NCBI RefSeq assembly: GCF_036248255.1
Contig: NZ_CP109178.1
Coordinates: 62,001-126,000, forward strand
Source of the DNA: Streptomyces sp. NBC_01717
GTDB taxonomy: Bacteria; Actinomycetota; Actinomycetes; Streptomycetales; Streptomycetaceae
Reading direction: 5' to 3'
DNA length: 64,000 nt
Positions 1 to 64,000 of the stretch are shown one piece after another. The notes beneath the pieces were generated by a model. The model was given only the letters and a program-made list of their open reading frames with translations. It was not told the DNA's origin and made no database searches. Made by a program: the position numbers and the translations under genes. Numbering within the stretch: the first letter of the stretch is position 1; each line of letters starts with the position of its first letter.

Positions 1-436
1 CCGCGCCGTTGAGGGCTTCGAGGCCCCTCGGGACCTGCGAGTCAGCCGTGGACTGCGCCTGCGGGAGGTCACCGGCGAGGGAGGCCTGGAACTGGTCGGT
101 CCAGGAAGAGATAGCCGTTCTTGGGCGGAAGGATCGGCGGGACGAGCGCGCTGGGCGGCGGGCCGGCGATTAGCGCGCCGACCTTGGGATCCTGGCCGGC
201 TTCGGAGATCACAACACTGCCGTAGGAGTGCCCAGCCGGGCGAACAGACCATCCTGCTCCGCGATGACCTGAAGGGTCGCCGCGACGTCCCCGGCGAGGG
301 AATCGGTCGGGTTCTGCACGAGGCTGACTTTGTAGCCCGCGCTCACGAAGCGCTCGTGGACGCCCTGCCAGCCGGATCCGTCCACGAATCCGCCGTGCAT
401 GAGAACCACGTTCCGTACTGCATGTTGCGCTGTCAT
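1..436 (-). pseudogene. alpha/beta hydrolase, frameshifted, running off the window edge
   Basis: The start at 436 (MTAQHAVRNVVLMHGGF) follows a GGGGGA ribosome site and gives the HGG oxyanion-hole region of a small alpha/beta hydrolase. The frame is lost near 232 and resumes in another frame at the nucleophile elbow AGHSYGSVV with EAGQDPKVGALIA. About 15 residues expected after this are missing, then PPSALVPPILPPKNGYLFLD follows. A third frame shift near 105 restores family-like sequence (DQFQASLAGDLPQAQ, then ADSQVPRGLEALNGA) to the edge. The family is usually about 230 residues. Several indels make a functional enzyme unlikely. The family match is from recalled patterns; the frame breaks are direct observation. 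Confidence 0.75.
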
Positions 437-522
437 GGTGATGTCCCCCATAGGGAATTCCCACGTTCTTCGGACGCATTCACCGTATGGATTCGTCGCC
501 TGCGCGGCTTCGGTTAGATGAC

Positions 523-579
523 TTAGACGGTGTCCTGGGTGGTGAGTTTGAGGAAGCGTTTGTAGCAGCAGAGGGCACG
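523..579 (-). pseudogene. possible transposase C-terminal remnant
   Basis: One reading frame ends ALCCYKRFLKLTTQDTV followed by TAA at 523-525. The CYKR-LxKLTT ending resembles the tail of some actinobacterial DDE transposases. It directly abuts the terminator hairpin of the protease gene, so only about 19 codons remain. The assignment rests on a short motif and is tentative. Confidence 0.3.
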
Positions 580-590
580 CCGCCGCCCCC

Positions 591-630
591 AAGGCCCCTG
601 TCCGCGGTCTCCACCGCGGACAGGGGCCTT
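591..630 (-). terminator. perfect 18-bp hairpin terminator of the S8 protease gene
   Basis: Arms 591-608 and 613-630 are perfect reverse complements separated by the loop CTCC. The hairpin lies 21 bp beyond the protease stop codon and has no long T run, which is usual for high-GC actinomycetes. Confidence 0.85.
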
Positions 631-650
631 TCGTCAGCCGCCCGCTGTCG

Positions 651-3600
651 CTACTTCAGGCCGAAGGCGCGGATTACGGTCTGGCTCACACTGTTCCCCT
701 TCGTGTCCCGCGCCGTCGTGCGCAGGCTCGCGAAGCGGGCCCGGGACGGCGCGTCGAGCTGCGCCTTCCAGTCGCCGCCCGACTGCCGCAGCGTCGTCCG
801 GCGCCACGTGGCACCGTCGTCGTACGACACTTCCAGCATCACCGTGCGAATCTCGCCCGTGCCCGCCGCTCCCTTCAGGTGCGACGGGGTGACTGTCAGC
901 CCGGTCCGCCGATGCGCATTGCCGGCCAGGTTGGTGGCCACCGCATAGTCGAGCTGCACCAGCGGCAGAGGCGTGAGAACCGTGTAGTCCGTGGTGCTGG
1001 AGGTGAACCCCCACTCGGTGCGGGTACGGGTCGAATACGGCCTGTCCGGCAGGTTCCGCTTGCCCTCCACCACGATCCGGTAGGGCAGCGGGTCCGGTGA
1101 CACGTTCTCGACGGTGACGATCCGCTCGTTGACGTCCTCGCCGAGCAGTTCGTCGCCCTGGTACAGCGAGATCTTCGAGGTGTCGCCGTCGGCCCAGACA
1201 ACGCCGGCGTGGCCGCCGGCGTCGCCCCAGGCCGGTACGGCGGAAGTGCTGATGATGTCGCCGGCCCGGAAGGGGGCCCGCCAGCTGATGCCGTCGTTGA
1301 GCAGTCGCGGGCGCTGGATGGGTGAGAACCAGCTCTCGCCGGTGGTGCTGCGCGGCTTGTACGAGCGCACCACGCCTCTTTGGCCGAGGTCGCTCATGCC
1401 CGCGCCGGAGACCCAGCGGACGCCGGTGCCCGCCGTGACCCACGACGTCAGCGTGCCCTGGGTCGCAACCGGCGTGGAGTCACTGAGCATGGGGCCGTTG
1501 AAGATGGCGGATATGTCATCGCGGAACTCGCGGGCCTCGCCCTGCTTGGTATCGCGGAACGACTCGTCGATCCGGGCCAGTTCGCCGGGGCCGGGCCGGT
1601 AGGACGGGTCGCGGGGGATCGCCCCGTCCTGGTGGCGGACCAGGTCGTACAGGTAGCGCGGATGCGGGTGAGAGACCACCTTCAGCGTTGCCATTCCGGG
1701 CTTGCGGATCCGGTTGAGCAGCCGTGCGCTGTCGTCGGTGCCGAGCGAGGCCACCGGCAGCGGGGCGGCGGCGGGCAGGTCGGCCCAGGGGTCAAACTTT
1801 CCGTAGCCGTCGTTCAGGATCAGCAGCTGCCTGGCGCCGGCCGTTGCCGCGGCCGCGGCCTGGTCCGGGGCGGGCACGGTGTCACTGCGGCGGACGACCG
1901 CCACTTGGCCGCGCACCTTCAGCTTGCGGAAGTCCGCGGCCGATCCGTTGCCGGCCCAGACGGCCCGGTAGGTGCCGGTGCCCTCGGGCAGCGCGCGGGA
2001 CAGGCTCTGGATGACGACGTCGTCGTAGGTCTGCGAGCCGGAGGAGAACGTCAGCGGCGGCTGGACCTGCCGCCAGCGGGTCGCGAAGATGTACGAGCCC
2101 TTCGTCACCTTCGGCGTCGGGGTCACCCAGAGGCTGTCGTACAACCAGTACTCGGGCATGTAGCTGTCCATGAACGGAAACAGGTCGCCGTTCGTCCGGT
2201 ACTGGTCGACCCTCATGAACTGGTTAGCGGTCGGCTGCGGGGTGAAGGCGGCCGCCCTGCGCAGCTTCGCGGCGTCGAAGCGGACGGTGCGGTCGGCGTC
2301 GAGGTCGATCTGCGGCGCGGAGAACATGGCGAAGCCCAGCGTGTGGGTGCCGTCGATCCCGGGAACGGCGGTGTTCATCCACGCCGAGTAGGTGCTCGGG
2401 GGCAGGCGCAGGCTCATGCGGCCCGAGGCATCGACCTCGTAAATCTTGGGCGCGGTGTTGCGCTCGACGTCCTTCAGAACGAGGGTGCCGGGCAGGGCGT
2501 CCCCGTGGCGGTCCTTCGCCGTGACTGACAGCGTGACCCGTCGCCCCTCCTTGTTCACGCCGACCGGCGTGCGGGTGAGGACCGTGCCGTCGGCACGGGT
2601 GGCAGTGAGCCGACTGGAGTAGGCGGCATTGTCCTCCGCCGCGTCGAGGTGGGTGATCACGCCGACGGTGGCGGTGCCGCGCGCGGGCACGCTCAGCTGC
2701 GAGTCGGTGAGGGTGAACACACCTTCGGGCAGCTGGTCCTGGCTCAGGGACAGGTCCACGGTGAGCGGCTCGGACCCGGTGTTGGTGTAGGTGACGTCCT
2801 TGCGGACGGTCTGGCCCGGCGTGTACGGGTAGTGGACCTGGGTGAACGCGGCCCCGGAGGCGAACAGCGTGGCCTTCACAGCGGCGGCGATGTCGAGCCG
2901 GCCGCTGCCGGCCTCGAAGGGGCTGAACCGCTGGGTGCTCGCGGTGGTGCTGACCAGGGCGTTCTTGAGCTGCTGCCCCGTCCAGTCCGGGTGCTTGGCG
3001 GCCAGCAGGGCCGCCGCGCCCGCGACGTGCGGTGTCGCCATCGACGTACCGCTCATCGTCTGATAGGCACCCTCCCCCTCCGCCGCGTACTGCGAGCGGG
3101 CCGCCAGCACGTTCACACCCGGGGCTGTCAGATCGGGCTTGATGGCATTGTCGCCCACGCGGGGGCCACGGCTGGAGAACTCCGCCAGCTGATCCACGCC
3201 CTTCCCCGGGCCGTTCACCGCGCCGACCGTCAGCGCGGCGTCCGCCGCTCCCGGGGCGCCCACACTGTACGGCGCGGGGCCGGAATTGCCGGCCGCGATG
3301 ACGAACAGCGTTCCGGTCTCCTCGCTGAGCCGGTTCACCGCCTGGCTGAGCGGGTCGGTGCCGTCGGTGGGCCCGCCGCCCAGGCTCATACTGACGACCT
3401 TGGCGTGCTGGTCCCGGGCGGCCCACTCCATGCCCGCCAGGATCCAGGAGTCCTGACCACTGCCGTCGTTGTCCAGCACCTTGCCGATGTGCAGCCCGGC
3501 GCCCGGGGCGACGCCCTTCTCCTTGCCGCCGGACGCAGCCCCGGTACCGGCGACAGTCGAGGCGACATGGGTCCCGTGGCCCTGCCGGTCGGTGACGTCC

Positions 3601-4418
3601 TGCCCCGGCACGAAACTCTCCGTGGCCACGATGCGGCCGGCGAAGTCCGGGTGCGCGGCGTCGATCCCAGTGTCCAGCACCGCGACGTCCACGCCCTGCC
3701 CGGTGTCCCCGCCCGCCCAGACGTCAGGGGCCCCGATTTGCGCGGTGGTGTCGGACAGCGTGGCCTTGACCTTCCCGTCCAGCCACACCTTCGCGACCCC
3801 GCCCGCCAGCGTTCCACGGGCCGCGGCACCGGCGGTCCGCGCCTTGGCGGAGGATGCCGGAGTGCCGCTGAGGGAGGACCAGAAGTCCGCCGCCTGCGCG
3901 TGCTTGGCCGATATCGCCGCGCCCTGGATGCTGCTCAGGGCCAGGGTCGTGCCGGCGCCCTCGGGGACCTTCATGTTGCGGGAGCGGGCAGCCGCGTCGG
4001 TGTACGTGACGATCAACGGCAGATGGTCACTGCGCGCGTCGTCGTAGCCGTCCGCGAGCAGTTCGGTCACGTTGAACAGGTGCTCGTCCAGCGCCCCGGA
4101 CGCGATGAAGGGCAACGCCGCGTCGGGATACACATAGATGTCGTCACCGACCGACATGACGTGCGCGCCACCGGTCCTGCCCTGCGGATCGGCCACCGAC
4201 GTGACCGAGTGCCTGCCGCCGTTCGCGGTCACCGTGACCTTGTCACCGGTGATCAGCGTGACGGTACGCACAATCGCAGGACCGGCGGCGGAAGTCGCCG
4301 TCGGGAACGGGGGCGGCGGAGTGGCGTCGGCCGACGCGGTAGGGCCGGTGGCCGTCAGCACCACCAGCGCGGCGACGGCGGCTGTCAACCCGCGTCTGCG
4401 GGACGGAGGCATACGCAA
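651..4418 (-). CDS. secreted S8 (subtilisin-like) serine protease
   Basis: This 1255-residue protein is an extracellular endopeptidase. Residues 1-30 form a signal peptide (arginine-rich start, then TAAVAALVVLTATGPTASA). A prodomain-like region follows to about residue 230. The catalytic triad is visible as Asp249 in AVLDTGID, His281 in GHGTHVAS and Ser459 in GTSMATPHVAG. The C-terminal part (about 530-1255) contains beta-rich segments and a PA-like stretch near 830-910 and is longer than in simple subtilisins. The TTG at 4418 lies 5 nt after GAGG; an ATG two codons later (4412) is an alternative start. A divergent regulator lies upstream at 4981 and a strong hairpin follows the stop. The family call is firm; the substrate is unknown. 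Confidence 0.93.
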   Translation of the reverse strand: MRMPPSRRRGLTAAVAALVVLTATGPTASADATPPPPFPTATSAAGPAIVRTVTLITGDKVTVTANGGRHSVTSVADPQGRTGGAHVMSVGDDIYVYPDAALPFIASGALDEHLFNVTELLADGYDDARSDHLPLIVTYTDAAARSRNMKVPEGAGTTLALSSIQGAAISAKHAQAADFWSSLSGTPASSAKARTAGAAARGTLAGGVAKVWLDGKVKATLSDTTAQIGAPDVWAGGDTGQGVDVAVLDTGIDAAHPDFAGRIVATESFVPGQDVTDRQGHGTHVASTVAGTGAASGGKEKGVAPGAGLHIGKVLDNDGSGQDSWILAGMEWAARDQHAKVVSMSLGGGPTDGTDPLSQAVNRLSEETGTLFVIAAGNSGPAPYSVGAPGAADAALTVGAVNGPGKGVDQLAEFSSRGPRVGDNAIKPDLTAPGVNVLAARSQYAAEGEGAYQTMSGTSMATPHVAGAAALLAAKHPDWTGQQLKNALVSTTASTQRFSPFEAGSGRLDIAAAVKATLFASGAAFTQVHYPYTPGQTVRKDVTYTNTGSEPLTVDLSLSQDQLPEGVFTLTDSQLSVPARGTATVGVITHLDAAEDNAAYSSRLTATRADGTVLTRTPVGVNKEGRRVTLSVTAKDRHGDALPGTLVLKDVERNTAPKIYEVDASGRMSLRLPPSTYSAWMNTAVPGIDGTHTLGFAMFSAPQIDLDADRTVRFDAAKLRRAAAFTPQPTANQFMRVDQYRTNGDLFPFMDSYMPEYWLYDSLWVTPTPKVTKGSYIFATRWRQVQPPLTFSSGSQTYDDVVIQSLSRALPEGTGTYRAVWAGNGSAADFRKLKVRGQVAVVRRSDTVPAPDQAAAAATAGARQLLILNDGYGKFDPWADLPAAAPLPVASLGTDDSARLLNRIRKPGMATLKVVSHPHPRYLYDLVRHQDGAIPRDPSYRPGPGELARIDESFRDTKQGEAREFRDDISAIFNGPMLSDSTPVATQGTLTSWVTAGTGVRWVSGAGMSDLGQRGVVRSYKPRSTTGESWFSPIQRPRLLNDGISWRAPFRAGDIISTSAVPAWGDAGGHAGVVWADGDTSKISLYQGDELLGEDVNERIVTVENVSPDPLPYRIVVEGKRNLPDRPYSTRTRTEWGFTSSTTDYTVLTPLPLVQLDYAVATNLAGNAHRRTGLTVTPSHLKGAAGTGEIRTVMLEVSYDDGATWRRTTLRQSGGDWKAQLDAPSRARFASLRTTARDTKGNSVSQTVIRAFGLK

Positions 4419-4980
4419 GGGAACCTCATGAACTAGATGGGCAGCGGTCCTTGGCAGTCAGCCATCCCTTCGCATCACTGTAAAGTCAGCGCTTTGGCAC
4501 TTCTGTGCCACGTCACCAAGTGGACATGGCGCAAGTCCACGCAATGATCCCCAAGCGGGACATGCTGCACGGTGCGAGGAGTTGCCGGATCCCCAAGGAG
4601 GCCCAACCATGCAAGCTGGCTGCCGCTGTCTTGCGCGGTACGGCCGGGCATGCCTCAACATGCAGTTTCCTTGGCCCTTTGACGGGTCGTCAGTTTAGCT
4701 GTCTTGCCGTCGTCGACTGCCCGGCTGGACGCTGCGAGCAGGAATGATGCTCCTGATGTTCAGCCCGCACGCCAGCGGCCTGACTTCCTGGCCCTGGGCT
4801 TCTTCCCGGCAGCCGGAGTGGAATCGATCGAAGATGTCGTTCATTGCGGCGGCGCGACGGCAACAGGCCGAGGGACCGTAACTGGAGGCAACCGACGACC
4901 GGGGCCCGTTCCTCTGGCCGCCACCACGGCTTGTATTTTCCTGATCGGTGTCACACGGGCAAGGCCAGAGGTGGAGAGCA
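4419..4980. other. 562-bp divergent intergenic region
   Basis: No convincing gene is seen between the protease and its divergent regulator. The reading frames present have no family features. The stretch holds the two inverted repeats listed separately and presumably both promoters. Confidence 0.5.
4495..4540. promoter_or_regulatory. two inverted repeats upstream of the protease gene
   Basis: TGGCAC-TTCT-GTGCCA (4495-4510) and GTGGAC-N9-GTCCAC (4520-4540) are perfect dyads 80-120 bp upstream of the protease start, in the region shared with the divergent regulator gene. They are candidate operator sites for that regulator; this is inference from position and symmetry only. Confidence 0.4.
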
Positions 4981-5985
4981 ATGATGGAAAACGACGCACC
5001 CTTGGAGTTGGTTGGACTCGATACAGAGGCGGAGGCTGTCTATCGCCATCTTCTGGTGCGCAGTGGCGGGACCGTCGACGAGATAGTGGCGGCATTCGGA
5101 GTGAGCTTCGAGCACGCATTGGCGTTGCTCGAACGTCTGCACCACTCCGGGTTGGTCAGCCGTAGGTCCTCGGGGGCGTTCCTCACGGTGGATCCCCGTC
5201 ACGCGCTGCGGACACTGGTGGAATCACGCGAGCGTCAGCTGGCTGCCGTGCGGGACGCTGCGGGGCCGTTGGGTGCGATCTTCGACGACGCCAGGCGGTC
5301 CAGTACGGCCGAACCCGCCACCAGGACCATCAGCGGTCCGGAGGCGGTCGGCGACTGCTACTACCGCTTGAAGCAAGCTGCCCGATCCGAGATCTGCGCC
5401 ATGGACCGCCCTCCGTTCCTGCTGGCTCCGAATGGACCACTCGACGAGGCAGCGGTCCGGCGCGGGGTGCGAGTGCGTGTCGTCTACGCGGCTGCCAGCT
5501 TCGATGCTGAAAGCGGCTGGCAGGCGCTGGGCAGCCTCGTGTCGCGTGGGGAAGAAGCCAGGGTCGTGCCGGCGCTGCCTATCAAATTGGCGATGGCTGA
5601 CCGGTCGGCCGCGATGGTCTCGCTGAGCTTGTCAGCCGACAGCAACGAGTGTCTCTACACCGAAGCACCCCCCTTGCTGAAAGCACTGACCGAACTCTTC
5701 GAGCATTACTGGACCACCGCGCCCTCACTGAGTGGGGGCCCCGACTCCGAGTCGTTGCCGTCACCAGGGCCGTCCACCCAAGGCGACCAGACCCGGAAGC
5801 CCACTGACGAAGAACGGAACCTGCTTGCGCTCTTTGCCGCTGGGGTCAAGGACGACGCCATTGCCCGCCAATTCGGGGTTTCGACACGGACGCTGCGGCG
5901 GCGGATCCAAGACCTTTACGCAGAGCTAGGGACCACCAACCGGTTCGGCGCCGGTGTAGCAGCAGCTCGACGCAACTGGGTTTGA
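4981..5985 (+). CDS. TrmB/LuxR-type transcriptional regulator
   Basis: A 334-residue DNA-binding regulator. The N-terminal 70 residues form a winged-helix-like domain (LDTEAEAVYRHLLVRSGG, then FEHALALLERLHHSGLVSRR). A middle domain of about 180 residues follows. The C-terminus holds a LuxR-like helix-turn-helix (TDEERNLLALFAAG, IARQFGVSTRTLRRRIQDLYAELG). ATG at 4981 is preferred because AGGTGGAG lies just upstream; a GTG at 4948 is in frame but lacks such a site. Pairing of this regulator type divergently with a secreted S8 protease suggests that it controls the protease. The ligand is unknown. Confidence 0.85.
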   Translation: MMENDAPLELVGLDTEAEAVYRHLLVRSGGTVDEIVAAFGVSFEHALALLERLHHSGLVSRRSSGAFLTVDPRHALRTLVESRERQLAAVRDAAGPLGAIFDDARRSSTAEPATRTISGPEAVGDCYYRLKQAARSEICAMDRPPFLLAPNGPLDEAAVRRGVRVRVVYAAASFDAESGWQALGSLVSRGEEARVVPALPIKLAMADRSAAMVSLSLSADSNECLYTEAPPLLKALTELFEHYWTTAPSLSGGPDSESLPSPGPSTQGDQTRKPTDEERNLLALFAAGVKDDAIARQFGVSTRTLRRRIQDLYAELGTTNRFGAGVAAARRNWV

Positions 5986-6191
5986 GCATCCCGGCCCCGC
6001 TCGGACCAATCGGAATTCCCCACGAGCCGACCACTCCCTCGGCCCGGATCGCGCCGGACCATCCGTTCGCATCGAGCATCAGGCGGGCCCATCAGGGAGC
6101 CGAGTGCCCCGCAGGGATGGGTGGCAACGCCCGTACAGCATGCAGGACGGACACCCAGTGAGCTCTTGGGCCGCGGCTCACGTGTTGTAGC

Positions 6192-6325
6192 TCAGGCGGC
6201 CATCCTGCGTCGTGCGGGGTGGCCATCGGGGTGGTGGTTGACCCATGCCAGGCCTCCGATATCGAGGCGTTGGCGGGCGCGCGTGACAGCTACATAGGCG
6301 AGCCGGGCTTCGCCATCGTCGATGG
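6192..6325 (-). pseudogene. UvrD/PcrA-like helicase, C-terminal remnant
   Basis: The frame ending at TGA 6192 reads DDGEARLAYVAVTRARQRLD followed by IGGLAWVNHHPDGHPARRRMAA. EARLAYVAVTRARQRL is helicase motif VI of UvrD-type superfamily 1 helicases, where the conserved Arg contacts ATP. Only about 42 codons remain. Upstream, at about 6325, the sequence switches abruptly to an RHS-type fragment in another frame. Confidence 0.7.
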
Positions 6326-7200
6326 GCCCGGGAAGTGTAGGTGGGCTGATAGCGGTCGTTGAAGGCGTCGGTCGCGGTGGTGCAGGCGGCGCCGTTCACG
6401 TAGCGGGTGCTGCTGGTGAGCTTGCCTTCTCCGAAGGTGTCGTACGTCCACTTGGCCAGTACGGTGTCGCCCTGCTTGGTGTCGGTCTTGCGGCCGAGTT
6501 CGTCCTACTCCGTGGTCAGGGTGATGTCGCTGGTCGTCGGACACAGCGGTGACGTGGCCAAGGTCCTCGTACGTGTTGTGGACCGTGCCATGGTCCGGGT
6601 CCTTGACCACGTCTTCTGGCCGCGACTGTCGAAGGTGTAGCTCCAGATGTTGCCGTCAGGGTCGGTGACCGATTCCGGCTTGTCGTACTTCCCCTACGTG
6701 TAGGTGGTCTTCTGCGAGGCAGTTCGAGCGGTGTTGGTGTACTGCAGCAGGTCGTTTTTGTGCGGCCACGGGCGTCGGTCACCATGGTGGAGGCGGTGCC
6801 GCCCTCCGGTGGGATCACCGTAGTGCGGTCTCGTCTTCGTGCGTCACTGCTCGTCGCCGAACTTGACCGACAGCGCGTCGGTGACCCGGCCCGTTCCGTC
6901 GATCAGGTTCTGTGTCGCGGTCGGGACCGTGTTCACCGCGGCAGATCCAAGTTTCGCCGACGGCAGGCCGGTTGCGTAGTAGGTGGAGTACGACTGCCAG
7001 GCCCAGCCTCGGGTGTCGTACATCCTCTCGGTCATGACCCGGTTCTGGGTGCCGGTGGCCGGGGGCCTGTGTCTGGCGCTCACGCAGCAGCCCGTCGTTC
7101 AGCGCCGTACCAGGTACAGCTGGGCACCCCACCAGTCCGAGCCGGTCATGGTTCCCGTAACCGACGAAGTGGCCGACGGTCCCTGGCGCGCCACCCTTGA
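6326..7200 (-). pseudogene. RHS-repeat protein fragment, multiply frameshifted
   Basis: Across three frames the strand encodes RHS/YD-repeat-like pieces: TGTMTGSDWWGAQLYLVRR, then MYDTRGWAWQSYSTYYATGL, NLIDGTGRVTDALSVKFGDE, VTDPDGNIWSYTFDSRGQ, DELGRKTDTKQGDTVLAKWT and FNDRYQPTYTSRAHR. Frame changes occur near 7095, 6845, 6765 and 6570 and several stops interrupt it. RHS proteins are large secreted polymorphic-toxin carriers; this is an internal piece lacking both ends, and it joins a helicase remnant at about 6326. Confidence 0.7.
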
Positions 7201-7281
7201 ACGCAGAAGCGGACTGCTCGTCAAGAAGTTCCACGCGAAGATCAAATTCCCGCACACCCAGGCATCGCCCCAGCAGCCGCC

Positions 7282-7410
7282 GTAGACGCCGAAACGTCCA
7301 GCGGTAACGCACTCAAGGGACTGATCGCGGAGATCCTCCTGCTCGGCACCGCCCTCCTGATCATCACCAACCGCATTCGCCGCCACGGCAGAACAACAGC
7401 CGACGCATAG
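7282..7410 (+). pseudogene. possible C-terminal membrane-tail remnant
   Basis: A frame without its own start reads ALKGLIAEILLLGTALLI then ITNRIRRHGRTTADA and a TAG stop at 7408-7410: one hydrophobic helix with a basic cytoplasmic tail. It may be the end of a lost membrane protein. No family is recognised. Confidence 0.2.
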
Positions 7411-7820
7411 CAACCTCCCGGCCAGCCTGGAGCGGGCGCACATTAGGCGTGGACGGGTCTGATCTCGCCTGTCGGCTGCGTCGTGCACCTACCAAGTCCA
7501 GAAACCTCCAGCAGAGCGCAGGGCTACTCATTGCCCCCTTGGTCCCGCGTTCAACGGAGTGGGCCAATGGCCCAGGCGTGCCACCCCGGCCGGAGTGGCT
7601 TCAGCGGGCGTCGTAGCGTCGGCGGGATTCCTCGATCTCGTCGAGGGTCTCCCGGTCACCGGTGAGAGCGGCGAGGGGGGTGGTCAGCAGTCGGGGTATC
7701 GGTGGTGGCGGCGTGTTCAGTTCCTTGGCGCGCGTGGCGTAGTTCACCTCCACCCCACGCCACCGCCTGCCGCGTCTCCGCAACCCGGCGGGGTGTGGCT
7801 GTGCGACGGGAGACCATTCC
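7411..7820. other. 410-bp stretch without a convincing gene
   Basis: Only one 60-codon frame on the minus strand (7601-7783, ending TLDEIEESRRRYDAR) looks somewhat protein-like. It has no ribosome site and no recognised family, and may be another remnant. Confidence 0.3.
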
Positions 7821-8840
7821 TCACGCCCCCGGCGGCGGCCCCGTCGTCCCGCGCACCATCAGCCGCGGTTCCAGCACCAGTTCGCGCGGCGGCGGCGACG
7901 CCGCGTTCTCCAGCCGCTCCACCGCGAAGCTGACCGCCTGCGCGGCCTGAGCCGCGGCGTCCTGGCGGACCGTGGTCAGGTCGATGTGCGACAGATGGGA
8001 GAGGTAACTGTCGTCGAAACCCGCGACCGAGATGTCCCCCGGCACCTCCAGCCCCGCGCCTGCGAGGCTGTGCAGCAGGCCGACGGCGCAGCGGTCGTTG
8101 GCCGCGAGAACCGCGGTGGGTCGGGCGTCCTCCATGGCCAGCAGTCGCCCGGCGGCGATGCCCGCCTCCTCGGTATGTCCGCCGGGAATGACCCGGATCT
8201 CGTCGGCCAGGCCGTGACGACGCATCGCGGCACGATAGGCGCGGCGGCGCTCCGCGGAGCCGGCGCCCCGGCCGCCATCGATATGGGCGATACGGCGGTG
8301 TCCGAGGGTGACGAAGTGGTCGATGACTTGGCGTACGCCCTTGCCCTCCGCCGTACGGACGCTGTCCGCGGCGCTGCCCGGCACGTCCGCGCCCACCACG
8401 ACCAGGGCGGAGCTGCGCCGCGCCAGTTCGCCGAGGAAGGCGGCGTCCGATTCGGGCCCGAGCAGGATCAGCGCCTCGCAGCGGTGGCTGAGCAGCGCCT
8501 CGGCGGCCGTGCGCTCGTCGCGCCCCGGGGCGCGGGCCGACAGCAGCACGTCGTACTCCAGGCGCTCCGCCTCCGGGTAGATCGCCTCGACCAGGTCGGC
8601 GTGGAAGGGATGGTGCAGGGTCAGCAGCACGCCGATGGTGCGACTGCGGCCGCGGGCCAGCAGCCGGGCGGCGCTGTCCGGCTGGTAGCCCAGCTCGTCG
8701 GCTGCCCGCAGGACGCGCTGCCGGGTCTGCTCGCTGGCGCCCGGCCGGTTACGGAAGACCAGGGAGACCAGGGCGCGCGAGACACCCGCCCGGGCGGCCA
8801 CATCCACCATGGTGGGGCGCTTCTGGTCGGATCCTGCCAA
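7821..8840 (-). CDS. LacI-family transcriptional regulator of the inositol operon
   Basis: A 339-residue repressor-type regulator. The N-terminal LacI helix-turn-helix is clear (TMVDVAARAGVSRALVSLVF) with the hinge region QPDSAARLLARGRSRTIGVLL; the remainder is a periplasmic-binding-protein-like sensor domain (VLAANDRCAVGLLHSLAGAG, DISVAGFDDSYLSHLSHIDL). The start is TTG at 8840, seven bases after AGGAG; longer frames upstream have no family sequence. It is divergent from iolC, with a palindromic operator between them, so it most likely controls inositol catabolism. The effector could be inositol or a breakdown intermediate; this is inferred from context. Confidence 0.9.
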   Translation of the reverse strand: MAGSDQKRPTMVDVAARAGVSRALVSLVFRNRPGASEQTRQRVLRAADELGYQPDSAARLLARGRSRTIGVLLTLHHPFHADLVEAIYPEAERLEYDVLLSARAPGRDERTAAEALLSHRCEALILLGPESDAAFLGELARRSSALVVVGADVPGSAADSVRTAEGKGVRQVIDHFVTLGHRRIAHIDGGRGAGSAERRRAYRAAMRRHGLADEIRVIPGGHTEEAGIAAGRLLAMEDARPTAVLAANDRCAVGLLHSLAGAGLEVPGDISVAGFDDSYLSHLSHIDLTTVRQDAAAQAAQAVSFAVERLENAASPPPRELVLEPRLMVRGTTGPPPGA

Positions 8841-8948
8841 CGCTTCGCTCCTGTCTTGTCGCGCTCTGGCCGTCGTCCTGACGGTGCGGACCTTCGCGTC
8901 TGCTCCCGCGCGGGAACACACTTCCTCGGCCGGCCGCCGCCCGCACTC

Positions 8949-9008
8949 TTGACATCCCGGCGCTACGGGATCATGGTACTCGCATCTAGCGCGCTCTAGT
9001 AGAGCGCG
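8949..9008 (+). promoter_or_regulatory. iol operon promoter and LacI-type operator
   Basis: TTGACA at 8949-8954 is a consensus -35 element, with CATGGT at 8972-8977 as the best -10 at 17 bp spacing. At 8990-9008 lies the perfect dyad CGCGCTCTA-G-TAGAGCGCG, centred 23 bp before iolC. Position just downstream of the -10 and the odd-centred symmetry fit repression by the divergent LacI-family protein. Confidence 0.6.
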
Positions 9009-9021
9009 ACAGGAGGGTTTC

Positions 9022-9966
9022 ATGGCACTGGATGTGCTGACGATGGGGCGGGGCGGCGTGGACATCTACCCGCTGCAGAGCGGCGTCGGCCTGGCGGAGG
9101 TCACCTCGTTCGCCAACTACCTCGGCGGCAGCCCGACGAACGTCGCCGTGGCGGCGGCCCGCTACGGGCGCGCCGCCGCCGTCGTCACGAAGACGGGGGC
9201 GGACCCCTTCGGCGAGTTCGTCCGCGCGGCCCTCACGGGCTACGGCGTGGACACCGCCCATGTGGGCGTCTCCCCGGGGCTGCCGACGCCGGTGACGTTC
9301 TGCGAGATCTTCCCTCCGGACCACTTCCCGCTGTACTTCTACCGCTTCCCCAAGGCTCCGGATCTGGACATCACGCCCGAGGAGCTGGACCTGGGCGCGA
9401 TCCGCTCGGCAAGGGTGTTCTGGATGACCGGCACCGGGCTGTGCGAGGAGCCGAGCCGAGCCGCCACTCTGGCGGCACTGCGGGCGCGCGGGCGGAGGGC
9501 GCACACGGTCTTCGACCTGGACTGGCGCCCGATGTTCTGGACCACCCCGCCCCGGGCCTGGTACGAGGAGGCCCTGGCGCACGCGACCGTCGCTGTCGGC
9601 AACATCGACGAATGCGAGGTCGCCACCGGCGAGCGGGACCCGTATGCCGCGGCCCGAGCGCTGCTGGCCACGGGCGTGGAGCTGGCCGTCGTCAAGCAGG
9701 GACCGCGCGGTGTGCTGGCCGTGCATCGGGACGGCACCGCGGTGGAGCAGCCGCCGGTGCCGGTGGATGTGGTCAACGGCCTCGGTGCCGGCGACGCGTT
9801 CGGCGGTGCGCTGGTGCACGGCCTACTGGCCAGCTGGGAACTGGACCACATCATCGCGTTCGCCAACGCGGCCGGCGCCCATGTGGCCGGACAGCTCGCC
9901 TGCTCGGACGCCATGCCCACCGAGACCGAGGTCGCGGAGCGGCTGAAGGCGGCCGGCACATGGTGA
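9022..9966 (+). CDS. iolC: 5-dehydro-2-deoxygluconokinase
   Basis: A 314-residue PfkB/ribokinase-family kinase. It phosphorylates 2-deoxy-5-keto-gluconate in cytoplasmic myo-inositol catabolism. The first PfkB signature region is NYLGGSPTNVAVAAARYG near residue 32 and the second is NGLGAGDAFGGALVHG with catalytic-base Asp258. AGGAGG lies 7 nt before the ATG. It is the first gene of the operon and its stop overlaps the next gene (ATGGTGA). The IolC assignment over other PfkB kinases rests on the neighbouring iolB and iolD. Confidence 0.93.
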   Translation: MALDVLTMGRGGVDIYPLQSGVGLAEVTSFANYLGGSPTNVAVAAARYGRAAAVVTKTGADPFGEFVRAALTGYGVDTAHVGVSPGLPTPVTFCEIFPPDHFPLYFYRFPKAPDLDITPEELDLGAIRSARVFWMTGTGLCEEPSRAATLAALRARGRRAHTVFDLDWRPMFWTTPPRAWYEEALAHATVAVGNIDECEVATGERDPYAAARALLATGVELAVVKQGPRGVLAVHRDGTAVEQPPVPVDVVNGLGAGDAFGGALVHGLLASWELDHIIAFANAAGAHVAGQLACSDAMPTETEVAERLKAAGTW

Positions 9967-10841
9967 AGGGGCGGATCCGGGAGCTGACCTCGCTGCGGGT
10001 GCGGGATCCGGAGGCGGTGGCCACGGCGGCCGCGGCCCGGAGGCGGGCCAAGTCCCCGCTGGGAGACACCGGGCGGGCAATGGTCATCGCCGCCGACCAT
10101 CCGGCCCGCGGGGCGACGGCGGTGGGCGGCGACGCGCTGGCCATGGCGGACCGTGCCGAGCTGCTGCGGCGGCTGTGCGTCGCACTGGAGCGGCCCGGGG
10201 TGACGGGGGTGCTGGGCACCGCCGACATCCTGGAGGACCTGCTGCTGCTCGGGGTACTGGACGACAAGTGCGTGTTCGGGTCGATGAACCGGGGCGGACT
10301 GGCCGGCTCGGTCTTCGAGATCGACGACCGGTTCACCGGCTACGACGCGCATACCATCGCCGAACTCCGCTTCGACGGCGGCAAGATGCTCACTCGCGTC
10401 GCCCTCGACGATCCGGCCACCGCCGGCGTGCTGCAGAACTCGGCCCGGGCAGTCGACGAGCTGGCCGAGCGGCGGCTGCTGGCCATGGTGGAGCCGTTCC
10501 TGTCCCACTGGGAGGACGGCCGGGTGCGCAACGACCTGTCGCCCGACGCGGTCGTCCGCTCGGTGGCCATTGCTTCCGGTCTCGGCCGGCGCAGCGCCTA
10601 CACATGGCTGAAGCTGCCGGTGGTCGACGACATGGAGCGGGTACTGGCTGCGACCACCCTGCCGGTGCTGCTGCTCGGCGGCGATCCGGGCGACGCAGAT
10701 GGGGAGCGGGTGGCGCGAGCCAAGTGGTGGCGGGCGCTGCGGCTGCCCGGGGTGCAGGGGTTGGTGGTGGGCCGTTCGCTGCTCTATCCGGCGGACGGCG
10801 ATGTGGCGGGAGCGGTGGACAGGGCGGTGGGGCTGCTGTGA
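9960..10841 (+). CDS. Cgl0159-family aldolase (IolJ-type role)
   Basis: A 293-residue TIM-barrel protein of the family found in actinobacterial inositol clusters, where it probably cleaves 2-deoxy-5-keto-gluconate 6-phosphate to dihydroxyacetone phosphate and malonate semialdehyde. Visible landmarks are AMVIAADHPARGATAVGGD near residue 41, GVTGVLGTADILEDLL, and a C-terminal phosphate-binding-like LPGVQGLVVGRSLLYP. The ATG at 9960 overlaps the iolC stop and the gene ends in GTGA shared with iolB, indicating translational coupling. The family assignment is good; the exact reaction is inferred from the pathway. Confidence 0.82.
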   Translation: MVKGRIRELTSLRVRDPEAVATAAAARRRAKSPLGDTGRAMVIAADHPARGATAVGGDALAMADRAELLRRLCVALERPGVTGVLGTADILEDLLLLGVLDDKCVFGSMNRGGLAGSVFEIDDRFTGYDAHTIAELRFDGGKMLTRVALDDPATAGVLQNSARAVDELAERRLLAMVEPFLSHWEDGRVRNDLSPDAVVRSVAIASGLGRRSAYTWLKLPVVDDMERVLAATTLPVLLLGGDPGDADGERVARAKWWRALRLPGVQGLVVGRSLLYPADGDVAGAVDRAVGLL

Positions 10842-11698
10842 GCACGAAATATCTGCAAGCGGATACCGCGGCCTCCGGGCCGTACCGAACGGTGATCACG
10901 CCGAAGTCGGCGGGGTGGGGCTACTCGGGCCTGCGGATCCTTCAACTGGCGCCGGGCCAGGAGCACGTCTTCGGCACCGGTGACGCGGAGCATCTGGTGC
11001 TGCCCCTGTCCGGCGGCTGCACGGTTACCGTCGACGGCGCGTCGTACGAACTGAAGGGGCGCGACGGCGTGTTCGGCGCTCCCACCGACTTCCTCTACCT
11101 GCCCCGGGACGGCGAGGCCCGCGTGACCAGCCGCAACGGCGGCCGCTTCGCGCTACCCTCCGCCCGCTGCGAGCGGCGCCTCCCGGTGCGTTACGGCCCG
11201 GCGGAGGAGGTGCCCGTGGAACTGCGCGGGGCCGGCAGCTGCAGCAGGCAGGTCCACAACTACTGCCTGCCGCAGACCTTCGACGCCGACCGGTTGCTGG
11301 TGTGCGAGGTGCTGACGCCGGGCGGCAACTGGTCGTCGTACCCACCGCACAAGCACGACGAGGCGCGGCCGGGCGAGGAGGGCGAGCTCGAGGAGATCTA
11401 CTACTTCGAGGTGGCGGACGGGGGCATGGCCTATCAGCGGGTGTACGGCTCCCCCGAGCGGCCCGTCGACGTGCTCCAGGAGGTGCGCAGCGGCGACACG
11501 GTGCTGATTCCGCACGGCTGGCACGGGCCGTCCATGGCTGTGCCCGGCTACGACCTGTTCTACCTCAACGTGATGGCGGGGCCCGGCCCCGAACGCGCCT
11601 GGCTGATCTGCGACGACCCGGCGCACGGCTGGATCCGTACCACCTGGGAGGACCAGCCCACCGATCCGCGGCTGCCGTTCGGAGGGACGACGAGATGA
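10838..11698 (+). CDS. iolB: 5-deoxy-glucuronate isomerase
   Basis: A 286-residue cupin enzyme that converts 5-deoxy-D-glucuronate to 2-deoxy-5-keto-gluconate. The metal-binding cupin signature is visible as WSSYPPHKHDEARPGEEGEL followed by EEIYYFEV, and the second cupin strand as VLIPHGWHGPSMAVPGYDLF. The GTG start overlaps the previous stop and its own stop overlaps iolD (ATGA). Length is normal for the family (about 270-300). Placement between the aldolase and iolD agrees with the order of actinobacterial inositol operons. Confidence 0.94.
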   Translation: MSTKYLQADTAASGPYRTVITPKSAGWGYSGLRILQLAPGQEHVFGTGDAEHLVLPLSGGCTVTVDGASYELKGRDGVFGAPTDFLYLPRDGEARVTSRNGGRFALPSARCERRLPVRYGPAEEVPVELRGAGSCSRQVHNYCLPQTFDADRLLVCEVLTPGGNWSSYPPHKHDEARPGEEGELEEIYYFEVADGGMAYQRVYGSPERPVDVLQEVRSGDTVLIPHGWHGPSMAVPGYDLFYLNVMAGPGPERAWLICDDPAHGWIRTTWEDQPTDPRLPFGGTTR

Positions 11699-13551
11699 GA
11701 CTGACCACCGGCCAGGCACTGGTGCGCTTCCTGGCGAACCAGTTCAGCGAGCGCGACGGTCGTGAGCGGCGGCTGATCGACGGCGTGTGGGGGATCTTCG
11801 GCCACGGCAACGTGGCGGGGATCGGGCAGGCGCTGCTACAGTACCCCGACGAGCTGCCGTACTTCCTCGCCCGCAACGAGCAGGCGATGGTGCACACCGC
11901 CGCCGCCTACGCCAAGATGAACGACCGGCTGGCGACCTACGCCTGCACCTCCTCCATCGGCCCCGGCGCCACCAACATGGTCACCGGTGCCGCGCTGGCC
12001 ACCGTTAACCGGCTGCCGGTGCTGCTGCTGCCCGGCGACACCTTCGCCACCCGCGTCGCCGACCCCGTGCTGCAGCAGCTGGAGGATCCGCGCCAGGGCG
12101 ATGTCTCGGTGAACGACGCGCTGCGGCCGGTGTCGAAGTACTTCGACCGGATCGAGCGCCCCGAGCAGCTGATCCCGGCCGCCCTGGCCGCGATGCGGGT
12201 GCTCACCGACCCGGTGGAGACCGGCGCGGTGACGCTGTGCCTGCCGCAGGACGTGCAGGCGGAGGCCTTCGACTGGCCGGAGGACTTCTTCCGCCGCCGG
12301 GTCTGGCACGTGGGCCGGCCGCAGCCCGAACCCGACGCGCTGACGCGCGCGGTGGCGCTGCTCCGGCAGGCCGAGCGGCCGCTGATCGTCGCGGGCGGCG
12401 GTGTGGTGTACGCGCAGGCGTGGCCGCAGTTGCGGGAGTTCGCCGAGGCGACGGGCATCCCGGTGGCGGACACGCACGCCGGCAAGGGCGCGATCCCGTG
12501 GGACCACCCGTGCGCGGTGGGCGGCCTCGGCTCGACCGGCACCAGCGCCGCCAACGCGCTGGCCGCCGAGGCGGACGTGGTCCTCGGCATCGGCACCCGC
12601 TACAGCGACTTCACCACCGCCAGCCGGACGGTCTTCGCCTACCCGCAGGTGCGGTTCGTCAACCTCAACGTGGCCCGGCTCGACGCCGTCAAGCACGCCG
12701 CCGAACCCCTGGTGGCCGACGCCCGGGCGGGCCTGGAGGCGCTGACCCGCAAGCTGGCGGACTGGCGCACGGACGAGGCGTACCGGGCCCGCGTGCGGGA
12801 GCTGGCCGCCGACTGGCGGGGGGCCACTGACCACGCCTACCACCTGGGCCACGGCCCGCTGCCCGCGCAGACCGAGATCCTGGGTGCGCTGAACGAACTC
12901 CTCGACGACCGGGACGTGGTGATCAACGCGGCCGGCTCGATGCCGGGCGATCTGCAGGCGCTGTGGCGGGCGCGCGATCCGAAGGCGTACCACGTGGAGT
13001 ACGCGTACTCCTGCATGGGTTACGAGATCGCCGCCGGGGTCGGCGCCAAGCTGGCCGCCCCCGACCGCGAGGTGGTGGTGCTGGTCGGCGACGGCTCGTA
13101 TCTGATGATGTGTCAGGAGCTGGTCACTGCCGTCTCGGAGGGGCTGAAGCTGACGGTGGTGCTGGTCGACAACGGCGGCTTCGCCTCGATCGGCGCGCTG
13201 TCGGAGTCCCTCGGCTCGCAGCGCTTCGGCACCCGCTACCGCTTCCGCGACGAGAAGTCCGGGCGGCTGGACGGCGGCGTGCTGCCGGTGGATCTGGCGG
13301 CGAACGCGGCGAGCCTGGGCGCGCGGGTGCTGAGTGCGGGCAGCGTTCCCGAGTTCCGTGCGGCGCTGTTGGAGGCCAGGGCCGCCGACCGCACGACGGT
13401 CGTGCATGTCACCACGGACCATCTCAGCCCCGGTCCGCCGAGCTCCGCCTGGTGGGACGTGCCGGTGGCGGAGGTCGCGGAGCTGGACTCCACCCGGCAG
13501 GCACACGCCTCGTACGAGACCGCCAAGCGGGCGCAGCGGCCGTATCTGTGA
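11695..13551 (+). CDS. iolD: 3D-(3,5/4)-trihydroxycyclohexane-1,2-dione acylhydrolase
   Basis: A 618-residue thiamine-diphosphate enzyme that opens the ring of trihydroxycyclohexane-1,2-dione to give 5-deoxy-glucuronate. The conserved ThDP Glu is Glu62 in RNEQAMVHTAAAYAKMND; the central domain lies at about 200-340; the Mg-ThDP motif begins GDGSYLMM (Asp466) and continues to VVLVDNGGF. GGAGGG precedes the ATG, which overlaps the iolB stop. The length matches the family (about 620-640). No broken residues were noticed, so the first half of the pathway appears intact up to the damaged mmsA that follows. Confidence 0.95.
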   Translation: MRLTTGQALVRFLANQFSERDGRERRLIDGVWGIFGHGNVAGIGQALLQYPDELPYFLARNEQAMVHTAAAYAKMNDRLATYACTSSIGPGATNMVTGAALATVNRLPVLLLPGDTFATRVADPVLQQLEDPRQGDVSVNDALRPVSKYFDRIERPEQLIPAALAAMRVLTDPVETGAVTLCLPQDVQAEAFDWPEDFFRRRVWHVGRPQPEPDALTRAVALLRQAERPLIVAGGGVVYAQAWPQLREFAEATGIPVADTHAGKGAIPWDHPCAVGGLGSTGTSAANALAAEADVVLGIGTRYSDFTTASRTVFAYPQVRFVNLNVARLDAVKHAAEPLVADARAGLEALTRKLADWRTDEAYRARVRELAADWRGATDHAYHLGHGPLPAQTEILGALNELLDDRDVVINAAGSMPGDLQALWRARDPKAYHVEYAYSCMGYEIAAGVGAKLAAPDREVVVLVGDGSYLMMCQELVTAVSEGLKLTVVLVDNGGFASIGALSESLGSQRFGTRYRFRDEKSGRLDGGVLPVDLAANAASLGARVLSAGSVPEFRAALLEARAADRTTVVHVTTDHLSPGPPSSAWWDVPVAEVAELDSTRQAHASYETAKRAQRPYL

Positions 13552-13584
13552 TCCGTTCCGACTGAACAGCGAAACGAGAACCCC

Positions 13585-14917
13585 TTGCACGCCATCGAGC
13601 ACTGGATAGTCGGCTCCCCCGCCGCAGGCTGCGGCAGCCGCACCGCCCCCGTCTTCGACCCGGCGACCGGACGGCAGCGGGCGAGCGTGCTGCTGGCGGA
13701 GCCGGCCGACGTGGACGCGGCGGTCACCGCCGCGGCCGAGGCCTTCGACAGCTGGAGCGAGAGCTCCCTCAGCACCCGGATGCGGGTCATGTTCGCCTTC
13801 CGTGAGCTGCTCGTACGGCATGAGGACGAGCTGGCCCGGATCATCTCCGCCGAGCACGGCAAGGTGCTGGACGACGCGCGCGGCGAGGTGGTGCGCGGGC
13901 GGGAGGTCGTGGAGTTCGCGTGCGGGATCGCCGACGCGCTCAAGGGCGACTACTCGGCGCAGTACTCGCGCGGGGTGGACGTGCTGTCCTTCCGTGAGCC
14001 GCTGGGGTGTGCGCGGGGATCACCCCGTTCAACTTCCCGGCCATGGTGCCGCTGTGGATGCATCCCATCGCCATCGCGACCGGCAACACCTTCGTCCTCA
14101 AGCCCAGCGAACGCGACCCCTCGGCGTCGAACCGGATCGCCGGGCTGTACGCCGAGGCCGAGCTGCCGGGCGGCGTGTTCAACGTCGTGCGCCGTGGTAC
14201 TGCCCGATGCGGACCCGGAGTTCGCCGCCGACCAGCTGATCGCCGCCGCCTACGGCTCGGCCGGGGAGCGGTGCGTGGCGGTCTCGGTGGCCGTCGCGGT
14301 CGGGGACGCGGCGGACCCGCTGGTCGCGGCGCTGGGGCGCAGGGCGCGGGCAGTGCGGGTCGGGCCCGGCGACGATGCGGCCAGCGAGATGGGGCCGCTG
14401 GTCAGCCACGCCCTCCGGGCCGTGGATCGGGCTGTCGCCGATGAGGGAGTCCTTCCAGCCGCCGAAGGAGTAGCCGGCCATCGGCACCGGCACATTGACG
14501 CCGATCATCCCGACCTGCACCCCGCGCTGGAACCGCCGCGCCGCGCCGTCGTCGCCGGTGAACAGGGCGGTGCCGTTGCCGTACGGGTTGGCGTTGACCA
14601 GCTCGATGGCGGCGTCGAGGGTGGCGACGCGTACGACGGCGAGGACGGGGCCGAAGATCTCCTCGCGGTAGGCGTCCATGCCGGGCGTGACACGGTCGAG
14701 CAGCGACGGGCCGGTGAAGAACCCGTCCTCGTGCCCCGGCACCGTCAGCCCCCGCCCGTCACCACGACGACCGCGCCCTGCCGCGCCGCCGAGGCGACGG
14801 CGCCCTCCACCCGCTCCCGTGCGGCTGCGCTTCTACACCCGGCCGAAGGTCGTCACCACCCGCTGGCCGGACGGGGGCGGCCCGCGCGCCGCCTTCGCGT
14901 TCCCGACGTCCACCTGA
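13585..14917 (+). pseudogene. mmsA: methylmalonate-semialdehyde dehydrogenase, deleted and internally inverted
   Basis: The gene should encode the CoA-acylating dehydrogenase of about 500 residues that turns malonate semialdehyde into acetyl-CoA. The N-terminus is normal (MHAIEHWIVGSPA, FDPATGRQRASV, SAEHGKVLDDARGEV). One G is missing in a G run near 14008, after which [20 protein letters not shown] continues in another frame. At about 14190 FNVV jumps to [13 protein letters not shown]: some 55 residues, including part of the NAD-binding region, are absent. SAGERC with the catalytic Cys remains. From 14407 to 14821 the sequence is inverted: the minus strand reads [49 protein letters not shown]. 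Plus-strand coding resumes with [15 protein letters not shown]. It cannot make a working enzyme. Confidence 0.9.
14407..14821 (-). other. inverted segment inside mmsA
   Basis: This 415-bp block carries mmsA coding sequence on the strand opposite to the flanks. It starts with CACG and ends with CGTG, a 4-bp inverted repeat; slightly wider, CAGCC (14403-14407) pairs with GGCTG (14823-14827). Turning it over restores the MmsA order: RERVEGAV, then the EEIFGPV region, the [12 protein letters not shown] region, then GPEGV joined to RLRFYTRP. Within it one further base is missing near 14755. Confidence 0.85.
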
Positions 14918-14982
14918 GACCGCCGAGACGGCTGCGACCGCTGAACCCGCCCGTATCTCCCAGACCCCTGAAAGGCCATACC

Positions 14983-15924
14983 GTGAGCACCGCATCGACC
15001 CCCCGCGCCACCGCGGGCAACCTCTGCCTCGGCTCCGCGCCCGACTCCTGGGGCGTGTGGTTCGCCGAGGACGAGCACCAGGTCCCCTACACCCGCTTCC
15101 TCGACGAACTCGTCCAGGCCGGCTATCGCTGGCTGGAGCTCGGCCCGTACGGCTACCTCCCCGTCGACCCGCGGCGCCTGGCCGACGAGCTGACCGCCCG
15201 CGGACTGCAGGTCTCCGGCGGCACCGTCTTCGGCGCGCTGCACCGGCCCGAGCAGTGGGACGAGATGCTGGCGGGCGCCCGCCGTGTGGCCGAGCTGACC
15301 GCCGCCGCGGGCGCGCACCACCTGGTGTTCATCCCGCCGCTGTACCGGGACGAGAAGACCGGCTCCTTCACCGAGTCCCCCGAGCTGACCGCCGCACAGT
15401 GGGACCTGGTCGGCGGCGCGGCGGATCGGCTGGGGAAGATCCTGCTGGAGGAATTCGACGTACGCCTCGTCGTCCACCCGCACGCCGACAGCCACATCCA
15501 GACCCAGCCGGAGATCGAGCGCTTCCTGAACGCCTCCGACTCCCGCTACGCCAACCTCTGCCTGGACACCGGGCACGTCGCCTACGGCCGCGGCGACAAC
15601 CTCGATCTGATCCGCCGGTATGCCGAGCGCATCGGCTACGTCCACATCAAGCAGATGGACGCGGAGATCCTCGCCCAGGTCGAGGCGGAGGACCTGTCCT
15701 TCAGCGAGGCCGTCAGGCGCGGCGTGTGCGTGGAGCCGCCGGCCGGGGTGCCGAACCCGGCGGACATCGTCGCCGCGCTGTCGGAGCTCGACGCGGAGCT
15801 GTTCGTCATCGTCGAGCAGGACCTGTACCCCTGCGCCCCGGAGGTGCCGCTGCCGATCGCGGTGCGCACCCGCGAGTATCTGAACGGCGCCGGGCTGTCG
15901 GGGACCCGGCGCCCCAACCGCTAG
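14983..15924 (+). CDS. iolE: IolE/IolI-type TIM-barrel (inosose dehydratase-like)
   Basis: A 313-residue protein of the AP-endonuclease-2/xylose-isomerase-like TIM-barrel superfamily, which in this context most likely dehydrates scyllo-inosose (IolE) or isomerises an inosose (IolI). Landmarks are GSAPDSWGVWF near residue 14, AGYRWLELGPYGYLP, VHPHADSHIQTQPEIERFL, LCLDTGHVAYG and GYVHIKQMDA, which carry the usual metal-binding Glu, His and Asp residues. GTG at 14983 (MSTASTPRATAGN) is the natural start; the frame is accidentally open back through the broken mmsA to 13585, which can create a false 779-residue fusion. IolE versus IolI cannot be settled by eye. Confidence 0.82.
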   Translation: MSTASTPRATAGNLCLGSAPDSWGVWFAEDEHQVPYTRFLDELVQAGYRWLELGPYGYLPVDPRRLADELTARGLQVSGGTVFGALHRPEQWDEMLAGARRVAELTAAAGAHHLVFIPPLYRDEKTGSFTESPELTAAQWDLVGGAADRLGKILLEEFDVRLVVHPHADSHIQTQPEIERFLNASDSRYANLCLDTGHVAYGRGDNLDLIRRYAERIGYVHIKQMDAEILAQVEAEDLSFSEAVRRGVCVEPPAGVPNPADIVAALSELDAELFVIVEQDLYPCAPEVPLPIAVRTREYLNGAGLSGTRRPNR

Positions 15925-15973
15925 CCCGCAAGCCCGCCTCTGTCCCGCCCGACCCGCAAGGAGAACGACTAGC

Positions 15974-16981
15974 ATGACCATACGTATCGGAGTGATCGGC
16001 ACCGGCTCGATCGGGCGCGAGCACATCGAACGCGTCACCCGCCGTACCAGCGGCGCCGTCATCTCCGCCGTCACCGACATCGACCGGGCCCTGGCCGAGA
16101 AGGCTGCGGGCGAGGCGGGCGGCGCCCGGGTGTGCGCCGACGGCGCCGAACTCATCGCCTCCGCGGACGTGGACGCGGTGCTGGTCACGTCCTGGGGCCC
16201 GACCCACGCCGAGCATGTGCTCGGCGCCGTCGCGGCGGGCAAGCCGGTGCTCTGCGAGAAGCCGCTGGCCACGACCGCCGAGGACTGCCTGGCCGTGATG
16301 GCGGCCGAAGAGGCCTACGGGCGGCGGCTGGTGCAGGTCGGCTTCATGCGCCGGTACGACACGGGCTACCGCGAGCTGAAGCGGATCATCTCCGGCGGCG
16401 GCATCGGCCGGGCGCTGATGATGCACTGCGCGCACCGCAACCGGGCTGTGCCGGACGCGTACACCACCGACATGGCGGTGCAGGACTCCGGCGTGCACGA
16501 GATCGACGCGGCGCGCTGGCTGCTGGACGACGAGATCGTCTCGGTGCAGGTGATCGTGCCGCGGTCGACCAGCCGGCGCTTCGAGCACCTGGCGGACCCG
16601 CAGTTCATCCTCTTCGAGACCGCCGACGGGGTGCGGATCGATCTGGAGGTCTTCGTCAACTGCCAGTACGGCTACGACATCCAGTGCGAGGCGATCGGCG
16701 AGGAGGGCCTGATCCGGCTGCCCGACCCGGCCCGGGCGCAGCTGCGGGCGGCGGCGCGGATCGGCACCGCGATCGACCAGGAGTGGGACGACCGCTTCTC
16801 GGCGGCCTTCGACGCGGAGCTGCAGGCGTGGGTGGACTCGGCCGCGGCGGGCCGCGCCACGGGGCCGTCGGCGTGGGACGGCTACGCCGCGACGGCGGTG
16901 TCGGTGGCGGCGGTGCGGGCGCAGCGCTCCGGCGGGGTGGAGCAGGTGGAGATGGTGGACAAGCCGGCGTTCTACGCCTGA
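15974..16981 (+). CDS. iolG: Gfo/Idh/MocA oxidoreductase, probable inositol 2-dehydrogenase
   Basis: A 335-residue NAD(P)-dependent dehydrogenase, likely the first step of inositol catabolism. The Rossmann motif is IGVIGTGSIGREHIER at the N-terminus; the substrate-site Lys96 is in LCEKPLAT; the catalytic His175 and nearby Asp are in DSGVHEIDAARWLL. AAGGAG stands 10 nt before the ATG. The final gene of the operon, it ends at a large bidirectional hairpin. The family is certain; myo-inositol rather than another cyclitol or sugar is inferred from the cluster. Confidence 0.87.
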   Translation: MTIRIGVIGTGSIGREHIERVTRRTSGAVISAVTDIDRALAEKAAGEAGGARVCADGAELIASADVDAVLVTSWGPTHAEHVLGAVAAGKPVLCEKPLATTAEDCLAVMAAEEAYGRRLVQVGFMRRYDTGYRELKRIISGGGIGRALMMHCAHRNRAVPDAYTTDMAVQDSGVHEIDAARWLLDDEIVSVQVIVPRSTSRRFEHLADPQFILFETADGVRIDLEVFVNCQYGYDIQCEAIGEEGLIRLPDPARAQLRAAARIGTAIDQEWDDRFSAAFDAELQAWVDSAAAGRATGPSAWDGYAATAVSVAAVRAQRSGGVEQVEMVDKPAFYA

Positions 16982-16991
16982 CGTCGGCGTG

Positions 16992-17027
16992 CGTAAGGGG
17001 CGCCCTCCGCGGAGGGCGCCCCTTACG
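16992..17027. terminator. 36-bp perfect palindrome, bidirectional terminator
   Basis: Arms 16992-17009 and 17010-17027 are exact reverse complements with no spacer (CGTAAGGGGCGCCCTCCG and its complement). It lies between the stops of the iolG-like gene on the plus strand and the convergent small gene on the minus strand and can terminate both. Confidence 0.85.
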
Positions 17028-17030
17028 CGT

Positions 17031-17294
17031 TCAGCCCTGGAGCTTCTCGAAGAAGAACTCGTGCTTCAGGAACGACGTGTCGTACTCCGCGCCCGGGTAC
17101 GGCGGGATCAGCTGCGCGGCCTGGAACAGCCGCCAGCCGTCCTGGAGCGCCGCGACGCCCGTCTCGTACGGCGGTTCGTCGCTGTCGCCGGTGGTCGGGC
17201 TGGTGCGGCCCGTGCCGTCGTACTGCGACCAGCCCACCACCTCGGAGTCGAGCGCCGAGTTGGCCAGATAGAGGACCAGGACCTGCTGCTTCAT
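17031..17294 (-). CDS. small conserved-looking protein coupled to a PhyH dioxygenase
   Basis: An 87-residue soluble protein (MKQQVLVLYLANSALDSEVV at the start, ending HEFFFEKLQG). I do not recognise a family. It begins in the stop codon of the upstream dioxygenase (ATGA), so the two are translationally coupled and probably act together. It has no signal peptide or membrane segment, is rich in aromatic residues near the C-terminus, and ends against the bidirectional hairpin. A role as a small partner of the dioxygenase is inference only. Confidence 0.75.
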   Translation of the reverse strand: MKQQVLVLYLANSALDSEVVGWSQYDGTGRTSPTTGDSDEPPYETGVAALQDGWRLFQAAQLIPPYPGAEYDTSFLKHEFFFEKLQG

Positions 17295-18109
17295 GCGTGG
17301 CTCCGGAGGGTGGGGCGGTTGGCGACGCGGGTCGCCCAGTAGTCGATGTCGAAGGTGTCGTCGCCGGTCAGGGCGCGCCAGAGTTTCACCCGGTTGTAGA
17401 CCTCCAGGCGGCCGGTGGCGGGCTCGTACCAGGGGAAGGTGCGGCTGAGTTCCCTGGCGACGGCGGGGTCGTCCAGGTCGGAGGTGTCCCAGAGGCGGAC
17501 CTGGGGGACGGTCGGGTTGAAGCGGATCTTGAACATGTAGCGCAGGATGTCGCTGTCGTTGCGCCGGCCGCCGTGCCAGATGCCATGGTGCAGCAGGACG
17601 ACCGTGCCGGCCGGGCAGGTGAGGCGGGTCTGGCCGCGGAGGTTCTGGTAGCGGCCGGTGTCGGACTCGTTGGTGCGGCGCAGATGGCTGCCGGGGACGC
17701 TGAGGGTGCCGCCCATCTCGGTAGTGACGTCCTGCGGGTAGTACATGAGCTGGACGTCGAACGCGTCGGGCCGGATGTCGATGACGGCGTCGGCGTGCAG
17801 GGGCTGGGCCTCGCCGCCGTGCGGTTCGCGGACGTGGACGAAGTGGTGGTCGACGGTGGGGCCCGGGCCGACGAGGCTCTCCAGGGCGCCGGCGACGGCC
17901 GGGAGCTCGATCAGCCGGCGGGCGAAGGACCCCCCGGGGAAGGCCTTGTCCACGGGGGTGCCGGACGGCACCTCGGGGATCCCGGCGTCGAAGACGCCGA
18001 TGGACTGCTCGTTCATCTCCGGCGGTACGACGGCGTCCAGGCGGAGCGAGCCGTGCGCGACGAAGCTCGCCACCTGGGCCGAGTTCAGTAGCTGCTTGCT
18101 GGTTGACAT
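17291..18109 (-). CDS. phytanoyl-CoA dioxygenase (PhyH) family protein
   Basis: A 272-residue Fe(II)/2-oxoglutarate-dependent oxygenase. The iron-binding facial triad is visible as His105 and Asp107 in PLHADAVIDIRPD and His179 in LLHHGIWHGGRR; the Arg for 2-oxoglutarate is probably in RYMFKIRFNP. The substrate is unknown. Its divergent neighbour is an AraC regulator that starts 70 bp away, and it overlaps the small gene downstream. Position next to the inositol operon may be accidental, because it is transcribed separately. Confidence 0.87.
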   Translation of the reverse strand: MSTSKQLLNSAQVASFVAHGSLRLDAVVPPEMNEQSIGVFDAGIPEVPSGTPVDKAFPGGSFARRLIELPAVAGALESLVGPGPTVDHHFVHVREPHGGEAQPLHADAVIDIRPDAFDVQLMYYPQDVTTEMGGTLSVPGSHLRRTNESDTGRYQNLRGQTRLTCPAGTVVLLHHGIWHGGRRNDSDILRYMFKIRFNPTVPQVRLWDTSDLDDPAVARELSRTFPWYEPATGRLEVYNRVKLWRALTGDDTFDIDYWATRVANRPTLRSHA

Positions 18110-18179
18110 ACGGCAAGCCTAGAAAGGGCCTGCTCCCCTGTCGTGTGCTCTATTCATCGACTACTGGTAATTTCTCACC

Positions 18180-18962
18180 ATGACCGGTCATGTGGTACTG
18201 CCGCTGGACGAACCGCCGCAGGCGGTGAACGCGGGCGTCGGCATGCACGGCACCCTCGGCTCGCACGACGTCTTCCGGCTTCCCGGCCTGTGGCAGCTGC
18301 ACCTGTACACCTACTCCGGCGAGCTGGCCTTCGGCGGCGGCCGGTATCCCATCCGGCCCGGGCACGTGAGCCTGGTGCCGCCGGATGTAGAGGTGCACTT
18401 CCACTACGAGTCGCGCCGGAACGAGCATCTGTACGCGCACTTCGCGCTGCCCGGCCGCGGTGAGAGGCGGACCGTGCCGGTGATGCAGGACGCGGGCGCG
18501 GAGGCCCCGGTGCTCACCGCTCTGCTGCGGCACGCGGTGGCCGCGATGCCGGTGTCGCCGGCGCGGGCGGCTGCGGAGGTGTGGACGGTGCTGTGGCACA
18601 CGGCGCAGCTCGGCGGCGGCCAGGAGGCGGCGGGGCAGCCGCATCCGGCGCTGGCGGCGGCGTTCGCGTACATCGAACAGGGGCTGGCGGGACCGCTGCC
18701 GGTGCCGGGGATCGCCCGGGCGGCGAGGGTCTCGCACAACCACCTCACCCGCCTGTTCCGCACGGGCACGGGCGACACGGTGGTGTCCTACATCCGCCGC
18801 CGCCGTATGGAGCGCGCCCGGCATCTGCTCCAGGCCTCGACGATGCCGATCCCGGCGGTGGCGGCGGCGGTCGGCATCCCGGACCTCCAGGCCTTCAACA
18901 AGACCTGCCGCCGCGAACTGGGAGCGGCGCCGCGTACGATCCGCGAGGCGGCGTGGTCCTAG
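18180..18962 (+). CDS. AraC-family transcriptional regulator
   Basis: A 260-residue regulator with an N-terminal cupin-like sensor domain (YPIRPGHVSLVPPDVEVHFH) and a C-terminal double helix-turn-helix (IEQGLAGPLPVPGIARAARV, SHNHLTRLFRTGTGDTVVSY, MPIPAVAAAVGIPDLQAF). It is divergent from the PhyH operon, from which only 70 bp separate it, so it probably regulates that operon. The sensor type fits a small sugar-like or metabolite ligand, but nothing in the sequence identifies it. Confidence 0.9.
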   Translation: MTGHVVLPLDEPPQAVNAGVGMHGTLGSHDVFRLPGLWQLHLYTYSGELAFGGGRYPIRPGHVSLVPPDVEVHFHYESRRNEHLYAHFALPGRGERRTVPVMQDAGAEAPVLTALLRHAVAAMPVSPARAAAEVWTVLWHTAQLGGGQEAAGQPHPALAAAFAYIEQGLAGPLPVPGIARAARVSHNHLTRLFRTGTGDTVVSYIRRRRMERARHLLQASTMPIPAVAAAVGIPDLQAFNKTCRRELGAAPRTIREAAWS

Positions 18963-19131
18963 CCGTCGCCGTATCCGGGGGTTGAGAGCTGCTACTCGCT
19001 GTGTGTGCAGGAGCGTGTGAGTGCGTCCTCGGGCACGGTGTGGGAGCGCGCGTTGGCAGGCGGGTCGGACTGTCGGTGGAACGAACCCGGCTCGGCCTGA
19101 CCGCTCCGGGCTGTCGCGGCTGGCGGACCGG

Positions 19132-21063
19132 TCACCCCGTGACGCTCGGCCTCCCGTCCTCGATGTGTCCCGCCAGCCGCCGGGAGAAGGCCGGGTCGCC
19201 CGCCACGGTGACCACCAGGTCGTACCAGCCGTGTGCGGCGCTGGTGGGGTGGGTGAGGGTGCGGGTCTCGCCGGGTGCCAACCGCAGGCAGGCCGGGTGC
19301 GGATCCCGTTCACGGGCCTGCGGGCGGACCGTTGCCGTCTGAGGCCGCGCCGAGGTGTTGGTGAGCGTCAGCCGCAGCTCACGGGCCGGGGCTTCGACCG
19401 CCGAGGCGACCTCCACGCCGTCGGACGGCGTGCCCGTGAACTCGCGGCGGAAGCCGTTCGGGCCGGTGACCGTGAAGCGGTAGTGGTCGGCGGTAAGGGG
19501 CACCGTCCACTGCGCCTCGCCCCTTACATCCCGGTGCTGGGGCGCGGCGAACTCACCCGCGTAGGGGTAGAGCGCGAAGTGCGCGCTGGACGCGCCGGTG
19601 TTGACCAGCGTCACCGCGACCTGCTCGCCGCGCACAACGGCGTGCGCGTCCGGCTGGTACGGCAGCGCGCGGGCGGGACGCGTTCCCGGCGGCACGGCGG
19701 CCGGAGCGGGCTCCGGGTCGAACGCGAACGCCGCCGTCAGATCGCCCGTCACCGTCCGGCGCCACGGCGAGACGTTCGGGTCCTCGACCCCCGTCCACCG
19801 CTCGAGGAACCGGTTCACGGAGGTGTGGTCGAAGAGCTCCGAGCAGACGTGACCGCCCGTCGACCAGGGTGAGATGACCAGCATCGGCACCCGGATCCCC
19901 AGGCCCGTGGGGTGTCCCTCCCACCACTCGTCCGGGTCGTCCGGGCCCGGCACTGGCGGCGGGACGTGGTCGAAGAAGCCGTCGTTCTCGTCGTAGGTCA
20001 GGAGGAGGACCGTGTGGCGCCACACCTCGGGGTGCGAGGCCAGCGCGTCCAGCAGCCCGTGGATCACCTCCGCTCCGGCCTGCGGGGAGGAGACGTTGGG
20101 GTGCTCCGACGACACCGCCGGGGCGACGACGTAGGAGACCTCCGCCAGCCGGCCCGCCGCCACATCGCGGGCGAAGGCGTCGGTGAGGGTGCCGGTGGGC
20201 ACCCGGCGCAGGGCCCGCTCGAACAGGCTGCGCTCCGCCGGGGCGAGGGCGTCGACGCCCTCCTCCAGCAGGCCCAGCAGCCGGTCCCGTTCGGCGTCGT
20301 CGGCCGCCTCGCGGACGGTCTCGTAGAAGGACTCCAGGTAGGTGTGGCCGTCGGTCTTGCGCAGCGCCTTGCGGGCGACGGCCTTGAAGGTGGCGAAGAA
20401 CTCCGGCTGGTTGTCGGTGTAGTTCTCCCACTCGCTGTACGTCTGCCAGCTGCGGCCCGCCCGCTCCAGCAGCTCGGCGTACGTCGGCCAGTCGTAGCCG
20501 GGGTGGACGTCCTCGTCGTTGGCGTCGTTGTCGACGGCGCGGCGGCCGTCCGGCTCCTGGCCGGACAGGCTGGACCACAGGTAGTTGCGGTTGGGGCTGG
20601 TCGAGGAGTGGATGGACGCGTGGTAGGCGTCGCAGATCGTGAAGGCGTCGGCCAGTGCGTAGTGCAGCGGGATGTCGTCCCGGTCCAGGTAGGCCATGGT
20701 GGCCGGGGTCTTCGCCGGGACCCAGCCGTCCATCCAGCCGCCGTGCCAGGCCTGCTGGGCGGTCTCCCAGCCGTGGTCGAGGTCGTGGAAGGTCGCCAGC
20801 TGCGGCGTACCGGCCGCGGCGCGGGCGGCGAAGGGGCGGACGGTCCGCTCCCCGTCGGGCTGGTCGAAGACCAGGGCGCCGCCGGGGAGGCGGATCGCGT
20901 TGCGGTCGCCGAAGCCGCGGACGCCGGGGAGCATGCCGAAGTAGTGGTCGAAGGACCGGTTCTCCTGCATGAGGACCACCACGTGCCGGACGTCTTCCAG
21001 CCCGCCGGCCGGCGGCTCCTCGGCCAGCATCCGCAGCACCGAGGCCGGGAGCTGAGCCGTCAC
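19132..21063 (-). CDS. phospholipase C / acid phosphatase-type phosphoesterase
   Basis: A 643-residue member of the bacterial phosphoesterase family that includes non-haemolytic phospholipases C. The metal-binding start is VVVLMQENRSFDHYFGMLPG; further family landmarks are YHASIHSSTSPNRNYLWS, LLTYDENDGFFDHVPPP and LGIRVPMLVISPWSTGG. Two C-terminal beta domains (about 440-640) resemble those of phospholipase C. Unusually, no Tat signal is seen at the N-terminus, although the two upstream phosphoesterases have one. GTG at 21063 begins one base after the upstream stop with GGGGA before it; ATG at 21081 is an alternative. Substrate could be a phospholipid head group or another phosphodiester. Confidence 0.85.
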   Translation of the reverse strand: MTAQLPASVLRMLAEEPPAGGLEDVRHVVVLMQENRSFDHYFGMLPGVRGFGDRNAIRLPGGALVFDQPDGERTVRPFAARAAAGTPQLATFHDLDHGWETAQQAWHGGWMDGWVPAKTPATMAYLDRDDIPLHYALADAFTICDAYHASIHSSTSPNRNYLWSSLSGQEPDGRRAVDNDANDEDVHPGYDWPTYAELLERAGRSWQTYSEWENYTDNQPEFFATFKAVARKALRKTDGHTYLESFYETVREAADDAERDRLLGLLEEGVDALAPAERSLFERALRRVPTGTLTDAFARDVAAGRLAEVSYVVAPAVSSEHPNVSSPQAGAEVIHGLLDALASHPEVWRHTVLLLTYDENDGFFDHVPPPVPGPDDPDEWWEGHPTGLGIRVPMLVISPWSTGGHVCSELFDHTSVNRFLERWTGVEDPNVSPWRRTVTGDLTAAFAFDPEPAPAAVPPGTRPARALPYQPDAHAVVRGEQVAVTLVNTGASSAHFALYPYAGEFAAPQHRDVRGEAQWTVPLTADHYRFTVTGPNGFRREFTGTPSDGVEVASAVEAPARELRLTLTNTSARPQTATVRPQARERDPHPACLRLAPGETRTLTHPTSAAHGWYDLVVTVAGDPAFSRRLAGHIEDGRPSVTG

Positions 21064-21064
21064 G

Positions 21065-22741
21065 TCAGTTCCCCGCGACATCGACGAACACCGGGTTGGT
21101 GTAGAACCACGTGTCGAGCCACGGGTCGCCGTCGCCCGGCTCGTGTGCGATCGGCCCGTGCGGGTCGATCGACGCGCCGAGGTAGCCGGTGCCGTTGCGG
21201 TTGCCGTCGCTGCCGCGCAGCCGGACGTAGAAGGGCTCGTCGCCGGCCGTCAGCGGGATGTGCAGGGTATAGGTCCCGGAGCGGCCGGTGACGTCCGTCG
21301 TGTGCACGACCCGGGTGTCGGGCGCCCGCCACGAGTCGCGGTCCGCGGCCGGGCCGCGCACCGCACCGCGGATCACATCGACGTGGGCGAGCTCCGGCAG
21401 GATGTCGTGCGCGTTGGGCCGGGAGGCCGTGGTGACGGTGACGGACAGGGTGAGCCGGTCGCCGGGGCGTACCCGCAGCCGGCCGCCGAGGGTGACTCCG
21501 CGGCCGGTGTCGTCGGCGCGTCTGAGGCGCACGTCGAGCCCGTCCAGGAGCTGGCCGTGGTCGAGCCAGACCCTGCCGGCTCGCAGACCCGCCATGACCG
21601 GCCGGTAGCCGTACTTGGTGACGCCCACATGGGTCCGGCTGAACTGGCCGGGCCAGAAGTCGCCGCCGGGCTGCGGCTCGGTGGTGTTCACCGGGTCGGG
21701 CAGTCGGCCGGTGTTGTCGAAGTTCTGCCCCGGCGGCCAGTCGCCGTTCTTCCAGGTGTCGAAGACCACCCGGTGCACGTCGGAGTTGGTGGTGATGGTG
21801 AACAGCCTGCCCTCGGAGAGCATCGCGTCCCACAGGCCGCCGACGGTGGCGGTCACCCAGTCGAAGCCGCCGTACGTGACGTAGGCGTCGGTGGGGTAGC
21901 CGGGCCAGGAGTTGGCCGAGGGGGCGTTCTCGTACTCGCCGCGCTGCGAGTCGGGGCCGCGCCAGCCGGGGATGCCGCCGCCCTGGGCGCCGGGGGCGCC
22001 CTCCATGCCGATCATGATGTCGGGTGCGGCGTCGCGCCAGTTGCGCATCTCGTGCGGGGAGTCGATGCCCAGGCGCATTGGGTGGTTGGCGATGACCAGG
22101 ACGTCGTCGATGTAGCCGGTGCGGCGCTGTTCGGCGAGCCAGCGGATGGCGGCCACGGCGTGCGCCTCGTTGCGCGGGGTGTCGGGGTGGTCGGGGCCGC
22201 CGGCGGTGTAGTCCAGGAGCTTGCCGTCGTAGGCGAGCTCGAACCGCGTGAGCAGGTCGACCTCGTGCGGTCCCGGGGCGGCGAAGACCGTGCAGTGCTC
22301 GGCGGCTGGGATGTACCACTCCAGGCCCTGGAAGATCAGCTGCCGGGGGTGGGCGGCGCGGGCCTTGAGGATCTCCTCGTGCTCCAGCCGGGCGCCGTAG
22401 CTCGCGTGGCCGAAGTTGGAGTGCTCGTTGAAGACCATCCAGTCCAGGCCGTAGCGGGCACCCGCGTCGGCCAGCTGGCTGAACGTGTACTTGGCGTCGT
22501 GGCTGTAGACGCTGTGGATGTGGTGGTCGCCGACCAGGTACGCCAACTCCGGGTCCGTGCCGCCGAGCTGGGGCGCGGACGCGGCGGAAGCGGTGGACGG
22601 GCTGAGCAGGGATCCGGCGGCGAAGGCGGCGCCGAACAGGCCGGCGCGGCGCAGCAGGCCGCGGCGGGACAGGGCCTGGGCGCTGAGCGCGGCGGCGGGC
22701 ACGTCGGGGTCGGCCCAGATCGGCAGCTTGGAGGACGGCAT
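21065..22741 (-). CDS. Tat-exported PHP-domain phosphoesterase
   Basis: A 558-residue protein with a twin-arginine signal (SRRGLLRRAGLFGAAFAAGS) ending about residue 53. The PHP metal-site motif DHHIHSVYSHD follows near residue 72, with EHSNFGH, VIANHPMRLG and TTNSDVHRVVFD as further metal-ligand regions. A C-terminal beta domain (about 400-558) may aid substrate binding. PHP enzymes hydrolyse phosphoesters using two or three metals; the substrate here is unknown. It lies between two other phosphoesterase genes, forming a secreted phosphate- or lipid-scavenging set. Confidence 0.85.
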   Translation of the reverse strand: MPSSKLPIWADPDVPAAALSAQALSRRGLLRRAGLFGAAFAAGSLLSPSTASAASAPQLGGTDPELAYLVGDHHIHSVYSHDAKYTFSQLADAGARYGLDWMVFNEHSNFGHASYGARLEHEEILKARAAHPRQLIFQGLEWYIPAAEHCTVFAAPGPHEVDLLTRFELAYDGKLLDYTAGGPDHPDTPRNEAHAVAAIRWLAEQRRTGYIDDVLVIANHPMRLGIDSPHEMRNWRDAAPDIMIGMEGAPGAQGGGIPGWRGPDSQRGEYENAPSANSWPGYPTDAYVTYGGFDWVTATVGGLWDAMLSEGRLFTITTNSDVHRVVFDTWKNGDWPPGQNFDNTGRLPDPVNTTEPQPGGDFWPGQFSRTHVGVTKYGYRPVMAGLRAGRVWLDHGQLLDGLDVRLRRADDTGRGVTLGGRLRVRPGDRLTLSVTVTTASRPNAHDILPELAHVDVIRGAVRGPAADRDSWRAPDTRVVHTTDVTGRSGTYTLHIPLTAGDEPFYVRLRGSDGNRNGTGYLGASIDPHGPIAHEPGDGDPWLDTWFYTNPVFVDVAGN

Positions 22742-22788
22742 GCGGGTGCTACTCCCTTGCGGTGGATGGCGGGAATCGGCGGGATGGA

Positions 22789-22822
22789 GGGCTCGCCCCC
22801 GGAGGCGAGAGGGGGCGAGCCC
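22789..22822 (-). terminator. 12-bp stem hairpin between phosphoesterase genes
   Basis: GGGCTCGCCCCC (22789-22800) pairs perfectly with GGGGGCGAGCCC (22811-22822) around a 10-nt loop. It lies 34 bp beyond the stop of the metallophosphoesterase gene and may end or attenuate its transcript before the PHP gene. Confidence 0.7.
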
Positions 22823-22855
22823 TCGGGCGGGACCGGTCGGCCCGGATGAAGTCCG

Positions 22856-24700
22856 TCAGCTGAGCATGAAGTCGCCGACGGCCAGCGCCCGGTCGCAGAT
22901 GCGGACGTCGCCGAGGCGGCCGTTGAGGATCTGGTCGATCCTGCCGCCGTACTCGTAACCCCCCAGCAGCCACGGCAGCCCGACCGAGGTGAGGCCGACG
23001 GCTGCCGCGTGCGGGTTGCGGGCGACCGGGCAGCCCTGGACGTACATCGTGGTGTGGCTGCCGTCGTTGACGACGGCGACGTGCCACCAGCGGCCGGGCG
23101 CGGTCTCGTCGCCCCAGTTGGTGGCGATGCCCTCCTGGTTGAGCGGCCGGACGGCCCACTGCGGGCCGGGGCCGTCGGACAACGACAGGGTGGCCAGCGG
23201 CTCGTCCGGGTCGTCCTGCGTCTTGCCCGCGGCGCCGCCGGTGCCGGTGCGGCCGACGAGTCCGCCCCAGGCGTTGCGAGCGGAGTCCCAGTCCTCGGCG
23301 GGCTGGTAGAAGGCCTCGATGGTGTAACCGTCGGGGAAGGTCGCGGCGTTCAGCGGTGCGCCCTGGACCGTACGCAGATATGCGCCCTGCAGCGGCGGCT
23401 TGCCGCCGGCGAAGCGCAGGCTGCCGTGACCGGGCTGGTCGGGGTGGTGGGCGGCGGAGAAGGTGAGGCTGCGGGAGGAGGAGCCGGGGACGGCGACGAC
23501 GGTGAGGTCGTTGCCGCGGCCGGTCAGGTCGCGGATCGGTCCCTCGGCCCTGGCGCCGTCCTCGCGCCCGTCGAAACGCCAGTACGCCACGGTGCCGGGG
23601 ACCAGCAGCTGCGCCGCGGGCCGGGGCCCGCGCGCGGCCACGGGGGCGAAGCCCGCGAAACGCTCGGCGAAGTCCACCGCGACGGAGAACCGGTCGTCGG
23701 GGCCGGTCAGTTCGATCTCCCCGCGCTCCAGCTCGTTCAGGCCGTCGGCGGCCCGGCCCAGGATCCACGGCGAGACGGTCTCGACGTCGATGGTGTCGCG
23801 GTCCAGGTCGAAGTGGTAGAGGCGGATCATGGCGGCGCCGCCGTAGTAGCGGTTCTGGTAGTTGGTGAGGTGCAGGTGCACGTCGTTGCCGGCGGCGTTC
23901 TCGCGGACGGTGCGGGCCGCGGGCCAGAAGTGGCCGTTCAGGGTGAGGAAGATCTGGTCGTGGTCGTGGATCAGCTCGGACCACAGGCGCTGCCCGTAGT
24001 CGGACAGGACCGCCCCGCCCTTGTCCTCGTCGACGCCCACGAGGTCGTGCGTGGTGAGGATGACGGGGGACTTCGGGTGGTCGGCGATGACCTGGCGGGC
24101 CCAGGCGAAGCCCGCCTCGGACATCCGCCAGTCCAGCGCCAGGACCAGCCACTCGCGGCCGGCGGCGGGGATCAGGTGGTACGTGTTGTAGCCGTCCGGC
24201 GTGGCCCCGCCGAAGGTGGGCAGATCGGCCATCCGGTCCGGGCCGAAGGTGCGCAGATACGGGGTGGCGCCGCGCTGGTCGTCGGTGCGCGAGGGGATGT
24301 CGTGGTTGCCGGTGAGCACGCTGTAGCCGACGCCGTTGCGGTCCAGCAGCTCGAACGCCTCGCCCACGGCGGCGAACTCGGCGTCCGTGCCGTGCTCGGT
24401 GAGGTCGCCCAGATGGGCCAGGAAGACGATGTTGTCGTCGCGGCCGTGGTTCAGGACGTAGCGCAGGGAGGCCTCGACGGGTGCGCGCTGGATGCTCGGA
24501 CCGTCGAAGAGGTACTGGGTGTCGGGCATCACGACCAGCGTGAACCGGTTGCTGTCCGGGTCCGGCCGCCAGTCGGCGGGCTCGTCCGCCTGCGCTGCGG
24601 CCTGCGTGGCGGCGGTGGCCGTGGCGAGCGCGGTGCCTGCGGTGATCAGCCCGGCGCGGCTGAGGAAGGTGCGCCGGTCGGTGCCGTGCGAGGTGCACAC
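22856..24700 (-). CDS. Tat-exported metallophosphoesterase with LamG-like domain
   Basis: A 614-residue secreted enzyme. The Tat signal is DRRTFLSRAGLITAGTALAT. The calcineurin-like phosphoesterase domain (about 50-320) shows VVMPDTQYLF, FLAHLGDLTEHG, LTGNHDIPS, ILTTHDLVG and TLNGHFWP, which supply the two-metal site. The C-terminal 250 residues form a concanavalin/LamG-like domain (VAYWRFDGREDG, YTIEAFYQPAEDWD, WWHVAVVNDGSHTTMYVQG), presumably glycan binding. The combination suggests attack on a phosphate ester carried by a glycan or glycolipid; this is inference. Confidence 0.87.
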   Translation of the reverse strand: MCTSHGTDRRTFLSRAGLITAGTALATATAATQAAAQADEPADWRPDPDSNRFTLVVMPDTQYLFDGPSIQRAPVEASLRYVLNHGRDDNIVFLAHLGDLTEHGTDAEFAAVGEAFELLDRNGVGYSVLTGNHDIPSRTDDQRGATPYLRTFGPDRMADLPTFGGATPDGYNTYHLIPAAGREWLVLALDWRMSEAGFAWARQVIADHPKSPVILTTHDLVGVDEDKGGAVLSDYGQRLWSELIHDHDQIFLTLNGHFWPAARTVRENAAGNDVHLHLTNYQNRYYGGAAMIRLYHFDLDRDTIDVETVSPWILGRAADGLNELERGEIELTGPDDRFSVAVDFAERFAGFAPVAARGPRPAAQLLVPGTVAYWRFDGREDGARAEGPIRDLTGRGNDLTVVAVPGSSSRSLTFSAAHHPDQPGHGSLRFAGGKPPLQGAYLRTVQGAPLNAATFPDGYTIEAFYQPAEDWDSARNAWGGLVGRTGTGGAAGKTQDDPDEPLATLSLSDGPGPQWAVRPLNQEGIATNWGDETAPGRWWHVAVVNDGSHTTMYVQGCPVARNPHAAAVGLTSVGLPWLLGGYEYGGRIDQILNGRLGDVRICDRALAVGDFMLS

Positions 24701-24827
24701 ATCGTCTCCAGGAGAGGTTTCGGGCAGCCCGGACCGCGCTCCGGCTGGGGGACGGAGCGCGGTGGGCTTGTCGGCCCGGTGGATGCGGACTTGGCTGGCT
24801 GGTGGTGGACGGTGCCCCGGGGGCCGC

Positions 24828-27779
24828 CTACTCGCCGGTCAGCCTCCAGGACCAGCGGTGGACGCCCGGGCCCACGAGGTACTGCGGCAGCGTGTCGGGC
24901 CCGCAGGACGCCGTACCGACACCGCGGTGCTCGGCGTCCAGATGGACCACGCAGCGCTCTTGCGGTGTGAGCTCGTCGTGGTGCGTGGCGGCCGTCAGAT
25001 CGGCGGCGCGGTGCCGGGTGACCGACACCTGGCGCGGCTCGTCCAAGCGCACCGCGAGCCGCTCCCCCGCGGCGGAGTGCAGGGCGAGGCTGCGTACGCC
25101 GTGCCGGCCGCCGCTCTCCTGCGGGCGCAGATAGGGGGTGAACAGGTCGTCCACGGCGACCCGGTGGTGGCCGACGGGCGGGCCGGCGCAGCGGTCGGGG
25201 TAGGACTCCCACGGCCCCTGGCCGAACCAGTCCAGATCCTCGTAGCTGGCGGCCGTCTCGAAGACGGTGCCCACCCGGGCGACGTCCGTCAGGCCCTCGG
25301 GGAGCTCGGCCGTCTCCTCGACGAGGACTCCGCCGGGGATCGGGGTGAAGGTCTGCTCATGGCGTACGGCGCCCTCGGCGGTGGCGTACTCCGCCCGTAC
25401 GACGGTGCGCCCGTCGCGTACGGACACGTCCAGCAGGGTGCGGGTCGGAGCCTGAAGGCCCCACTTGCGCCAGCGCTCCGCGATCCCGCCGAGCTCGTCG
25501 TTGTCGGTGGGCGCGCGCCACAGGCTCAGCGTGGGCGGCGCGGCCAGCAGCGGGTGCACGAGCAGGCCGTCCTCGTCGAGGGTGACCTCGCCCTGCGCGG
25601 TGTCGGCGGCCGCCGGGGCGGCGCCGCGCAGCCGCACCTGCGGCGTGCACACCTCCAGCCCCGCCGGCGCCCAGCTCTCCGCGCCGGCCGTGGTGGCGCG
25701 CAGCGTCAGCCACGCCTCGCCGCCGTCCCCGTCCGCCTGCGCCAGCAGCTCCGCGGGTACGGCGACGGTCGCAGACTCCCCCGGACCCAGGTCGGGCAGG
25801 ACCGCTGGGACGGTGTGCGTGCCGGTGCGCTCCGCCGCCAGCACCCACTCGCCCGCCAGCCAGGACAGATCGCGGAAGTGCTGGTGGTTGCGTATCGTCA
25901 CCGACCCGTCGACCGACGCGGTCAGCCGGACCGGCGCCGCCAGTTCGCGGTGCTCGTACATCGCCGGCTTGGGGGTGCGGTCGGGGAAGACCATGCCGTC
26001 GGTGACGAACGCCCCGTCGTGCGGGGTGTCACCGAAGTCGCCGCCGTAGGCCCAGCGCAGGCCCGGACCGGCGACACCGTCGGCGAAGGCGCCGGCGCCC
26101 GCGGTGCCGGTCGGTCGCTTGTCGTCCACACGCTGCAGGATGCCGTGGTCGCGGAACTCCCAGATGAACCCGCCCTGGAGGCCCGGCGTGCTTTCGATGG
26201 CCGCCCAGTGGTCCGCGAGGGTGCCGTTGCTGTTGCCCATGGCGTGCGAGAACTCGCACCAGATCAGCGGTTTGGTCTGGCGCCCGGACAGGGCGTGCTC
26301 GACGACCTCGGGGAGGTTGGCGTACATCGGGCAGGCGATGTCGGAGGCCAGCGAGGTGTCGGCCCAGTCGATCTTCGCGGCGCCCTCGTACTGCAGCGGC
26401 CGGGTCGGGTCGCAGCGGCGCAGCCAGCCCGCGGCGGCGTCGTGGTTGGCGCCGTAGTCGGACTCGTTGCCGAGCGACCAGATCAGCACGCTGGGGTGGT
26501 TCTTGTCGCGCAGCGCCATCCGCGACACCCGGTCGGTGAACGCCGCCAGATAGCGCGGGTCGTCGGCTATCTCATGGGCGTGGTCGTGCGACTCGATGTC
26601 CGCCTCGTCGATCAGATAGACGCCGAGTTCGTCGGCCAGATCGTAGAAGGCGGGGTCGTTGGGGTAGTGCGAGGTGCGCACCGCGTTGAACCCGAAGCGC
26701 TTGAGCAGGACGAGGTCGGCGCGCATGTCCGCCTGCGACACGACCCGCCCGGTGAGCGGGTGGAAGTCGTGCCGGTTGACACCCCGCAGGAAGATCCGCT
26801 CGCCGTTGACCAGCAGGTCCCGGCCCTGGATCTGCACGGTGCGGAAGCCCACCCGGTGCCGCGAGGTGTCCGCCACGCTGCCGTCCGCCCGGTGCAGCCG
26901 CACCGTGAGTCCGTACAGCTCGGGGGTCTCCGCGGTCCACGGCCGCACGTCCGGCACGACGGCCTTGAGCCGCGCCTCGCCGAGGAAGTCGGAGACCCGC
27001 CACTCCTCCTTGCAGTACGCGTCGAACTCCGCGTCCTGCGCCAGCTCCCCGACACCCTCCAGCTCGCCGCTGACATACCAGCCGGCGGGCAGCGCCCCCG
27101 CCGCCGAGCGGACCTGCACCTCGGCCAGAAGACCGCCGTCCACCGGGGCGGTGATCTTCACATCGGCGAGATACAGCGGATCGGTGGCGTAGACGTACAC
27201 AGAGCGGGTGATACCGCCGTGCCACCACTGGTCCTGGTCCTCGATGTGCGTGGCGTCGGACCACTTGACCACGGTAAGCCGTACGGTGGCGCGCTCGCCG
27301 GGCCGTGCGGCGTCGGTGATGTCGAACTCGCCCGCCAGATGTGAGTCCTTGCCCATCCCCACCGGTCGCCCGTCGACCGCGGCGACCAGCACGCTCTCCG
27401 CCGCCCCCACGTGCAGCACGATCCGCCGCCCCGCCCACTCCGCCGGGATGTCGACCTCCCGCTCGTGCACACCGGTCGGGTTCGCGGCGGGCACCTGCGG
27501 CGGGAAGTGCGGGAACGGCATCTGGACGTTGGTGTAGTGCGGCAGGTCCGCCACCCCGTGCAGATCGTCGAACTCCTGCATGGTCCAGAGGCCGGGCACC
27601 TCCAGCTTGGTCCAGAAGTCCGCGAGCGGGACATCGGGCGCGGGCAGCAGCTGGAAGCGCCACCTGCCGTCGAGCTCGATCCGGTCCCCCTCCCGGCGTA
27701 CGGCGTGCATCGGCAGCCGCTGCCAGGAGGTGAGCTCCGGGCTCTCCCAGGGGCGGGTGGGCAGGGACGGGCGGGTCAT
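24828..27779 (-). CDS. lacZ: beta-galactosidase, glycoside hydrolase family 2
   Basis: A 983-residue LacZ-type enzyme. Domains in order: N-terminal jelly-roll (to about 210), immunoglobulin-like domain, TIM barrel (about 330-620), and the LacZ beta-sandwich C-terminal domain. Acid/base Glu439 is in WSLGNESDYG and nucleophile Glu509 in IWCEFSHAMGNSNG. It has no signal peptide and would cleave imported beta-galactosides in the cytoplasm. The ATG at 27779 overlaps the stop of the permease gene (ATGA), so it is part of the sugar transporter operon. Use of other beta-glycosides is possible. Confidence 0.93.
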   Translation of the reverse strand: MTRPSLPTRPWESPELTSWQRLPMHAVRREGDRIELDGRWRFQLLPAPDVPLADFWTKLEVPGLWTMQEFDDLHGVADLPHYTNVQMPFPHFPPQVPAANPTGVHEREVDIPAEWAGRRIVLHVGAAESVLVAAVDGRPVGMGKDSHLAGEFDITDAARPGERATVRLTVVKWSDATHIEDQDQWWHGGITRSVYVYATDPLYLADVKITAPVDGGLLAEVQVRSAAGALPAGWYVSGELEGVGELAQDAEFDAYCKEEWRVSDFLGEARLKAVVPDVRPWTAETPELYGLTVRLHRADGSVADTSRHRVGFRTVQIQGRDLLVNGERIFLRGVNRHDFHPLTGRVVSQADMRADLVLLKRFGFNAVRTSHYPNDPAFYDLADELGVYLIDEADIESHDHAHEIADDPRYLAAFTDRVSRMALRDKNHPSVLIWSLGNESDYGANHDAAAGWLRRCDPTRPLQYEGAAKIDWADTSLASDIACPMYANLPEVVEHALSGRQTKPLIWCEFSHAMGNSNGTLADHWAAIESTPGLQGGFIWEFRDHGILQRVDDKRPTGTAGAGAFADGVAGPGLRWAYGGDFGDTPHDGAFVTDGMVFPDRTPKPAMYEHRELAAPVRLTASVDGSVTIRNHQHFRDLSWLAGEWVLAAERTGTHTVPAVLPDLGPGESATVAVPAELLAQADGDGGEAWLTLRATTAGAESWAPAGLEVCTPQVRLRGAAPAAADTAQGEVTLDEDGLLVHPLLAAPPTLSLWRAPTDNDELGGIAERWRKWGLQAPTRTLLDVSVRDGRTVVRAEYATAEGAVRHEQTFTPIPGGVLVEETAELPEGLTDVARVGTVFETAASYEDLDWFGQGPWESYPDRCAGPPVGHHRVAVDDLFTPYLRPQESGGRHGVRSLALHSAAGERLAVRLDEPRQVSVTRHRAADLTAATHHDELTPQERCVVHLDAEHRGVGTASCGPDTLPQYLVGPGVHRWSWRLTGE

Positions 27780-28630
27780 CAGCGGATGGCTCCCTTGGCC
27801 AGGTCGGCGATGAAGTGGCGGGCCGCGAAGGCGAACACGATGAGCAGCGGGATCAGGGCCAGCAGGGCGCCGGCCATGACCATGCCGTAGTCCGTCATGC
27901 TGTGCACGCCGTTGAGCTGGGACAGCGCGACCTGGAGAGTGACGTTGTCCGGGTTGGTGAGGGCGATCAGGGGCCAGGCGTAGTCGTTCCACTGGCTCAT
28001 GAAGGTGAAGATGCCGAGGAACGCCAGGCCAGGGCGGACCACGGGCAGCGCCACATGCCAGTACTGGCGGAGGAAGCTGCAGCCGTCGAGGCGGGAGGCG
28101 TCCATCAGCTCGTCGTGGATGGCGCCCGTCATGTACTGGCGCATCCAGAAGATGCCGAACGCGTTGGCCGCCGCAGGGACGATCAGCGCGGTGAGCGAGC
28201 CGATCCAGCCCAGCTTCGCCATGATCACGAACTGCGGGATGGCGGCCAGCTGCGCGGGCAGCATGAAGATGGCCATCATCAGCCCGAACAGCAGCTTGCG
28301 CCCCGGGAACTCGAACTTGGCGAAGACGAACGCCGCGAGCGAGTCGAAGAACAACACCAGCACCGTGACGCTGACCGCGACGATCAACGAGTTCAGCATC
28401 GACCCGAAGAAGTCGACGTTGTCGAAGAGGTTCTTGACGTTCTCGCCGAAGTGCGAGCCGGGCAGCAGCTTCGGCGGGTACGAGAAGATCTCGCTGGTCG
28501 TCCGGGTGGCCATGACGACGGCCAGATAGAACGGGAAGACCGACAGCAGTACGCCCGCGATGAGCGCGGTGTGCAAGGAGACACCGCGGGCCAGGGCACC
28601 CTTGATCCTCGGTGTGAAGGTCTTTGTCAT
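27779..28630 (-). CDS. carbohydrate ABC transporter permease (MalG type)
   Basis: A 283-residue inner-membrane permease with six predicted transmembrane segments, starting TALIAGVLLSVFPFYLAVVM. The EAA loop that contacts the ATPase reads DELMDASRLDGCSFLRQYWH followed by VALPVVRPGL. It ends in an overlap with the beta-galactosidase gene. No ATPase gene is present in the cluster; in Streptomyces such importers commonly use the shared ATPase MsiK. Confidence 0.93.
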   Translation of the reverse strand: MTKTFTPRIKGALARGVSLHTALIAGVLLSVFPFYLAVVMATRTTSEIFSYPPKLLPGSHFGENVKNLFDNVDFFGSMLNSLIVAVSVTVLVLFFDSLAAFVFAKFEFPGRKLLFGLMMAIFMLPAQLAAIPQFVIMAKLGWIGSLTALIVPAAANAFGIFWMRQYMTGAIHDELMDASRLDGCSFLRQYWHVALPVVRPGLAFLGIFTFMSQWNDYAWPLIALTNPDNVTLQVALSQLNGVHSMTDYGMVMAGALLALIPLLIVFAFAARHFIADLAKGAIR

Positions 28631-28639
28631 GGCGGCCTC

Positions 28640-29614
28640 CTAGTCCCTTTCCCGGCGCTGGACCAGCCGCCAGTTGATGATGGAGAAGACGACCACGATC
28701 AGGAAGATCGCCCAGGCGATGGCCGCCCCGTAGCCGAAGTCGTTGTTGTCGAAGGTCTGTTGGAAGAAGTAGAGGACCACCGTCTGGCCGGCGTGCTCGG
28801 GGCCGCCGGAGAACGTCGAGCCGCCGTTGTTGGCGCCGAGCAGCACCTGCGACTCGGAGAAGGACTGCAGACCGGTGATCGTGGACACCACCACGGTGAA
28901 CAGGATGACCGGGCGCATCATCGGCACGGTGATCTTGAAGAAGGTCTTGACCGGACCGGCTCCGTCGACCTTCGCGGCCTCGTACAGCTCGCTGGGGATG
29001 GTCTGCAGACCGGCGAGATAGATGATCGCGTTGTAGCCGGTCCACTGCCAGGTCATCAGCGCGGCGACGGCGACCTTGATGCCCCACGGCTCGTTCAGCC
29101 AGGCGACCTCGCTGACCCCGATGGCCTTGAGCACGGCGTTCACCATGCCGAAGCTGGTGGAGAAGATGGAGCCGAAGATGATCGCGACGGCGACCACCGA
29201 GGTGACCGACGGCACGAAGTAGGCGAACCGGTAGACGCGCTTCAGCCGCACCGCGGAGTTCAGCATCACGGCACTGATCAGGGCGATGACGAGCATCGGG
29301 AAGGTGCCCATGGCCCAGATCACGAGTGTGTTGCCCAGCGCGTCCCAGAACTGGGTGTCGGTGAGCAGATAGCGGAACTGCGACAGCCCCGCGTACTCCA
29401 TGTTGCCCAGGCCGTCCCAGCGTTGGAAGGCGAGGAAGAGCGAGAAGCCGGCCGGGATCAGGCCGAAGCAGAGAAAGAGGAGATAGAACGGCGAGATCGC
29501 GGCGTACAGCCGCCAGTGGCGACGGATGCCGCCCTCCGGATGGGCCTTGACAGCGACAGCCGGTGGGGGCGCGTCCATGGCCGCTGCGGCCGGTGCGGTC
29601 TTCAGATCGGCCAT
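28640..29614 (-). CDS. carbohydrate ABC transporter permease (MalF type)
   Basis: A 324-residue permease partner with six hydrophobic segments (first: LYAAISPFYLLFLCFGLIPA). The EAA motif is YEAAKVDGAGPVKTFFKITV. Only 9 bp separate it from the MalG-type gene and 3 bp from the binding-protein gene, so the three are one operon. The substrate is probably an oligosaccharide containing beta-linked galactose or a related sugar, inferred from the glycosidase downstream. Confidence 0.93.
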   Translation of the reverse strand: MADLKTAPAAAAMDAPPPAVAVKAHPEGGIRRHWRLYAAISPFYLLFLCFGLIPAGFSLFLAFQRWDGLGNMEYAGLSQFRYLLTDTQFWDALGNTLVIWAMGTFPMLVIALISAVMLNSAVRLKRVYRFAYFVPSVTSVVAVAIIFGSIFSTSFGMVNAVLKAIGVSEVAWLNEPWGIKVAVAALMTWQWTGYNAIIYLAGLQTIPSELYEAAKVDGAGPVKTFFKITVPMMRPVILFTVVVSTITGLQSFSESQVLLGANNGGSTFSGGPEHAGQTVVLYFFQQTFDNNDFGYGAAIAWAIFLIVVVFSIINWRLVQRRERD

Positions 29615-29617
29615 GAC

Positions 29618-30907
29618 TCAGCTCACCCCCAGGTGGTCTGCGATACGTCGGCACTGGGCCATGGCGTCCCGCCAGGCCTTCTTGCGGTTCTTGCCGGAGA
29701 TGTAGACGGAGGTCAGCTCGTCCCTGATGGGCTGGCTGAGGGCTACGTCGTACGGGCTGTTGTAGGAGACCGGGACCCGCTGGGCGGCCGGACCGAAGAC
29801 GTCCATGGTGATCTGGCCGCCGAAGAACTCGTCCGGCGTGCGCAGGTCCGGCGACTCGAAGGAGGCCGGGGTGGAGGGGAAGAGGGAGGCTTCGAGGAAG
29901 CCGCGGGACTGGTTCTCGGGGCCGAGCAGCCAAGTAATGATCTGGAAGGCGAGCTCGGGATCACGGCAGTACCTGGTGATGCCGAGGAAGGAGCCGCCGT
30001 CGTTGGCCGGGCGCTCCGGCATCGCGGCGACCCGCCACTTCCCCTTGGACTTCGTCAGCTGCGACTTGAAGTCGCCGGCCACCCAGGAGGCGCCGATCTG
30101 GCTCGGCAGTTTGCCGTCCTCCAGCGCCGGGTTGATGTCCACGGTGCCGGACTTGAAGGGGGAGTCGATGCCCCGGTCCAGGCATTCCAGCGCGAGGTCC
30201 CAGGCGCGGGTGATGTGTTCCTGGTCACCGATGAAGTGCCGGTCCTTGTCGACGTAGCGTTTCATCGACTGACCCACGGCCATGCCGAAGATCGCCAGCG
30301 GGTCGCTCACCATGTAGGAGCCCTTGGCCTTCTTCACCAGCTGTTCACCGGCGGCGAAGTAGTCGTCCCAGGTGCCCATCTGCGCGGCCACGTCCTCGGG
30401 CTCGGTGGGCAGGCCCGCCTTCTCGAAGATGTCGGGGCGGTAGTAGTGGACGCAGGGGCCGGTGTCGATCGGGAAACCGATCTGGCGGCCGTCGTCGGCG
30501 GTGCCCTGGCTCCACTTCCAGTCCAGGTACTGGCTCTTCAGCTTGTCCGCGCCGAGGGTATTGAGGTCGATGAACTGGTCGGCGTTGGGCAGCAGGGAGG
30601 CTATGTCCTCGCCCTTCAGACCGGTGATGTCGGGCGCATGAGCGCGGGCGGTGAGGGTCGTCAGCAGCTTCGAGCGGAAGTAGCCGCCGATCTGAGTGGC
30701 CTTGAGGTCGACCTGGGTGAAGCGCTTGACGGCGTCCTCCACCAGCTTGTCGCTCAGTCCACCGCCCCAGTACCAGAGCGTCATGTCGCTCCCGGTGGAT
30801 CCGGCTGGGACCGAGCAGCCGGCGACCGTGCCGCCCAACAGGGCGGCCGAGGTGGTTGCCAGGCCCGCGCGAAGCAGTCCTCTGCGCGAGAGATGCACTG
30901 CTCCCAC
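29618..30907 (-). CDS. sugar-binding lipoprotein of the ABC importer
   Basis: A 429-residue extracellular solute-binding protein. The N-terminus joins a twin-arginine motif (LSRRGLLRAGLATTSAALLG) to a lipobox ending in Cys31 (GTVAGC), so it is a membrane-anchored lipoprotein. The mature part has family-1 binding-protein features (MTLWYWGGGLSDKLVEDAVK, DGRQIGFPIDTGPCVHYYRP). The start could be GTG at 30907 or GTG at 30898; neither has an ideal ribosome site. First gene of the transporter operon, 65 bp after the kinase gene. Confidence 0.9.
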   Translation of the reverse strand: MGAVHLSRRGLLRAGLATTSAALLGGTVAGCSVPAGSTGSDMTLWYWGGGLSDKLVEDAVKRFTQVDLKATQIGGYFRSKLLTTLTARAHAPDITGLKGEDIASLLPNADQFIDLNTLGADKLKSQYLDWKWSQGTADDGRQIGFPIDTGPCVHYYRPDIFEKAGLPTEPEDVAAQMGTWDDYFAAGEQLVKKAKGSYMVSDPLAIFGMAVGQSMKRYVDKDRHFIGDQEHITRAWDLALECLDRGIDSPFKSGTVDINPALEDGKLPSQIGASWVAGDFKSQLTKSKGKWRVAAMPERPANDGGSFLGITRYCRDPELAFQIITWLLGPENQSRGFLEASLFPSTPASFESPDLRTPDEFFGGQITMDVFGPAAQRVPVSYNSPYDVALSQPIRDELTSVYISGKNRKKAWRDAMAQCRRIADHLGVS

Positions 30908-30972
30908 CGCCTTTCGGTTTCTCGTCGTTGAGGGTTCAGGAGGTGTTACGGAGGGTCTTACGGAGGAAGGTC

Positions 30973-32028
30973 CTACAGGGGAGTGACTGGTGCCCTTGGT
31001 GGGGGCGGACCGGGGTCGGTGGGGATCCGGTCGGTGAGGAAGCCGAATTCGCGGCGCAGCGCCTCGGCGCCGGGATCGGCTGCGACACCGCGCCACCACT
31101 CGGCGACGCCGCCCCAGCCGGGCGCCGCCAGCGCCCCGCCGTGCAGGCGTACGGACAGCCCCGCCGCGAGCGCCGCGAAACGCAGCCGTTCGGCGAGCGG
31201 CCAGCCGGCCAGGGAGGCGGCGACAAAGCTCGCCCCGAAGACATCCCCGGCGCCGGTCGCATCCAGGACATCAACGTCAAGCGCGCCGGCCTCGGCGAAC
31301 TCACCCGTGCTCTGGTCGACGGCGATCGCGCCGTCCCGCCCCCGGGTGACCACCGCGACCGGCACCAGGTCGGACAGCGCGTGCAGCGCCGCCGTCGGGG
31401 TGTCGGTGCGGGTGTACGCCATGGCCTCGCCCTCATTGGGCAGGAACGCGTGGCACAGGGAGAGCCGGTCGAGCACGTCGGACGACCACTGCTGGGAGGG
31501 GTCCCAGCCGACGTCGGCGAAGATCTTGGTGCCCGAAGCGGCGGCCTTGGCGAGCCACTGCTGCGGCTCAGCGCCGATGTGCACCAGCGCGGAGCGGGCG
31601 GCCGGTGGGTCACGGATGAGCTCGTCCTGGCTGTACGGCGGCTCGTGGCCGTTGGTGACCAGCGCCCGGTCATCCCCCAACGCGAGGGAGACGGTGACGG
31701 GCGTGTGCCAGCCGACCGGGGCCGTACGGGACAGGGAGAGGTCGATACCCTCCTGCCCGGCAAGCACCTCGCGGCAGTAGCGGCCGTAGAAGTCGTCACC
31801 GAACACGGTGGCCAGCGAGGTGCGCAGGCCGAAGCGGGCGGCGGCGACCGCGAGGTTCGCAATGCCGCCGGGACCGCTGCCCATCCCCCGGGTCCAGATC
31901 TCTTCGCCCGGCACGGGTGGCTGTCCGAGGCCGGTGAAGACCAGGTCGTAGAAGAGCAGACCGGTGAGCAGGAGGTCGGGCGCTTCATCGCCCGGTGTCA
32001 CGTCGGAGGCTGGGAGCGGCTCGTTCAC
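30973..32028 (-). CDS. PfkB-family carbohydrate kinase
   Basis: A 351-residue ribokinase-like sugar kinase. Landmarks are GPGGIANLAVAAARFGL near residue 52 and the catalytic DATGAGDVFGASFVAA. It phosphorylates a sugar released by the neighbouring glycosidases; the identity is unknown. It is divergent from the DeoR regulator, whose start is 127 bp away, and leads into the transporter operon on the same strand. DeoR-family repressors often respond to sugar phosphates, so this kinase could make the inducer. Confidence 0.88.
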   Translation of the reverse strand: MNEPLPASDVTPGDEAPDLLLTGLLFYDLVFTGLGQPPVPGEEIWTRGMGSGPGGIANLAVAAARFGLRTSLATVFGDDFYGRYCREVLAGQEGIDLSLSRTAPVGWHTPVTVSLALGDDRALVTNGHEPPYSQDELIRDPPAARSALVHIGAEPQQWLAKAAASGTKIFADVGWDPSQQWSSDVLDRLSLCHAFLPNEGEAMAYTRTDTPTAALHALSDLVPVAVVTRGRDGAIAVDQSTGEFAEAGALDVDVLDATGAGDVFGASFVAASLAGWPLAERLRFAALAAGLSVRLHGGALAAPGWGGVAEWWRGVAADPGAEALRREFGFLTDRIPTDPGPPPPRAPVTPL

Positions 32029-32155
32029 GAGCGCGTCCTCTCGTCAAGAGTGTGCAAGTTCGACCAGCCGATCGTGGGACAAGTGCGCAAACTTTTCAAG
32101 ACTTCTTCAATATCAAGCATGGAATTGAATGAAATTGAAGGGTAGTGTGCACTGC
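32029..32155. promoter_or_regulatory. divergent promoter region with inverted repeat
   Basis: This 127-bp gap is clearly AT-richer than its surroundings and separates the kinase/transporter operon from the DeoR/glycosidase operon. CTTCAAT (32105-32111) and ATTGAAG (32134-32140) form a 7-bp inverted repeat, and ATTGAAT and AAATTGAAG repeat the half-site. It is a plausible DeoR operator controlling both directions. Confidence 0.5.
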
Positions 32156-32905
32156 ATGCTGGCAGAGCGACGACATCAACTCATCCTGCGGGCACTGCGC
32201 TCCGGGGGGCCCGCCTCTGTGGCCGATCTCTCCTCCGAGCTGGACGTGAGCGCCGCCACGGTCCGCCGCGACCTGATCAGGCTGGAGGAGGACGGCCTTC
32301 TCACCCGCGTCCACGGGGGCGCGGTGGTGGAGGAGGGTGATCAGCCCTTCGCGGAGGTAGCCGAGGTCCGGGTCTCCGACAAGGACGTCCTGGCGGAGCG
32401 CGCCGCGGCAATGATCAAGGACGGCCAGACGGTGCTGCTGGACATCGGCACCACCGCCTACCGCCTGGCCCGGCAGCTGCACGGCCGCCGACTCACCGTG
32501 ATCACAAGCAATCTGGTGGTGTACGAGGAGCTGGCCGAGGACACCGGCATCGAGCTGGTGCTCCCCGGCGGTGTGGTCCGCCGCGAGTACCGCTCGCTGG
32601 TGGGCTTCCTCACCGAGGACAGCCTGCGCCAACTGCACGCCGACTGGCTGTTCCTGGGAACGAGCGGCGTCCGACCCGGCGGACAGGTCATGGACACCAC
32701 CGTGGTCGAGGTGCCGGTGAAGCGGGCCATGATGGCCGCCGCCGAGAAGGTGGTGCTGCTCGCCGACGCCGGGAAGTTCCCCGGCCAGGGGATGGCCAAG
32801 GTGTGCGGTCCGGCGGACCTCGACGTAGTAGTGACCAACGCGTCCGCGGACCCGGCGACCCTCGCCGCGCTCGCGGAGGCCGGCGCAGAGGTGATCAAAG
32901 TATGA
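32156..32905 (+). CDS. DeoR-family transcriptional regulator
   Basis: A 249-residue sugar-phosphate-responsive repressor. The DeoR helix-turn-helix is at the N-terminus (MLAERRHQLILRALRSGG, VADLSSELDVSAATVRRDLI) and the sensor domain shows LLDIGTTAYRLARQL, ITSNLVVYEEL, LPGGVVRREYRSLVG and LLADAGKF. ATG at 32156 gives the usual family start; ATG at 32129 is an upstream alternative. Its stop overlaps the GH4 gene (ATGA). It probably represses the whole divergent sugar cluster. Confidence 0.92.
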   Translation: MLAERRHQLILRALRSGGPASVADLSSELDVSAATVRRDLIRLEEDGLLTRVHGGAVVEEGDQPFAEVAEVRVSDKDVLAERAAAMIKDGQTVLLDIGTTAYRLARQLHGRRLTVITSNLVVYEELAEDTGIELVLPGGVVRREYRSLVGFLTEDSLRQLHADWLFLGTSGVRPGGQVMDTTVVEVPVKRAMMAAAEKVVLLADAGKFPGQGMAKVCGPADLDVVVTNASADPATLAALAEAGAEVIKV

Positions 32906-34248
32906 AACTGACCATTCTGGGCGGCGGGGGATTCCGAGTGCCGCTCGTGTACGGTGCGCTGCTCGGCGACCGCGCGGAGGGCCGGGTCACCGGCGTGACC
33001 CTCTACGACCTCGACGCCGGCCGGCTCTCCGCGATCGCCCGGGTGCTGGCCGAGCAGGCCGCCGGTCACCCGGACGCCCCGGCGGTGACCGTCACCACGG
33101 ATCTGGACGAGGCGCTGAGGGGCGCCGACTTCGTCTTCTCCGCGATCCGCGTCGGCGGTCTGGAGGGCCGGGCGGCGGACGAGCAAGTGGCGCTCGCCAA
33201 GGGCGTGCTCGGCCAGGAGACGGTCGGCGCCGGCGGCATCGCGTACGGGCTGCGCACACTGCCGGTCGTGGACCACATCGCCCGGCGGGTGGCTGCGCTG
33301 GCCCCGGACGCCTGGTTCATCAACTTCACCAACCCGGCGGGCCTGGTCACCGAGGCCATGTCCCGGCATCTGGGCGACCGGGTGATCGGCATCTGCGACT
33401 CCCCGGTGGGCCTGGGCCGCCGGGTGGCCCGCGCGCTGGGCGCCACACGCCCGCAGGACGCCTGGATCGACTACGTCGGGCTGAACCATCTGGGCTGGCT
33501 GCGCGGCCTGCACATCGACGGCCGCGACCAGTTGCCGCGGCTGCTCGCGGACCGGGAGCTGTTGGGCAGCTTCGAGGAGGGCAAGCTCTTCGGCCCGGAG
33601 TGGATCCAGTCGCTGGGCGCCGTACCGAACGAGTATCTGCACTACTACTACTTCAACCGGGAAGCGGTGAAGGCGTACCGGGAGGCGCAGCAGACCCGCG
33701 GCGCCTTCCTGCGCGACCAGCAGGCCCGCTTCTACGACTGCATGCGCGACCCGGCCGCGCCCGCGCTGCGTACCTGGGACGGCACCCGGGCCGAGCGCGA
33801 GGCGACCTATATGTCGGAGAACCGCGAGGCGGCCGGCGCCGGCGAGCGGGACGAGGCGTCGCTCAGTGAGTCCGGCGGCTACGAGAACGTCGCCCTCGCC
33901 CTGATGCGGGCCATCGCCCGCGACGAGCGCGCCACTTTGATCCTCAACGTGCGCAACCGGACGACCCTCCCCATCCTCGACGAGGACGCCGTCATCGAGG
34001 TCCCCTGCCTGGTCGACGGCAACGGCGCCCACCCGGTGACCGTCTCCCCGCTGCCGGGTCATGCCGCCGGGCTGGTCTGCGCGATCAAGGCCGTGGAGCG
34101 CGAGGTGCTGGCCGCGGCCGCCTCCGGCTCCCGGCCCGCCGCCATCAAGGCCTTCGCGCTGCACCCGCTCATCGACTCCGTGGAGGTGGCGCGGCGGCTG
34201 GTCGACGAGTACCGCGAGGTGCATCCGGGCCTCGCGTACCTGACGTAG
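32902..34248 (+). CDS. glycoside hydrolase family 4 enzyme
   Basis: A 448-residue GH4 enzyme, a group that cleaves phospho- or free glycosides by an NAD- and Mn-dependent redox mechanism; the closest look is 6-phospho-beta-glucosidase type. Landmarks are the dinucleotide motif KLTILGGGGFRVPLV, INFTNPAGLVTEAM, IGICDSP with the metal-ligand Cys, and YVGLNHLGWLRGL with a metal-ligand His. It is translationally coupled to the DeoR gene. Since the importer is an ABC type rather than a phosphotransferase, a non-phosphorylated substrate is possible. Confidence 0.9.
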   Translation: MKLTILGGGGFRVPLVYGALLGDRAEGRVTGVTLYDLDAGRLSAIARVLAEQAAGHPDAPAVTVTTDLDEALRGADFVFSAIRVGGLEGRAADEQVALAKGVLGQETVGAGGIAYGLRTLPVVDHIARRVAALAPDAWFINFTNPAGLVTEAMSRHLGDRVIGICDSPVGLGRRVARALGATRPQDAWIDYVGLNHLGWLRGLHIDGRDQLPRLLADRELLGSFEEGKLFGPEWIQSLGAVPNEYLHYYYFNREAVKAYREAQQTRGAFLRDQQARFYDCMRDPAAPALRTWDGTRAEREATYMSENREAAGAGERDEASLSESGGYENVALALMRAIARDERATLILNVRNRTTLPILDEDAVIEVPCLVDGNGAHPVTVSPLPGHAAGLVCAIKAVEREVLAAAASGSRPAAIKAFALHPLIDSVEVARRLVDEYREVHPGLAYLT

Positions 34249-34314
34249 CGCCGCGCCTCTCCATTGCCGCAAAGCTCCCTGAGAGCTGCCCAAGAACTTC
34301 TGAAAAGAGATCCC

Positions 34315-37300
34315 ATGCACGACGAACGCCGCCGGATCGAGGAGCGCGTCGAACGCATCCACGACCAGCGCATCAAGCCGGCCGTCTACTCCGCCTCCGT
34401 CCCGCTCATGGTCGAGGCCTGGCAGGCGCCCGGTGAGCCGGTGCCCTTCGCCGAGGCCGCGGATGCCGCGTACGAACCCTTCGCGATGGGCACGCCGTGG
34501 GGCCCGCCGTGGGGCACCACCTGGTTCCGGATGCGCGGCCGGGTGCCGGCCGAGTGGGCCGGCAAGCGTGTCGAGACGGTGATGGACCTGGGCTTCGTCG
34601 GCGACTGGCCGGGCAACCAGGCCGAGGCGCTGGTGCACGTGCCGGACGGCCGCCCGCTGAAGGCCGTCAACCCGCAGAACCAGTACGTCCCGGTCGCCAA
34701 CCCGGCCGTCGGCGGCGAGGAGATCCACTACCTGGTGGAGGCCGCCTCCAACCCGGACATCCTCGCCAACGACTTCATCGGCCCCACTCCGCTGGGCGAC
34801 CGGCTCACTGCCGGTGACAAGCCGCTGTACACCTTCAAGCGCGCCGATCTCGCCGTACTGGACGAGGACGTCTGGCATCTGTCACTGGACCTGCAGGTGC
34901 TGCGCGAGCTGATGCTGGAGCTCGAGGCGCACGACCCGCGCCGGCACGAGATCATGACGTGTCTGGACCGCGCCCTGGACGCGCTGGACCTGGACGACAT
35001 CTCCGGCACCGCGGCCGACGCCCGCGCCGTGCTGAAGGAGGCCCTGGCCAAGCCCGCGCACGCCAGTGCGCACCGGATGTCGGCCGTCGGGCATGCGCAC
35101 ATCGACTCGGCGTGGCTGTGGCCGATCCGTGAGACCAAGCGCAAGACCTCCCGCACCTTCTCCAACGTCACGGCGCTGGCCGAGGAGTACGACGAGTTCG
35201 TCTTCGCCTGCTCGCAGGCCCAGCAGTACGAGTGGGTGCGCGACAACTACCCGCACGTGTGGGCCCGTATCCAGCAGGCCGTGAAGAACGGGCAGTGGGC
35301 GCCGGTCGGCGGCATGTGGGTGGAGTCGGACGGCAACCTGCCGGGCGGTGAGGCCATCGCCCGCCAGCTGATCCACGGCAAGCGGTTCTTCATCGAGCAC
35401 TTCGGCATCGAGACCAAGGGCGTGTGGCTGCCGGACTCCTTCGGCTACAACGCCGCCTACCCGCAGCTGGCAAAGCTCGCCGGCAACGAGTGGTTCCTCA
35501 CCCAGAAGCTGTCGTGGAACCAGACCAACAAGCTGCCCCACCACTCGTTCTGGTGGGAGGGCGTGGACGGCACCCGGATCTTCACCCACTTCCCGCCAGT
35601 GGACACCTACAACGCCGAGTTCTCCGGCAAGGAGATGGCGCACGCGGTGCGCAACTACCAGGACAAGGGCGTCGGCACCCGCTCGCTGGCCCCGTTCGGG
35701 CACGGTGACGGCGGTGGCGGCCCCACCCGGGAGATGCTGGAGCGCGCCCGCCGGCTCGCCGACCTCGAGGGCTCGGCGAAGGTGACGGTCGAGCACCCGG
35801 ACACCTTCTTCGCGGAGGCGGCGAAGGAGGTTCCCAAGGACCAGGTGTGGTCCGGTGAGCTGTATCTGGAGCTGCACCGCGCCACGTACACCTCGCAGGC
35901 GCGCACCAAGCAGGGCAACCGGCGCAGCGAGCACCTGATGCGCGAGGCGGAGCTGTGGGCGACGACGGCCGCGCTGCACGCGCCGGGCTACCGCTATCCG
36001 CACGAGAAGCTGGACCGGCTGTGGAAGACGGTGCTGCTGCACCAGTTCCACGACATCCTGCCGGGCTCCTCGATCGCCTGGGTCCATCGCGAGGCAGAGG
36101 CGGAGTACGCGCGGGTCGCGGCCGAGGTGCAGGAGCTGACGACCGAGGCACTGGCGGCGCTTTCCGGTGGTGAAGGCCTTTCGGTGTTCAACACCGCTCC
36201 GCGCGACCGCGCCGAGGTCGTCACGGTGCCCGCGGGCACAGCGGCCGACGGCCAGCAGCTGGCCGACGGCTCGGTGGCCGTGTACACCGAGGTCCCGGCG
36301 AGCGGCATCGCACCGCTCGGCGCGTCGGGGGCCGCCCCGCAGCCGGTGACCGTCGAGGGCCGGGTGCTGGACAACGGCCTGGTGCGGGTGGAAGTCGCCG
36401 CGAACGGCACCATCGCCTCCGTCCGCGACCTGGTGGCCGGCCGTGAGGTGCTGGCGCCGGACGCTGCCGGCAATCTGCTGCGCCTGCACAGCGACCTGCC
36501 CAACTACTGGGACGCCTGGGACATCGACAAGCACTACCGGAACCGCTACACGGACCTCACCAAGGCCGAGTCGGTCACTGTGTCGGAGGAGGGTCCGCTG
36601 CTCGGCGCGCTGCGGGTGGAGCGCTCCTTCGGCAAGGGCTCACGGATCGTCCAGAGGATCGTGGTACGTGCGGGCAGCCGCCGGATCGACATCGAGACGG
36701 AGATCGACTGGCACGAGGCGGAGAAGATGCTCAAGGCCGCCTTCCCGGTCGACGTCCGGGCCGACCACTCCCGCGCCGAGATCCAGTTCGGCCATGTGCA
36801 GCGCCCCACGCACACCAACACCAGCTGGGAGGCTGCCCGGTTCGAGGTCTACGGCCACCGGTGGGTGCACATCGGGGAGCCGGGGTACGGCGTCGCGGTC
36901 ATCAACGACTCGACGTACGGACACGATGTCTCCCGCACCACGCGGGAGACGGACGGCGGTACGACGACGACGGTCCGTCTCAGCCTGGTGCGAGCCCCGC
37001 GCGTCCCGGACCCGGGGGCGGACCAGGGCAAGCACCGCTTCACCTACGCCCTGTTGCCGGGCGCGACGGTCGAGGACGCCGTCGCCGAGGGGTACGCACT
37101 GAACCTGCCGCTGCGGGTCGGCGCCGCGGCCTCGGCCACCCCGGTGGTCACCAGCGACAACCCGGCCGTCACCGTCGAGGCGGTCAAGCTGGCCGACGAC
37201 GGCTCGGGCGATGTGGTGGTGCGGCTCTACGAGTCGCTGGGCGGCCGGGCGCAGGCGGTTCTGCGCCCGGGCTTCCCGCTGGGCAAAGTACAGGTCACGG

Positions 37301-37422
37301 ACCTGCTGGAGCGCCCGCTAGCGGGGCAGCCCGCAGAGGTATCAGCGGCCCGTGAGGGGGAGGTGGCCGTGACACTACGGCCGTTCCAGATCCTCACCGT
37401 GCGGCTGACGCCCGCGGGCTGA
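34315..37422 (+). CDS. alpha-mannosidase, glycoside hydrolase family 38
   Basis: A 1035-residue GH38 enzyme without a signal peptide. An N-terminal beta domain (to about 250) precedes the catalytic domain with Zn ligands His262 and Asp264 in HAHIDSAWLWPIRETKRK and nucleophile Asp374 in WLPDSFGYNAAYPQLAK. HQFHDILPGSSIAWVHREA near residue 575 carries the distal Zn ligand. C-terminal beta domains follow (SFGKGSRIVQRIVVRAGSRR). GAAAAGAG precedes the ATG. It follows the GH4 gene by 66 bp and probably removes alpha-mannose from imported glycans. Confidence 0.93.
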   Translation: MHDERRRIEERVERIHDQRIKPAVYSASVPLMVEAWQAPGEPVPFAEAADAAYEPFAMGTPWGPPWGTTWFRMRGRVPAEWAGKRVETVMDLGFVGDWPGNQAEALVHVPDGRPLKAVNPQNQYVPVANPAVGGEEIHYLVEAASNPDILANDFIGPTPLGDRLTAGDKPLYTFKRADLAVLDEDVWHLSLDLQVLRELMLELEAHDPRRHEIMTCLDRALDALDLDDISGTAADARAVLKEALAKPAHASAHRMSAVGHAHIDSAWLWPIRETKRKTSRTFSNVTALAEEYDEFVFACSQAQQYEWVRDNYPHVWARIQQAVKNGQWAPVGGMWVESDGNLPGGEAIARQLIHGKRFFIEHFGIETKGVWLPDSFGYNAAYPQLAKLAGNEWFLTQKLSWNQTNKLPHHSFWWEGVDGTRIFTHFPPVDTYNAEFSGKEMAHAVRNYQDKGVGTRSLAPFGHGDGGGGPTREMLERARRLADLEGSAKVTVEHPDTFFAEAAKEVPKDQVWSGELYLELHRATYTSQARTKQGNRRSEHLMREAELWATTAALHAPGYRYPHEKLDRLWKTVLLHQFHDILPGSSIAWVHREAEAEYARVAAEVQELTTEALAALSGGEGLSVFNTAPRDRAEVVTVPAGTAADGQQLADGSVAVYTEVPASGIAPLGASGAAPQPVTVEGRVLDNGLVRVEVAANGTIASVRDLVAGREVLAPDAAGNLLRLHSDLPNYWDAWDIDKHYRNRYTDLTKAESVTVSEEGPLLGALRVERSFGKGSRIVQRIVVRAGSRRIDIETEIDWHEAEKMLKAAFPVDVRADHSRAEIQFGHVQRPTHTNTSWEAARFEVYGHRWVHIGEPGYGVAVINDSTYGHDVSRTTRETDGGTTTTVRLSLVRAPRVPDPGADQGKHRFTYALLPGATVEDAVAEGYALNLPLRVGAAASATPVVTSDNPAVTVEAVKLADDGSGDVVVRLYESLGGRAQAVLRPGFPLGKVQVTDLLERPLAGQPAEVSAAREGEVAVTLRPFQILTVRLTPAG

Positions 37423-37428
37423 TGGTAC

Positions 37429-37468
37429 GGGGCCCTGCCCGGTCTTCCCCATGGGCCGGGCGGGACCC
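37429..37468 (+). terminator. imperfect GC-rich hairpin after the alpha-mannosidase
   Basis: GCCCGG and CCGGGC form the inner stem around a 13-nt loop, extended with mismatches by GGG..CC and GG.CCC pairs. It lies 7 bp beyond the stop and is the best terminator candidate for the operon. Confidence 0.5.
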
Positions 37469-37736
37469 TTGTGCCGGTTGCTTCCGGCGGCGCGCGCTGA
37501 TTCCCGGCGCACCATGGGACGGGCCAAAGGGCGCGTTTCGTCGCTCCAGGGCAAGATCCTGCAGCCCGTGGGCAGCACCATCCGCAATCGCGCACACCGA
37601 CGGCTGACCGGTGCGCCAGAGAGCAGCATCAGCCGCGCCGCTACGGCACGCTCAGGACTGCGCACGCCTTGGAGGCAATCCGCGAGGCGCGCCGTGTAAA
37701 GACGGCCACGGCGGGCTCCGCGGCCCGTGCGTGGGC
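37469..37736. other. 268-bp stretch without a recognisable gene
   Basis: Short frames are open on both strands, but none shows a ribosome site or family motif. It separates the glycosidase operon from the small minus-strand gene. Confidence 0.4.
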
Positions 37737-37868
37737 TCACCGCGAGATCAGCCACACGAGCAACCCGGTCGTGATGGTGCTGCCGGACGCGTACGCGGCG
37801 CCGCGGAGCATGGCGACGCCTGCGGCATGCAGCAGTCGGCGTCGGGTTCGGCGAACAGGTCGTGGCAT
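37737..37868 (-). CDS. 43-residue small membrane protein
   Basis: ATG at 37868 is preceded by a perfect AGGAGG four bases upstream, the strongest reason to call a gene. The product starts MPRPVRRTRRRLLHAAG (highly basic) and ends ASGSTITTGLLVWLISR, a single hydrophobic segment. It looks like a small membrane-anchored protein with a basic cytoplasmic head. No family is recognised and the function is unknown. Confidence 0.6.
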   Translation of the reverse strand: MPRPVRRTRRRLLHAAGVAMLRGAAYASGSTITTGLLVWLISR

Positions 37869-38003
37869 GAATCCTCCTACGTGTGAAGGGAGTTGAGAAC
37901 GTCGCACCCGTCAGGTACGTGCTGGTTCGGCGGGCGTGCGATCCAGTAGGGCATCTCGTCAGCCGGCAACCGGGCGGCGTAATCGCGGGGTTCTAACTAG
38001 AGT

Positions 38004-39155
38004 GTGGCCGTGGCGTGGAAGGGGCCGAGTGCGGCTGAGCGGGAGCTGTCTGAACTGCTGCGGGCGCGGGATCTGTGCGTGAGCTGGGCCCGGATCAGGC
38101 GCTGGCGTGAGTTCGGGGCCCTGCCGTGGGGCGCCCGGCGCGGTCTGGGAAGAGGTGCCGGATCGGTCTCGGAACTCACGGCCGACACCGCCGTGGTCGC
38201 CGAGGCTCTTGCCCTGGCCACGGCCAGGAAGGCGCGTCTTGAAAAGGCCGTGCTCCGCGTCTTCACCGTGCACCCGCGGTGCGAGGATGTGTTCGTCGCC
38301 ACCTGGGTTCCGCTGCCGGAACGTGGGGTTCGTAAAGCGTTGACGTGGTACCTCGGCCAGGACCGTTCAAGTGCGGTGGCCGTCGTCGAGCGGGCTGTCG
38401 AAGCCGTAGGCGACGATCCTGAGCGGCGTGCGGAGGCCGCGCATGCTGCCGCACACGCCTACTACACCAGGCGCTATCACCAGGCGCGGAGAATGCGCTC
38501 GCCAGGTGGAGGCGTCCACCCGGCTGATCCACACAGCCGGGCGGACGCTCAGGGACTGGCTACGTTCGCGGCAGCCGCAGTGCTCGGCATGGAGGAATTC
38601 GGCGCGGACAGCGTGATGGAATCCCTTCAACAGTCACTGGGGTCAGAAGACGATGAAGCCCTGTCAGCTCAGACGTTCACCGAGATGACGGCCATCGCCG
38701 CGCAGCGCGAGCTCTCCGGCAACAGGCTGGCCGACCCGAGCTGGATGCTCACGGCCGACAGGGCACGCCGACTGCGCGAGACGGACTACAGCACCATCTG
38801 CACAGTCCGCCACGTGCTCGCCGTGCTGGTGGAGTCCGCCCTGCCGCTACGCCTGGCTTACCGGGCCTGCCCGCAGGATCCCGCGCTGCAGCACATCGAG
38901 CAGGTCCGTACGGCCAACCCGCGCGTACACCACTACCTGGACTGCGCTGAATACATCAGCCGTCGCTCTCCAGCCGACGCCTGGGAATCGTTCACCTCTC
39001 TGCTGCTCAGCATCTGCACCGACCCCGAGAGCCTGGAAGCCTTCCAACAGGATGTCACCGCCCTGGACCCGGCCCTCGACGAGGTCCACGCCCTGGGCCG
39101 GCACGCGGCAGCCCGCCTCGCACCGGTCTCGGCGGCGGCGAGCCGCCCGGCCTGA
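38004..39155 (+). CDS. hypothetical helical protein
   Basis: A 383-residue, mostly helical, soluble protein with no recognised family. The N-terminal 60 residues (LSELLRARDLCVSWARIRRW) look like a small DNA-binding or docking helical unit; the remainder is Ala-rich helices. The start is GTG at 38004 or GTG at 38010; TAGAGT at 37998-38003 is a -10-like box six bases before the second GTG, which would give a leaderless transcript. It is convergent with the broken gene at 39329-41615. Confidence 0.6.
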   Translation: MAVAWKGPSAAERELSELLRARDLCVSWARIRRWREFGALPWGARRGLGRGAGSVSELTADTAVVAEALALATARKARLEKAVLRVFTVHPRCEDVFVATWVPLPERGVRKALTWYLGQDRSSAVAVVERAVEAVGDDPERRAEAAHAAAHAYYTRRYHQARRMRSPGGGVHPADPHSRADAQGLATFAAAAVLGMEEFGADSVMESLQQSLGSEDDEALSAQTFTEMTAIAAQRELSGNRLADPSWMLTADRARRLRETDYSTICTVRHVLAVLVESALPLRLAYRACPQDPALQHIEQVRTANPRVHHYLDCAEYISRRSPADAWESFTSLLLSICTDPESLEAFQQDVTALDPALDEVHALGRHAAARLAPVSAAASRPA

Positions 39156-39328
39156 AGGCCGCCCCGACGCGGGCTGGATCTTCCCCCCAGCCGGTCCGCT
39201 GGTTGCCGTCATGGTCACTTCGGCAGCTTCAAGGGCTGCCTTGAGGTGGTCGAAGTGCCATGCCCGAAGGCAGCACTGGGCGTCTGGGCGGGCGGTGTGT
39301 GCTGTTCCTTCGTGCGCTCCCCTGCCGA

Positions 39329-41615
39329 TCAGATCGTGTCGTCCTCTGCGGTCGGCCAGTCGAAGGGGTCTGTGTGCTCGATGTCGTCCGTCCAGTAGCC
39401 GTACCGTTCGCCGAGCACCAGCAGCAGTGCCTGCGGGTCGAGCGAGCCAGGGCGGATGACGAGGCCGAGGCCGCACGCGGTGCTCACGGCAGCCGCGGAC
39501 AGGTGAGAGCGCAGGGCGTGTTCGGTGAATGCTCCTGCAGGAACAGGCAGGTCGTCGGAACGCTCGGGGGCCTGCATGGCGGCAAGGATGCGGGCTCGGT
39601 GTTCGTGGGAATCGCCCGGGGAGGGGCGCAGACCCTGCTGCTGGGCGCGATGGTTTCCGGCCGCGTTCGCGATGGCGGTCAGCAGTTGCCAATCACGCCA
39701 CCCTTCTGCCCGCAGCTGCGTGGCCATACGCCGGAAGTCAGGGTCAGCAGTCAGACGGGGAAGGGTGTGGCTCACGATGGGGAGCATGACGGCATAGCGG
39801 TTGCGGACTGTGTCGAGGGCTGTCTCGTGGACGTAGCCGGGTCCAGGTCCGGTCCGGGCCGGCAGGGCAGCCGGTTTCGCCTGGCCGCGCGGCATGCCTG
39901 TTGCGACGGCTGCGTCGGTGAGCGCAGCCATCGTCTGGTAGTCGTCGGGTTTGAGGAAGTCGGCCAGTTCGTCGTAGGGGCGGCCGACGAGGAGCTTGTG
40001 CCAGAGACCGCCGACGAGCGACTGCTCGACGAGGTGCATGAATGCCTCGTCGGAGAGCAGCGACTGGGAGAGCACCACCCTGATCAGGGCGGTGAGCAGA
40101 CGGGGCGGCTCTGTTTCCAGGTCTGCGGGGGCGGCCGTGGGCAGGTGTAGCCTCCACCGGTTGGTGTTCCGGTCGGTGCTCTGGTCGCAGACGGCGGGCT
40201 GATCGTGGGGCGCGGTGGTGTCTGCGCGGACCTCGACGCTCAGGCGTCCGGGCAGGAACAGCGGGTCCTGTGTGGCGAGTTCGCCGAGGAACACCTGGAG
40301 TGCTGCGGTGTAGCGTTCCGCGACGAGCACCGAGAGCCGGTCGTTCGTCCAGGTGATCTCCCAGTCGACGCCGAGCGCGTTCCAGGCATAGCGGCGTGTG
40401 GGGCCGGCGTCGCTGAAGGGCCGTCCCACGCCTTGTGCATCGGCCTCCTCGGCGTATGCCTCTTCGGTTGCGGTGGGGACGTCGGCGGTCGTGGCGAGCA
40501 TCTCGTCGATGACGGTGTCGATGCCTGCGGAGGCTGTGATCGCGCGGAGCGGGGAGACGAAGCCGGGCCGCACCGCGCCGGCCACGCGCAGGGTGAGCGC
40601 CTGGTCGGCCATCACTTCCCAGACCTGTGGGTAGCGTTCGCCGTCGTAGGGCTCGTCGCAGTAGACGTTCTGTGCCATGAGACCGATGGCGAACAGGTGG
40701 GCGGCGGAGATCCAGTTTCCGGCCTGATGGTCATAGCGGGCGGCGAGGATGATGCCGCGGGGGATGAAGCGGCTGAGTTCCGGGTCGGGTGCGGACTTCG
40801 CGGCGGTGGCGGCTGCGAGCGCGTACTGCTTGGCGGCGATGGGCAGGCCGAGTTCGCTGTAGAGGTGCGCGCACAGGAGCAGCATGATCAGGCCGCCCTC
40901 GAGGGTGTCGCCGCGCAGCCAGTTGGCCTTGGCTTCGTGGATTTCCTGGAGCGCTTGCGGAAGGCGCCGTTCTTGATCAGGGCGTGGCCTCGGGACTGGG
41001 CGCGTTCGCCTCGTGCGGTCTGGCCGGTGACCCGGTCGGTGGCCTGGTCGAGCAGGTCACGGACCTCCCGATACAGCGGGTGGTCCACGAGTACGGGGGT
41101 GAGGTAGTCGAAGAGGTCGGCGGTGTGCTCGATGGGGAACAGCGGCGCGTTGTCCAGGTGGCGGCCCAGCCGCAGCAGGGTGTGCATGGCGGTGTCGAGG
41201 TCGGTGAGCGGCGGCTTCGTTTGCAGGACAGGTATCTGTTCACCGGCTTGCACCGCTTCGAGGACGGATGCGGTGACCTCCGGGACGGTCGGCAGGTCCT
41301 TGGGCACGGATTCGAGGTCGGTGGTCATGTCGGCATGCAGGGCCAGGCGGGCCCGCATGGCCAGCAGATGGGCCATGGCGTTGGCGGGCAGGTCCACGTC
41401 CAGCAGGCGGTCGATCTTGTCTGCCAGCAGGCGCTGCCAGCGGCACAGGTTGTCTGCGGTCAGCGCCGTGAGGCCGCGCATCAGAGCCCCGAACCCGTAT
41501 CCGAGGAGCACGACGGCGTCTTCGAGGATTCCAGGGTCGGTGAGGGTGTCGTCGGCGGTGATCGTGTCGAAGAAGTCGCGGGCCTGTTGGTCCGTCGGGT
41601 GCATGTCGCCGAGGC
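39329..41615 (-). pseudogene. large unknown protein, 5'-truncated and frameshifted
   Basis: Two frames form one protein of more than 750 residues. The upstream part runs from HPTDQQARDFFDTITADD to HALIKNGA; one base is missing near 40967, after which LPQALQEIHEAKANWLRGDT continues in the other frame to the stop at 39329 (ending DPFDWPTAEDDTI). The middle is helical, reminiscent of tetratricopeptide-like solenoids (LIMLLLCAHLYSELGLPIAA). At 41616 the coding sequence stops abruptly at the 219-bp repeat, so its true N-terminus has been lost. The family and function are not recognised. Confidence 0.7.
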
Positions 41616-41834
41616 CGGCGAATCCGTCGAGCAGATCCGCCCGGACCTGATCATCCCCACCGGCAAGCGCAAGGGCCAGAACCCGGGCCTGGCCAGCATC
41701 TACAGGGCGCTGGCCGAGCACGAGAAGCGCCAGGCGTACCCGGAGGCCGTCGATACGGCGCACGCCGACTTCGCCACCCTCAAGCAGCGCGACCGCAGCC
41801 CCGTGTAGTTACTCAGCGCTACACGCCACCTGGC
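41616..41834 (+). repeat. 219-bp direct repeat, copy 1
   Basis: This block is identical to 45092-45310 except G41752 versus A45228. It encodes the end of a recombinase-like protein (VEQIRPDLIIPTGKRKGQNP to LKQRDRSPV, TAG stop) plus 26 bp beyond the stop. The two copies are in the same orientation 3476 bp apart and bracket the AraC/reductase cassette. Confidence 0.93.
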
Positions 41835-41869
41835 CGTAGCTATACGAGAACAAGGCCTTCACAACCCGA

Positions 41870-42090
41870 ACACGGTCCGCAGCCATTCGACCAGCGTCGG
41901 GCAAGACCGCCGAGCGCATCGGGGAAGCCCGCCCGCTGGGGTCGGTCGCGGACGACGAGATCGGCGAAGCCCTGGAACTGCTGTGGGGGCACCGCGGCGG
42001 TCAACACCTGGAACGCCCGCCGGGCGGCGGTGCTGTCGTGGCTGGGCTGCTCCGAGACCCCCGGCCGAGAAGTAATCGCGGCCCGATTAT
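41870..42090 (+). pseudogene. tyrosine integrase fragment
   Basis: SGKTAERIGEARPLGSVADD then EIGEALELLWG continues, after one extra G in a G run near 41980, as TAAVNTWNARRAAVLSWLG. This is the N-terminal core-binding domain region of a family of actinobacterial site-specific integrases. The catalytic domain is missing, so only a scar remains beside repeat copy 1. Confidence 0.6.
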
Positions 42091-42119
42091 CAGCCACCTC
42101 ACGATCTAGTAGAGCTGCT

Positions 42120-42240
42120 GGGGTACTCATCTGTGCTTGGGCCGCCGCATGGAATGCCAATCCAAGCCCCTATGTCTGGAACAAGACCGCGAGGTCCTCG
42201 AACGCTCGCCAGTGCCTGACGGAATCCCTGACTCAGAAGA
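42120..42240 (+). pseudogene. IS630-family transposase C-terminal fragment
   Basis: AWAAAWNANPSPYVWNKTA followed, in a shifted frame, by REVLERSPVPDGIPDSEDQG matches the typical tail of IS630 transposases (AWNA.P.P..W.KTA.E.LE). The catalytic part is absent. It lies just upstream of the AraC gene. Confidence 0.55.
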
Positions 42241-42334
42241 TCAGGGGCGCCGGGCCTTTCACGAAAGTCGCACATTTTTGCACGATCCTCTTGCCGATGG
42301 GCGATCGCCGCGGCTTTTATGCTGTAATCGTGAC

Positions 42335-43237
42335 ATGTCTCTGGACGAGCTCCGCGCCCTGATGGATCGGCATGCCCGTCCCGATCTGACCACGGCGATC
42401 GACGGTGTTCGGATCTGCAGGGTCGACCACGCCGCTGGGCCGGAGTCCTCGATGTCCGGGACGGTGCTGGCGGTGATCGCCCAGGGTGGGAAGCGTCTGG
42501 CGTCGGGTGACCGCTTCTATGACTACCGGGTCGGTCAGTATCTCGTCGCCTCGGTCGACGTCCCGGCGACCGGACATGTCATGGACACCGCTTCCGACAG
42601 CCCCACGCTCGGCTTCGGGATGACTCTCGAACCTGCCGTCATCGCGGACCTGCTGCTGCAGGCCGGTCCGGGGGATCTGCCAAGGTCTCTCAGCTCAGCG
42701 CGACCGGGGATCGCGGTGAGTGACGCCCCAGGCGAACTGCTCGACGCCGTCGTGCGGCTGCTGCGCCTGCTCGATCGTCCACGGGATCGGAAGGTACTCA
42801 CCCCGCTGTACCAGCGCGAGATCCTCTGGCAGCTGATGACCGGGGAACAGGGTGATGCTGTCCGCCAACTCGGTGTGGCCGACAGCAGTCTCACGCACGT
42901 CAGGCGCGCCGTGCAGTGGATCCGGGACAACTACACCCAGCCGTTCCGCGTCGAGGAGGTGGCGCGGCTCTCGGGGATGAGTGTCTCCGCCTTCCACCGG
43001 AACTTCCAGGCGGTGACGGCGATGAGCCCGATCCAGTTCCAGAAGAACATCCGGCTGCAGTCCGCGAGACTGCTCCTGGCCAACCATCCGAACGACGTCA
43101 CCGGTGTCGGCCTGCGTGTCGGGTACGACAGTCTGTCCCAGTTCAGCCGTGAGTACCGGCGTCAGTTCGGCGCCCCGCCCAGCGTCGATGCTGCGCGCTT
43201 GCTCGGCGGAACGAAGCCTGCTGCGGCGCTGCCGTGA
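42335..43237 (+). CDS. AraC-family regulator with AraC_N domain
   Basis: A 300-residue regulator. The N-terminal cupin domain of AraC_N type shows GKRLASGDRFYDYRVGQYLV and VDVPATGHVMD. The C-terminal helix-turn-helix pair is AVQWIRDNYTQPFRVEEVAR, LSGMSVSAFHRNFQAVTAMS and VGLRVGYDSLSQFSREYRRQ. It leads the cassette with the reductase genes 30 and 607 bp downstream on the same strand. Such regulators often control the adjacent aldo/keto reductase in response to small reactive compounds; this is inferred. Confidence 0.92.
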   Translation: MSLDELRALMDRHARPDLTTAIDGVRICRVDHAAGPESSMSGTVLAVIAQGGKRLASGDRFYDYRVGQYLVASVDVPATGHVMDTASDSPTLGFGMTLEPAVIADLLLQAGPGDLPRSLSSARPGIAVSDAPGELLDAVVRLLRLLDRPRDRKVLTPLYQREILWQLMTGEQGDAVRQLGVADSSLTHVRRAVQWIRDNYTQPFRVEEVARLSGMSVSAFHRNFQAVTAMSPIQFQKNIRLQSARLLLANHPNDVTGVGLRVGYDSLSQFSREYRRQFGAPPSVDAARLLGGTKPAAALP

Positions 43238-43267
43238 ATTCGCTCTGCGAAAGAGGATTGGGCAAAG

Positions 43268-43798
43268 ATGCGAGAGGATCTTGCTAGCCCCGGCGCCGCG
43301 CCTGCTGGTTTGGTGAACGTAATGGAAATTTCCATGCATTCCGAGCAGGCCAACCCATGGCATGGGAGGCGGAACGACGCAGTCGTCCGCGCCCTCGACA
43401 TCGGGCCGTACTCTTCCGCGGCCGAACGCACCATCGACATCACCACGACGGGCAGGCGCAGCGGCGCCCCCCGTCACATCGAGGTCTGGTTCCACCACAT
43501 CGACGGCCGCTGGTACCTGAGCGGCGTGCCCGGCCCCCGCAACTGGTACGCCAACTTGCAGGCCGATCCGCGCTTCGTCGTCCACCTCAAGCACGGGGTC
43601 ACCGCCGATCTGCCCGCGACCGCAAGGCCGGTCGACGAGCCACCCCGGAGGCGGGTGATCACCGAGATCCACAATCTGCAAAACCGGCCCCAGCTCGCGG
43701 CGCGGGCCGGCCGACGCCAGAACCTCGATGAGTGGCTCGCGAGCAGCCCGCTGGTCGAGGTCGTGCTCGACGACGAGCAGTTGCGGACGCGGACGTAG
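43268..43798 (+). CDS. deazaflavin (F420)-dependent nitroreductase-family protein
   Basis: A 176-residue protein of the split-beta-barrel DUF385/nitroreductase family, usually F420H2-dependent. Landmarks are TIDITTTGRRSGAPRHIEVW, WYLSGVPGPRNWYANLQADP and FVVHLKHGVTADLPATARPV. The start is uncertain: ATG 43268 has GAGGA 11 nt upstream, while ATG 43322 or 43334 would give the usual length of about 155. It sits between the AraC regulator and the aldo/keto reductase, so it is probably part of a small redox detoxification cassette. Confidence 0.85.
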   Translation: MREDLASPGAAPAGLVNVMEISMHSEQANPWHGRRNDAVVRALDIGPYSSAAERTIDITTTGRRSGAPRHIEVWFHHIDGRWYLSGVPGPRNWYANLQADPRFVVHLKHGVTADLPATARPVDEPPRRRVITEIHNLQNRPQLAARAGRRQNLDEWLASSPLVEVVLDDEQLRTRT

Positions 43799-43844
43799 CC
43801 GCATCGCTGTTCACCGAAAGCTCCACGCTCCAAGGGAGAGAAAC

Positions 43845-44873
43845 ATGAAGTACCGCACGCTGGGCCGGACCGGAATCCAGGTCAGCCCCTACGCCCTGGG
43901 CGCCATGATGTTCGGGGTGATGGGAAACCCCGACCATGACGACTCGATCCGGATCATCCACAGGGCCCTGGACGCGGGAATCAACTTCGTCGACACCGCC
44001 GACGTGTACTCCAACGGCGAGTCCGAGGTCATCGTCGGCAAGGCGCTCAAGGGCCGCCGCGACGACGTCGTGCTCGCCAGCAAGGTGCACTACCCGATGG
44101 GCGACGACCCCAATCACCGGGGCAATTCACGACGCTGGATCATCACATCGGTCGAGAACTCCCTGCGCCGCCTGCAGACCGATCACCTCGACCTCTACCA
44201 GATCCACCGCCCCGACCCGACGGTGGACGTGGAGGAGACCCTGTCGGCGCTGACGGACCTGGTCCACAGCGGCAAGGTGCGCACGATCGGCGCATCCACC
44301 TTCCCAGCCTCGAACATCGTCGAGGCGCAGTGGGTCGCCGAGCGGCGCGGCCTGGAGCGTTTCCGTACCGAGCAGCCGCCGTATTCGATCATCAACCGGA
44401 GCATCGAGCGCGAGGTGCTGCCAGTCGCCCAGCGCTACGGGATGGGCACGCTGGTCTGGAGCCCGCTCGGCCAGGGTCTGCTCACCGGCCGCTACCGCAA
44501 GGGCAAGCAGGCCGTCACCCACCGCGGCGGCACCATGCCGCAGCACTTCGGCGACGAGCGCAAGCTCGACGTGGTCGAACAGCTGATCCCGCTCGCCGAG
44601 AAGGCGGGACTGCCGATGACCCACCTCGCGATGGCCTTCGCGATCGCCCACCCCGCCGTCACCTCGGCGCTCGTCGGGCCACGCACCATGGAGCAACTCG
44701 ACGACCTGCTGGCCGGCACCGACGTCACCCTGGACGACGAGATCCTCGACCGGATCGACGAGATCGCCCCGCCCGGCACCGACGCCGGCCCCAACGATGT
44801 CGCTTACACCCCACAGGCCGTCACCGACGCGAGCCTGCGCCGGCGACCGGTCACCCAGCGCTCCGCCGCCTGA
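43845..44873 (+). CDS. aldo/keto reductase
   Basis: A 342-residue NADPH-dependent TIM-barrel reductase. The catalytic tetrad is visible: Asp in GINFVDTADVYSNGESE, Tyr in the same motif, Lys in VVLASKVHYPM and His in LDLYQIHRPDPTVDVEE. The cofactor region is WSPLGQGLLTGRYRKGKQ and SALVGPRTMEQLDDLL. AAGGGAGAG precedes the ATG. It reduces aldehydes or ketones; the physiological substrate is unknown. Confidence 0.94.
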   Translation: MKYRTLGRTGIQVSPYALGAMMFGVMGNPDHDDSIRIIHRALDAGINFVDTADVYSNGESEVIVGKALKGRRDDVVLASKVHYPMGDDPNHRGNSRRWIITSVENSLRRLQTDHLDLYQIHRPDPTVDVEETLSALTDLVHSGKVRTIGASTFPASNIVEAQWVAERRGLERFRTEQPPYSIINRSIEREVLPVAQRYGMGTLVWSPLGQGLLTGRYRKGKQAVTHRGGTMPQHFGDERKLDVVEQLIPLAEKAGLPMTHLAMAFAIAHPAVTSALVGPRTMEQLDDLLAGTDVTLDDEILDRIDEIAPPGTDAGPNDVAYTPQAVTDASLRRRPVTQRSAA

Positions 44874-44945
44874 ACGACCCCCACGAAGGCTCCAACGCTC
44901 AATCACCCCAGGTCAAAGCGCCAACCAGCCCGGAGAAGCCTTAGC

Positions 44946-45041
44946 GCCAATACCGGTGACTTTGCCGCTGATCAATCGGCCGGAAGGTCACGTTTCCGCA
45001 CGTCAGGAAGCCGAACCGATTGCTATGTCACCGGTATTGGC
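44946..45041. repeat. 96-bp unit with 15-bp perfect inverted ends
   Basis: GCCAATACCGGTGAC (44946-44960) and GTCACCGGTATTGGC (45027-45041) are exact reverse complements enclosing 66 bp. The spacing is too wide for a simple terminator. It lies directly between the reductase gene and the recombinase remnant and looks like the ends of a miniature element or recombination site. Confidence 0.7.
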
Positions 45042-45059
45042 CTTAGCGCGCGATCTGAC

Positions 45060-45284
45060 ATGGATGTCACCGTGCTTCGCCGCCGGGCGAACGGCGAATC
45101 CGTCGAGCAGATCCGCCCGGACCTGATCATCCCCACCGGCAAGCGCAAGGGCCAGAACCCGGGCCTGGCCAGCATCTACAGGGCGCTGGCCGAGCACGAG
45201 AAGCGCCAGGCGTACCCGGAGGCCGTCAATACGGCGCACGCCGACTTCGCCACCCTCAAGCAGCGCGACCGCAGCCCCGTGTAG
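45060..45284 (+). pseudogene. recombinase/resolvase C-terminal remnant
   Basis: MDVTVLRRRANGESVEQIRP then DLIIPTGKRKGQNPGLASIY reads like the C-terminal helix-turn-helix part of a site-specific recombinase, with no catalytic serine or tyrosine domain upstream. The last 61 codons are shared with repeat copy 1 at 41616. Family assignment is tentative. Confidence 0.45.
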
Positions 45285-45310
45285 TTACTCAGCGCTACAC
45301 GCCACCTGGC
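45092..45310 (+). repeat. 219-bp direct repeat, copy 2
   Basis: Same orientation as copy 1 at 41616-41834, with a single difference at 45228. Upstream of this copy the recombinase frame continues 11 codons further, so this copy is the longer one; downstream it abuts an IS6-family fragment. Confidence 0.93.
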
Positions 45311-45727
45311 GCGCGCGAACAGGGCCGAGGCACCGCGCGCGTCTTCTTCATCAGGTGGCGGAAGAAGCGCCGGGCGGCGGTGTCTCGCCGGTTCTGCACG
45401 AGGATGTCCAGGACGTTGCCGTCCTGGTCGACGGCCCGCCACAGATGCTTCCGCTCGCCGTTGATCTTGATGAACACCTCGCCCAGATGCCACTTGTCCC
45501 CGGGGCGGGGCTGCCTGCGGCGCAGTCCGTTCGCGTAGGGCTGGCCGAATTTGGCGCACCAGCGGCGGATGGTCTCGTAGGAGGCGATCACGCCGCGCTG
45601 GAGCATCAACTCCTCCACCTCACGTAATGACAGCGGGAAGCGGAAGTACAGCCACACACAGTGGGCGATGACCTCGACCGGGTACCGGTGCCCCCTGTAC
45701 GACGGCGGCGCGCTCTCTACGGACGAC
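45311..45727 (-). pseudogene. IS6-family transposase, 3'-truncated
   Basis: The minus strand reads YRGHRYPVEVIAHCVWLYFR, FPLSLREVEELMLQRGVIAS, YETIRRWCAKFGQPYANGL and KINGERKHLWRAVDQDGNVL, characteristic of IS6/IS26-type transposases. The first catalytic Asp of the DDE triad appears changed (KWHLGEVF where DEVF is usual). No standard start codon is in place and the sequence ends after MKKTRAVPR where it meets the 219-bp repeat. It is inactive. Confidence 0.85.
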
Positions 45728-45854
45728 CCCTCCCCGCATGATCAACCCGAAGATCATCCCACCCGATCAGCCAACGTGACAGTGCCTGGGGAGAGCCAGG
45801 GAATGGCTCTGACTTGTTGCTCTCCCGGGGCGGCCTCTGCCGCGCGGGTGCGCA

Positions 45855-45914
45855 TGCACAGTATGAACAGAACTGTGTGATCAATGGTGCGCGAGCCGAT
45901 GCGTTCCTAGCATC
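45855..45914 (+). promoter_or_regulatory. dyads upstream of the truncated hydrolase
   Basis: CACAGT-N9-ACTGTG (45855-45875) and GATGC-N7-GCATC (45898-45914) are short inverted repeats in the leader of the hydrolase remnant. They may be old operator sites; the evidence is symmetry only. Confidence 0.3.
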
Positions 45915-45960
45915 GCACCGGTCGGCGCGATGATGCGCCACTGAGTTCAGGAGCGTTGCT

Positions 45961-46507
45961 TTGCACAGCCCAAGTCGGAACAGACCTTTCTCTCCGCGCG
46001 CCCGGTCCCGCATGCGACGTAGCGTGGCACTGGCCGCTGGCATCGCGGGCATCGTCGTCGCGTTGAGCGGTGTCAGCGCGGCCCAAGCCACCCAGCCGCG
46101 CCCCGGACTGGCCGCGTGCCCGGCGAGTGTGGGTGACAAGGCCACGTGTTACACCGGCCAGGACGCCAACGGGGCCTATTACGCGATCGCCGTGCCCAAG
46201 CAGTGGAACGGCTCGCTGGTCGTACATGCTCATGGCGGCCCCGACTTGGGTGAGGGAGCAGATCCAGAGCGGAGCATCGGCGACCTGGATCGCTGGTCGG
46301 TGATGGTGGACGAGGGATATGCCTGGGCCGGCTCGTCCTACCGGCGAGGTGGTTACGGAACCCGGATGGCGGCTGCCGACACGGAGAACCTGCGTCGCCT
46401 GTTCGTGGATGAATTCGGCAAGCCGAACCGGACATACGTGCATGGTCAGTCCTGGGGCGGGAACGTCGCTGCCAAGGTCCGCCAAGGTGCCGGGTTCGAC
46501 GCGTCGG
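45961..46507 (+). pseudogene. secreted alpha/beta hydrolase, 3'-truncated
   Basis: The TTG at 45961 follows AGGAG by seven bases. A signal peptide (MRRSVALAAGIAGIVVALSG, VSAAQA) precedes a hydrolase domain with VVHAHGGPDLGEG and the nucleophile elbow VHGQSWGGNVAAKV. After about residue 182 the sequence becomes the reverse complement of an RHS fragment, so the His and acid residues of the triad are lost. The open frame runs on to 46698 by chance. Confidence 0.8.
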
Positions 46508-46605
46508 GTCATCTGACCGTCGGCGTCGTAGGTGAAGTTGTCGGTGGTGGTGGTCCCGTTGGCGATGTGGTTGGTCTTGCGGATGCCGTGGGGCTGGGAG
46601 CAGCC
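46508..46605 (-). pseudogene. RHS-repeat fragment between two truncated genes
   Basis: HGIRKTNHIANGTTTTDNFT followed by YDADGQMTR is a YD-repeat of an RHS protein. About 33 codons remain, squeezed between the cut hydrolase and the cut MocR-type gene. It resembles the larger RHS debris at 6326-7200. Confidence 0.6.
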
Positions 46606-46913
46606 GGCGCGGCCCTGCGCAGCTCGGCCCGCCTGGCCACCCGCGCCCCGGAGCCCTGCTGGGCGGTGGGCCAGCCTTCGGCAACCAGTTCGGCGTAGGA
46701 CTCGGTCACGGTGTTTCGGCTGATGCGGAGATCTGCGGCGAGCGAACGGGACGCCGGCAGCCGGGTGTCGGGCACCAGACGCCCTGTGCGCACGGCCTCC
46801 CGCAGGGCGTCCGTGAGTCCGGCGCGCAGCCCGGGTCGGTTCAGTTCCAGATGCAGGTCGGTACCGAACGCAGAAGGCCGGGCGGCCGCAGAATTGGTCC
46901 GGGAATCTATCAT
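46606..46913 (-). pseudogene. MocR/GntR-type regulator, N-terminal fragment
   Basis: From ATG 46913 the strand reads DLHLELNRPGLRAGLTDALR, EAVRTGRLVPDTRLPASRSL and AADLRISRNTVTESYAELVA, a GntR winged helix as found at the front of MocR-type regulators. The aminotransferase-like domain is gone; sequence changes to RHS debris after about residue 103. Confidence 0.75.
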
Positions 46914-46960
46914 GGAAATGGACCCTACTCCCGTACCACTGGGTGCGTAGCGTTGCAGGT

Positions 46961-48286
46961 ATGACGCCGAACGGAGCGCAGGAGAGCAAGGAACGCCTCC
47001 CGGAGCACGCACCGCGCCTGGCGCGTGCCGCCGACGAGTTCGCGCTCACCACCGTCCTGCTGTTCGTCGCGATGACTGTCGTCCGGTGGCTGCGTGATCC
47101 AGGCTCCACCTTTTACATCGCCGACCTGGACGTCGCACTCGCTGTCATCGGCGTTCTCAGCGGGACCATCCTCACCGGGCTGATCTTCACCCCGTCCGGC
47201 CGACGCAGCGGGGGGCACATGAATCCCGCCGTGACGGTCGCCCTGTGGCTGATGGACGCCTTCCCCGGTCGCAGTGTCCTGCCCTACGTGCTCGCTCAAC
47301 TTGCGGGTTCCGCGGCGGGAACGGGTCTCGGGCGCCTGGTGTGGGGGCGTGCGGTCTCCCTCCCGTCGGTCGCTCACGCCGCGATCAGGCCCGCACCCTC
47401 TTGGCAGCCCGCGTCGGTCTTTCTCGCCGAGGCGGGAAGCATGATGGTCCTGATCCTTGTCGTCGGGTACTTCGTAGCCCGTCCTGGCTATGTTCGCCTG
47501 CTGCCGTACGTCATCGGACTGTCCGTCGGGCTGGTGATCGCTCTCCTTGGCCCCCTCAGCGGGTGCTCGATCAACCCCGCCCGCCAGTTCGGTCCTGCCG
47601 CACTCTCCGGGCAGACCACCTATCTGTGGATCTATCTGATTGCGCCGGTCCTGGGAGCGGTTCTCGGGGCCCTGGTCCACCACCTTCTCACCCAGCGGTT
47701 CCACACGCGCCGGCCCCTGACACAAGATGTGCAGGTGACGCCGAGCAGGAGGTCGTCACCTGAAGTGAGTATCCCTGCCGCCGGCGTACGCCGAAGGTCC
47801 TCACGTCCCACACCGGCCCCGACGGAGGCCCTGTCCGGACCGGCCGACGGGAGCACTCGGGGCGCCCCACCCGAGGTGCCCGCGGCCGACGTGTCCTACG
47901 ACCCGCTTCCGCGGCTCGCCGACACGCTGCGCGAACAGCTCACCCCCGCCGGGGCCCGCCTCGCTGCACTTCTCAGCGATCCGCCCCAAGACAGTCGACG
48001 ACGCCGCGCTCTATCGCATCCTGCCCCGGGCCTACCGGCACACCGAACGGCCGAGAACCCGGGGCACCTCATCACGGGGGACACGGAAGGCATGATCGAT
48101 GAACAGTTCCACAGAATCGGCAATCTCCGCAGTTCAGAGGGGCTTCGAGGCGGTCGGCGCGGCAATAGCTCTGCTCGACGCGGAGGGGACGGTGGTCGGG
48201 TGGACTCAGGCCGCCCAGCGGCTTGTCGGCTACTCGGCCGCGGAAGTGGTGGGCCGGTCCGCGGCCGTCCTGCTAGCGGCTACTGA
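46961..48286 (+). CDS. MIP/aquaporin-family channel with long cytoplasmic tail
   Basis: A membrane channel for water or small neutral solutes. The two NPA half-helices are clear: Asn88 in GGHMNPAVTVAL and Asn205 in GCSINPARQFGPAA. Six hydrophobic segments span about residues 22-245. A basic, Pro-rich tail of nearly 200 residues is unusual. Past about 47970 the neighbouring frame looks more protein-like (KTVDDAALYRILPRAYRHTE) and stops at 48095, four bases before the phosphatase gene, so a one-base frameshift near 47970 and a true end at 48095 are likely. ATG 46961 has only a weak ribosome site. Confidence 0.8.
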   Translation: MTPNGAQESKERLPEHAPRLARAADEFALTTVLLFVAMTVVRWLRDPGSTFYIADLDVALAVIGVLSGTILTGLIFTPSGRRSGGHMNPAVTVALWLMDAFPGRSVLPYVLAQLAGSAAGTGLGRLVWGRAVSLPSVAHAAIRPAPSWQPASVFLAEAGSMMVLILVVGYFVARPGYVRLLPYVIGLSVGLVIALLGPLSGCSINPARQFGPAALSGQTTYLWIYLIAPVLGAVLGALVHHLLTQRFHTRRPLTQDVQVTPSRRSSPEVSIPAAGVRRRSSRPTPAPTEALSGPADGSTRGAPPEVPAADVSYDPLPRLADTLREQLTPAGARLAALLSDPPQDSRRRRALSHPAPGLPAHRTAENPGHLITGDTEGMIDEQFHRIGNLRSSEGLRGGRRGNSSARRGGDGGRVDSGRPAACRLLGRGSGGPVRGRPASGY

Positions 48287-50582
48287 GGACCGGGTGAAGG
48301 CATCGGCGTTCTCGGAGCAGAGCAGTGCCCCGGGTAGCTGGTCCGGCTCCACGGACGTCCGTCACCGTGACGGCCGCAGGATCGACGTCCGCCTGTACGT
48401 GCAGTCGCTGTCCGGACCGGACCGCCGAGCCCGGTGGGTCGTATTGGCGACCGACGAGGCCACGCTTCCCTCGTGGGCGACGGACGGATCGGGGGTGGAG
48501 TCGCTCCCGGCCGCGCTGCGCCTCCCGAGCAACCTGCCGATCGGTGTCGTGATACGCGACGCCCGACTGCGCTGCACCTGGGTGAACGACACCCAGGGCT
48601 TCCAGGACGGCATCCCTCTCCAACAGCGGCTCGGGCGCAGGCTGACGGAGGCGGCGCCCGGCCCGGGGACCGAAACGCTCGAGGCGCTGATGCGCCAGGT
48701 GCTGGAGAGCGGCGTCCCGACCATCAACGTGGAATACGAGGCTTTCCTGCCGACGAATGTGCGCCGGGAACACGCGTTGGCGGCCTCCTTCTTCCGTCTT
48801 GACGACGCACAGGGCCGTGCGCTGGGCGTGTGTACCGTGAGCGTGGATGTCACCGAAAGCCGACAGGCGCGGGAGCGTCTCGCGATCCTGGGCGAGGCCA
48901 GTACGCGGATCGGAACCACCCTGGATGTCATGCGGACCGGGCAGGAACTGGCCGACCTCACGGTGCCGTTCCTTGCGGACTTCGTCACCGTCGACCTTGC
49001 GGAGTCGGTCCCGCTCGGCAAGGAGCCCTTGGCCCGGCTCGGCCCGCAGGGCGGACGCATCCCCGCCTTCTGCCGCGCGGGGCTGGCCTCGATCCACCAG
49101 GCGTCCCCGGAGTCCCTGTTCGCGCGGGGAAAGCCGGTCTTCGTCCCACCGACGTCGCCCTTCACCAGCGTCCTACGCTCTGGCAAGTCCCACTTCGAAC
49201 CGATCCTGGATACCTCTCCCGGCACGTGGCTGGACCACCACGACCCGGCGCGGGCCGAGAAGATCCGCGCACACCGGATGCACTCATTGATGGTCGTCCC
49301 GATCCACGCGCGGGGCGCCGTGCTGGGCGTGGCGGTGTTCGTGCGGATGCAGGATCGTCTGCCGTTCGAGGAGGACGACCTGCTTCTGGCCGAGGAGCTC
49401 GTCAGCTGGGCCGCGCTGGCCCTGGACAACGCCCGCCAATACGCGCGCGAACGCTCCGCGGCCCTTGCCCTGCAGCGCTTCCTGCTCCCCCAACGCGCAA
49501 CGGGCGGGTCCGCTGCCGACGTGGCCTGGCGTTACCTGCCGGCCGACAGCCACCATGGCGTCGGGGGCGACTGGTTCGATGTGATCCCGCTGTCCGGCGC
49601 CCGGGTGGCCCTGGTCGTCGGCGACGTGGTCGGGCATGGCATCAACGCCGCGGCGACCATGGGCCAGCTCCGCACCGCCGTACACACACTGGCCGACATG
49701 GATATGCCTCCCGACGAACTGCTGGCCCGCCTCGACGAGCAGGTCATCCGCCTCGCCGAGGCGGAAGCCGACCCCCTGGACCCAGCCACCGCGACGATGG
49801 CCGCCACATGTCTGTACGCCGTCTACGACCCGGTCACCCGGTGCTGCACGATGGCGCGGGCCGGCCACCCCCCGCCCGCGATCATCGACCCGCACGGCGG
49901 CGTCACCTTCCCCGATCTGCCCAGCGGAGCCCCGCTCGGCCTCGGGCTCGTCCCCTTCGAGTCCGTGACACTGGAACTACCCGAGGGAAGCGTGCTCGCC
50001 CTCTACACCGACGGCCTGGTCGAGGCCCGCAACCAGGACATCGACGTCGGCATGAACCGCCTGGCCACCGCCCTGGCGCAACCCGGCCTCCCGCTGGAAG
50101 ACCTGTGCTCGTCCGCCGTGGACACGCTGCCCACCAGGGCACCGAACGACGACGTCACCCTGCTCCTCGCACGGACCCGCTCACTCAGCCCGCACCAGGT
50201 GTCCTCGTGGCAGCTTCCGGACGCCCCGGCCGTCGTCAGCCGTGCCCGGGCCCTGGCCACCCGCCAACTGACCCAATGGGGACTGGAGCACCTGATCGAG
50301 TCCACACAACTGATCGTCAGCGAACTGGTCACCAACGCCGTCCGTCACGGCAACGGAGACTGCAACAGCACGATCGGCTTGCGCCTCATCCGGCACGAGG
50401 TGCTGACCTGCGAGGTCTCCGACACCAGCCACAGCCACCCGCGTCTGCGCCACCCCCGCGCCACCGACGAGAACGGCCGCGGCATCCTCCTCGTCAAGCA
50501 GCTGTCCCACAGATGGGGAACCCGCTGCGCACCGGACGGCAAACTCATTTGGGCCGAACAGCAACTGACACCCACCCCATGA
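48099..50582 (+). CDS. PAS/GAF PP2C-type (SpoIIE) phosphatase with ATPase domain
   Basis: An 827-residue signalling protein. Domains in order: PAS (about 8-130), second PAS-like (about 148-255), GAF (about 270-440), SpoIIE PP2C phosphatase (about 455-690) and an anti-sigma-type histidine-kinase-like ATPase (about 705-825). Metal-binding Asp residues are Asp491 and Asp494 in GGDWFDVIP, Asp509 in VGDVVGHG and Asp684 in PNDDVTLLL. The ATPase N-box is SELVTNAVRHG and the G-box NGRGILLV. GGAAGG lies 8 nt before the ATG. Streptomyces uses this architecture to control anti-sigma factor antagonists; the linked channel gene hints at osmotic or solute signalling. Confidence 0.93.
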   Translation: MNSSTESAISAVQRGFEAVGAAIALLDAEGTVVGWTQAAQRLVGYSAAEVVGRSAAVLLAATEDRVKASAFSEQSSAPGSWSGSTDVRHRDGRRIDVRLYVQSLSGPDRRARWVVLATDEATLPSWATDGSGVESLPAALRLPSNLPIGVVIRDARLRCTWVNDTQGFQDGIPLQQRLGRRLTEAAPGPGTETLEALMRQVLESGVPTINVEYEAFLPTNVRREHALAASFFRLDDAQGRALGVCTVSVDVTESRQARERLAILGEASTRIGTTLDVMRTGQELADLTVPFLADFVTVDLAESVPLGKEPLARLGPQGGRIPAFCRAGLASIHQASPESLFARGKPVFVPPTSPFTSVLRSGKSHFEPILDTSPGTWLDHHDPARAEKIRAHRMHSLMVVPIHARGAVLGVAVFVRMQDRLPFEEDDLLLAEELVSWAALALDNARQYARERSAALALQRFLLPQRATGGSAADVAWRYLPADSHHGVGGDWFDVIPLSGARVALVVGDVVGHGINAAATMGQLRTAVHTLADMDMPPDELLARLDEQVIRLAEAEADPLDPATATMAATCLYAVYDPVTRCCTMARAGHPPPAIIDPHGGVTFPDLPSGAPLGLGLVPFESVTLELPEGSVLALYTDGLVEARNQDIDVGMNRLATALAQPGLPLEDLCSSAVDTLPTRAPNDDVTLLLARTRSLSPHQVSSWQLPDAPAVVSRARALATRQLTQWGLEHLIESTQLIVSELVTNAVRHGNGDCNSTIGLRLIRHEVLTCEVSDTSHSHPRLRHPRATDENGRGILLVKQLSHRWGTRCAPDGKLIWAEQQLTPTP

Positions 50583-51434
50583 GGCTCACCCGCCCGGGCG
50601 TCGTCGCCGCTCTGCCGGTGTCCGTCCTGTCACGGCCCTCTCCCTGCCTTGGGAGCGGGACTGTAAATCGTTCGGTGTAACTCCTGATCAAGGAAGATGC
50701 ATCGGTGACCAGTGACAACGTGACTGAGGCCGAGTCCGTCAAGGCGGCTGAGCCGCAGCCGGCGAAGGGGTTGGATGACCAACTGATCGACGAGTTGGTG
50801 GGTCGTGCCCAGGCCGGGCCTCTGCAGCTGACCGGTGAGGGCGGGCTGCTGCAACAGCTGTCGAAGTGGAGTCGGCTCTCGAGGGCGAGATCACCGACCA
50901 CCTCGGCTATGACAAGCACGACCCGGCCGGGAGGAACGGCGGGAACTCCCGCAACGGCACCCGTGGCAAGACCGTGCTCACGGACGTCGGCCCGGTGGAG
51001 ATGTCCGTTCCCCGCGACCGTGACGGATCTTTCAAGCCGAAGATCGTCCGCAAGCGGCAGAAGCGCCTGTCCGGCGTGGACGAGATGGTCATCTCGCTGT
51101 CCGCCAAGGGCCTGACGACCCGTGAAGGTCCAGGCCCACCTGGCCAGAGGTCTACGGAGCCGAAGTCTCCCGCCAGACAATCTCCACGATCACCGACAAG
51201 GTCATGGACGGCATGGCTGAATGGCAGAACCGGCCCCTCGACGCCGTCTACCCGGTGATCTTCATCGACGCGATCCACGTGAAGATCCGCGACGGCGCCG
51301 TGGCGAACCGACCGATCTACGTGGCCCTGGCCGTCACAGCGGAGGGTCGGCGGGACATCCTGGGGCCGTGGGCCGGCGACGGCGGCGAGGGCGCCATGCA
51401 CTGGATGCACATCCTCACCGAGATCAAGAACCGC

Positions 51435-51444
51435 GGCGTGACCG
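51435..51444 (+). repeat. 10-bp target duplication, left copy
   Basis: GGCGTGACCG flanks the left end of the IS4-family element and recurs exactly at its right end (53274-53283). The IS256 coding frame is continuous when one copy and the element are removed. Confidence 0.92.
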
Positions 51445-53273
51445 CAATGCCGCGTCGTTAAGCCAGCCCGACGGCCGTCAAGGTGGTTGTTTTCCAGGCT
51501 TCCGCGAGGGTGTAGGTCCCGTATCCGACCTTGTGGAGGAGTCCTTCGGCTGCCCACTGGCTCATCTGTGTCGCGAAGCTCCGAGCGTTTTCGATCTTCA
51601 GGATGGTGGCGACCTCCAGGGGGCGCCAGGTCCGCTCGGGGTCGGTGGACAGGAGATGGAAGACGCGGTTTCGATGGCCCGCTCCGGTCGGCCTGAACCC
51701 GCGGACGGCCTTGCGCCTGTCCAGTGGATCGTCGGGTGAGGGCGGCGGTGGGGTGTTTGGTGCGGGACGGAGTAGAACGGTCAGTCCGGTGATGTTGCGG
51801 CTCCTGCGGGGGCGGGGCTCGGTCGGCTGGGTGGGGTAGCGGGAACGGGCGGCCTTGACCGCTCGGGCGCTTGTGCGGGGGCGGCGTGAGGGACGGAGGC
51901 CACCCAGAACAGCAGTGCCGATGGCGCCGATCAGCACGGGGAGAGATGCTCTGCGGAGGTCTCCCGCTCGCGCGCCGGTGAGGATGATCTGCTCGCGGGC
52001 GGTCTCCAACGCGATGGTGAAGCTGGCGCGGTCCGGATCGGTCCCGGGCTGTGACTCCACGGCGTCGACCATAGCGATCCGTAGGACTTGGTAGACGGTC
52101 AGCTGGGCCCACATCTCCTGGTGCAGGCCGGATGGGTCCGAGGACCTCAGCACGGTCCCGTCCAGCATGGTGTGGCGCAGGGAGTAGAAGGCGGACTCGA
52201 CTTCCCAGCGCTCGTGATAGAGGCGGACCAGTGTCTTCGCGGGGTCGCGGTGGTGGTCCAGGAGAGTGGTGGCGATCCGGTATCGGTCATGGACCCGTTC
52301 GCCGCTGCTGGTGGTCATTGTGATCTCCGCGTCGATGATGCGGATCTTCAGGTTGCCGAGCCGGGTCAGGTAGGAGCCGTCGGGGAGAACGGCGAGGACG
52401 GCCGGACGACGGCGGGCCGTCACGCGGATGACGAACTGGGCGCCGGTTTCGGCGGTTTCCGTAAGGAAGCCGTCGGCGTCAAATCCTCGGTCGGCCAGCA
52501 GGAGCATGGTCTTGTTCAGCAGAGGCAGCAGTTGCCGGGCGTAGGTGGTCTCGTACTGGCTGATTGGGCCGAACACCGCACCGATCAGGCCACGCGTCCC
52601 GGTCTCGCACAGTGCCATCAGCCGAAGCGTGGGGTAACCAGCCCACCCCAGGCGCGTCCGGACCTTCCCGAGCCAGGCCCGGTTCCGCTCGTGATCGGGG
52701 ACCTTGACCGCGCTGCACCCGTCGAAGGCGACGGTCCGCCAGGAGCGGTAGCGGACCCCCGCGGTCGTGGGCTGCGCGATCGGGCCAGCAACCATCTCGA
52801 ACAGGGTTTTGAGCGGCGCCGGCCCCAGTCGGCGGCGCAGATCACGAAGGGCCTTCTCGCTGGGCCGATGCGGACCACCCTTCCGGAACCCGGCCGTCAG
52901 CTTGCCCCAGACCCGTAGATAGCCCAGCGACGGGAAGAGTGCCAGGGCGAGCACGAAGTACACCCCGACCCGGGAGGGAAGCCGTCGCAAGCGCCTCTGG
53001 AGCGTACGGGTTTCCTCCAGGACCTCGTCGACGAGCTCGACGGGAAGGTATCGGGTCAGCTCACCCAAGTGCCCCGGATCGAAGACGGACTCGCGCCCGA
53101 GGCCAGGGGATTTGGGCGTGGCGATGGCACACTGGTCGGGCAACGGGACCTCTTCACAGCAGGTAGATCTTGGTCGATCCCCTGCTCTACCCGAGGTCCC
53201 GTTCCCATGTCCGCGCAACACGCGGGGACATCCGTCTTGACGGCCGTCGGGCTGGCTTAACGACGCGGCATTG
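51445..53273 (-). mobile_element. complete IS4-family insertion sequence, 1829 bp
   Basis: The element has perfect 38-bp inverted ends (51445-51482 and 53236-53273; outer end CAATGCCGCGTCGTTAAGCC), a 10-bp target duplication and one intact transposase gene. The transposase stop lies inside one inverted repeat. IS4-family elements typically duplicate about 9-12 bp. It is likely a recent and possibly active insertion, since all parts are intact while the host IS256 gene is decayed. Confidence 0.92.
51458..53143 (-). CDS. IS4-family transposase
   Basis: A 561-residue DDE transposase. An N-terminal IS4 domain (LPVELVDEVLEETRTLQRRL, RLPSRVGVYFVLALALFPSL) precedes the catalytic domain with Asp141 in AFDGCSAVKVPD, Asp218 in LLADRGFDADGF and Glu316 in YHERWEVESAFYSLRH, the Y-R-E signature. 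TTG at 53143 follows GAGG by five bases; the frame upstream belongs to the flanking IS256 gene. It is longer than most relatives: residues about 490-561 add a winged-helix-like tail (HLLSTDPERTWRPLEVATIL). Confidence 0.9.
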   Translation of the reverse strand: MPDQCAIATPKSPGLGRESVFDPGHLGELTRYLPVELVDEVLEETRTLQRRLRRLPSRVGVYFVLALALFPSLGYLRVWGKLTAGFRKGGPHRPSEKALRDLRRRLGPAPLKTLFEMVAGPIAQPTTAGVRYRSWRTVAFDGCSAVKVPDHERNRAWLGKVRTRLGWAGYPTLRLMALCETGTRGLIGAVFGPISQYETTYARQLLPLLNKTMLLLADRGFDADGFLTETAETGAQFVIRVTARRRPAVLAVLPDGSYLTRLGNLKIRIIDAEITMTTSSGERVHDRYRIATTLLDHHRDPAKTLVRLYHERWEVESAFYSLRHTMLDGTVLRSSDPSGLHQEMWAQLTVYQVLRIAMVDAVESQPGTDPDRASFTIALETAREQIILTGARAGDLRRASLPVLIGAIGTAVLGGLRPSRRPRTSARAVKAARSRYPTQPTEPRPRRSRNITGLTVLLRPAPNTPPPPSPDDPLDRRKAVRGFRPTGAGHRNRVFHLLSTDPERTWRPLEVATILKIENARSFATQMSQWAAEGLLHKVGYGTYTLAEAWKTTTLTAVGLA

Positions 53274-53283
53274 GGCGTGACCG
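53274..53283 (+). repeat. 10-bp target duplication, right copy
   Basis: GGCGTGACCG, identical to 51435-51444 on the other side of the IS4-family element. Confidence 0.92.
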
Positions 53284-53404
53284 ACGTCCTCATGCTGGTC
53301 TGCGACGGGCTCAAGGGACTTCCCGACGCGGTCGAGACCGTCTGGCCGCGAACGACCGTCCAAATCACGACCACTACGTGCAGGTCCACTGCGATCTTCG
53401 ATAC

Positions 53405-53670
53405 GGACTCGCACCGCCCTGGAGGCCCTGGGAAGCTTCGACTCGTGGCTCTTCCACGATGCCGGAGACAATCTCGAAGAGTGGGCCCAAGCGCTGACCG
53501 AGCGGGCAGCCTGGACAACGATCCACAGACTCACCGTCGGCCCCGATGAGATCGACCAGGCCACCCGCCTTGCGACAGCCCAGCTCAACGCCCGAGCCCG
53601 CCCCTGGATCTGGGGCAGACCCACCCCACCCACCCGCCGCTTACGCCACCGCTATGTGTACTGCCTTTGA
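53405..53670 (+). pseudogene. transposase C-terminal fragment
   Basis: One frame reads ALEALGSFDSWLFHDAGDNL, EEWAQALTERAAWTTIHRLT, QATRLATAQLNARARPWIWG and ends PTRRLRHRYVYCL with TGA at 53668. NARARPW.WG..PPTR.LR.RYVY resembles the tail of a DDE transposase, perhaps of the IS630 group. It follows the cut IS256 end directly. Confidence 0.45.
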
Positions 53671-53828
53671 GGAACTCAGCACTGGGATCAGACACCATCT
53701 GATGCCTCGGCAGCTGTTCCCTGCCGGACCAGCGGGTGCCGTTCTCGGAAGTCGGAAGTGCTCACGATGGTGACCGCGGAGCTTGGGCTACGGTCCCGCA
53801 GGGTGTGAGCCTTCAGCGGTGAGGCTGA

Positions 53829-53958
53829 TCAGGCCGAGTGCGTGACCTGGGCGTCCGCGGACTGGCTCAGACCGAGTGTGTCGGCCGGGCCAAGAAACCC
53901 CCGGTGTCCGAGACCGCCACCAGGACGCGCAGTTCCTGCGGGGCGAGATCGGAGTCGG
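53829..53958 (-). pseudogene. LysR-family regulator, N-terminal scrap
   Basis: SDLAPQELRVLVAVSDTGGF leads, after a one-base shift, into LGPADTLGLSQSA and then a stop at 53829. LSQSA at the end of the first DNA-binding helices is characteristic of LysR regulators. Only about 40 codons remain. Confidence 0.5.
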
Positions 53959-54145
53959 TCGTGCGGTCCACCGGGCGCTCACCGAGGCGAGGTCCTTGGG
54001 CCGAGGCGCGCGAGAGCTTCCGCGGAGTGGCCTCGTGGGCGTCCTCGGGTATCAGCTTGAGGCTCTTTCGCTCAGGAACAGGCCTGGGCGCCGGCACGGG
54101 TACCTGTGGCCAGGAGACGGTCAGGCGCCCCTGGCTCGCAGGTGG

Positions 54146-54802
54146 TCAGATGGCCGCCTTGGCGGCGGTGATCTTGGTGATGTCTTCGGCCTGCTGGCGT
54201 GCCCGGGCGTGCGCGTTCTCCAGGGAGGCCTGGTGCAGGGGCAGCAGGTGCCTGAGTGGCTCCATGGTGAGCGCGTAGGTCAGCTCGGGCGTGATGGTGC
54301 GGACATCCAGGGCCATCAGGTTCGGGTCGCCAAGGATGGTCTCCAGGGCGGGGACGAGGAAGTCCTTGCCGTGTTGGGGAGAGCCGGGGCCGTAGCCGCC
54401 GCCACGGGCGGAGACGATGACGGCGGGACGGCCCGCAGTGGCGGTGGCGTCGCCCAAGCCTATGCTCCGACCGACGATCATGATGTGGTCCAGCCACGCC
54501 TTGAAGACCGAGGGCATTGAGTAGTTGTACACCGGCACGGCGAACAGGTAAGCGCTCGCGCCGAGGAACTCCTCAGCCAGTTCGTCCTGCAGGACGGCTG
54601 CGGCCTTCTGCTCAGGGGTGTGCTGGTCGGCAGGTGTGGTGCGGGCGGTGATGCCGGCCGCGTCCAGGTGACCGATGGGATTGAGTGCGAGGTCGCGGCG
54701 GACGACATCGCCGCTCCAGGCACCGGTGAAGGAATCGGCGACCTGTCGGGAGAAGGAGGCATCGCTAGAGGCAGAGGAGTCGATGCGCAGCAAGTAGGAC
54801 AT
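54146..54802 (-). CDS. azoR: FMN-dependent NADH-azoreductase
   Basis: A 218-residue flavodoxin-fold quinone/azo reductase. Visible are the N-terminal FMN phosphate-binding MSYLLRIDSSASSDASFSRQ, the FMN-contact VPVYNYSMPSVFKAWLDHI and the VIVSARGGGYGPG loop. It reduces quinones and azo compounds with NADH in the cytoplasm. Length is normal (about 200-215). It shares orientation with the DsbA-like gene upstream, but a likely terminator lies in the 111-bp gap, so separate transcription is probable. Confidence 0.93.
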   Translation of the reverse strand: MSYLLRIDSSASSDASFSRQVADSFTGAWSGDVVRRDLALNPIGHLDAAGITARTTPADQHTPEQKAAAVLQDELAEEFLGASAYLFAVPVYNYSMPSVFKAWLDHIMIVGRSIGLGDATATAGRPAVIVSARGGGYGPGSPQHGKDFLVPALETILGDPNLMALDVRTITPELTYALTMEPLRHLLPLHQASLENAHARARQQAEDITKITAAKAAI

Positions 54803-54860
54803 GGTGATGGTTCTTTCGTGTCGTTACGGGGCCCTCGCCTGGCAGCGGCGGGGATGCGGG

Positions 54861-54884
54861 CCCGCCCGCTCGCGCGGGACGGGT
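54861..54884 (-). terminator. GC-rich hairpin after the DsbA-like gene
   Basis: CCCGCCCGC pairs with GCGGGACGGG around a short loop with one bulged A. It lies 30 bp past the stop of the DsbA-like gene, upstream of the azoreductase start. Confidence 0.45.
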
Positions 54885-54913
54885 CGTCAAGGGGTCCGAC
54901 TCTGGTCACGCGA

Positions 54914-55612
54914 TCAGCTGGCGCAGCCGCCACCGACTCGGCATTGATCACCCTCGCCAAAGGGCATGCTCAGCACGGGCCGGGTCTCCGCCCATACACG
55001 ATCCATGGTGCGGACGAGCGCGGGCGTGTCGACTCCTCCTGCGATGCCGTACTTTCCGTCGATCACGATGAACGGCGTGCCGTGCGCGCCCATCTGCTGG
55101 GCGCGCACCTGCTCGTCCTCGACCTGGCGCCGGTAGTGACGGGACTCGAGCACAGCACGGGCCTCATCCTGATCCAGGCCGATCTCGCCGGCGAATTCGA
55201 CCAGCTGCTTCACCGTCCAGAGCTGCCGGTTGGTGCCGAAGTGAGCCTTGAACATGCCGACCCACGCCTCGTGGTGTTTGCCCTGGTCGGTGGCGTAGGC
55301 AAGCAGCTCGTGTGTCCGATCGGTCGGCCCGAGCGTGCGGTCGATCGCGTGGTAGTCGCCGAAGCCTTCGGCTTCGGCCGAGATCTCGACCGGTCGCAGG
55401 ATCGCCTCCATCCGGGCGACCGTCATGCCCGCGTCGCGGCTGAGCTGGGTCTGGGTGATGCCCTCGGGCGGTATCCCCGGGTGGACCTGGAAGGAGCGGT
55501 GGATCAGCTCCACCTCGTCGCCGTGGTCGAACTCGGCCACCGCGTTCCGGAGCCGGTGCTGAGTGACCCCGCAGATCGGGCAGACGATGTCCGACCACAT
55601 CTCGATACGCAT
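54914..55612 (-). CDS. DsbA-family oxidoreductase (FrnE-like)
   Basis: A 232-residue thioredoxin-fold protein with the catalytic CPIC in MRIEMWSDIVCPICGVTQHR. The inserted helical domain carries HRSFQVHPGIPPEGITQTQ, and the cis-Pro loop is GAHGTPFIVIDGKYGIAGG. There is no signal peptide, as in the cytoplasmic FrnE group. ATG 55612 fits the family start; the longer upstream frame runs through the HxlR gene region on the opposite strand. The divergent HxlR regulator, 94 bp away, probably responds to thiol or electrophile stress. Confidence 0.92.
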   Translation of the reverse strand: MRIEMWSDIVCPICGVTQHRLRNAVAEFDHGDEVELIHRSFQVHPGIPPEGITQTQLSRDAGMTVARMEAILRPVEISAEAEGFGDYHAIDRTLGPTDRTHELLAYATDQGKHHEAWVGMFKAHFGTNRQLWTVKQLVEFAGEIGLDQDEARAVLESRHYRRQVEDEQVRAQQMGAHGTPFIVIDGKYGIAGGVDTPALVRTMDRVWAETRPVLSMPFGEGDQCRVGGGCAS

Positions 55613-55643
55613 GCGCGTTCTCCTCTCACAATTTGTGTGTAGC

Positions 55644-55692
55644 CACATCATGTGTGAGTATCGAGATCGGTACAAAATGCACATCAATGTGC
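55644..55692. promoter_or_regulatory. two CACAT-type palindromes between dsbA-like and hxlR-like genes
   Basis: CACATCATGTG (55644-55654) and GCACATCAATGTGC (55679-55692) share the half-site CACAT/ATGTG, and their centres are 36-37 bp apart. They lie in the 94-bp divergent gap and are good candidates for HxlR binding sites controlling both genes. Confidence 0.6.
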
Positions 55693-55706
55693 GTGAAGGA
55701 GGCCTC

Positions 55707-56126
55707 GTGGCAGGTGTACGTTCCGCGGTCCGGCGGGTGCCCGGACCCTGCTCACACTGGGACGACCACGAGGCGGACTTCATCCGCCATGTTCTCGACC
55801 GCGTCGGGGACAAATGGAGCGTTCTCGTTGTCGGCACCCTCGATGCCGGCGCGTTGCGTTACTCCGAGCTCTCCCACGCGATCCCCGGGATCTCGCAGCG
55901 GATGCTCACCCTCACTCTGCAACAACTGGCGCAGGACGGGATCGTGTCGCGCACCGCCTATCCCGAGGTCCCGCCTCGTGTCGAGTACGAGCTCACACCC
56001 CTCGGCCGCAGCCTGCTGCGGGTGGTACTCGACCTGGCAGCCTGGGCGGTGGACAACCACAAGGAGATCCACCACAATCGCACGGTATTTGCCGAAGGTT
56101 TGGTCTCTGCGGCAGGCAAGGGCTGA
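55707..56126 (+). CDS. HxlR-family transcriptional regulator
   Basis: A 139-residue winged-helix regulator. Family signatures are HVLDRVGDKWSVLVVGTLDA, LRYSELSHAIPGISQRMLT and PPRVEYELTPLGRSLLRVV. GTG at 55707 follows AAGGAGG by five bases and is preferred over upstream in-frame codons. A Cys near the N-terminus (GPCSHWDDH) is positioned as in redox-sensing HxlR proteins. It is divergent from the DsbA-like oxidoreductase, its likely target. Confidence 0.93.
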   Translation: MAGVRSAVRRVPGPCSHWDDHEADFIRHVLDRVGDKWSVLVVGTLDAGALRYSELSHAIPGISQRMLTLTLQQLAQDGIVSRTAYPEVPPRVEYELTPLGRSLLRVVLDLAAWAVDNHKEIHHNRTVFAEGLVSAAGKG

Positions 56127-56191
56127 ACCTCGACGCCCGATGAACGCACACGGAGCGGTTCTACCGTAGCCATACTCTGCAGGTGAGGCGC

Positions 56192-56262
56192 TCAGTCCGT
56201 CAGAGGTGGGTAATCGGTGTATCCGGTGGCACTGCCGGAGTAGAAGAAGTGCACGAGACCGT
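56192..56262 (-). pseudogene. possible old-yellow-enzyme C-terminal scrap
   Basis: The frame ending at TGA 56192 reads HFFYSGSATGYTDYPPLTD. The FY.G...GYTDYP ending is typical of alkene reductases of the old-yellow-enzyme family. Upstream sequence on this strand (ASRFAVDADGTHIGRGYRDR) is not recognised. Confidence 0.35.
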
Positions 56263-56500
56263 GCGCGCCCGCTCCAGCAGTCCGGCGGGCAGACGCAGCT
56301 CTGGGCCAGCGCCTCGGTAGCCGCGGCCCGGTCCCGGTATCCGCGCCCGATGTGCGTTCCGTCGGCGTCCACCGCGAAGCGGCTGGCGCCAGCGTGGTTG
56401 GCGTGCAGGATCAGATGCTCGGCGCAGCGGCACGGGGTGGGGCCGGTGCCGAATGGAGTTGTTCGACTGGGCTGCCGACCCTGCCCCTGCCGAAAACCTC

Positions 56501-56519
56501 AGAAGCTGTTGTCTTTCCG
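56501..56519 (+). repeat. 19-bp terminal inverted repeat, left
   Basis: AGAAGCTGTTGTCTTTCCG occurs here and as its exact reverse complement at 60464-60482. The two define a 3982-bp segment holding a helix-turn-helix gene, the nested IS5/IS110 elements and a uridine-kinase-like gene. Confidence 0.85.
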
Positions 56520-56616
56520 TACGTGATCGGTAGGTTTCCGCTGGTCAGGCATAATGTCCGGGATCCTGTGGCAGGGATGGCGTGTCGTGTTGTCCCGGCT
56601 TGGAAGGGTGCTGTCG

Positions 56617-57189
56617 ATGCCGTCGGTGATGGGGCTGTTGGAGGACGAGGAGCGTGCCGCCCGGCAGCGGGTGGAGGTATTGCGCGAGCAGACCGACCGT
56701 CTGCTTGCCGAGCTGCATGAGGCGGAGACCGACTGGCAGGAACTGGTGATCTCGCAGCGGCGGGTCAGTGGGGTGCTGGCCGGGCAATATCCAACGGAAG
56801 GCTCGGAGTTGGCTGCGCCTGTGGTCTCCGTCGCTGAGCCGGGGGTGTCCGACCCGGCCGTGGCGGCGGAAGGGAGGTCGGCGAAGCCAGTGGTGGCGGC
56901 GCGGCCGGGATCGATCGTGCCGCGGTAGCGGGCGGGTTTCGACGTTCGTGCGCTGGCGGTGGAGCATCAGCGGATCCTGGCGGTGCTTGCCGAGGCGAGG
57001 AGTGCAGGCCAAGAACCCATGGCCTGCAAGGAGATCGCGCAGGCGATGGGGATCGAGCTGACGCCTTCGAAGATCGAGGGGGTGGTGCGCTCGCGGGCCC
57101 GTCGGCTGGCGGAGCGGGGCTGGCTGCAGCGCACGCAGTCGGGGAAGTTCAGGCTCGCGGACGGGCCAGCTGCCGCGTCATCAGCCTGA
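56617..57189 (+). pseudogene. helix-turn-helix protein split by an in-frame TAG
   Basis: ATG 56617 starts a coiled-coil-like region (LLEDEERAARQRVEVLREQT, DRLLAELHEAETDWQELVIS). After RPGSIVPR a TAG (56926-56928) interrupts, but the same frame continues RAGFDVRALAVEHQRILAVL, ACKEIAQAMGIELTPSKIEG and RARRLAERGWLQRTQSGKFR, a winged-helix-like domain. In related proteins as I recall them a Trp stands at this position, so TGG to TAG is likely. Two separate small proteins (104 residues, and one from GTG 56959) are an alternative. The end overlaps the IS5 transposase 3' end by 41 bp. Confidence 0.65.
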
Positions 57190-57634
57190 TCATCGACCAG
57201 TGGACCATCGCTTCGGCGGTGTCGCAGCGGCTCTCGTAGTCCCGGGCGAGCCGACGGGAGTTGAGCAGCCATCCCAGAGTGCGCTCCACCATCCATCGTC
57301 TTGGCAACACCACGAACCCCTCCATGTCGTCGGTGCGCTTGACGATCTGCAACGTGAGCTGGAGTTTCCTCTTCGCCCAGGAGACGAGCTCGCCGGTGTA
57401 TCCGCCGTCGGCCCATACCAGGCTGATCTTCGTGAACCGTGTCCGCAGGCGGGGCAGGAGCAGTCGGGCCGCGTCCCGGTCGGTGACACTGGCCGCGGTC
57501 ACCCTCACCACCAGGAGCAGGCCGAGGCAATCGGTGACGACGTGCCGCTTCCGGCCGTTGATCTTCTTGCCGCCGTCGTAGCCGCGTGACGCAGCCGCAA
57601 CAGTCGCCGCCCCCTTCACCTCCTAATGACGTTG

Positions 57635-58825
57635 TCAAGCCGCGACTGTGACAGGGAGTTCGCTTTGGAAGCACCGTCCGTCACGAATCAAGGCCCACAG
57701 CACGTTGACCCGTCGCCGGGCCAGTGCGAGGACGGCCTGGGTGTGCCGCTTGCCCTCGGCGCGCTTGCGTTCGTAGTAGCGGCGGGACGCGTCGCAGCTG
57801 CGGATGCTGATGAGCGCGGAGGTGTAGAAGACGCGTTGCAGGCCGCGGTGGTAGCGCCGGGGGCGGTGCAGGTTGCCGATGACGTTGCCCGAGTCGCGGG
57901 GCACTGGGGCGACTCCGGCAAGGCTGGCCAGGCGGTCGGCCGTGCCGTAGCGGCTCATGTCGCCGGCGGTGGCGGCGAGGAACTCGGCGCCCAGCAGCGG
58001 GCCGATGCCAGGCATGCTGGAGATCACTTCGGCGAGTTCGTGCTCGCGAAACCGGGTCGCAATGAGCTTGTCGATCTCGGTGATCTGCTCGTTGAGACTC
58101 ATCACCTCCTTCGCCAGGGTGTGGATCACCTGAGCGGTGATCTTCTCCCCGGGGACGGCGGTGTGCTGGCGCTCGGCCGCCTCGACGGCGGTTTCGGCGA
58201 GGACTTCGGCCCCGCGGACGGAGCGGTTGCGCAGCCAGGTCTCCAGCCGCTTGCGGCCGGTGCGGCGCAGGGCGCCCGGGGTCTGGTAACCGGTCAGCAG
58301 GACCAGCGGGCCGACGTTCCCCAGGTCCAGGACTCGCTCCAACGCCGGGAAGATGCCGGTGAGTTGCCCGCGCAGGCGGTTGATGCGGCGGGTGCGGTCG
58401 GCATTGATGTCGGCCCGGCGGTTGGTGAGGACCCGCAGCTCGATGGCGTGCTCGTCGTCCGGGCGCAGGACGGTCAGGTCCCGGCGCATCCGGGCCTGGT
58501 CGGCAATGACGGTGGCGTCCTTGGCGTCGGTTTTGCCGGTGCCCCGGTAGCCGGCGGATGCCCGGTTGACCGCGAGGCCGGGGATGTAGAGCAGCTGCTG
58601 TCCGTGGTTGAGCAGCACACTGATCAGCAAGGTGGCCATACCGTCGGCGACATCGACCGCCCACACGGCGTCCTCGTCGATGGCCAGCACGTCGGCGAGC
58701 AGGGCCAGCAGTTCCGGCTCGTCGTTCAACACGCGGCGCGACAGCAGCCGCGTGCCCTCGGCATTCAGGACCACGCAGTGGTGATGGGTCTTGCCGATGT
58801 CCACGCCTGCCCATATCTGGGGCAC
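57635..58825 (-). CDS. IS110-family (DEDD) transposase
   Basis: A 396-residue recombinase of the IS110 family. The RuvC-like DEDD domain starts WAGVDIGKTHHHCVVL and continues AVDVADGMATLLI and KTDAKDATVIADQARM; the C-terminal Tnp20 domain shows ISSMPGIGPLLGAEFLAAT and LASLAGVAPVPRDSGN, where the catalytic Ser of this family lies. The length is normal and no lesion is seen, so it may be active. IS110 enzymes are guided by a bridge RNA encoded in the element. Confidence 0.94.
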   Translation of the reverse strand: MPQIWAGVDIGKTHHHCVVLNAEGTRLLSRRVLNDEPELLALLADVLAIDEDAVWAVDVADGMATLLISVLLNHGQQLLYIPGLAVNRASAGYRGTGKTDAKDATVIADQARMRRDLTVLRPDDEHAIELRVLTNRRADINADRTRRINRLRGQLTGIFPALERVLDLGNVGPLVLLTGYQTPGALRRTGRKRLETWLRNRSVRGAEVLAETAVEAAERQHTAVPGEKITAQVIHTLAKEVMSLNEQITEIDKLIATRFREHELAEVISSMPGIGPLLGAEFLAATAGDMSRYGTADRLASLAGVAPVPRDSGNVIGNLHRPRRYHRGLQRVFYTSALISIRSCDASRRYYERKRAEGKRHTQAVLALARRRVNVLWALIRDGRCFQSELPVTVAA

Positions 58826-58859
58826 GGGTTCCTCCGGTTCCGTCGGTGTGCGCTGTTTT

Positions 58860-59064
58860 CCCGAACGACCTCGCCAGCGTGGTCCTACTCAGCGGTACAC
58901 CCGCAGGTGCCCGCAGCTCCTAATCAGCGGCCGAGTCGTCGTGAGACACCCGGCGGCCAGGTGACGGGAACCATCGAGGGCAACCAACTGAAAGCCATAC
59001 CCGGTGTCTCTGGGCCTCTGGACCTTACGACGGCCCGTCCAACCCACCAACAACGTAGGACCGA
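58860..59064 (-). ncRNA. candidate IS110 bridge RNA region
   Basis: IS110-group elements carry their guide (bridge) RNA in the non-coding stretch before the transposase. Here 239 bp upstream of the transposase start lacks a gene. An 8-bp inverted repeat, GAGACACC (58943-58950) and GGTGTCTC (59003-59010), encloses 52 nt and could form a main stem-loop. The RNA itself is inferred from family knowledge; its limits and guide loops were not determined. Confidence 0.5.
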
Positions 59065-59666
59065 CTGAGAGTCGATGATTCCGGCCGTCGGTTCCGGCGA
59101 GCGCCCCTCCTCCTCTCTGACCTTGCCGCGGAGACGGTCGTGGAGTTCGGCGATGAGTCCGCGCTCGCGCCAGCGTCGCAGAAAGGCGTAGACCCGGTCC
59201 CAGGGCGGGAAGTCGGCCGGCATCGCCCGCCACTTGATGCCGTTGTCGACGACGTAGAAGATCGCGTCGATCATCTGACGGTGGCAGTACGCCTCGGGTT
59301 GCCCGCCCCGGCCCTCCAGCCAGGCCGGGACTGGCAACGCGTCCCGGACCTCGCCCCACTCGGCGTCCGCCATGTCCGTGCCGTACGCCCGAACCCGGTC
59401 CGGATGATCGGCCGCATTCCCGAACCGATGCGCGAGACAGTCGCACACCGACGGCATCGAGTTGAACTCGACCGGCGACACAGCGTAGAACTGTGACAAC
59501 AGGGCCTCCTGGGCGGGTACTTGGGCGTCAGCAACCCTCGTACTGCACCGGAGGCCCTGCCTTCATGCGCCCGCCAGCGAAGATCACCCGGCCCGGCCCG
59601 ACATTTCGATCACAGTCGCACTCTTGATCGATAGAGATACAGGCGCTTACTGACGCCAGCAGATTG

Positions 59667-59672
59667 TAGGAT
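59667..59672 (+). promoter_or_regulatory. -10 box of a probable leaderless promoter
   Basis: TAGGAT lies seven bases before the GTG start of the kinase gene, and no ribosome site is present. This spacing is characteristic of leaderless actinobacterial transcripts that begin at the start codon. Confidence 0.55.
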
Positions 59673-59679
59673 CCGCAGG

Positions 59680-60438
59680 GTGGCAGAACTGATCAAGACC
59701 AGTGCGACCCAGCCTGACAATCACTCGGGCCAGCCGACCCGCGACCAGGTCATTGGCCGGATCGCTGACCACCTTGCGGCCCGGGACCCCGGGCATCCGC
59801 TGCGGGTCGCGGTGGACGGTATCACCGCCGCAGGGAAGACGACCCTGGCTCGTGCGCTGGCATCTGCGGTCGCCGGTCGCGGCCGACCCGCGATTCACCT
59901 GTCCATGGACGGGTTCCACCACCCGCGCGCCCACCGCCACCGGCAGGGCCGAGACTCAGCAGTCGGCTACTACCAGGACGCCTACGACTTTCCCGAGTTC
60001 GCACGGACGGTACTCGCACCGCTGGGCCCGGGCGGCGACCGCCGCTACCGCGGTTGCATCATTGACCTGGCCAGCGACCAGCAGATCGACGAACCCCCAG
60101 TCACCGCGCCGACCGACGCTGTGCTGATTGTGGACGGCAGCTTCCTCCAGCGCAGCGAACTGGCCCACCTGTGGGACGAGGTCGTATTCGCTGACACCAG
60201 CTTCCTCGTCGCCCGCCGGCGCGGCACTACGCGGGACGCCGCGCTCTTCGGTGGACTTGAACAGGCTGAGGATGCCTTCGATAACCGCTACCACGCAGCA
60301 TGTCGGCAGTACCTGGCCGAGACCGACCCCGCCACGCGAGCAGGCATCGTCATCGGCAACGACGACGTCGCCCACCCTGAACTACGCCGCATCGGCTCTG
60401 ACGACCTCAGCAGCCTGCACGGCAGTCCAGCCAGCTGA
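59680..60438 (+). CDS. uridine kinase-like P-loop protein
   Basis: A 252-residue nucleoside-kinase-like protein. The Walker A motif is VDGITAAGKTTLARAL with Lys53; HLSMDGFHHPRAHRHRQGRD resembles the substrate loop of uridine kinases, and AVLIVDGSFLQRSELAHLWD is the Walker B region, with ARRRGTTRD as a lid arginine segment. It probably phosphorylates a nucleoside or similar small molecule. It lies as a passenger inside the 19-bp inverted-repeat segment, ending 25 bp before the right repeat. Confidence 0.82.
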   Translation: MAELIKTSATQPDNHSGQPTRDQVIGRIADHLAARDPGHPLRVAVDGITAAGKTTLARALASAVAGRGRPAIHLSMDGFHHPRAHRHRQGRDSAVGYYQDAYDFPEFARTVLAPLGPGGDRRYRGCIIDLASDQQIDEPPVTAPTDAVLIVDGSFLQRSELAHLWDEVVFADTSFLVARRRGTTRDAALFGGLEQAEDAFDNRYHAACRQYLAETDPATRAGIVIGNDDVAHPELRRIGSDDLSSLHGSPAS

Positions 60439-60463
60439 TCCTCGAACCGATGTCCCCCCTGAT

Positions 60464-60482
60464 CGGAAAGACAACAGCTTCT
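60464..60482 (-). repeat. 19-bp terminal inverted repeat, right
   Basis: Exact reverse complement of 56501-56519. Immediately beyond it begins the N-terminal fragment of a transposase on the minus strand, which it truncates. Confidence 0.85.
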
Positions 60483-60627
60483 TACGCTTGCTGAGTTGAC
60501 GCTCCAGCACCGACAGTTGTTGGCGCAGGGCGAGGATCTCGATGTCCTCGTCCCTGTCGCTCATCGGCAGCAGGCGCAGCATGGCGAACGTGCTCGTCAC
60601 ACCGAGGTAAGCCAGTCGAAGCAGCAC
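60483..60627 (-). pseudogene. integrase-core transposase, N-terminal fragment
   Basis: From ATG 60627 the strand reads MLLRLAYLGVTSTFAMLRLL, MSDRDEDIEILALRQQLSVL and ERQLSKRKK, the usual start of a group of actinobacterial rve-type transposases. It is cut at the 19-bp inverted repeat after about 48 codons; the catalytic core is absent. Confidence 0.6.
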
Positions 60628-60821
60628 GGTCGATCATGATGCCGCAGTGACCGCCGGCAGCGCGAGAGCCCCTGCTCGAGCGATCGCTGTCGGCATCCCC
60701 GAAACCCGGCACACCCACCCCCACCAGGGCGGATGAGGTTATCGGCAAGGGCAAGGCTGAGCAGAGGAAGCGGACCGAAGCACGTGAGAAGGCGGCAGCA
60801 GAGAGGCGTGCGAAGCAGGAC

Positions 60822-61982
60822 ATGAGCGACCGCCTGCGTCGGGAGGCGACTCTCAAGACAACCGAGGTCGAGACGCAGGTGGATCGCCTGATGTCCGTGC
60901 TCCACACACGGCCTGGTGGTCTTCACACGTACCGACTGCGGGTGGAAGAAGCTTTCAGCGAAGGTGGCGCGGATGGCCTGACCGGCTGCGTGGAGGAGAC
61001 GCTCGGCGCAGTTGGCTACCCCGACGGCCTTCGCGGTGGGCATCGCGCAGCTTTCACGCCAGAGGCGAGGGAGCTGGTCCTGGAAGTCGAACTGCCTGGC
61101 CAGGTGGTAGTGCCGGCTGTCACGCAGTACCGGTACAAGGCATCCGCACCTCCGGCAGTGGTGCCGCAGCCACGCAAAGAGGCCGAGCGCAAGGCGATGT
61201 ACAGAGACCTCGTCGCACAGCTCGCTTTGAGGGCCATCGACGAGGCCTTCGCGGTGACCCCGCCCTCACTGGTCGACGTGGTGGCGTTCAACGGGCACGT
61301 CCACGCCAAGAACCGCGCCACCGGGAAAGCCATCCGGCCCTGTCTGATCAGCCTGCGGGCGAGCCGGGACACCTTCGAAGACCTCGTCCTCGACGAGCCG
61401 GAACTCGACCCGGTCCAGAGCCTGCACTTCCTCAACGCCATCGTCTCCCAGCACCCCTACGACCTGGAACCCGTCCGGCCCGTGGTCACCTTCGACCTCG
61501 CCAAGTACAAATTGGCTCCCGAGCGCGACGTCGTCGCCGGACTGGACAGCCGGCCCGACCTCGTCGCCCTGGATCCCATCGAATTCGAACACCTCATCCG
61601 GCGCCTCTTCGAGAAGATCGGCCTCAAGTCCTGGGTCACCCAAGCCTCCCGCGACGACGGAGTCGACGCCGTGGCCGTCAACGAGGAACCCCTCATCGGC
61701 GGCCTGTGCATCATCCAGGCCAAACGCACCAAGAACGCCGTGCCCGCCGAAGCCGTACGCGCACTCGCCGACGTCATGCACGACAAAGCCGCCGCCAAAG
61801 GCATCGTCGTCACCACCGCATGGTTCGGCAAAGCCAGCTGGGACTTCGCCCACCGCACCGGCCGCATGGAACTCATCGACGGTCGCCACCTCAAAGCCCT
61901 CCTCCTCGAACACCTCGACATCGACGCACTCATCGGCCTACCCAAACTGCCACCCGGCTGGGAGACAGGCGACCTCACCTGA
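60822..61982 (+). CDS. Mrr-like restriction endonuclease
   Basis: A 386-residue protein whose last 130 residues form an Mrr-type PD-(D/E)XK nuclease domain: LDPIEFEHLIRRLFEKIGLK, then Asp282 in DDGVDAVAVN and Gln299/Lys301 in IIQAKRTKNAV. Residues 1-250 are not recognised; they begin with a coiled coil. The same frame is open and coding-like 57 codons upstream to 60651 (DEVIGKGKAEQRKRTEAREK) but offers no ATG, GTG or TTG, so the 5' end may be truncated or a rare start used. Mrr-type nucleases cut methylated or foreign DNA. Confidence 0.82.
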   Translation: MSDRLRREATLKTTEVETQVDRLMSVLHTRPGGLHTYRLRVEEAFSEGGADGLTGCVEETLGAVGYPDGLRGGHRAAFTPEARELVLEVELPGQVVVPAVTQYRYKASAPPAVVPQPRKEAERKAMYRDLVAQLALRAIDEAFAVTPPSLVDVVAFNGHVHAKNRATGKAIRPCLISLRASRDTFEDLVLDEPELDPVQSLHFLNAIVSQHPYDLEPVRPVVTFDLAKYKLAPERDVVAGLDSRPDLVALDPIEFEHLIRRLFEKIGLKSWVTQASRDDGVDAVAVNEEPLIGGLCIIQAKRTKNAVPAEAVRALADVMHDKAAAKGIVVTTAWFGKASWDFAHRTGRMELIDGRHLKALLLEHLDIDALIGLPKLPPGWETGDLT

Positions 61983-62018
61983 CACCAACCGGTCGGGGGC
62001 AGCCGGGACTATGCGGGT

Positions 62019-62240
62019 TCAGTGGTAGGTGATGTAACCGTTGCCGTCGCGGTCGTTCTTGCTCTTCGTGTAAGAGTGGACGTCCGCGCGGGTCCCGGAG
62101 GGCTTGTAGAGGTAGATCGTGTCCTTGTCGTTGTTCCACATGAAGTTGCAGTTGTCGCGGTAGACGACGTTCTTGGCGTCGGAGTCGATGCCGTTGCCGC
62201 CACGGAGTTTGACGTAGTCGCCAAGCGACAGCCACTACTT
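62019..62240 (-). pseudogene. lamin-tail-domain protein, C-terminal fragment
   Basis: The frame ending at TGA 62019 reads WLSLGDYVKLRGGNGIDSDA, KNVVYRDNCNFMWNNDKDTI, YLYKPSGTRADVHSYTKSKN and DRDGNGYITYH. The FMWNNDKDTIYLY strand resembles lamin-tail domains of secreted streptomycete proteins. The 5' part is missing at about 62240. Confidence 0.55.
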
Positions 62241-62798
62241 CACCCCCTGCTCGAGCACTTCCTGCGCTTCCTCTACGACCGGTTCGACGCCCAAGCCAAC
62301 CTCCACGGTGAGCGCACCGCCTACCTCGGGCCGACGCGCAAGAACGCCGAGGGCACCGTCGTCTCCTGGAACGAGAAGAACCTCCAGGACGACTTCCATC
62401 AGCACATCAGCCCTCTCTTTCCACCAGGCAGCGTGGAACGGGAGAAGTGGGACGTCGCCAGCGGGCGCGCAGATGTCATCTACACGCCCGAGCTCGGGAG
62501 CCGCTTCGTCGCCGAGATCAAGTGGCGCACCACGCGGTGGAAGAACAACGAAACTGTCGAGCGGGATTACCCCGCTCAGGTCGCCAATTACACCGCCACC
62601 GGGCCGCCCTTCGCCCTGCTGCTCGTCGGCGATGCCAGCGACCACCACGGATACCGCGACATCGAAGACAGCATCTGGATCACAAGGCACGCCCGTAGCG
62701 CTACAGAAGTCCCACGCCTGATCGTGGCTGGCGTGCTTCCGACCACACGACCGACCCCGCACTCCCTACGCGTAGCACGCTCGTCGCCGCCGCGCTGA
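62238..62798 (+). pseudogene. PD-(D/E)XK nuclease-like fragment, 5'-truncated
   Basis: An open frame without its own start reads HFLRFLYDRFDAQANLHGER, NEKNLQDDFHQHISPLFPPG, then SGRADVIYTPELGSRFVAEI followed by KWRTTRW, an Asp...Glu-X-Lys pattern of PD-(D/E)XK nucleases, and stops at 62798. The upstream part has been lost at the junction with the lamin-tail fragment. Its place 255 bp after the Mrr-like gene suggests a decayed defence locus. The parent family is not identified. Confidence 0.6.
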
Positions 62799-63159
62799 CG
62801 GTGGCCGGGCGCAGCGGCCCCGGCCGACGCGTACCCCCAGCAGCTCGATCTCCGGAGGCATCACCTATACGAGGTGACAGGCCCGTTCCGCGCTACCGCC
62901 CAATCACGCCCGAGGTCTGGTACCGCGGCCGCCGAATGCCGTGGGCGACATGCCGGGGCGGTTGGGGCTGACTTCAGCTCCGCCCCAACCATCACGGGTG
63001 TCGCCTTCGCTGCTGGCCGGTCGGCCGGCAGCGTCTTCACTGGCTGTCGTCGCAGAAAGTTGCACTATTCAAGTCGCCGCGCACACAAGGCAGATGAGAT
63101 TTCCGCGTAAGATCATCGCGAACTCGGTCTGTATCTATCACCGGCCCGATGGAGCTGCC
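62799..63159. other. 361-bp intergenic region
   Basis: No gene is recognised here. TAAGAT at 63108-63113 is a reasonable -10 box for the methyltransferase gene, 46 bp before its start, but no clear -35 is seen. Confidence 0.4.
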
Positions 63160-63948
63160 ATGACGACCAACCCACAGCCGTCTCTGCCGATCGACACCAG
63201 CAAGGCACACCCTGCGCGGGTCTATGACTGGCTGCTCGGCGGTAAGGGCAACTACCCGGTCGACGAGGCGGTCGGTGAGAAGCTGCCGCCAGAGGCTAGG
63301 GACGCCGCTCGGCAGAACCGACAGTTCATGCACAGGGCGGCCGCGTGGCTCGCCATACAGGGCATCGATCAGTTCCTGGACATAGGTACCGGCATTCCGA
63401 CCGAGCCGAATCTCCACCAGATCGTGCAGAACATCGTGCCTTCGGCCAAGGTCGTCTACACCGACAACGACCCAATCGTGCTGCGCCACGCCGAGGCCCT
63501 GCTGATCAGCGGTCCCGGCGGAGCGACCGACTACATCCAGGCCGATGTGCGCGACCCGGAAGCGATTGTCCAGCATGCCCAACACATCCTGGAGTTCGAC
63601 CGCCCCATCGCGCTGTCGCTCATCGCGCTGATCCACTTCATCACCGATGAACAGGACGCCCACGGCATCGTCCGTGCCCTGGTCGACACACTGCCGTCGG
63701 GCAGCTATCTGATCCTGTCACACGCCGCATCCGACCTGTTCCCGGAACTCGCCGAACTGGTCGTCGACGAGTACGCCAAGGGCGGCATCCAGCTCGCCTT
63801 CCGCACACGCGCGGAAGTGGAGCGCTTCTTCGACGGCCTGGATCTCGTGCCACCTGGCTTGGTCACGGCGACGGACTGGTTCGCCTCCACCCGCGCCCCG
63901 GAGCCGGAGGACAGCGGCATCTACGCAGGAGTGGCTCGCATCCGCTGA
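63160..63948 (+). CDS. SAM-dependent methyltransferase (DUF574 type)
   Basis: A 262-residue protein of the methyltransferase family abundant in Streptomyces. The family start is clear (IDTSKAHPARVYDWLLGGKG, NYPVDEAVGE), followed by the SAM-binding FLDIGTGIPTEPNLHQIVQ, the acidic VVYTDNDPIVLRHA and YIQADVRDPEAI. GGAG stands six bases before ATG 63160; the longer frame upstream has no family sequence. Substrate and pathway are unknown. Confidence 0.93.
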   Translation: MTTNPQPSLPIDTSKAHPARVYDWLLGGKGNYPVDEAVGEKLPPEARDAARQNRQFMHRAAAWLAIQGIDQFLDIGTGIPTEPNLHQIVQNIVPSAKVVYTDNDPIVLRHAEALLISGPGGATDYIQADVRDPEAIVQHAQHILEFDRPIALSLIALIHFITDEQDAHGIVRALVDTLPSGSYLILSHAASDLFPELAELVVDEYAKGGIQLAFRTRAEVERFFDGLDLVPPGLVTATDWFASTRAPEPEDSGIYAGVARIR

Positions 63949-64000
63949 ACCAGCTCGTCGCAGTGGGCCTGGAAGTTCTGCCGACCGCCAGGCGGCGCGC

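Follow-up and report, generated by a model that had tools for sequence, protein, structure and literature searches.

The stretch of DNA analyzed here (the window, 64 kb, G000:C1:62001-126000) lies close to an end of the main contig, C1, of a 10.2-Mb host genome in three contigs, 62 kb from one C1 end; the chromosome ends of Streptomyces are described as fast evolving (PMC8627663). It carries a cluster of inositol catabolism (iol) genes in which mmsA stands directly behind iolD, a gene order also seen in relatives (Table 1). The divergent LacI-family gene beside the cluster would, judging by its position, encode its regulator, and the iolG-like gene downstream of mmsA scores below the curated cut-offs. 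A phytanoyl-CoA dioxygenase-like gene and a divergent AraC-family regulator (window positions 17291-18109 and 18180-18962) also adjoin the cluster.

The six iol genes flanking mmsA have 0 stops, and their net indels relative to the nearest relative, G105, are all multiples of three. An earlier, preliminary description of this DNA, in which the rest of the operon was considered intact, is thereby borne out for the six genes checked.

Table 1. Features of the iol cluster and the broken mmsA gene, in window coordinates
Feature	Position	Strand	Remarks
LacI-family regulator, divergent, beside iol cluster	7821..9065	-	PF00356 and PF13377
iolC, Cgl0159-like aldolase, iolB, iolD	9022..13551	+	upstream of mmsA; apparently intact
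mmsA remnant, N-terminal piece, 140 aa, TTG start	13585..14004	+	136/140 residues identical to intact allele P0242
Single-base loss in G run, frame shifts	14003..14007	+	aligned to L010; frame change also vs L119, L120, L121
mmsA remnant, second piece, shifted frame	14007..14188	+	88.9-91.9% aa identity to three relatives
152-bp deletion scar	14188..14190	+	profile positions ~201-250 missing
mmsA remnant, third piece, GERC motif	14190..14407	+	85% nucleotide identity to L010
Inverted mmsA block	14407..14821	-	CACG/CGTG ends; ends uncertain by up to ~30 bases
6-bp in-frame loss, Val-Pro repeat contracted, inside inverted block	14480..14500	-	alignments
Single-base loss within inverted block, near 14760	14755..14770	-	alignment; no long homopolymer as aligned
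mmsA remnant, C-terminal piece and stop	14822..14917	+	75.5% nucleotide identity to L010 over 14826-15100
TIM-barrel iolE-like and iolG-like genes	14983..16981	+	downstream of mmsA; apparently intact

Lesions and reading frames of the broken mmsA

The best family for the three scanned pieces of the window mmsA (13585-14917) is TIGR01722, i.e., the CoA-acylating (methyl)malonate-semialdehyde dehydrogenases MmsA/IolA (MMSDH family). Its profile matches 13585-14030 on the plus strand at positions 1-142 (E 2.1e-40), 14007-14195 on the same strand at positions 139-200 (E 6.6e-29), and a minus-strand open reading frame (ORF), 14179-14742, at positions 353-464 (E 2e-43). In the genome profile search, positions 250-335 are read on the plus strand again, in the piece with the GERC motif, presumably the site of the catalytic cysteine. 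These matches and the alignments to relatives agree with the preliminary description in placing the MmsA N terminus and extreme C terminus on the plus strand. The start codon is TTG in the window, and four relatives (L010 to L013) have Met at that place.

For DNA comparisons we used 29 loci (L010 to L038), the best matches of a 199-genome search; a contig scan returned at least 80 loci, mainly from other genera, which were left out. No strain of the same species was present in overlapping draws of 199, 392, and 395 genomes, the nearest relative in those draws being G105, with ~81-85% DNA identity across the mmsA pieces. The deletion near 14190 had previously been put at about 55 residues; the deletion is there, and its size is 152 bases, or ~51 codons, at the 14188/14189 gap in all 10 relatives measured among the 29 loci. 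Similarly, of the base losses that had been attributed to G runs, one does lie in such a run, near 14003-14006, while around the other, at about 14760, the alignment shows no long homopolymer.

The pieces score 138.9, 100.9, and 148.8 bits, all below the curated TIGR01722 cut-off of 448.5 bits, which applies to a full-length match; they fall short of it in the genome profile search as well, and so do not qualify as members of the enzyme family. Unlike a working MmsA/IolA, the window mmsA lacks ~51 codons, has lost its frame and contains an inverted block; as predicted from its sequence, it should not encode the enzyme. Homology along its length, disabling lesions, and intact orthologues elsewhere, by which a pseudogene is recognized, were all found. 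Pseudogenes bearing small inversions are a recognized kind, and the window gene resembles them in its multiple lesions within one gene, its coding-like substitutions, and its intact neighbors; it differs in that its close alleles visibly include an intact one and intermediates. We therefore judge the window mmsA to be a genuine and otherwise ordinary pseudogene, in a redundant copy of the operon, whose lesion is unusual but of a known type.

Two long frames nevertheless stay open across the broken gene, and could be taken for a new functional protein. One is the minus-strand ORF, of 187 aa in the window and 210 aa in a related allele (P0001, see below); the other is a plus-strand ORF of 779 aa (13585-15924), which starts at the mmsA TTG, crosses the inversion, and continues in frame into the iolE-like gene. 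Long chance ORFs are, however, usual in this GC-rich DNA, and the first 111 residues of the minus-strand ORF are simply the old MmsA frame, with most of the protein missing. Moreover, the iolE frame is open upstream through an intact mmsA in G105 (838 codons) and partly so in G184, though not in G047. We regard a new protein as extremely improbable. A meaningful MmsA-IolE fusion encoded by the 779-aa ORF was likewise considered and dropped, the iolE frame being fully open upstream in one of these three relatives, where mmsA is intact. Automatic annotation could call this frame a false MmsA-IolE fusion.

Related alleles and the age of the loss

The protein database was queried with the minus-strand ORF, the N-terminal piece, and the protein of an intact relative. 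This retrieved several close alleles. One of them, P0242, is an intact protein of 497 aa in collinear order, from a cluster of 10; it is 97% identical to the window N-terminal piece and matches the inverted piece in 109 of 113 columns. The inversion junction of the window is crossed by P0001, a 210-aa protein whose 7-member cluster is represented on a 3,905-base contig and which terminates in the window's own reading of the deletion scar; its postjunction and scar strings are found on the minus strand of the window at 14314-14406 and 14182-14214, respectively. P0001 also has the 6-bp loss. It differs from the window at two other residues of the shared stretch, the start apart, and is without the second base loss.

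In P0121 the deletion scar is present and the G-run loss absent, the frame being maintained across 14003..14007; its final residues were absent from the six frames of window positions 13001-16000. P0002 represents a collinear C terminus, which shares 150 of 151 residues with P0242 and lacks the 6-bp loss. The P0001 and P0002 sources could perhaps be the same strain or species as the window. Finally, in P0144 (source name, Streptomyces sp. P5_D11) the N terminus is joined to an out-of-frame later part of the middle. The motifs of this out-of-frame tail are present in the window and were not found in the G105 locus (L119), and we read P0144 as a probable different, much larger deletion of the same mmsA.

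An allelic series can be laid out from these proteins: P0242 is intact, P0121 has the scar without the G-run loss, P0001 has the scar, the 6-bp loss, and the inversion, and the window has all lesions. This would suggest an order for the lesions, as read from the proteins of the related alleles rather than from their DNA. The mmsA case hence appears as a stepwise gene loss in which an intact allele and two intermediates are visible.

The preliminary description had offered two readings of the inverted segment, a true small inversion or a mis-assembly. A collinear, intact gene mis-assembled and overlaid with read errors would be in keeping with the position of one single-base loss in a G run. 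Such an artefact would have to recur, since P0001, on its 3,905-base contig and with different letters, has the same inversion junction and scar without the second base loss; this makes mis-assembly very unlikely. Lesions of several kinds within one gene, next to six neighbors free of frame errors relative to G105, also argue against it. Taken together, P0001, P0242, P0121, P0002, and P0144 make it far likelier that the window mmsA is an inherited, decaying allele, and of the two readings first offered, the true inversion is by far the better fit.

The pattern of substitutions bears on when the gene was lost. Mismatches between the mmsA pieces and G105 at the three codon positions number 31/415, 38/417, and 108/415 (0.075, 0.091, and 0.26), and those of the intact iolD number 76/616, 66/615, and 209/615 (0.123, 0.107, and 0.34). 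A third-position excess relative to G105 is common to the mmsA pieces and the six intact neighbors, with a second- to third-position rate ratio of 0.35 for the mmsA pieces and of 0.27 to 0.47 for the neighbors; the value of 0.35 is above those of two pairs of intact relatives' mmsA genes (0.22 and 0.30). These coding-like substitutions indicate that the gene was under coding constraint through most of the divergence and that its loss is recent.

Orientation, ends, and origin of the inverted block

In alignments to all 29 relative loci, the block at ~14407-14825 of the window takes the orientation opposite to that of its flanks, which, with the minus-strand profile match, confirms the previously described 415-bp inversion of the middle of mmsA. 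The CACG and CGTG ends that had been reported are also present, at 14407-14410 and 14818-14821, as four exact bases common to both ends, 415 bp from end to end. The left flank aligns directly up to ~32 bases into the block in 3 of the 29 loci and the right flank in 8 of the 29, an overrun that would come from the weak similarity between the ends. This similarity includes an imperfect inverted 18-nt pair (78% complementary; 14422-14439 versus 14793-14810, among the 25 of 37 pairs listed) and, with gaps, extends over ~35-40 columns. The gapped score was matched by 16% of 3,000 random pairs for the window, and in four collinear relatives that of the same end similarity was matched by 3-10% of 2,000 random pairs. 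The inverted similarity at the block ends is weak and close to chance.

A reversible, recombinase-driven flip turning mmsA on and off (an intragenic inverton) would account for the occurrence of both orientations among close alleles, with P0242 and P0002 collinear and P0001 and the window inverted, and could exploit the imperfect similarity at the ends. Intragenic inversions are on record in work cited by PMC11868660, and the repeats of known DNA switches are described as typically 10-20 nt long, often with mismatches (PMC5903667). Like phase-variable inversions, the window-type mmsA segment is found either way round among alleles. Unlike them, it has four exact end bases within near-chance similarity and is linked to fixed lesions, so that flipping back would leave the gene broken by the deletion and the base losses. 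A switch of this kind seems very improbable, and an illegitimate micro-inversion is the likelier origin.

The micro-inversion would have arisen by illegitimate joining, or by fold-back template switching, between the weakly similar inverted ends; we lean toward these processes, rather than a site-specific recombinase, as having made it. There are three Ku-family matches in the host genome, and end joining by the NHEJ pathway is reported to operate in Streptomyces (PMC5869714).

The second mmsA and the meaning of the loss

The preliminary description expected inositol breakdown to halt at malonate semialdehyde in the absence of a second mmsA, for which it proposed searching the rest of the genome. 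That search identified an intact gene at 6.03 Mb (6.033 Mb; 499 aa, 825 bits, no stops), directly behind a second iolD (6.031 Mb) and iolB (6.030 Mb). Genes of the iolC and aldolase types immediately precede this group; the genes checked in this second cluster were those resembling iolC, the aldolase gene, iolB, iolD, and mmsA. A dead end at malonate semialdehyde is therefore not expected. A survey of inositol clusters excluded iolA from its core genes since valine metabolism uses it too (PMC9430895). By family function, the second MmsA probably keeps the pathway working, in both inositol and valine breakdown. More generally, one broken copy of mmsA need not mean a pathway gap.

We then compared the two copies by profile search of 18 genomes, the host plus 17 relatives picked as earlier matches. 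MMSDH matches over the cut-off number two to four in each of the 17 relatives versus one in the host. An accessory-type mmsA over the cut-off and with no stops is present in 17/17 of these relatives, chosen as they were among earlier matches; the host has none, its single match being of the other type. In an N-terminal tree of 31 rows (30 of the 40 MMSDH matches plus the window), the window falls in the accessory clade and the 6.03-Mb copy groups with the other type, with 100/100 support on both sides.

Overall, the data are best accounted for, with a probability of about 0.92 in our estimation, by a recently and stepwise inactivated paralogue in a host that has two iol clusters and that a named protein hit suggests is a streptomycete. 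In the accessory-type cluster of the window, mmsA has decayed by the 152-bp deletion, the 6-bp loss, the ~415-bp micro-inversion, and the two single-base losses. With an intact mmsA in the second cluster, the window copy would have become redundant and selection on it relaxed, and the breakdown of inositol and valine would rely on the second MmsA. Relatives with at least two iolD copies still hold the accessory mmsA intact, which counts against simple redundancy; redundancy hence permits the loss of mmsA but does not predict it.

That close mmsA alleles have been broken in different ways is mildly surprising. The window and P0001 share the scar and inversion, P0121 has the scar and another truncation, and P0144 has a larger deletion, while an intact allele persists. 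These differences raise the possibility, which we consider unlikely though less so than the alternatives discussed above, that loss of the accessory mmsA is recurrent and perhaps favored, and that the cluster may shift to the central MmsA or to another end product. If the loss were recurrent, the locus would offer a small natural system for the decay of redundant streptomycete operons and the origin of micro-inversions.

Elsewhere on the main contig, a third iolB that exceeds the cut-off of its family (L128, G000:C1:7894257-7895186) lies beside an iolD match to the first 27 profile positions only. The two are perhaps the remnant of another iol cluster.
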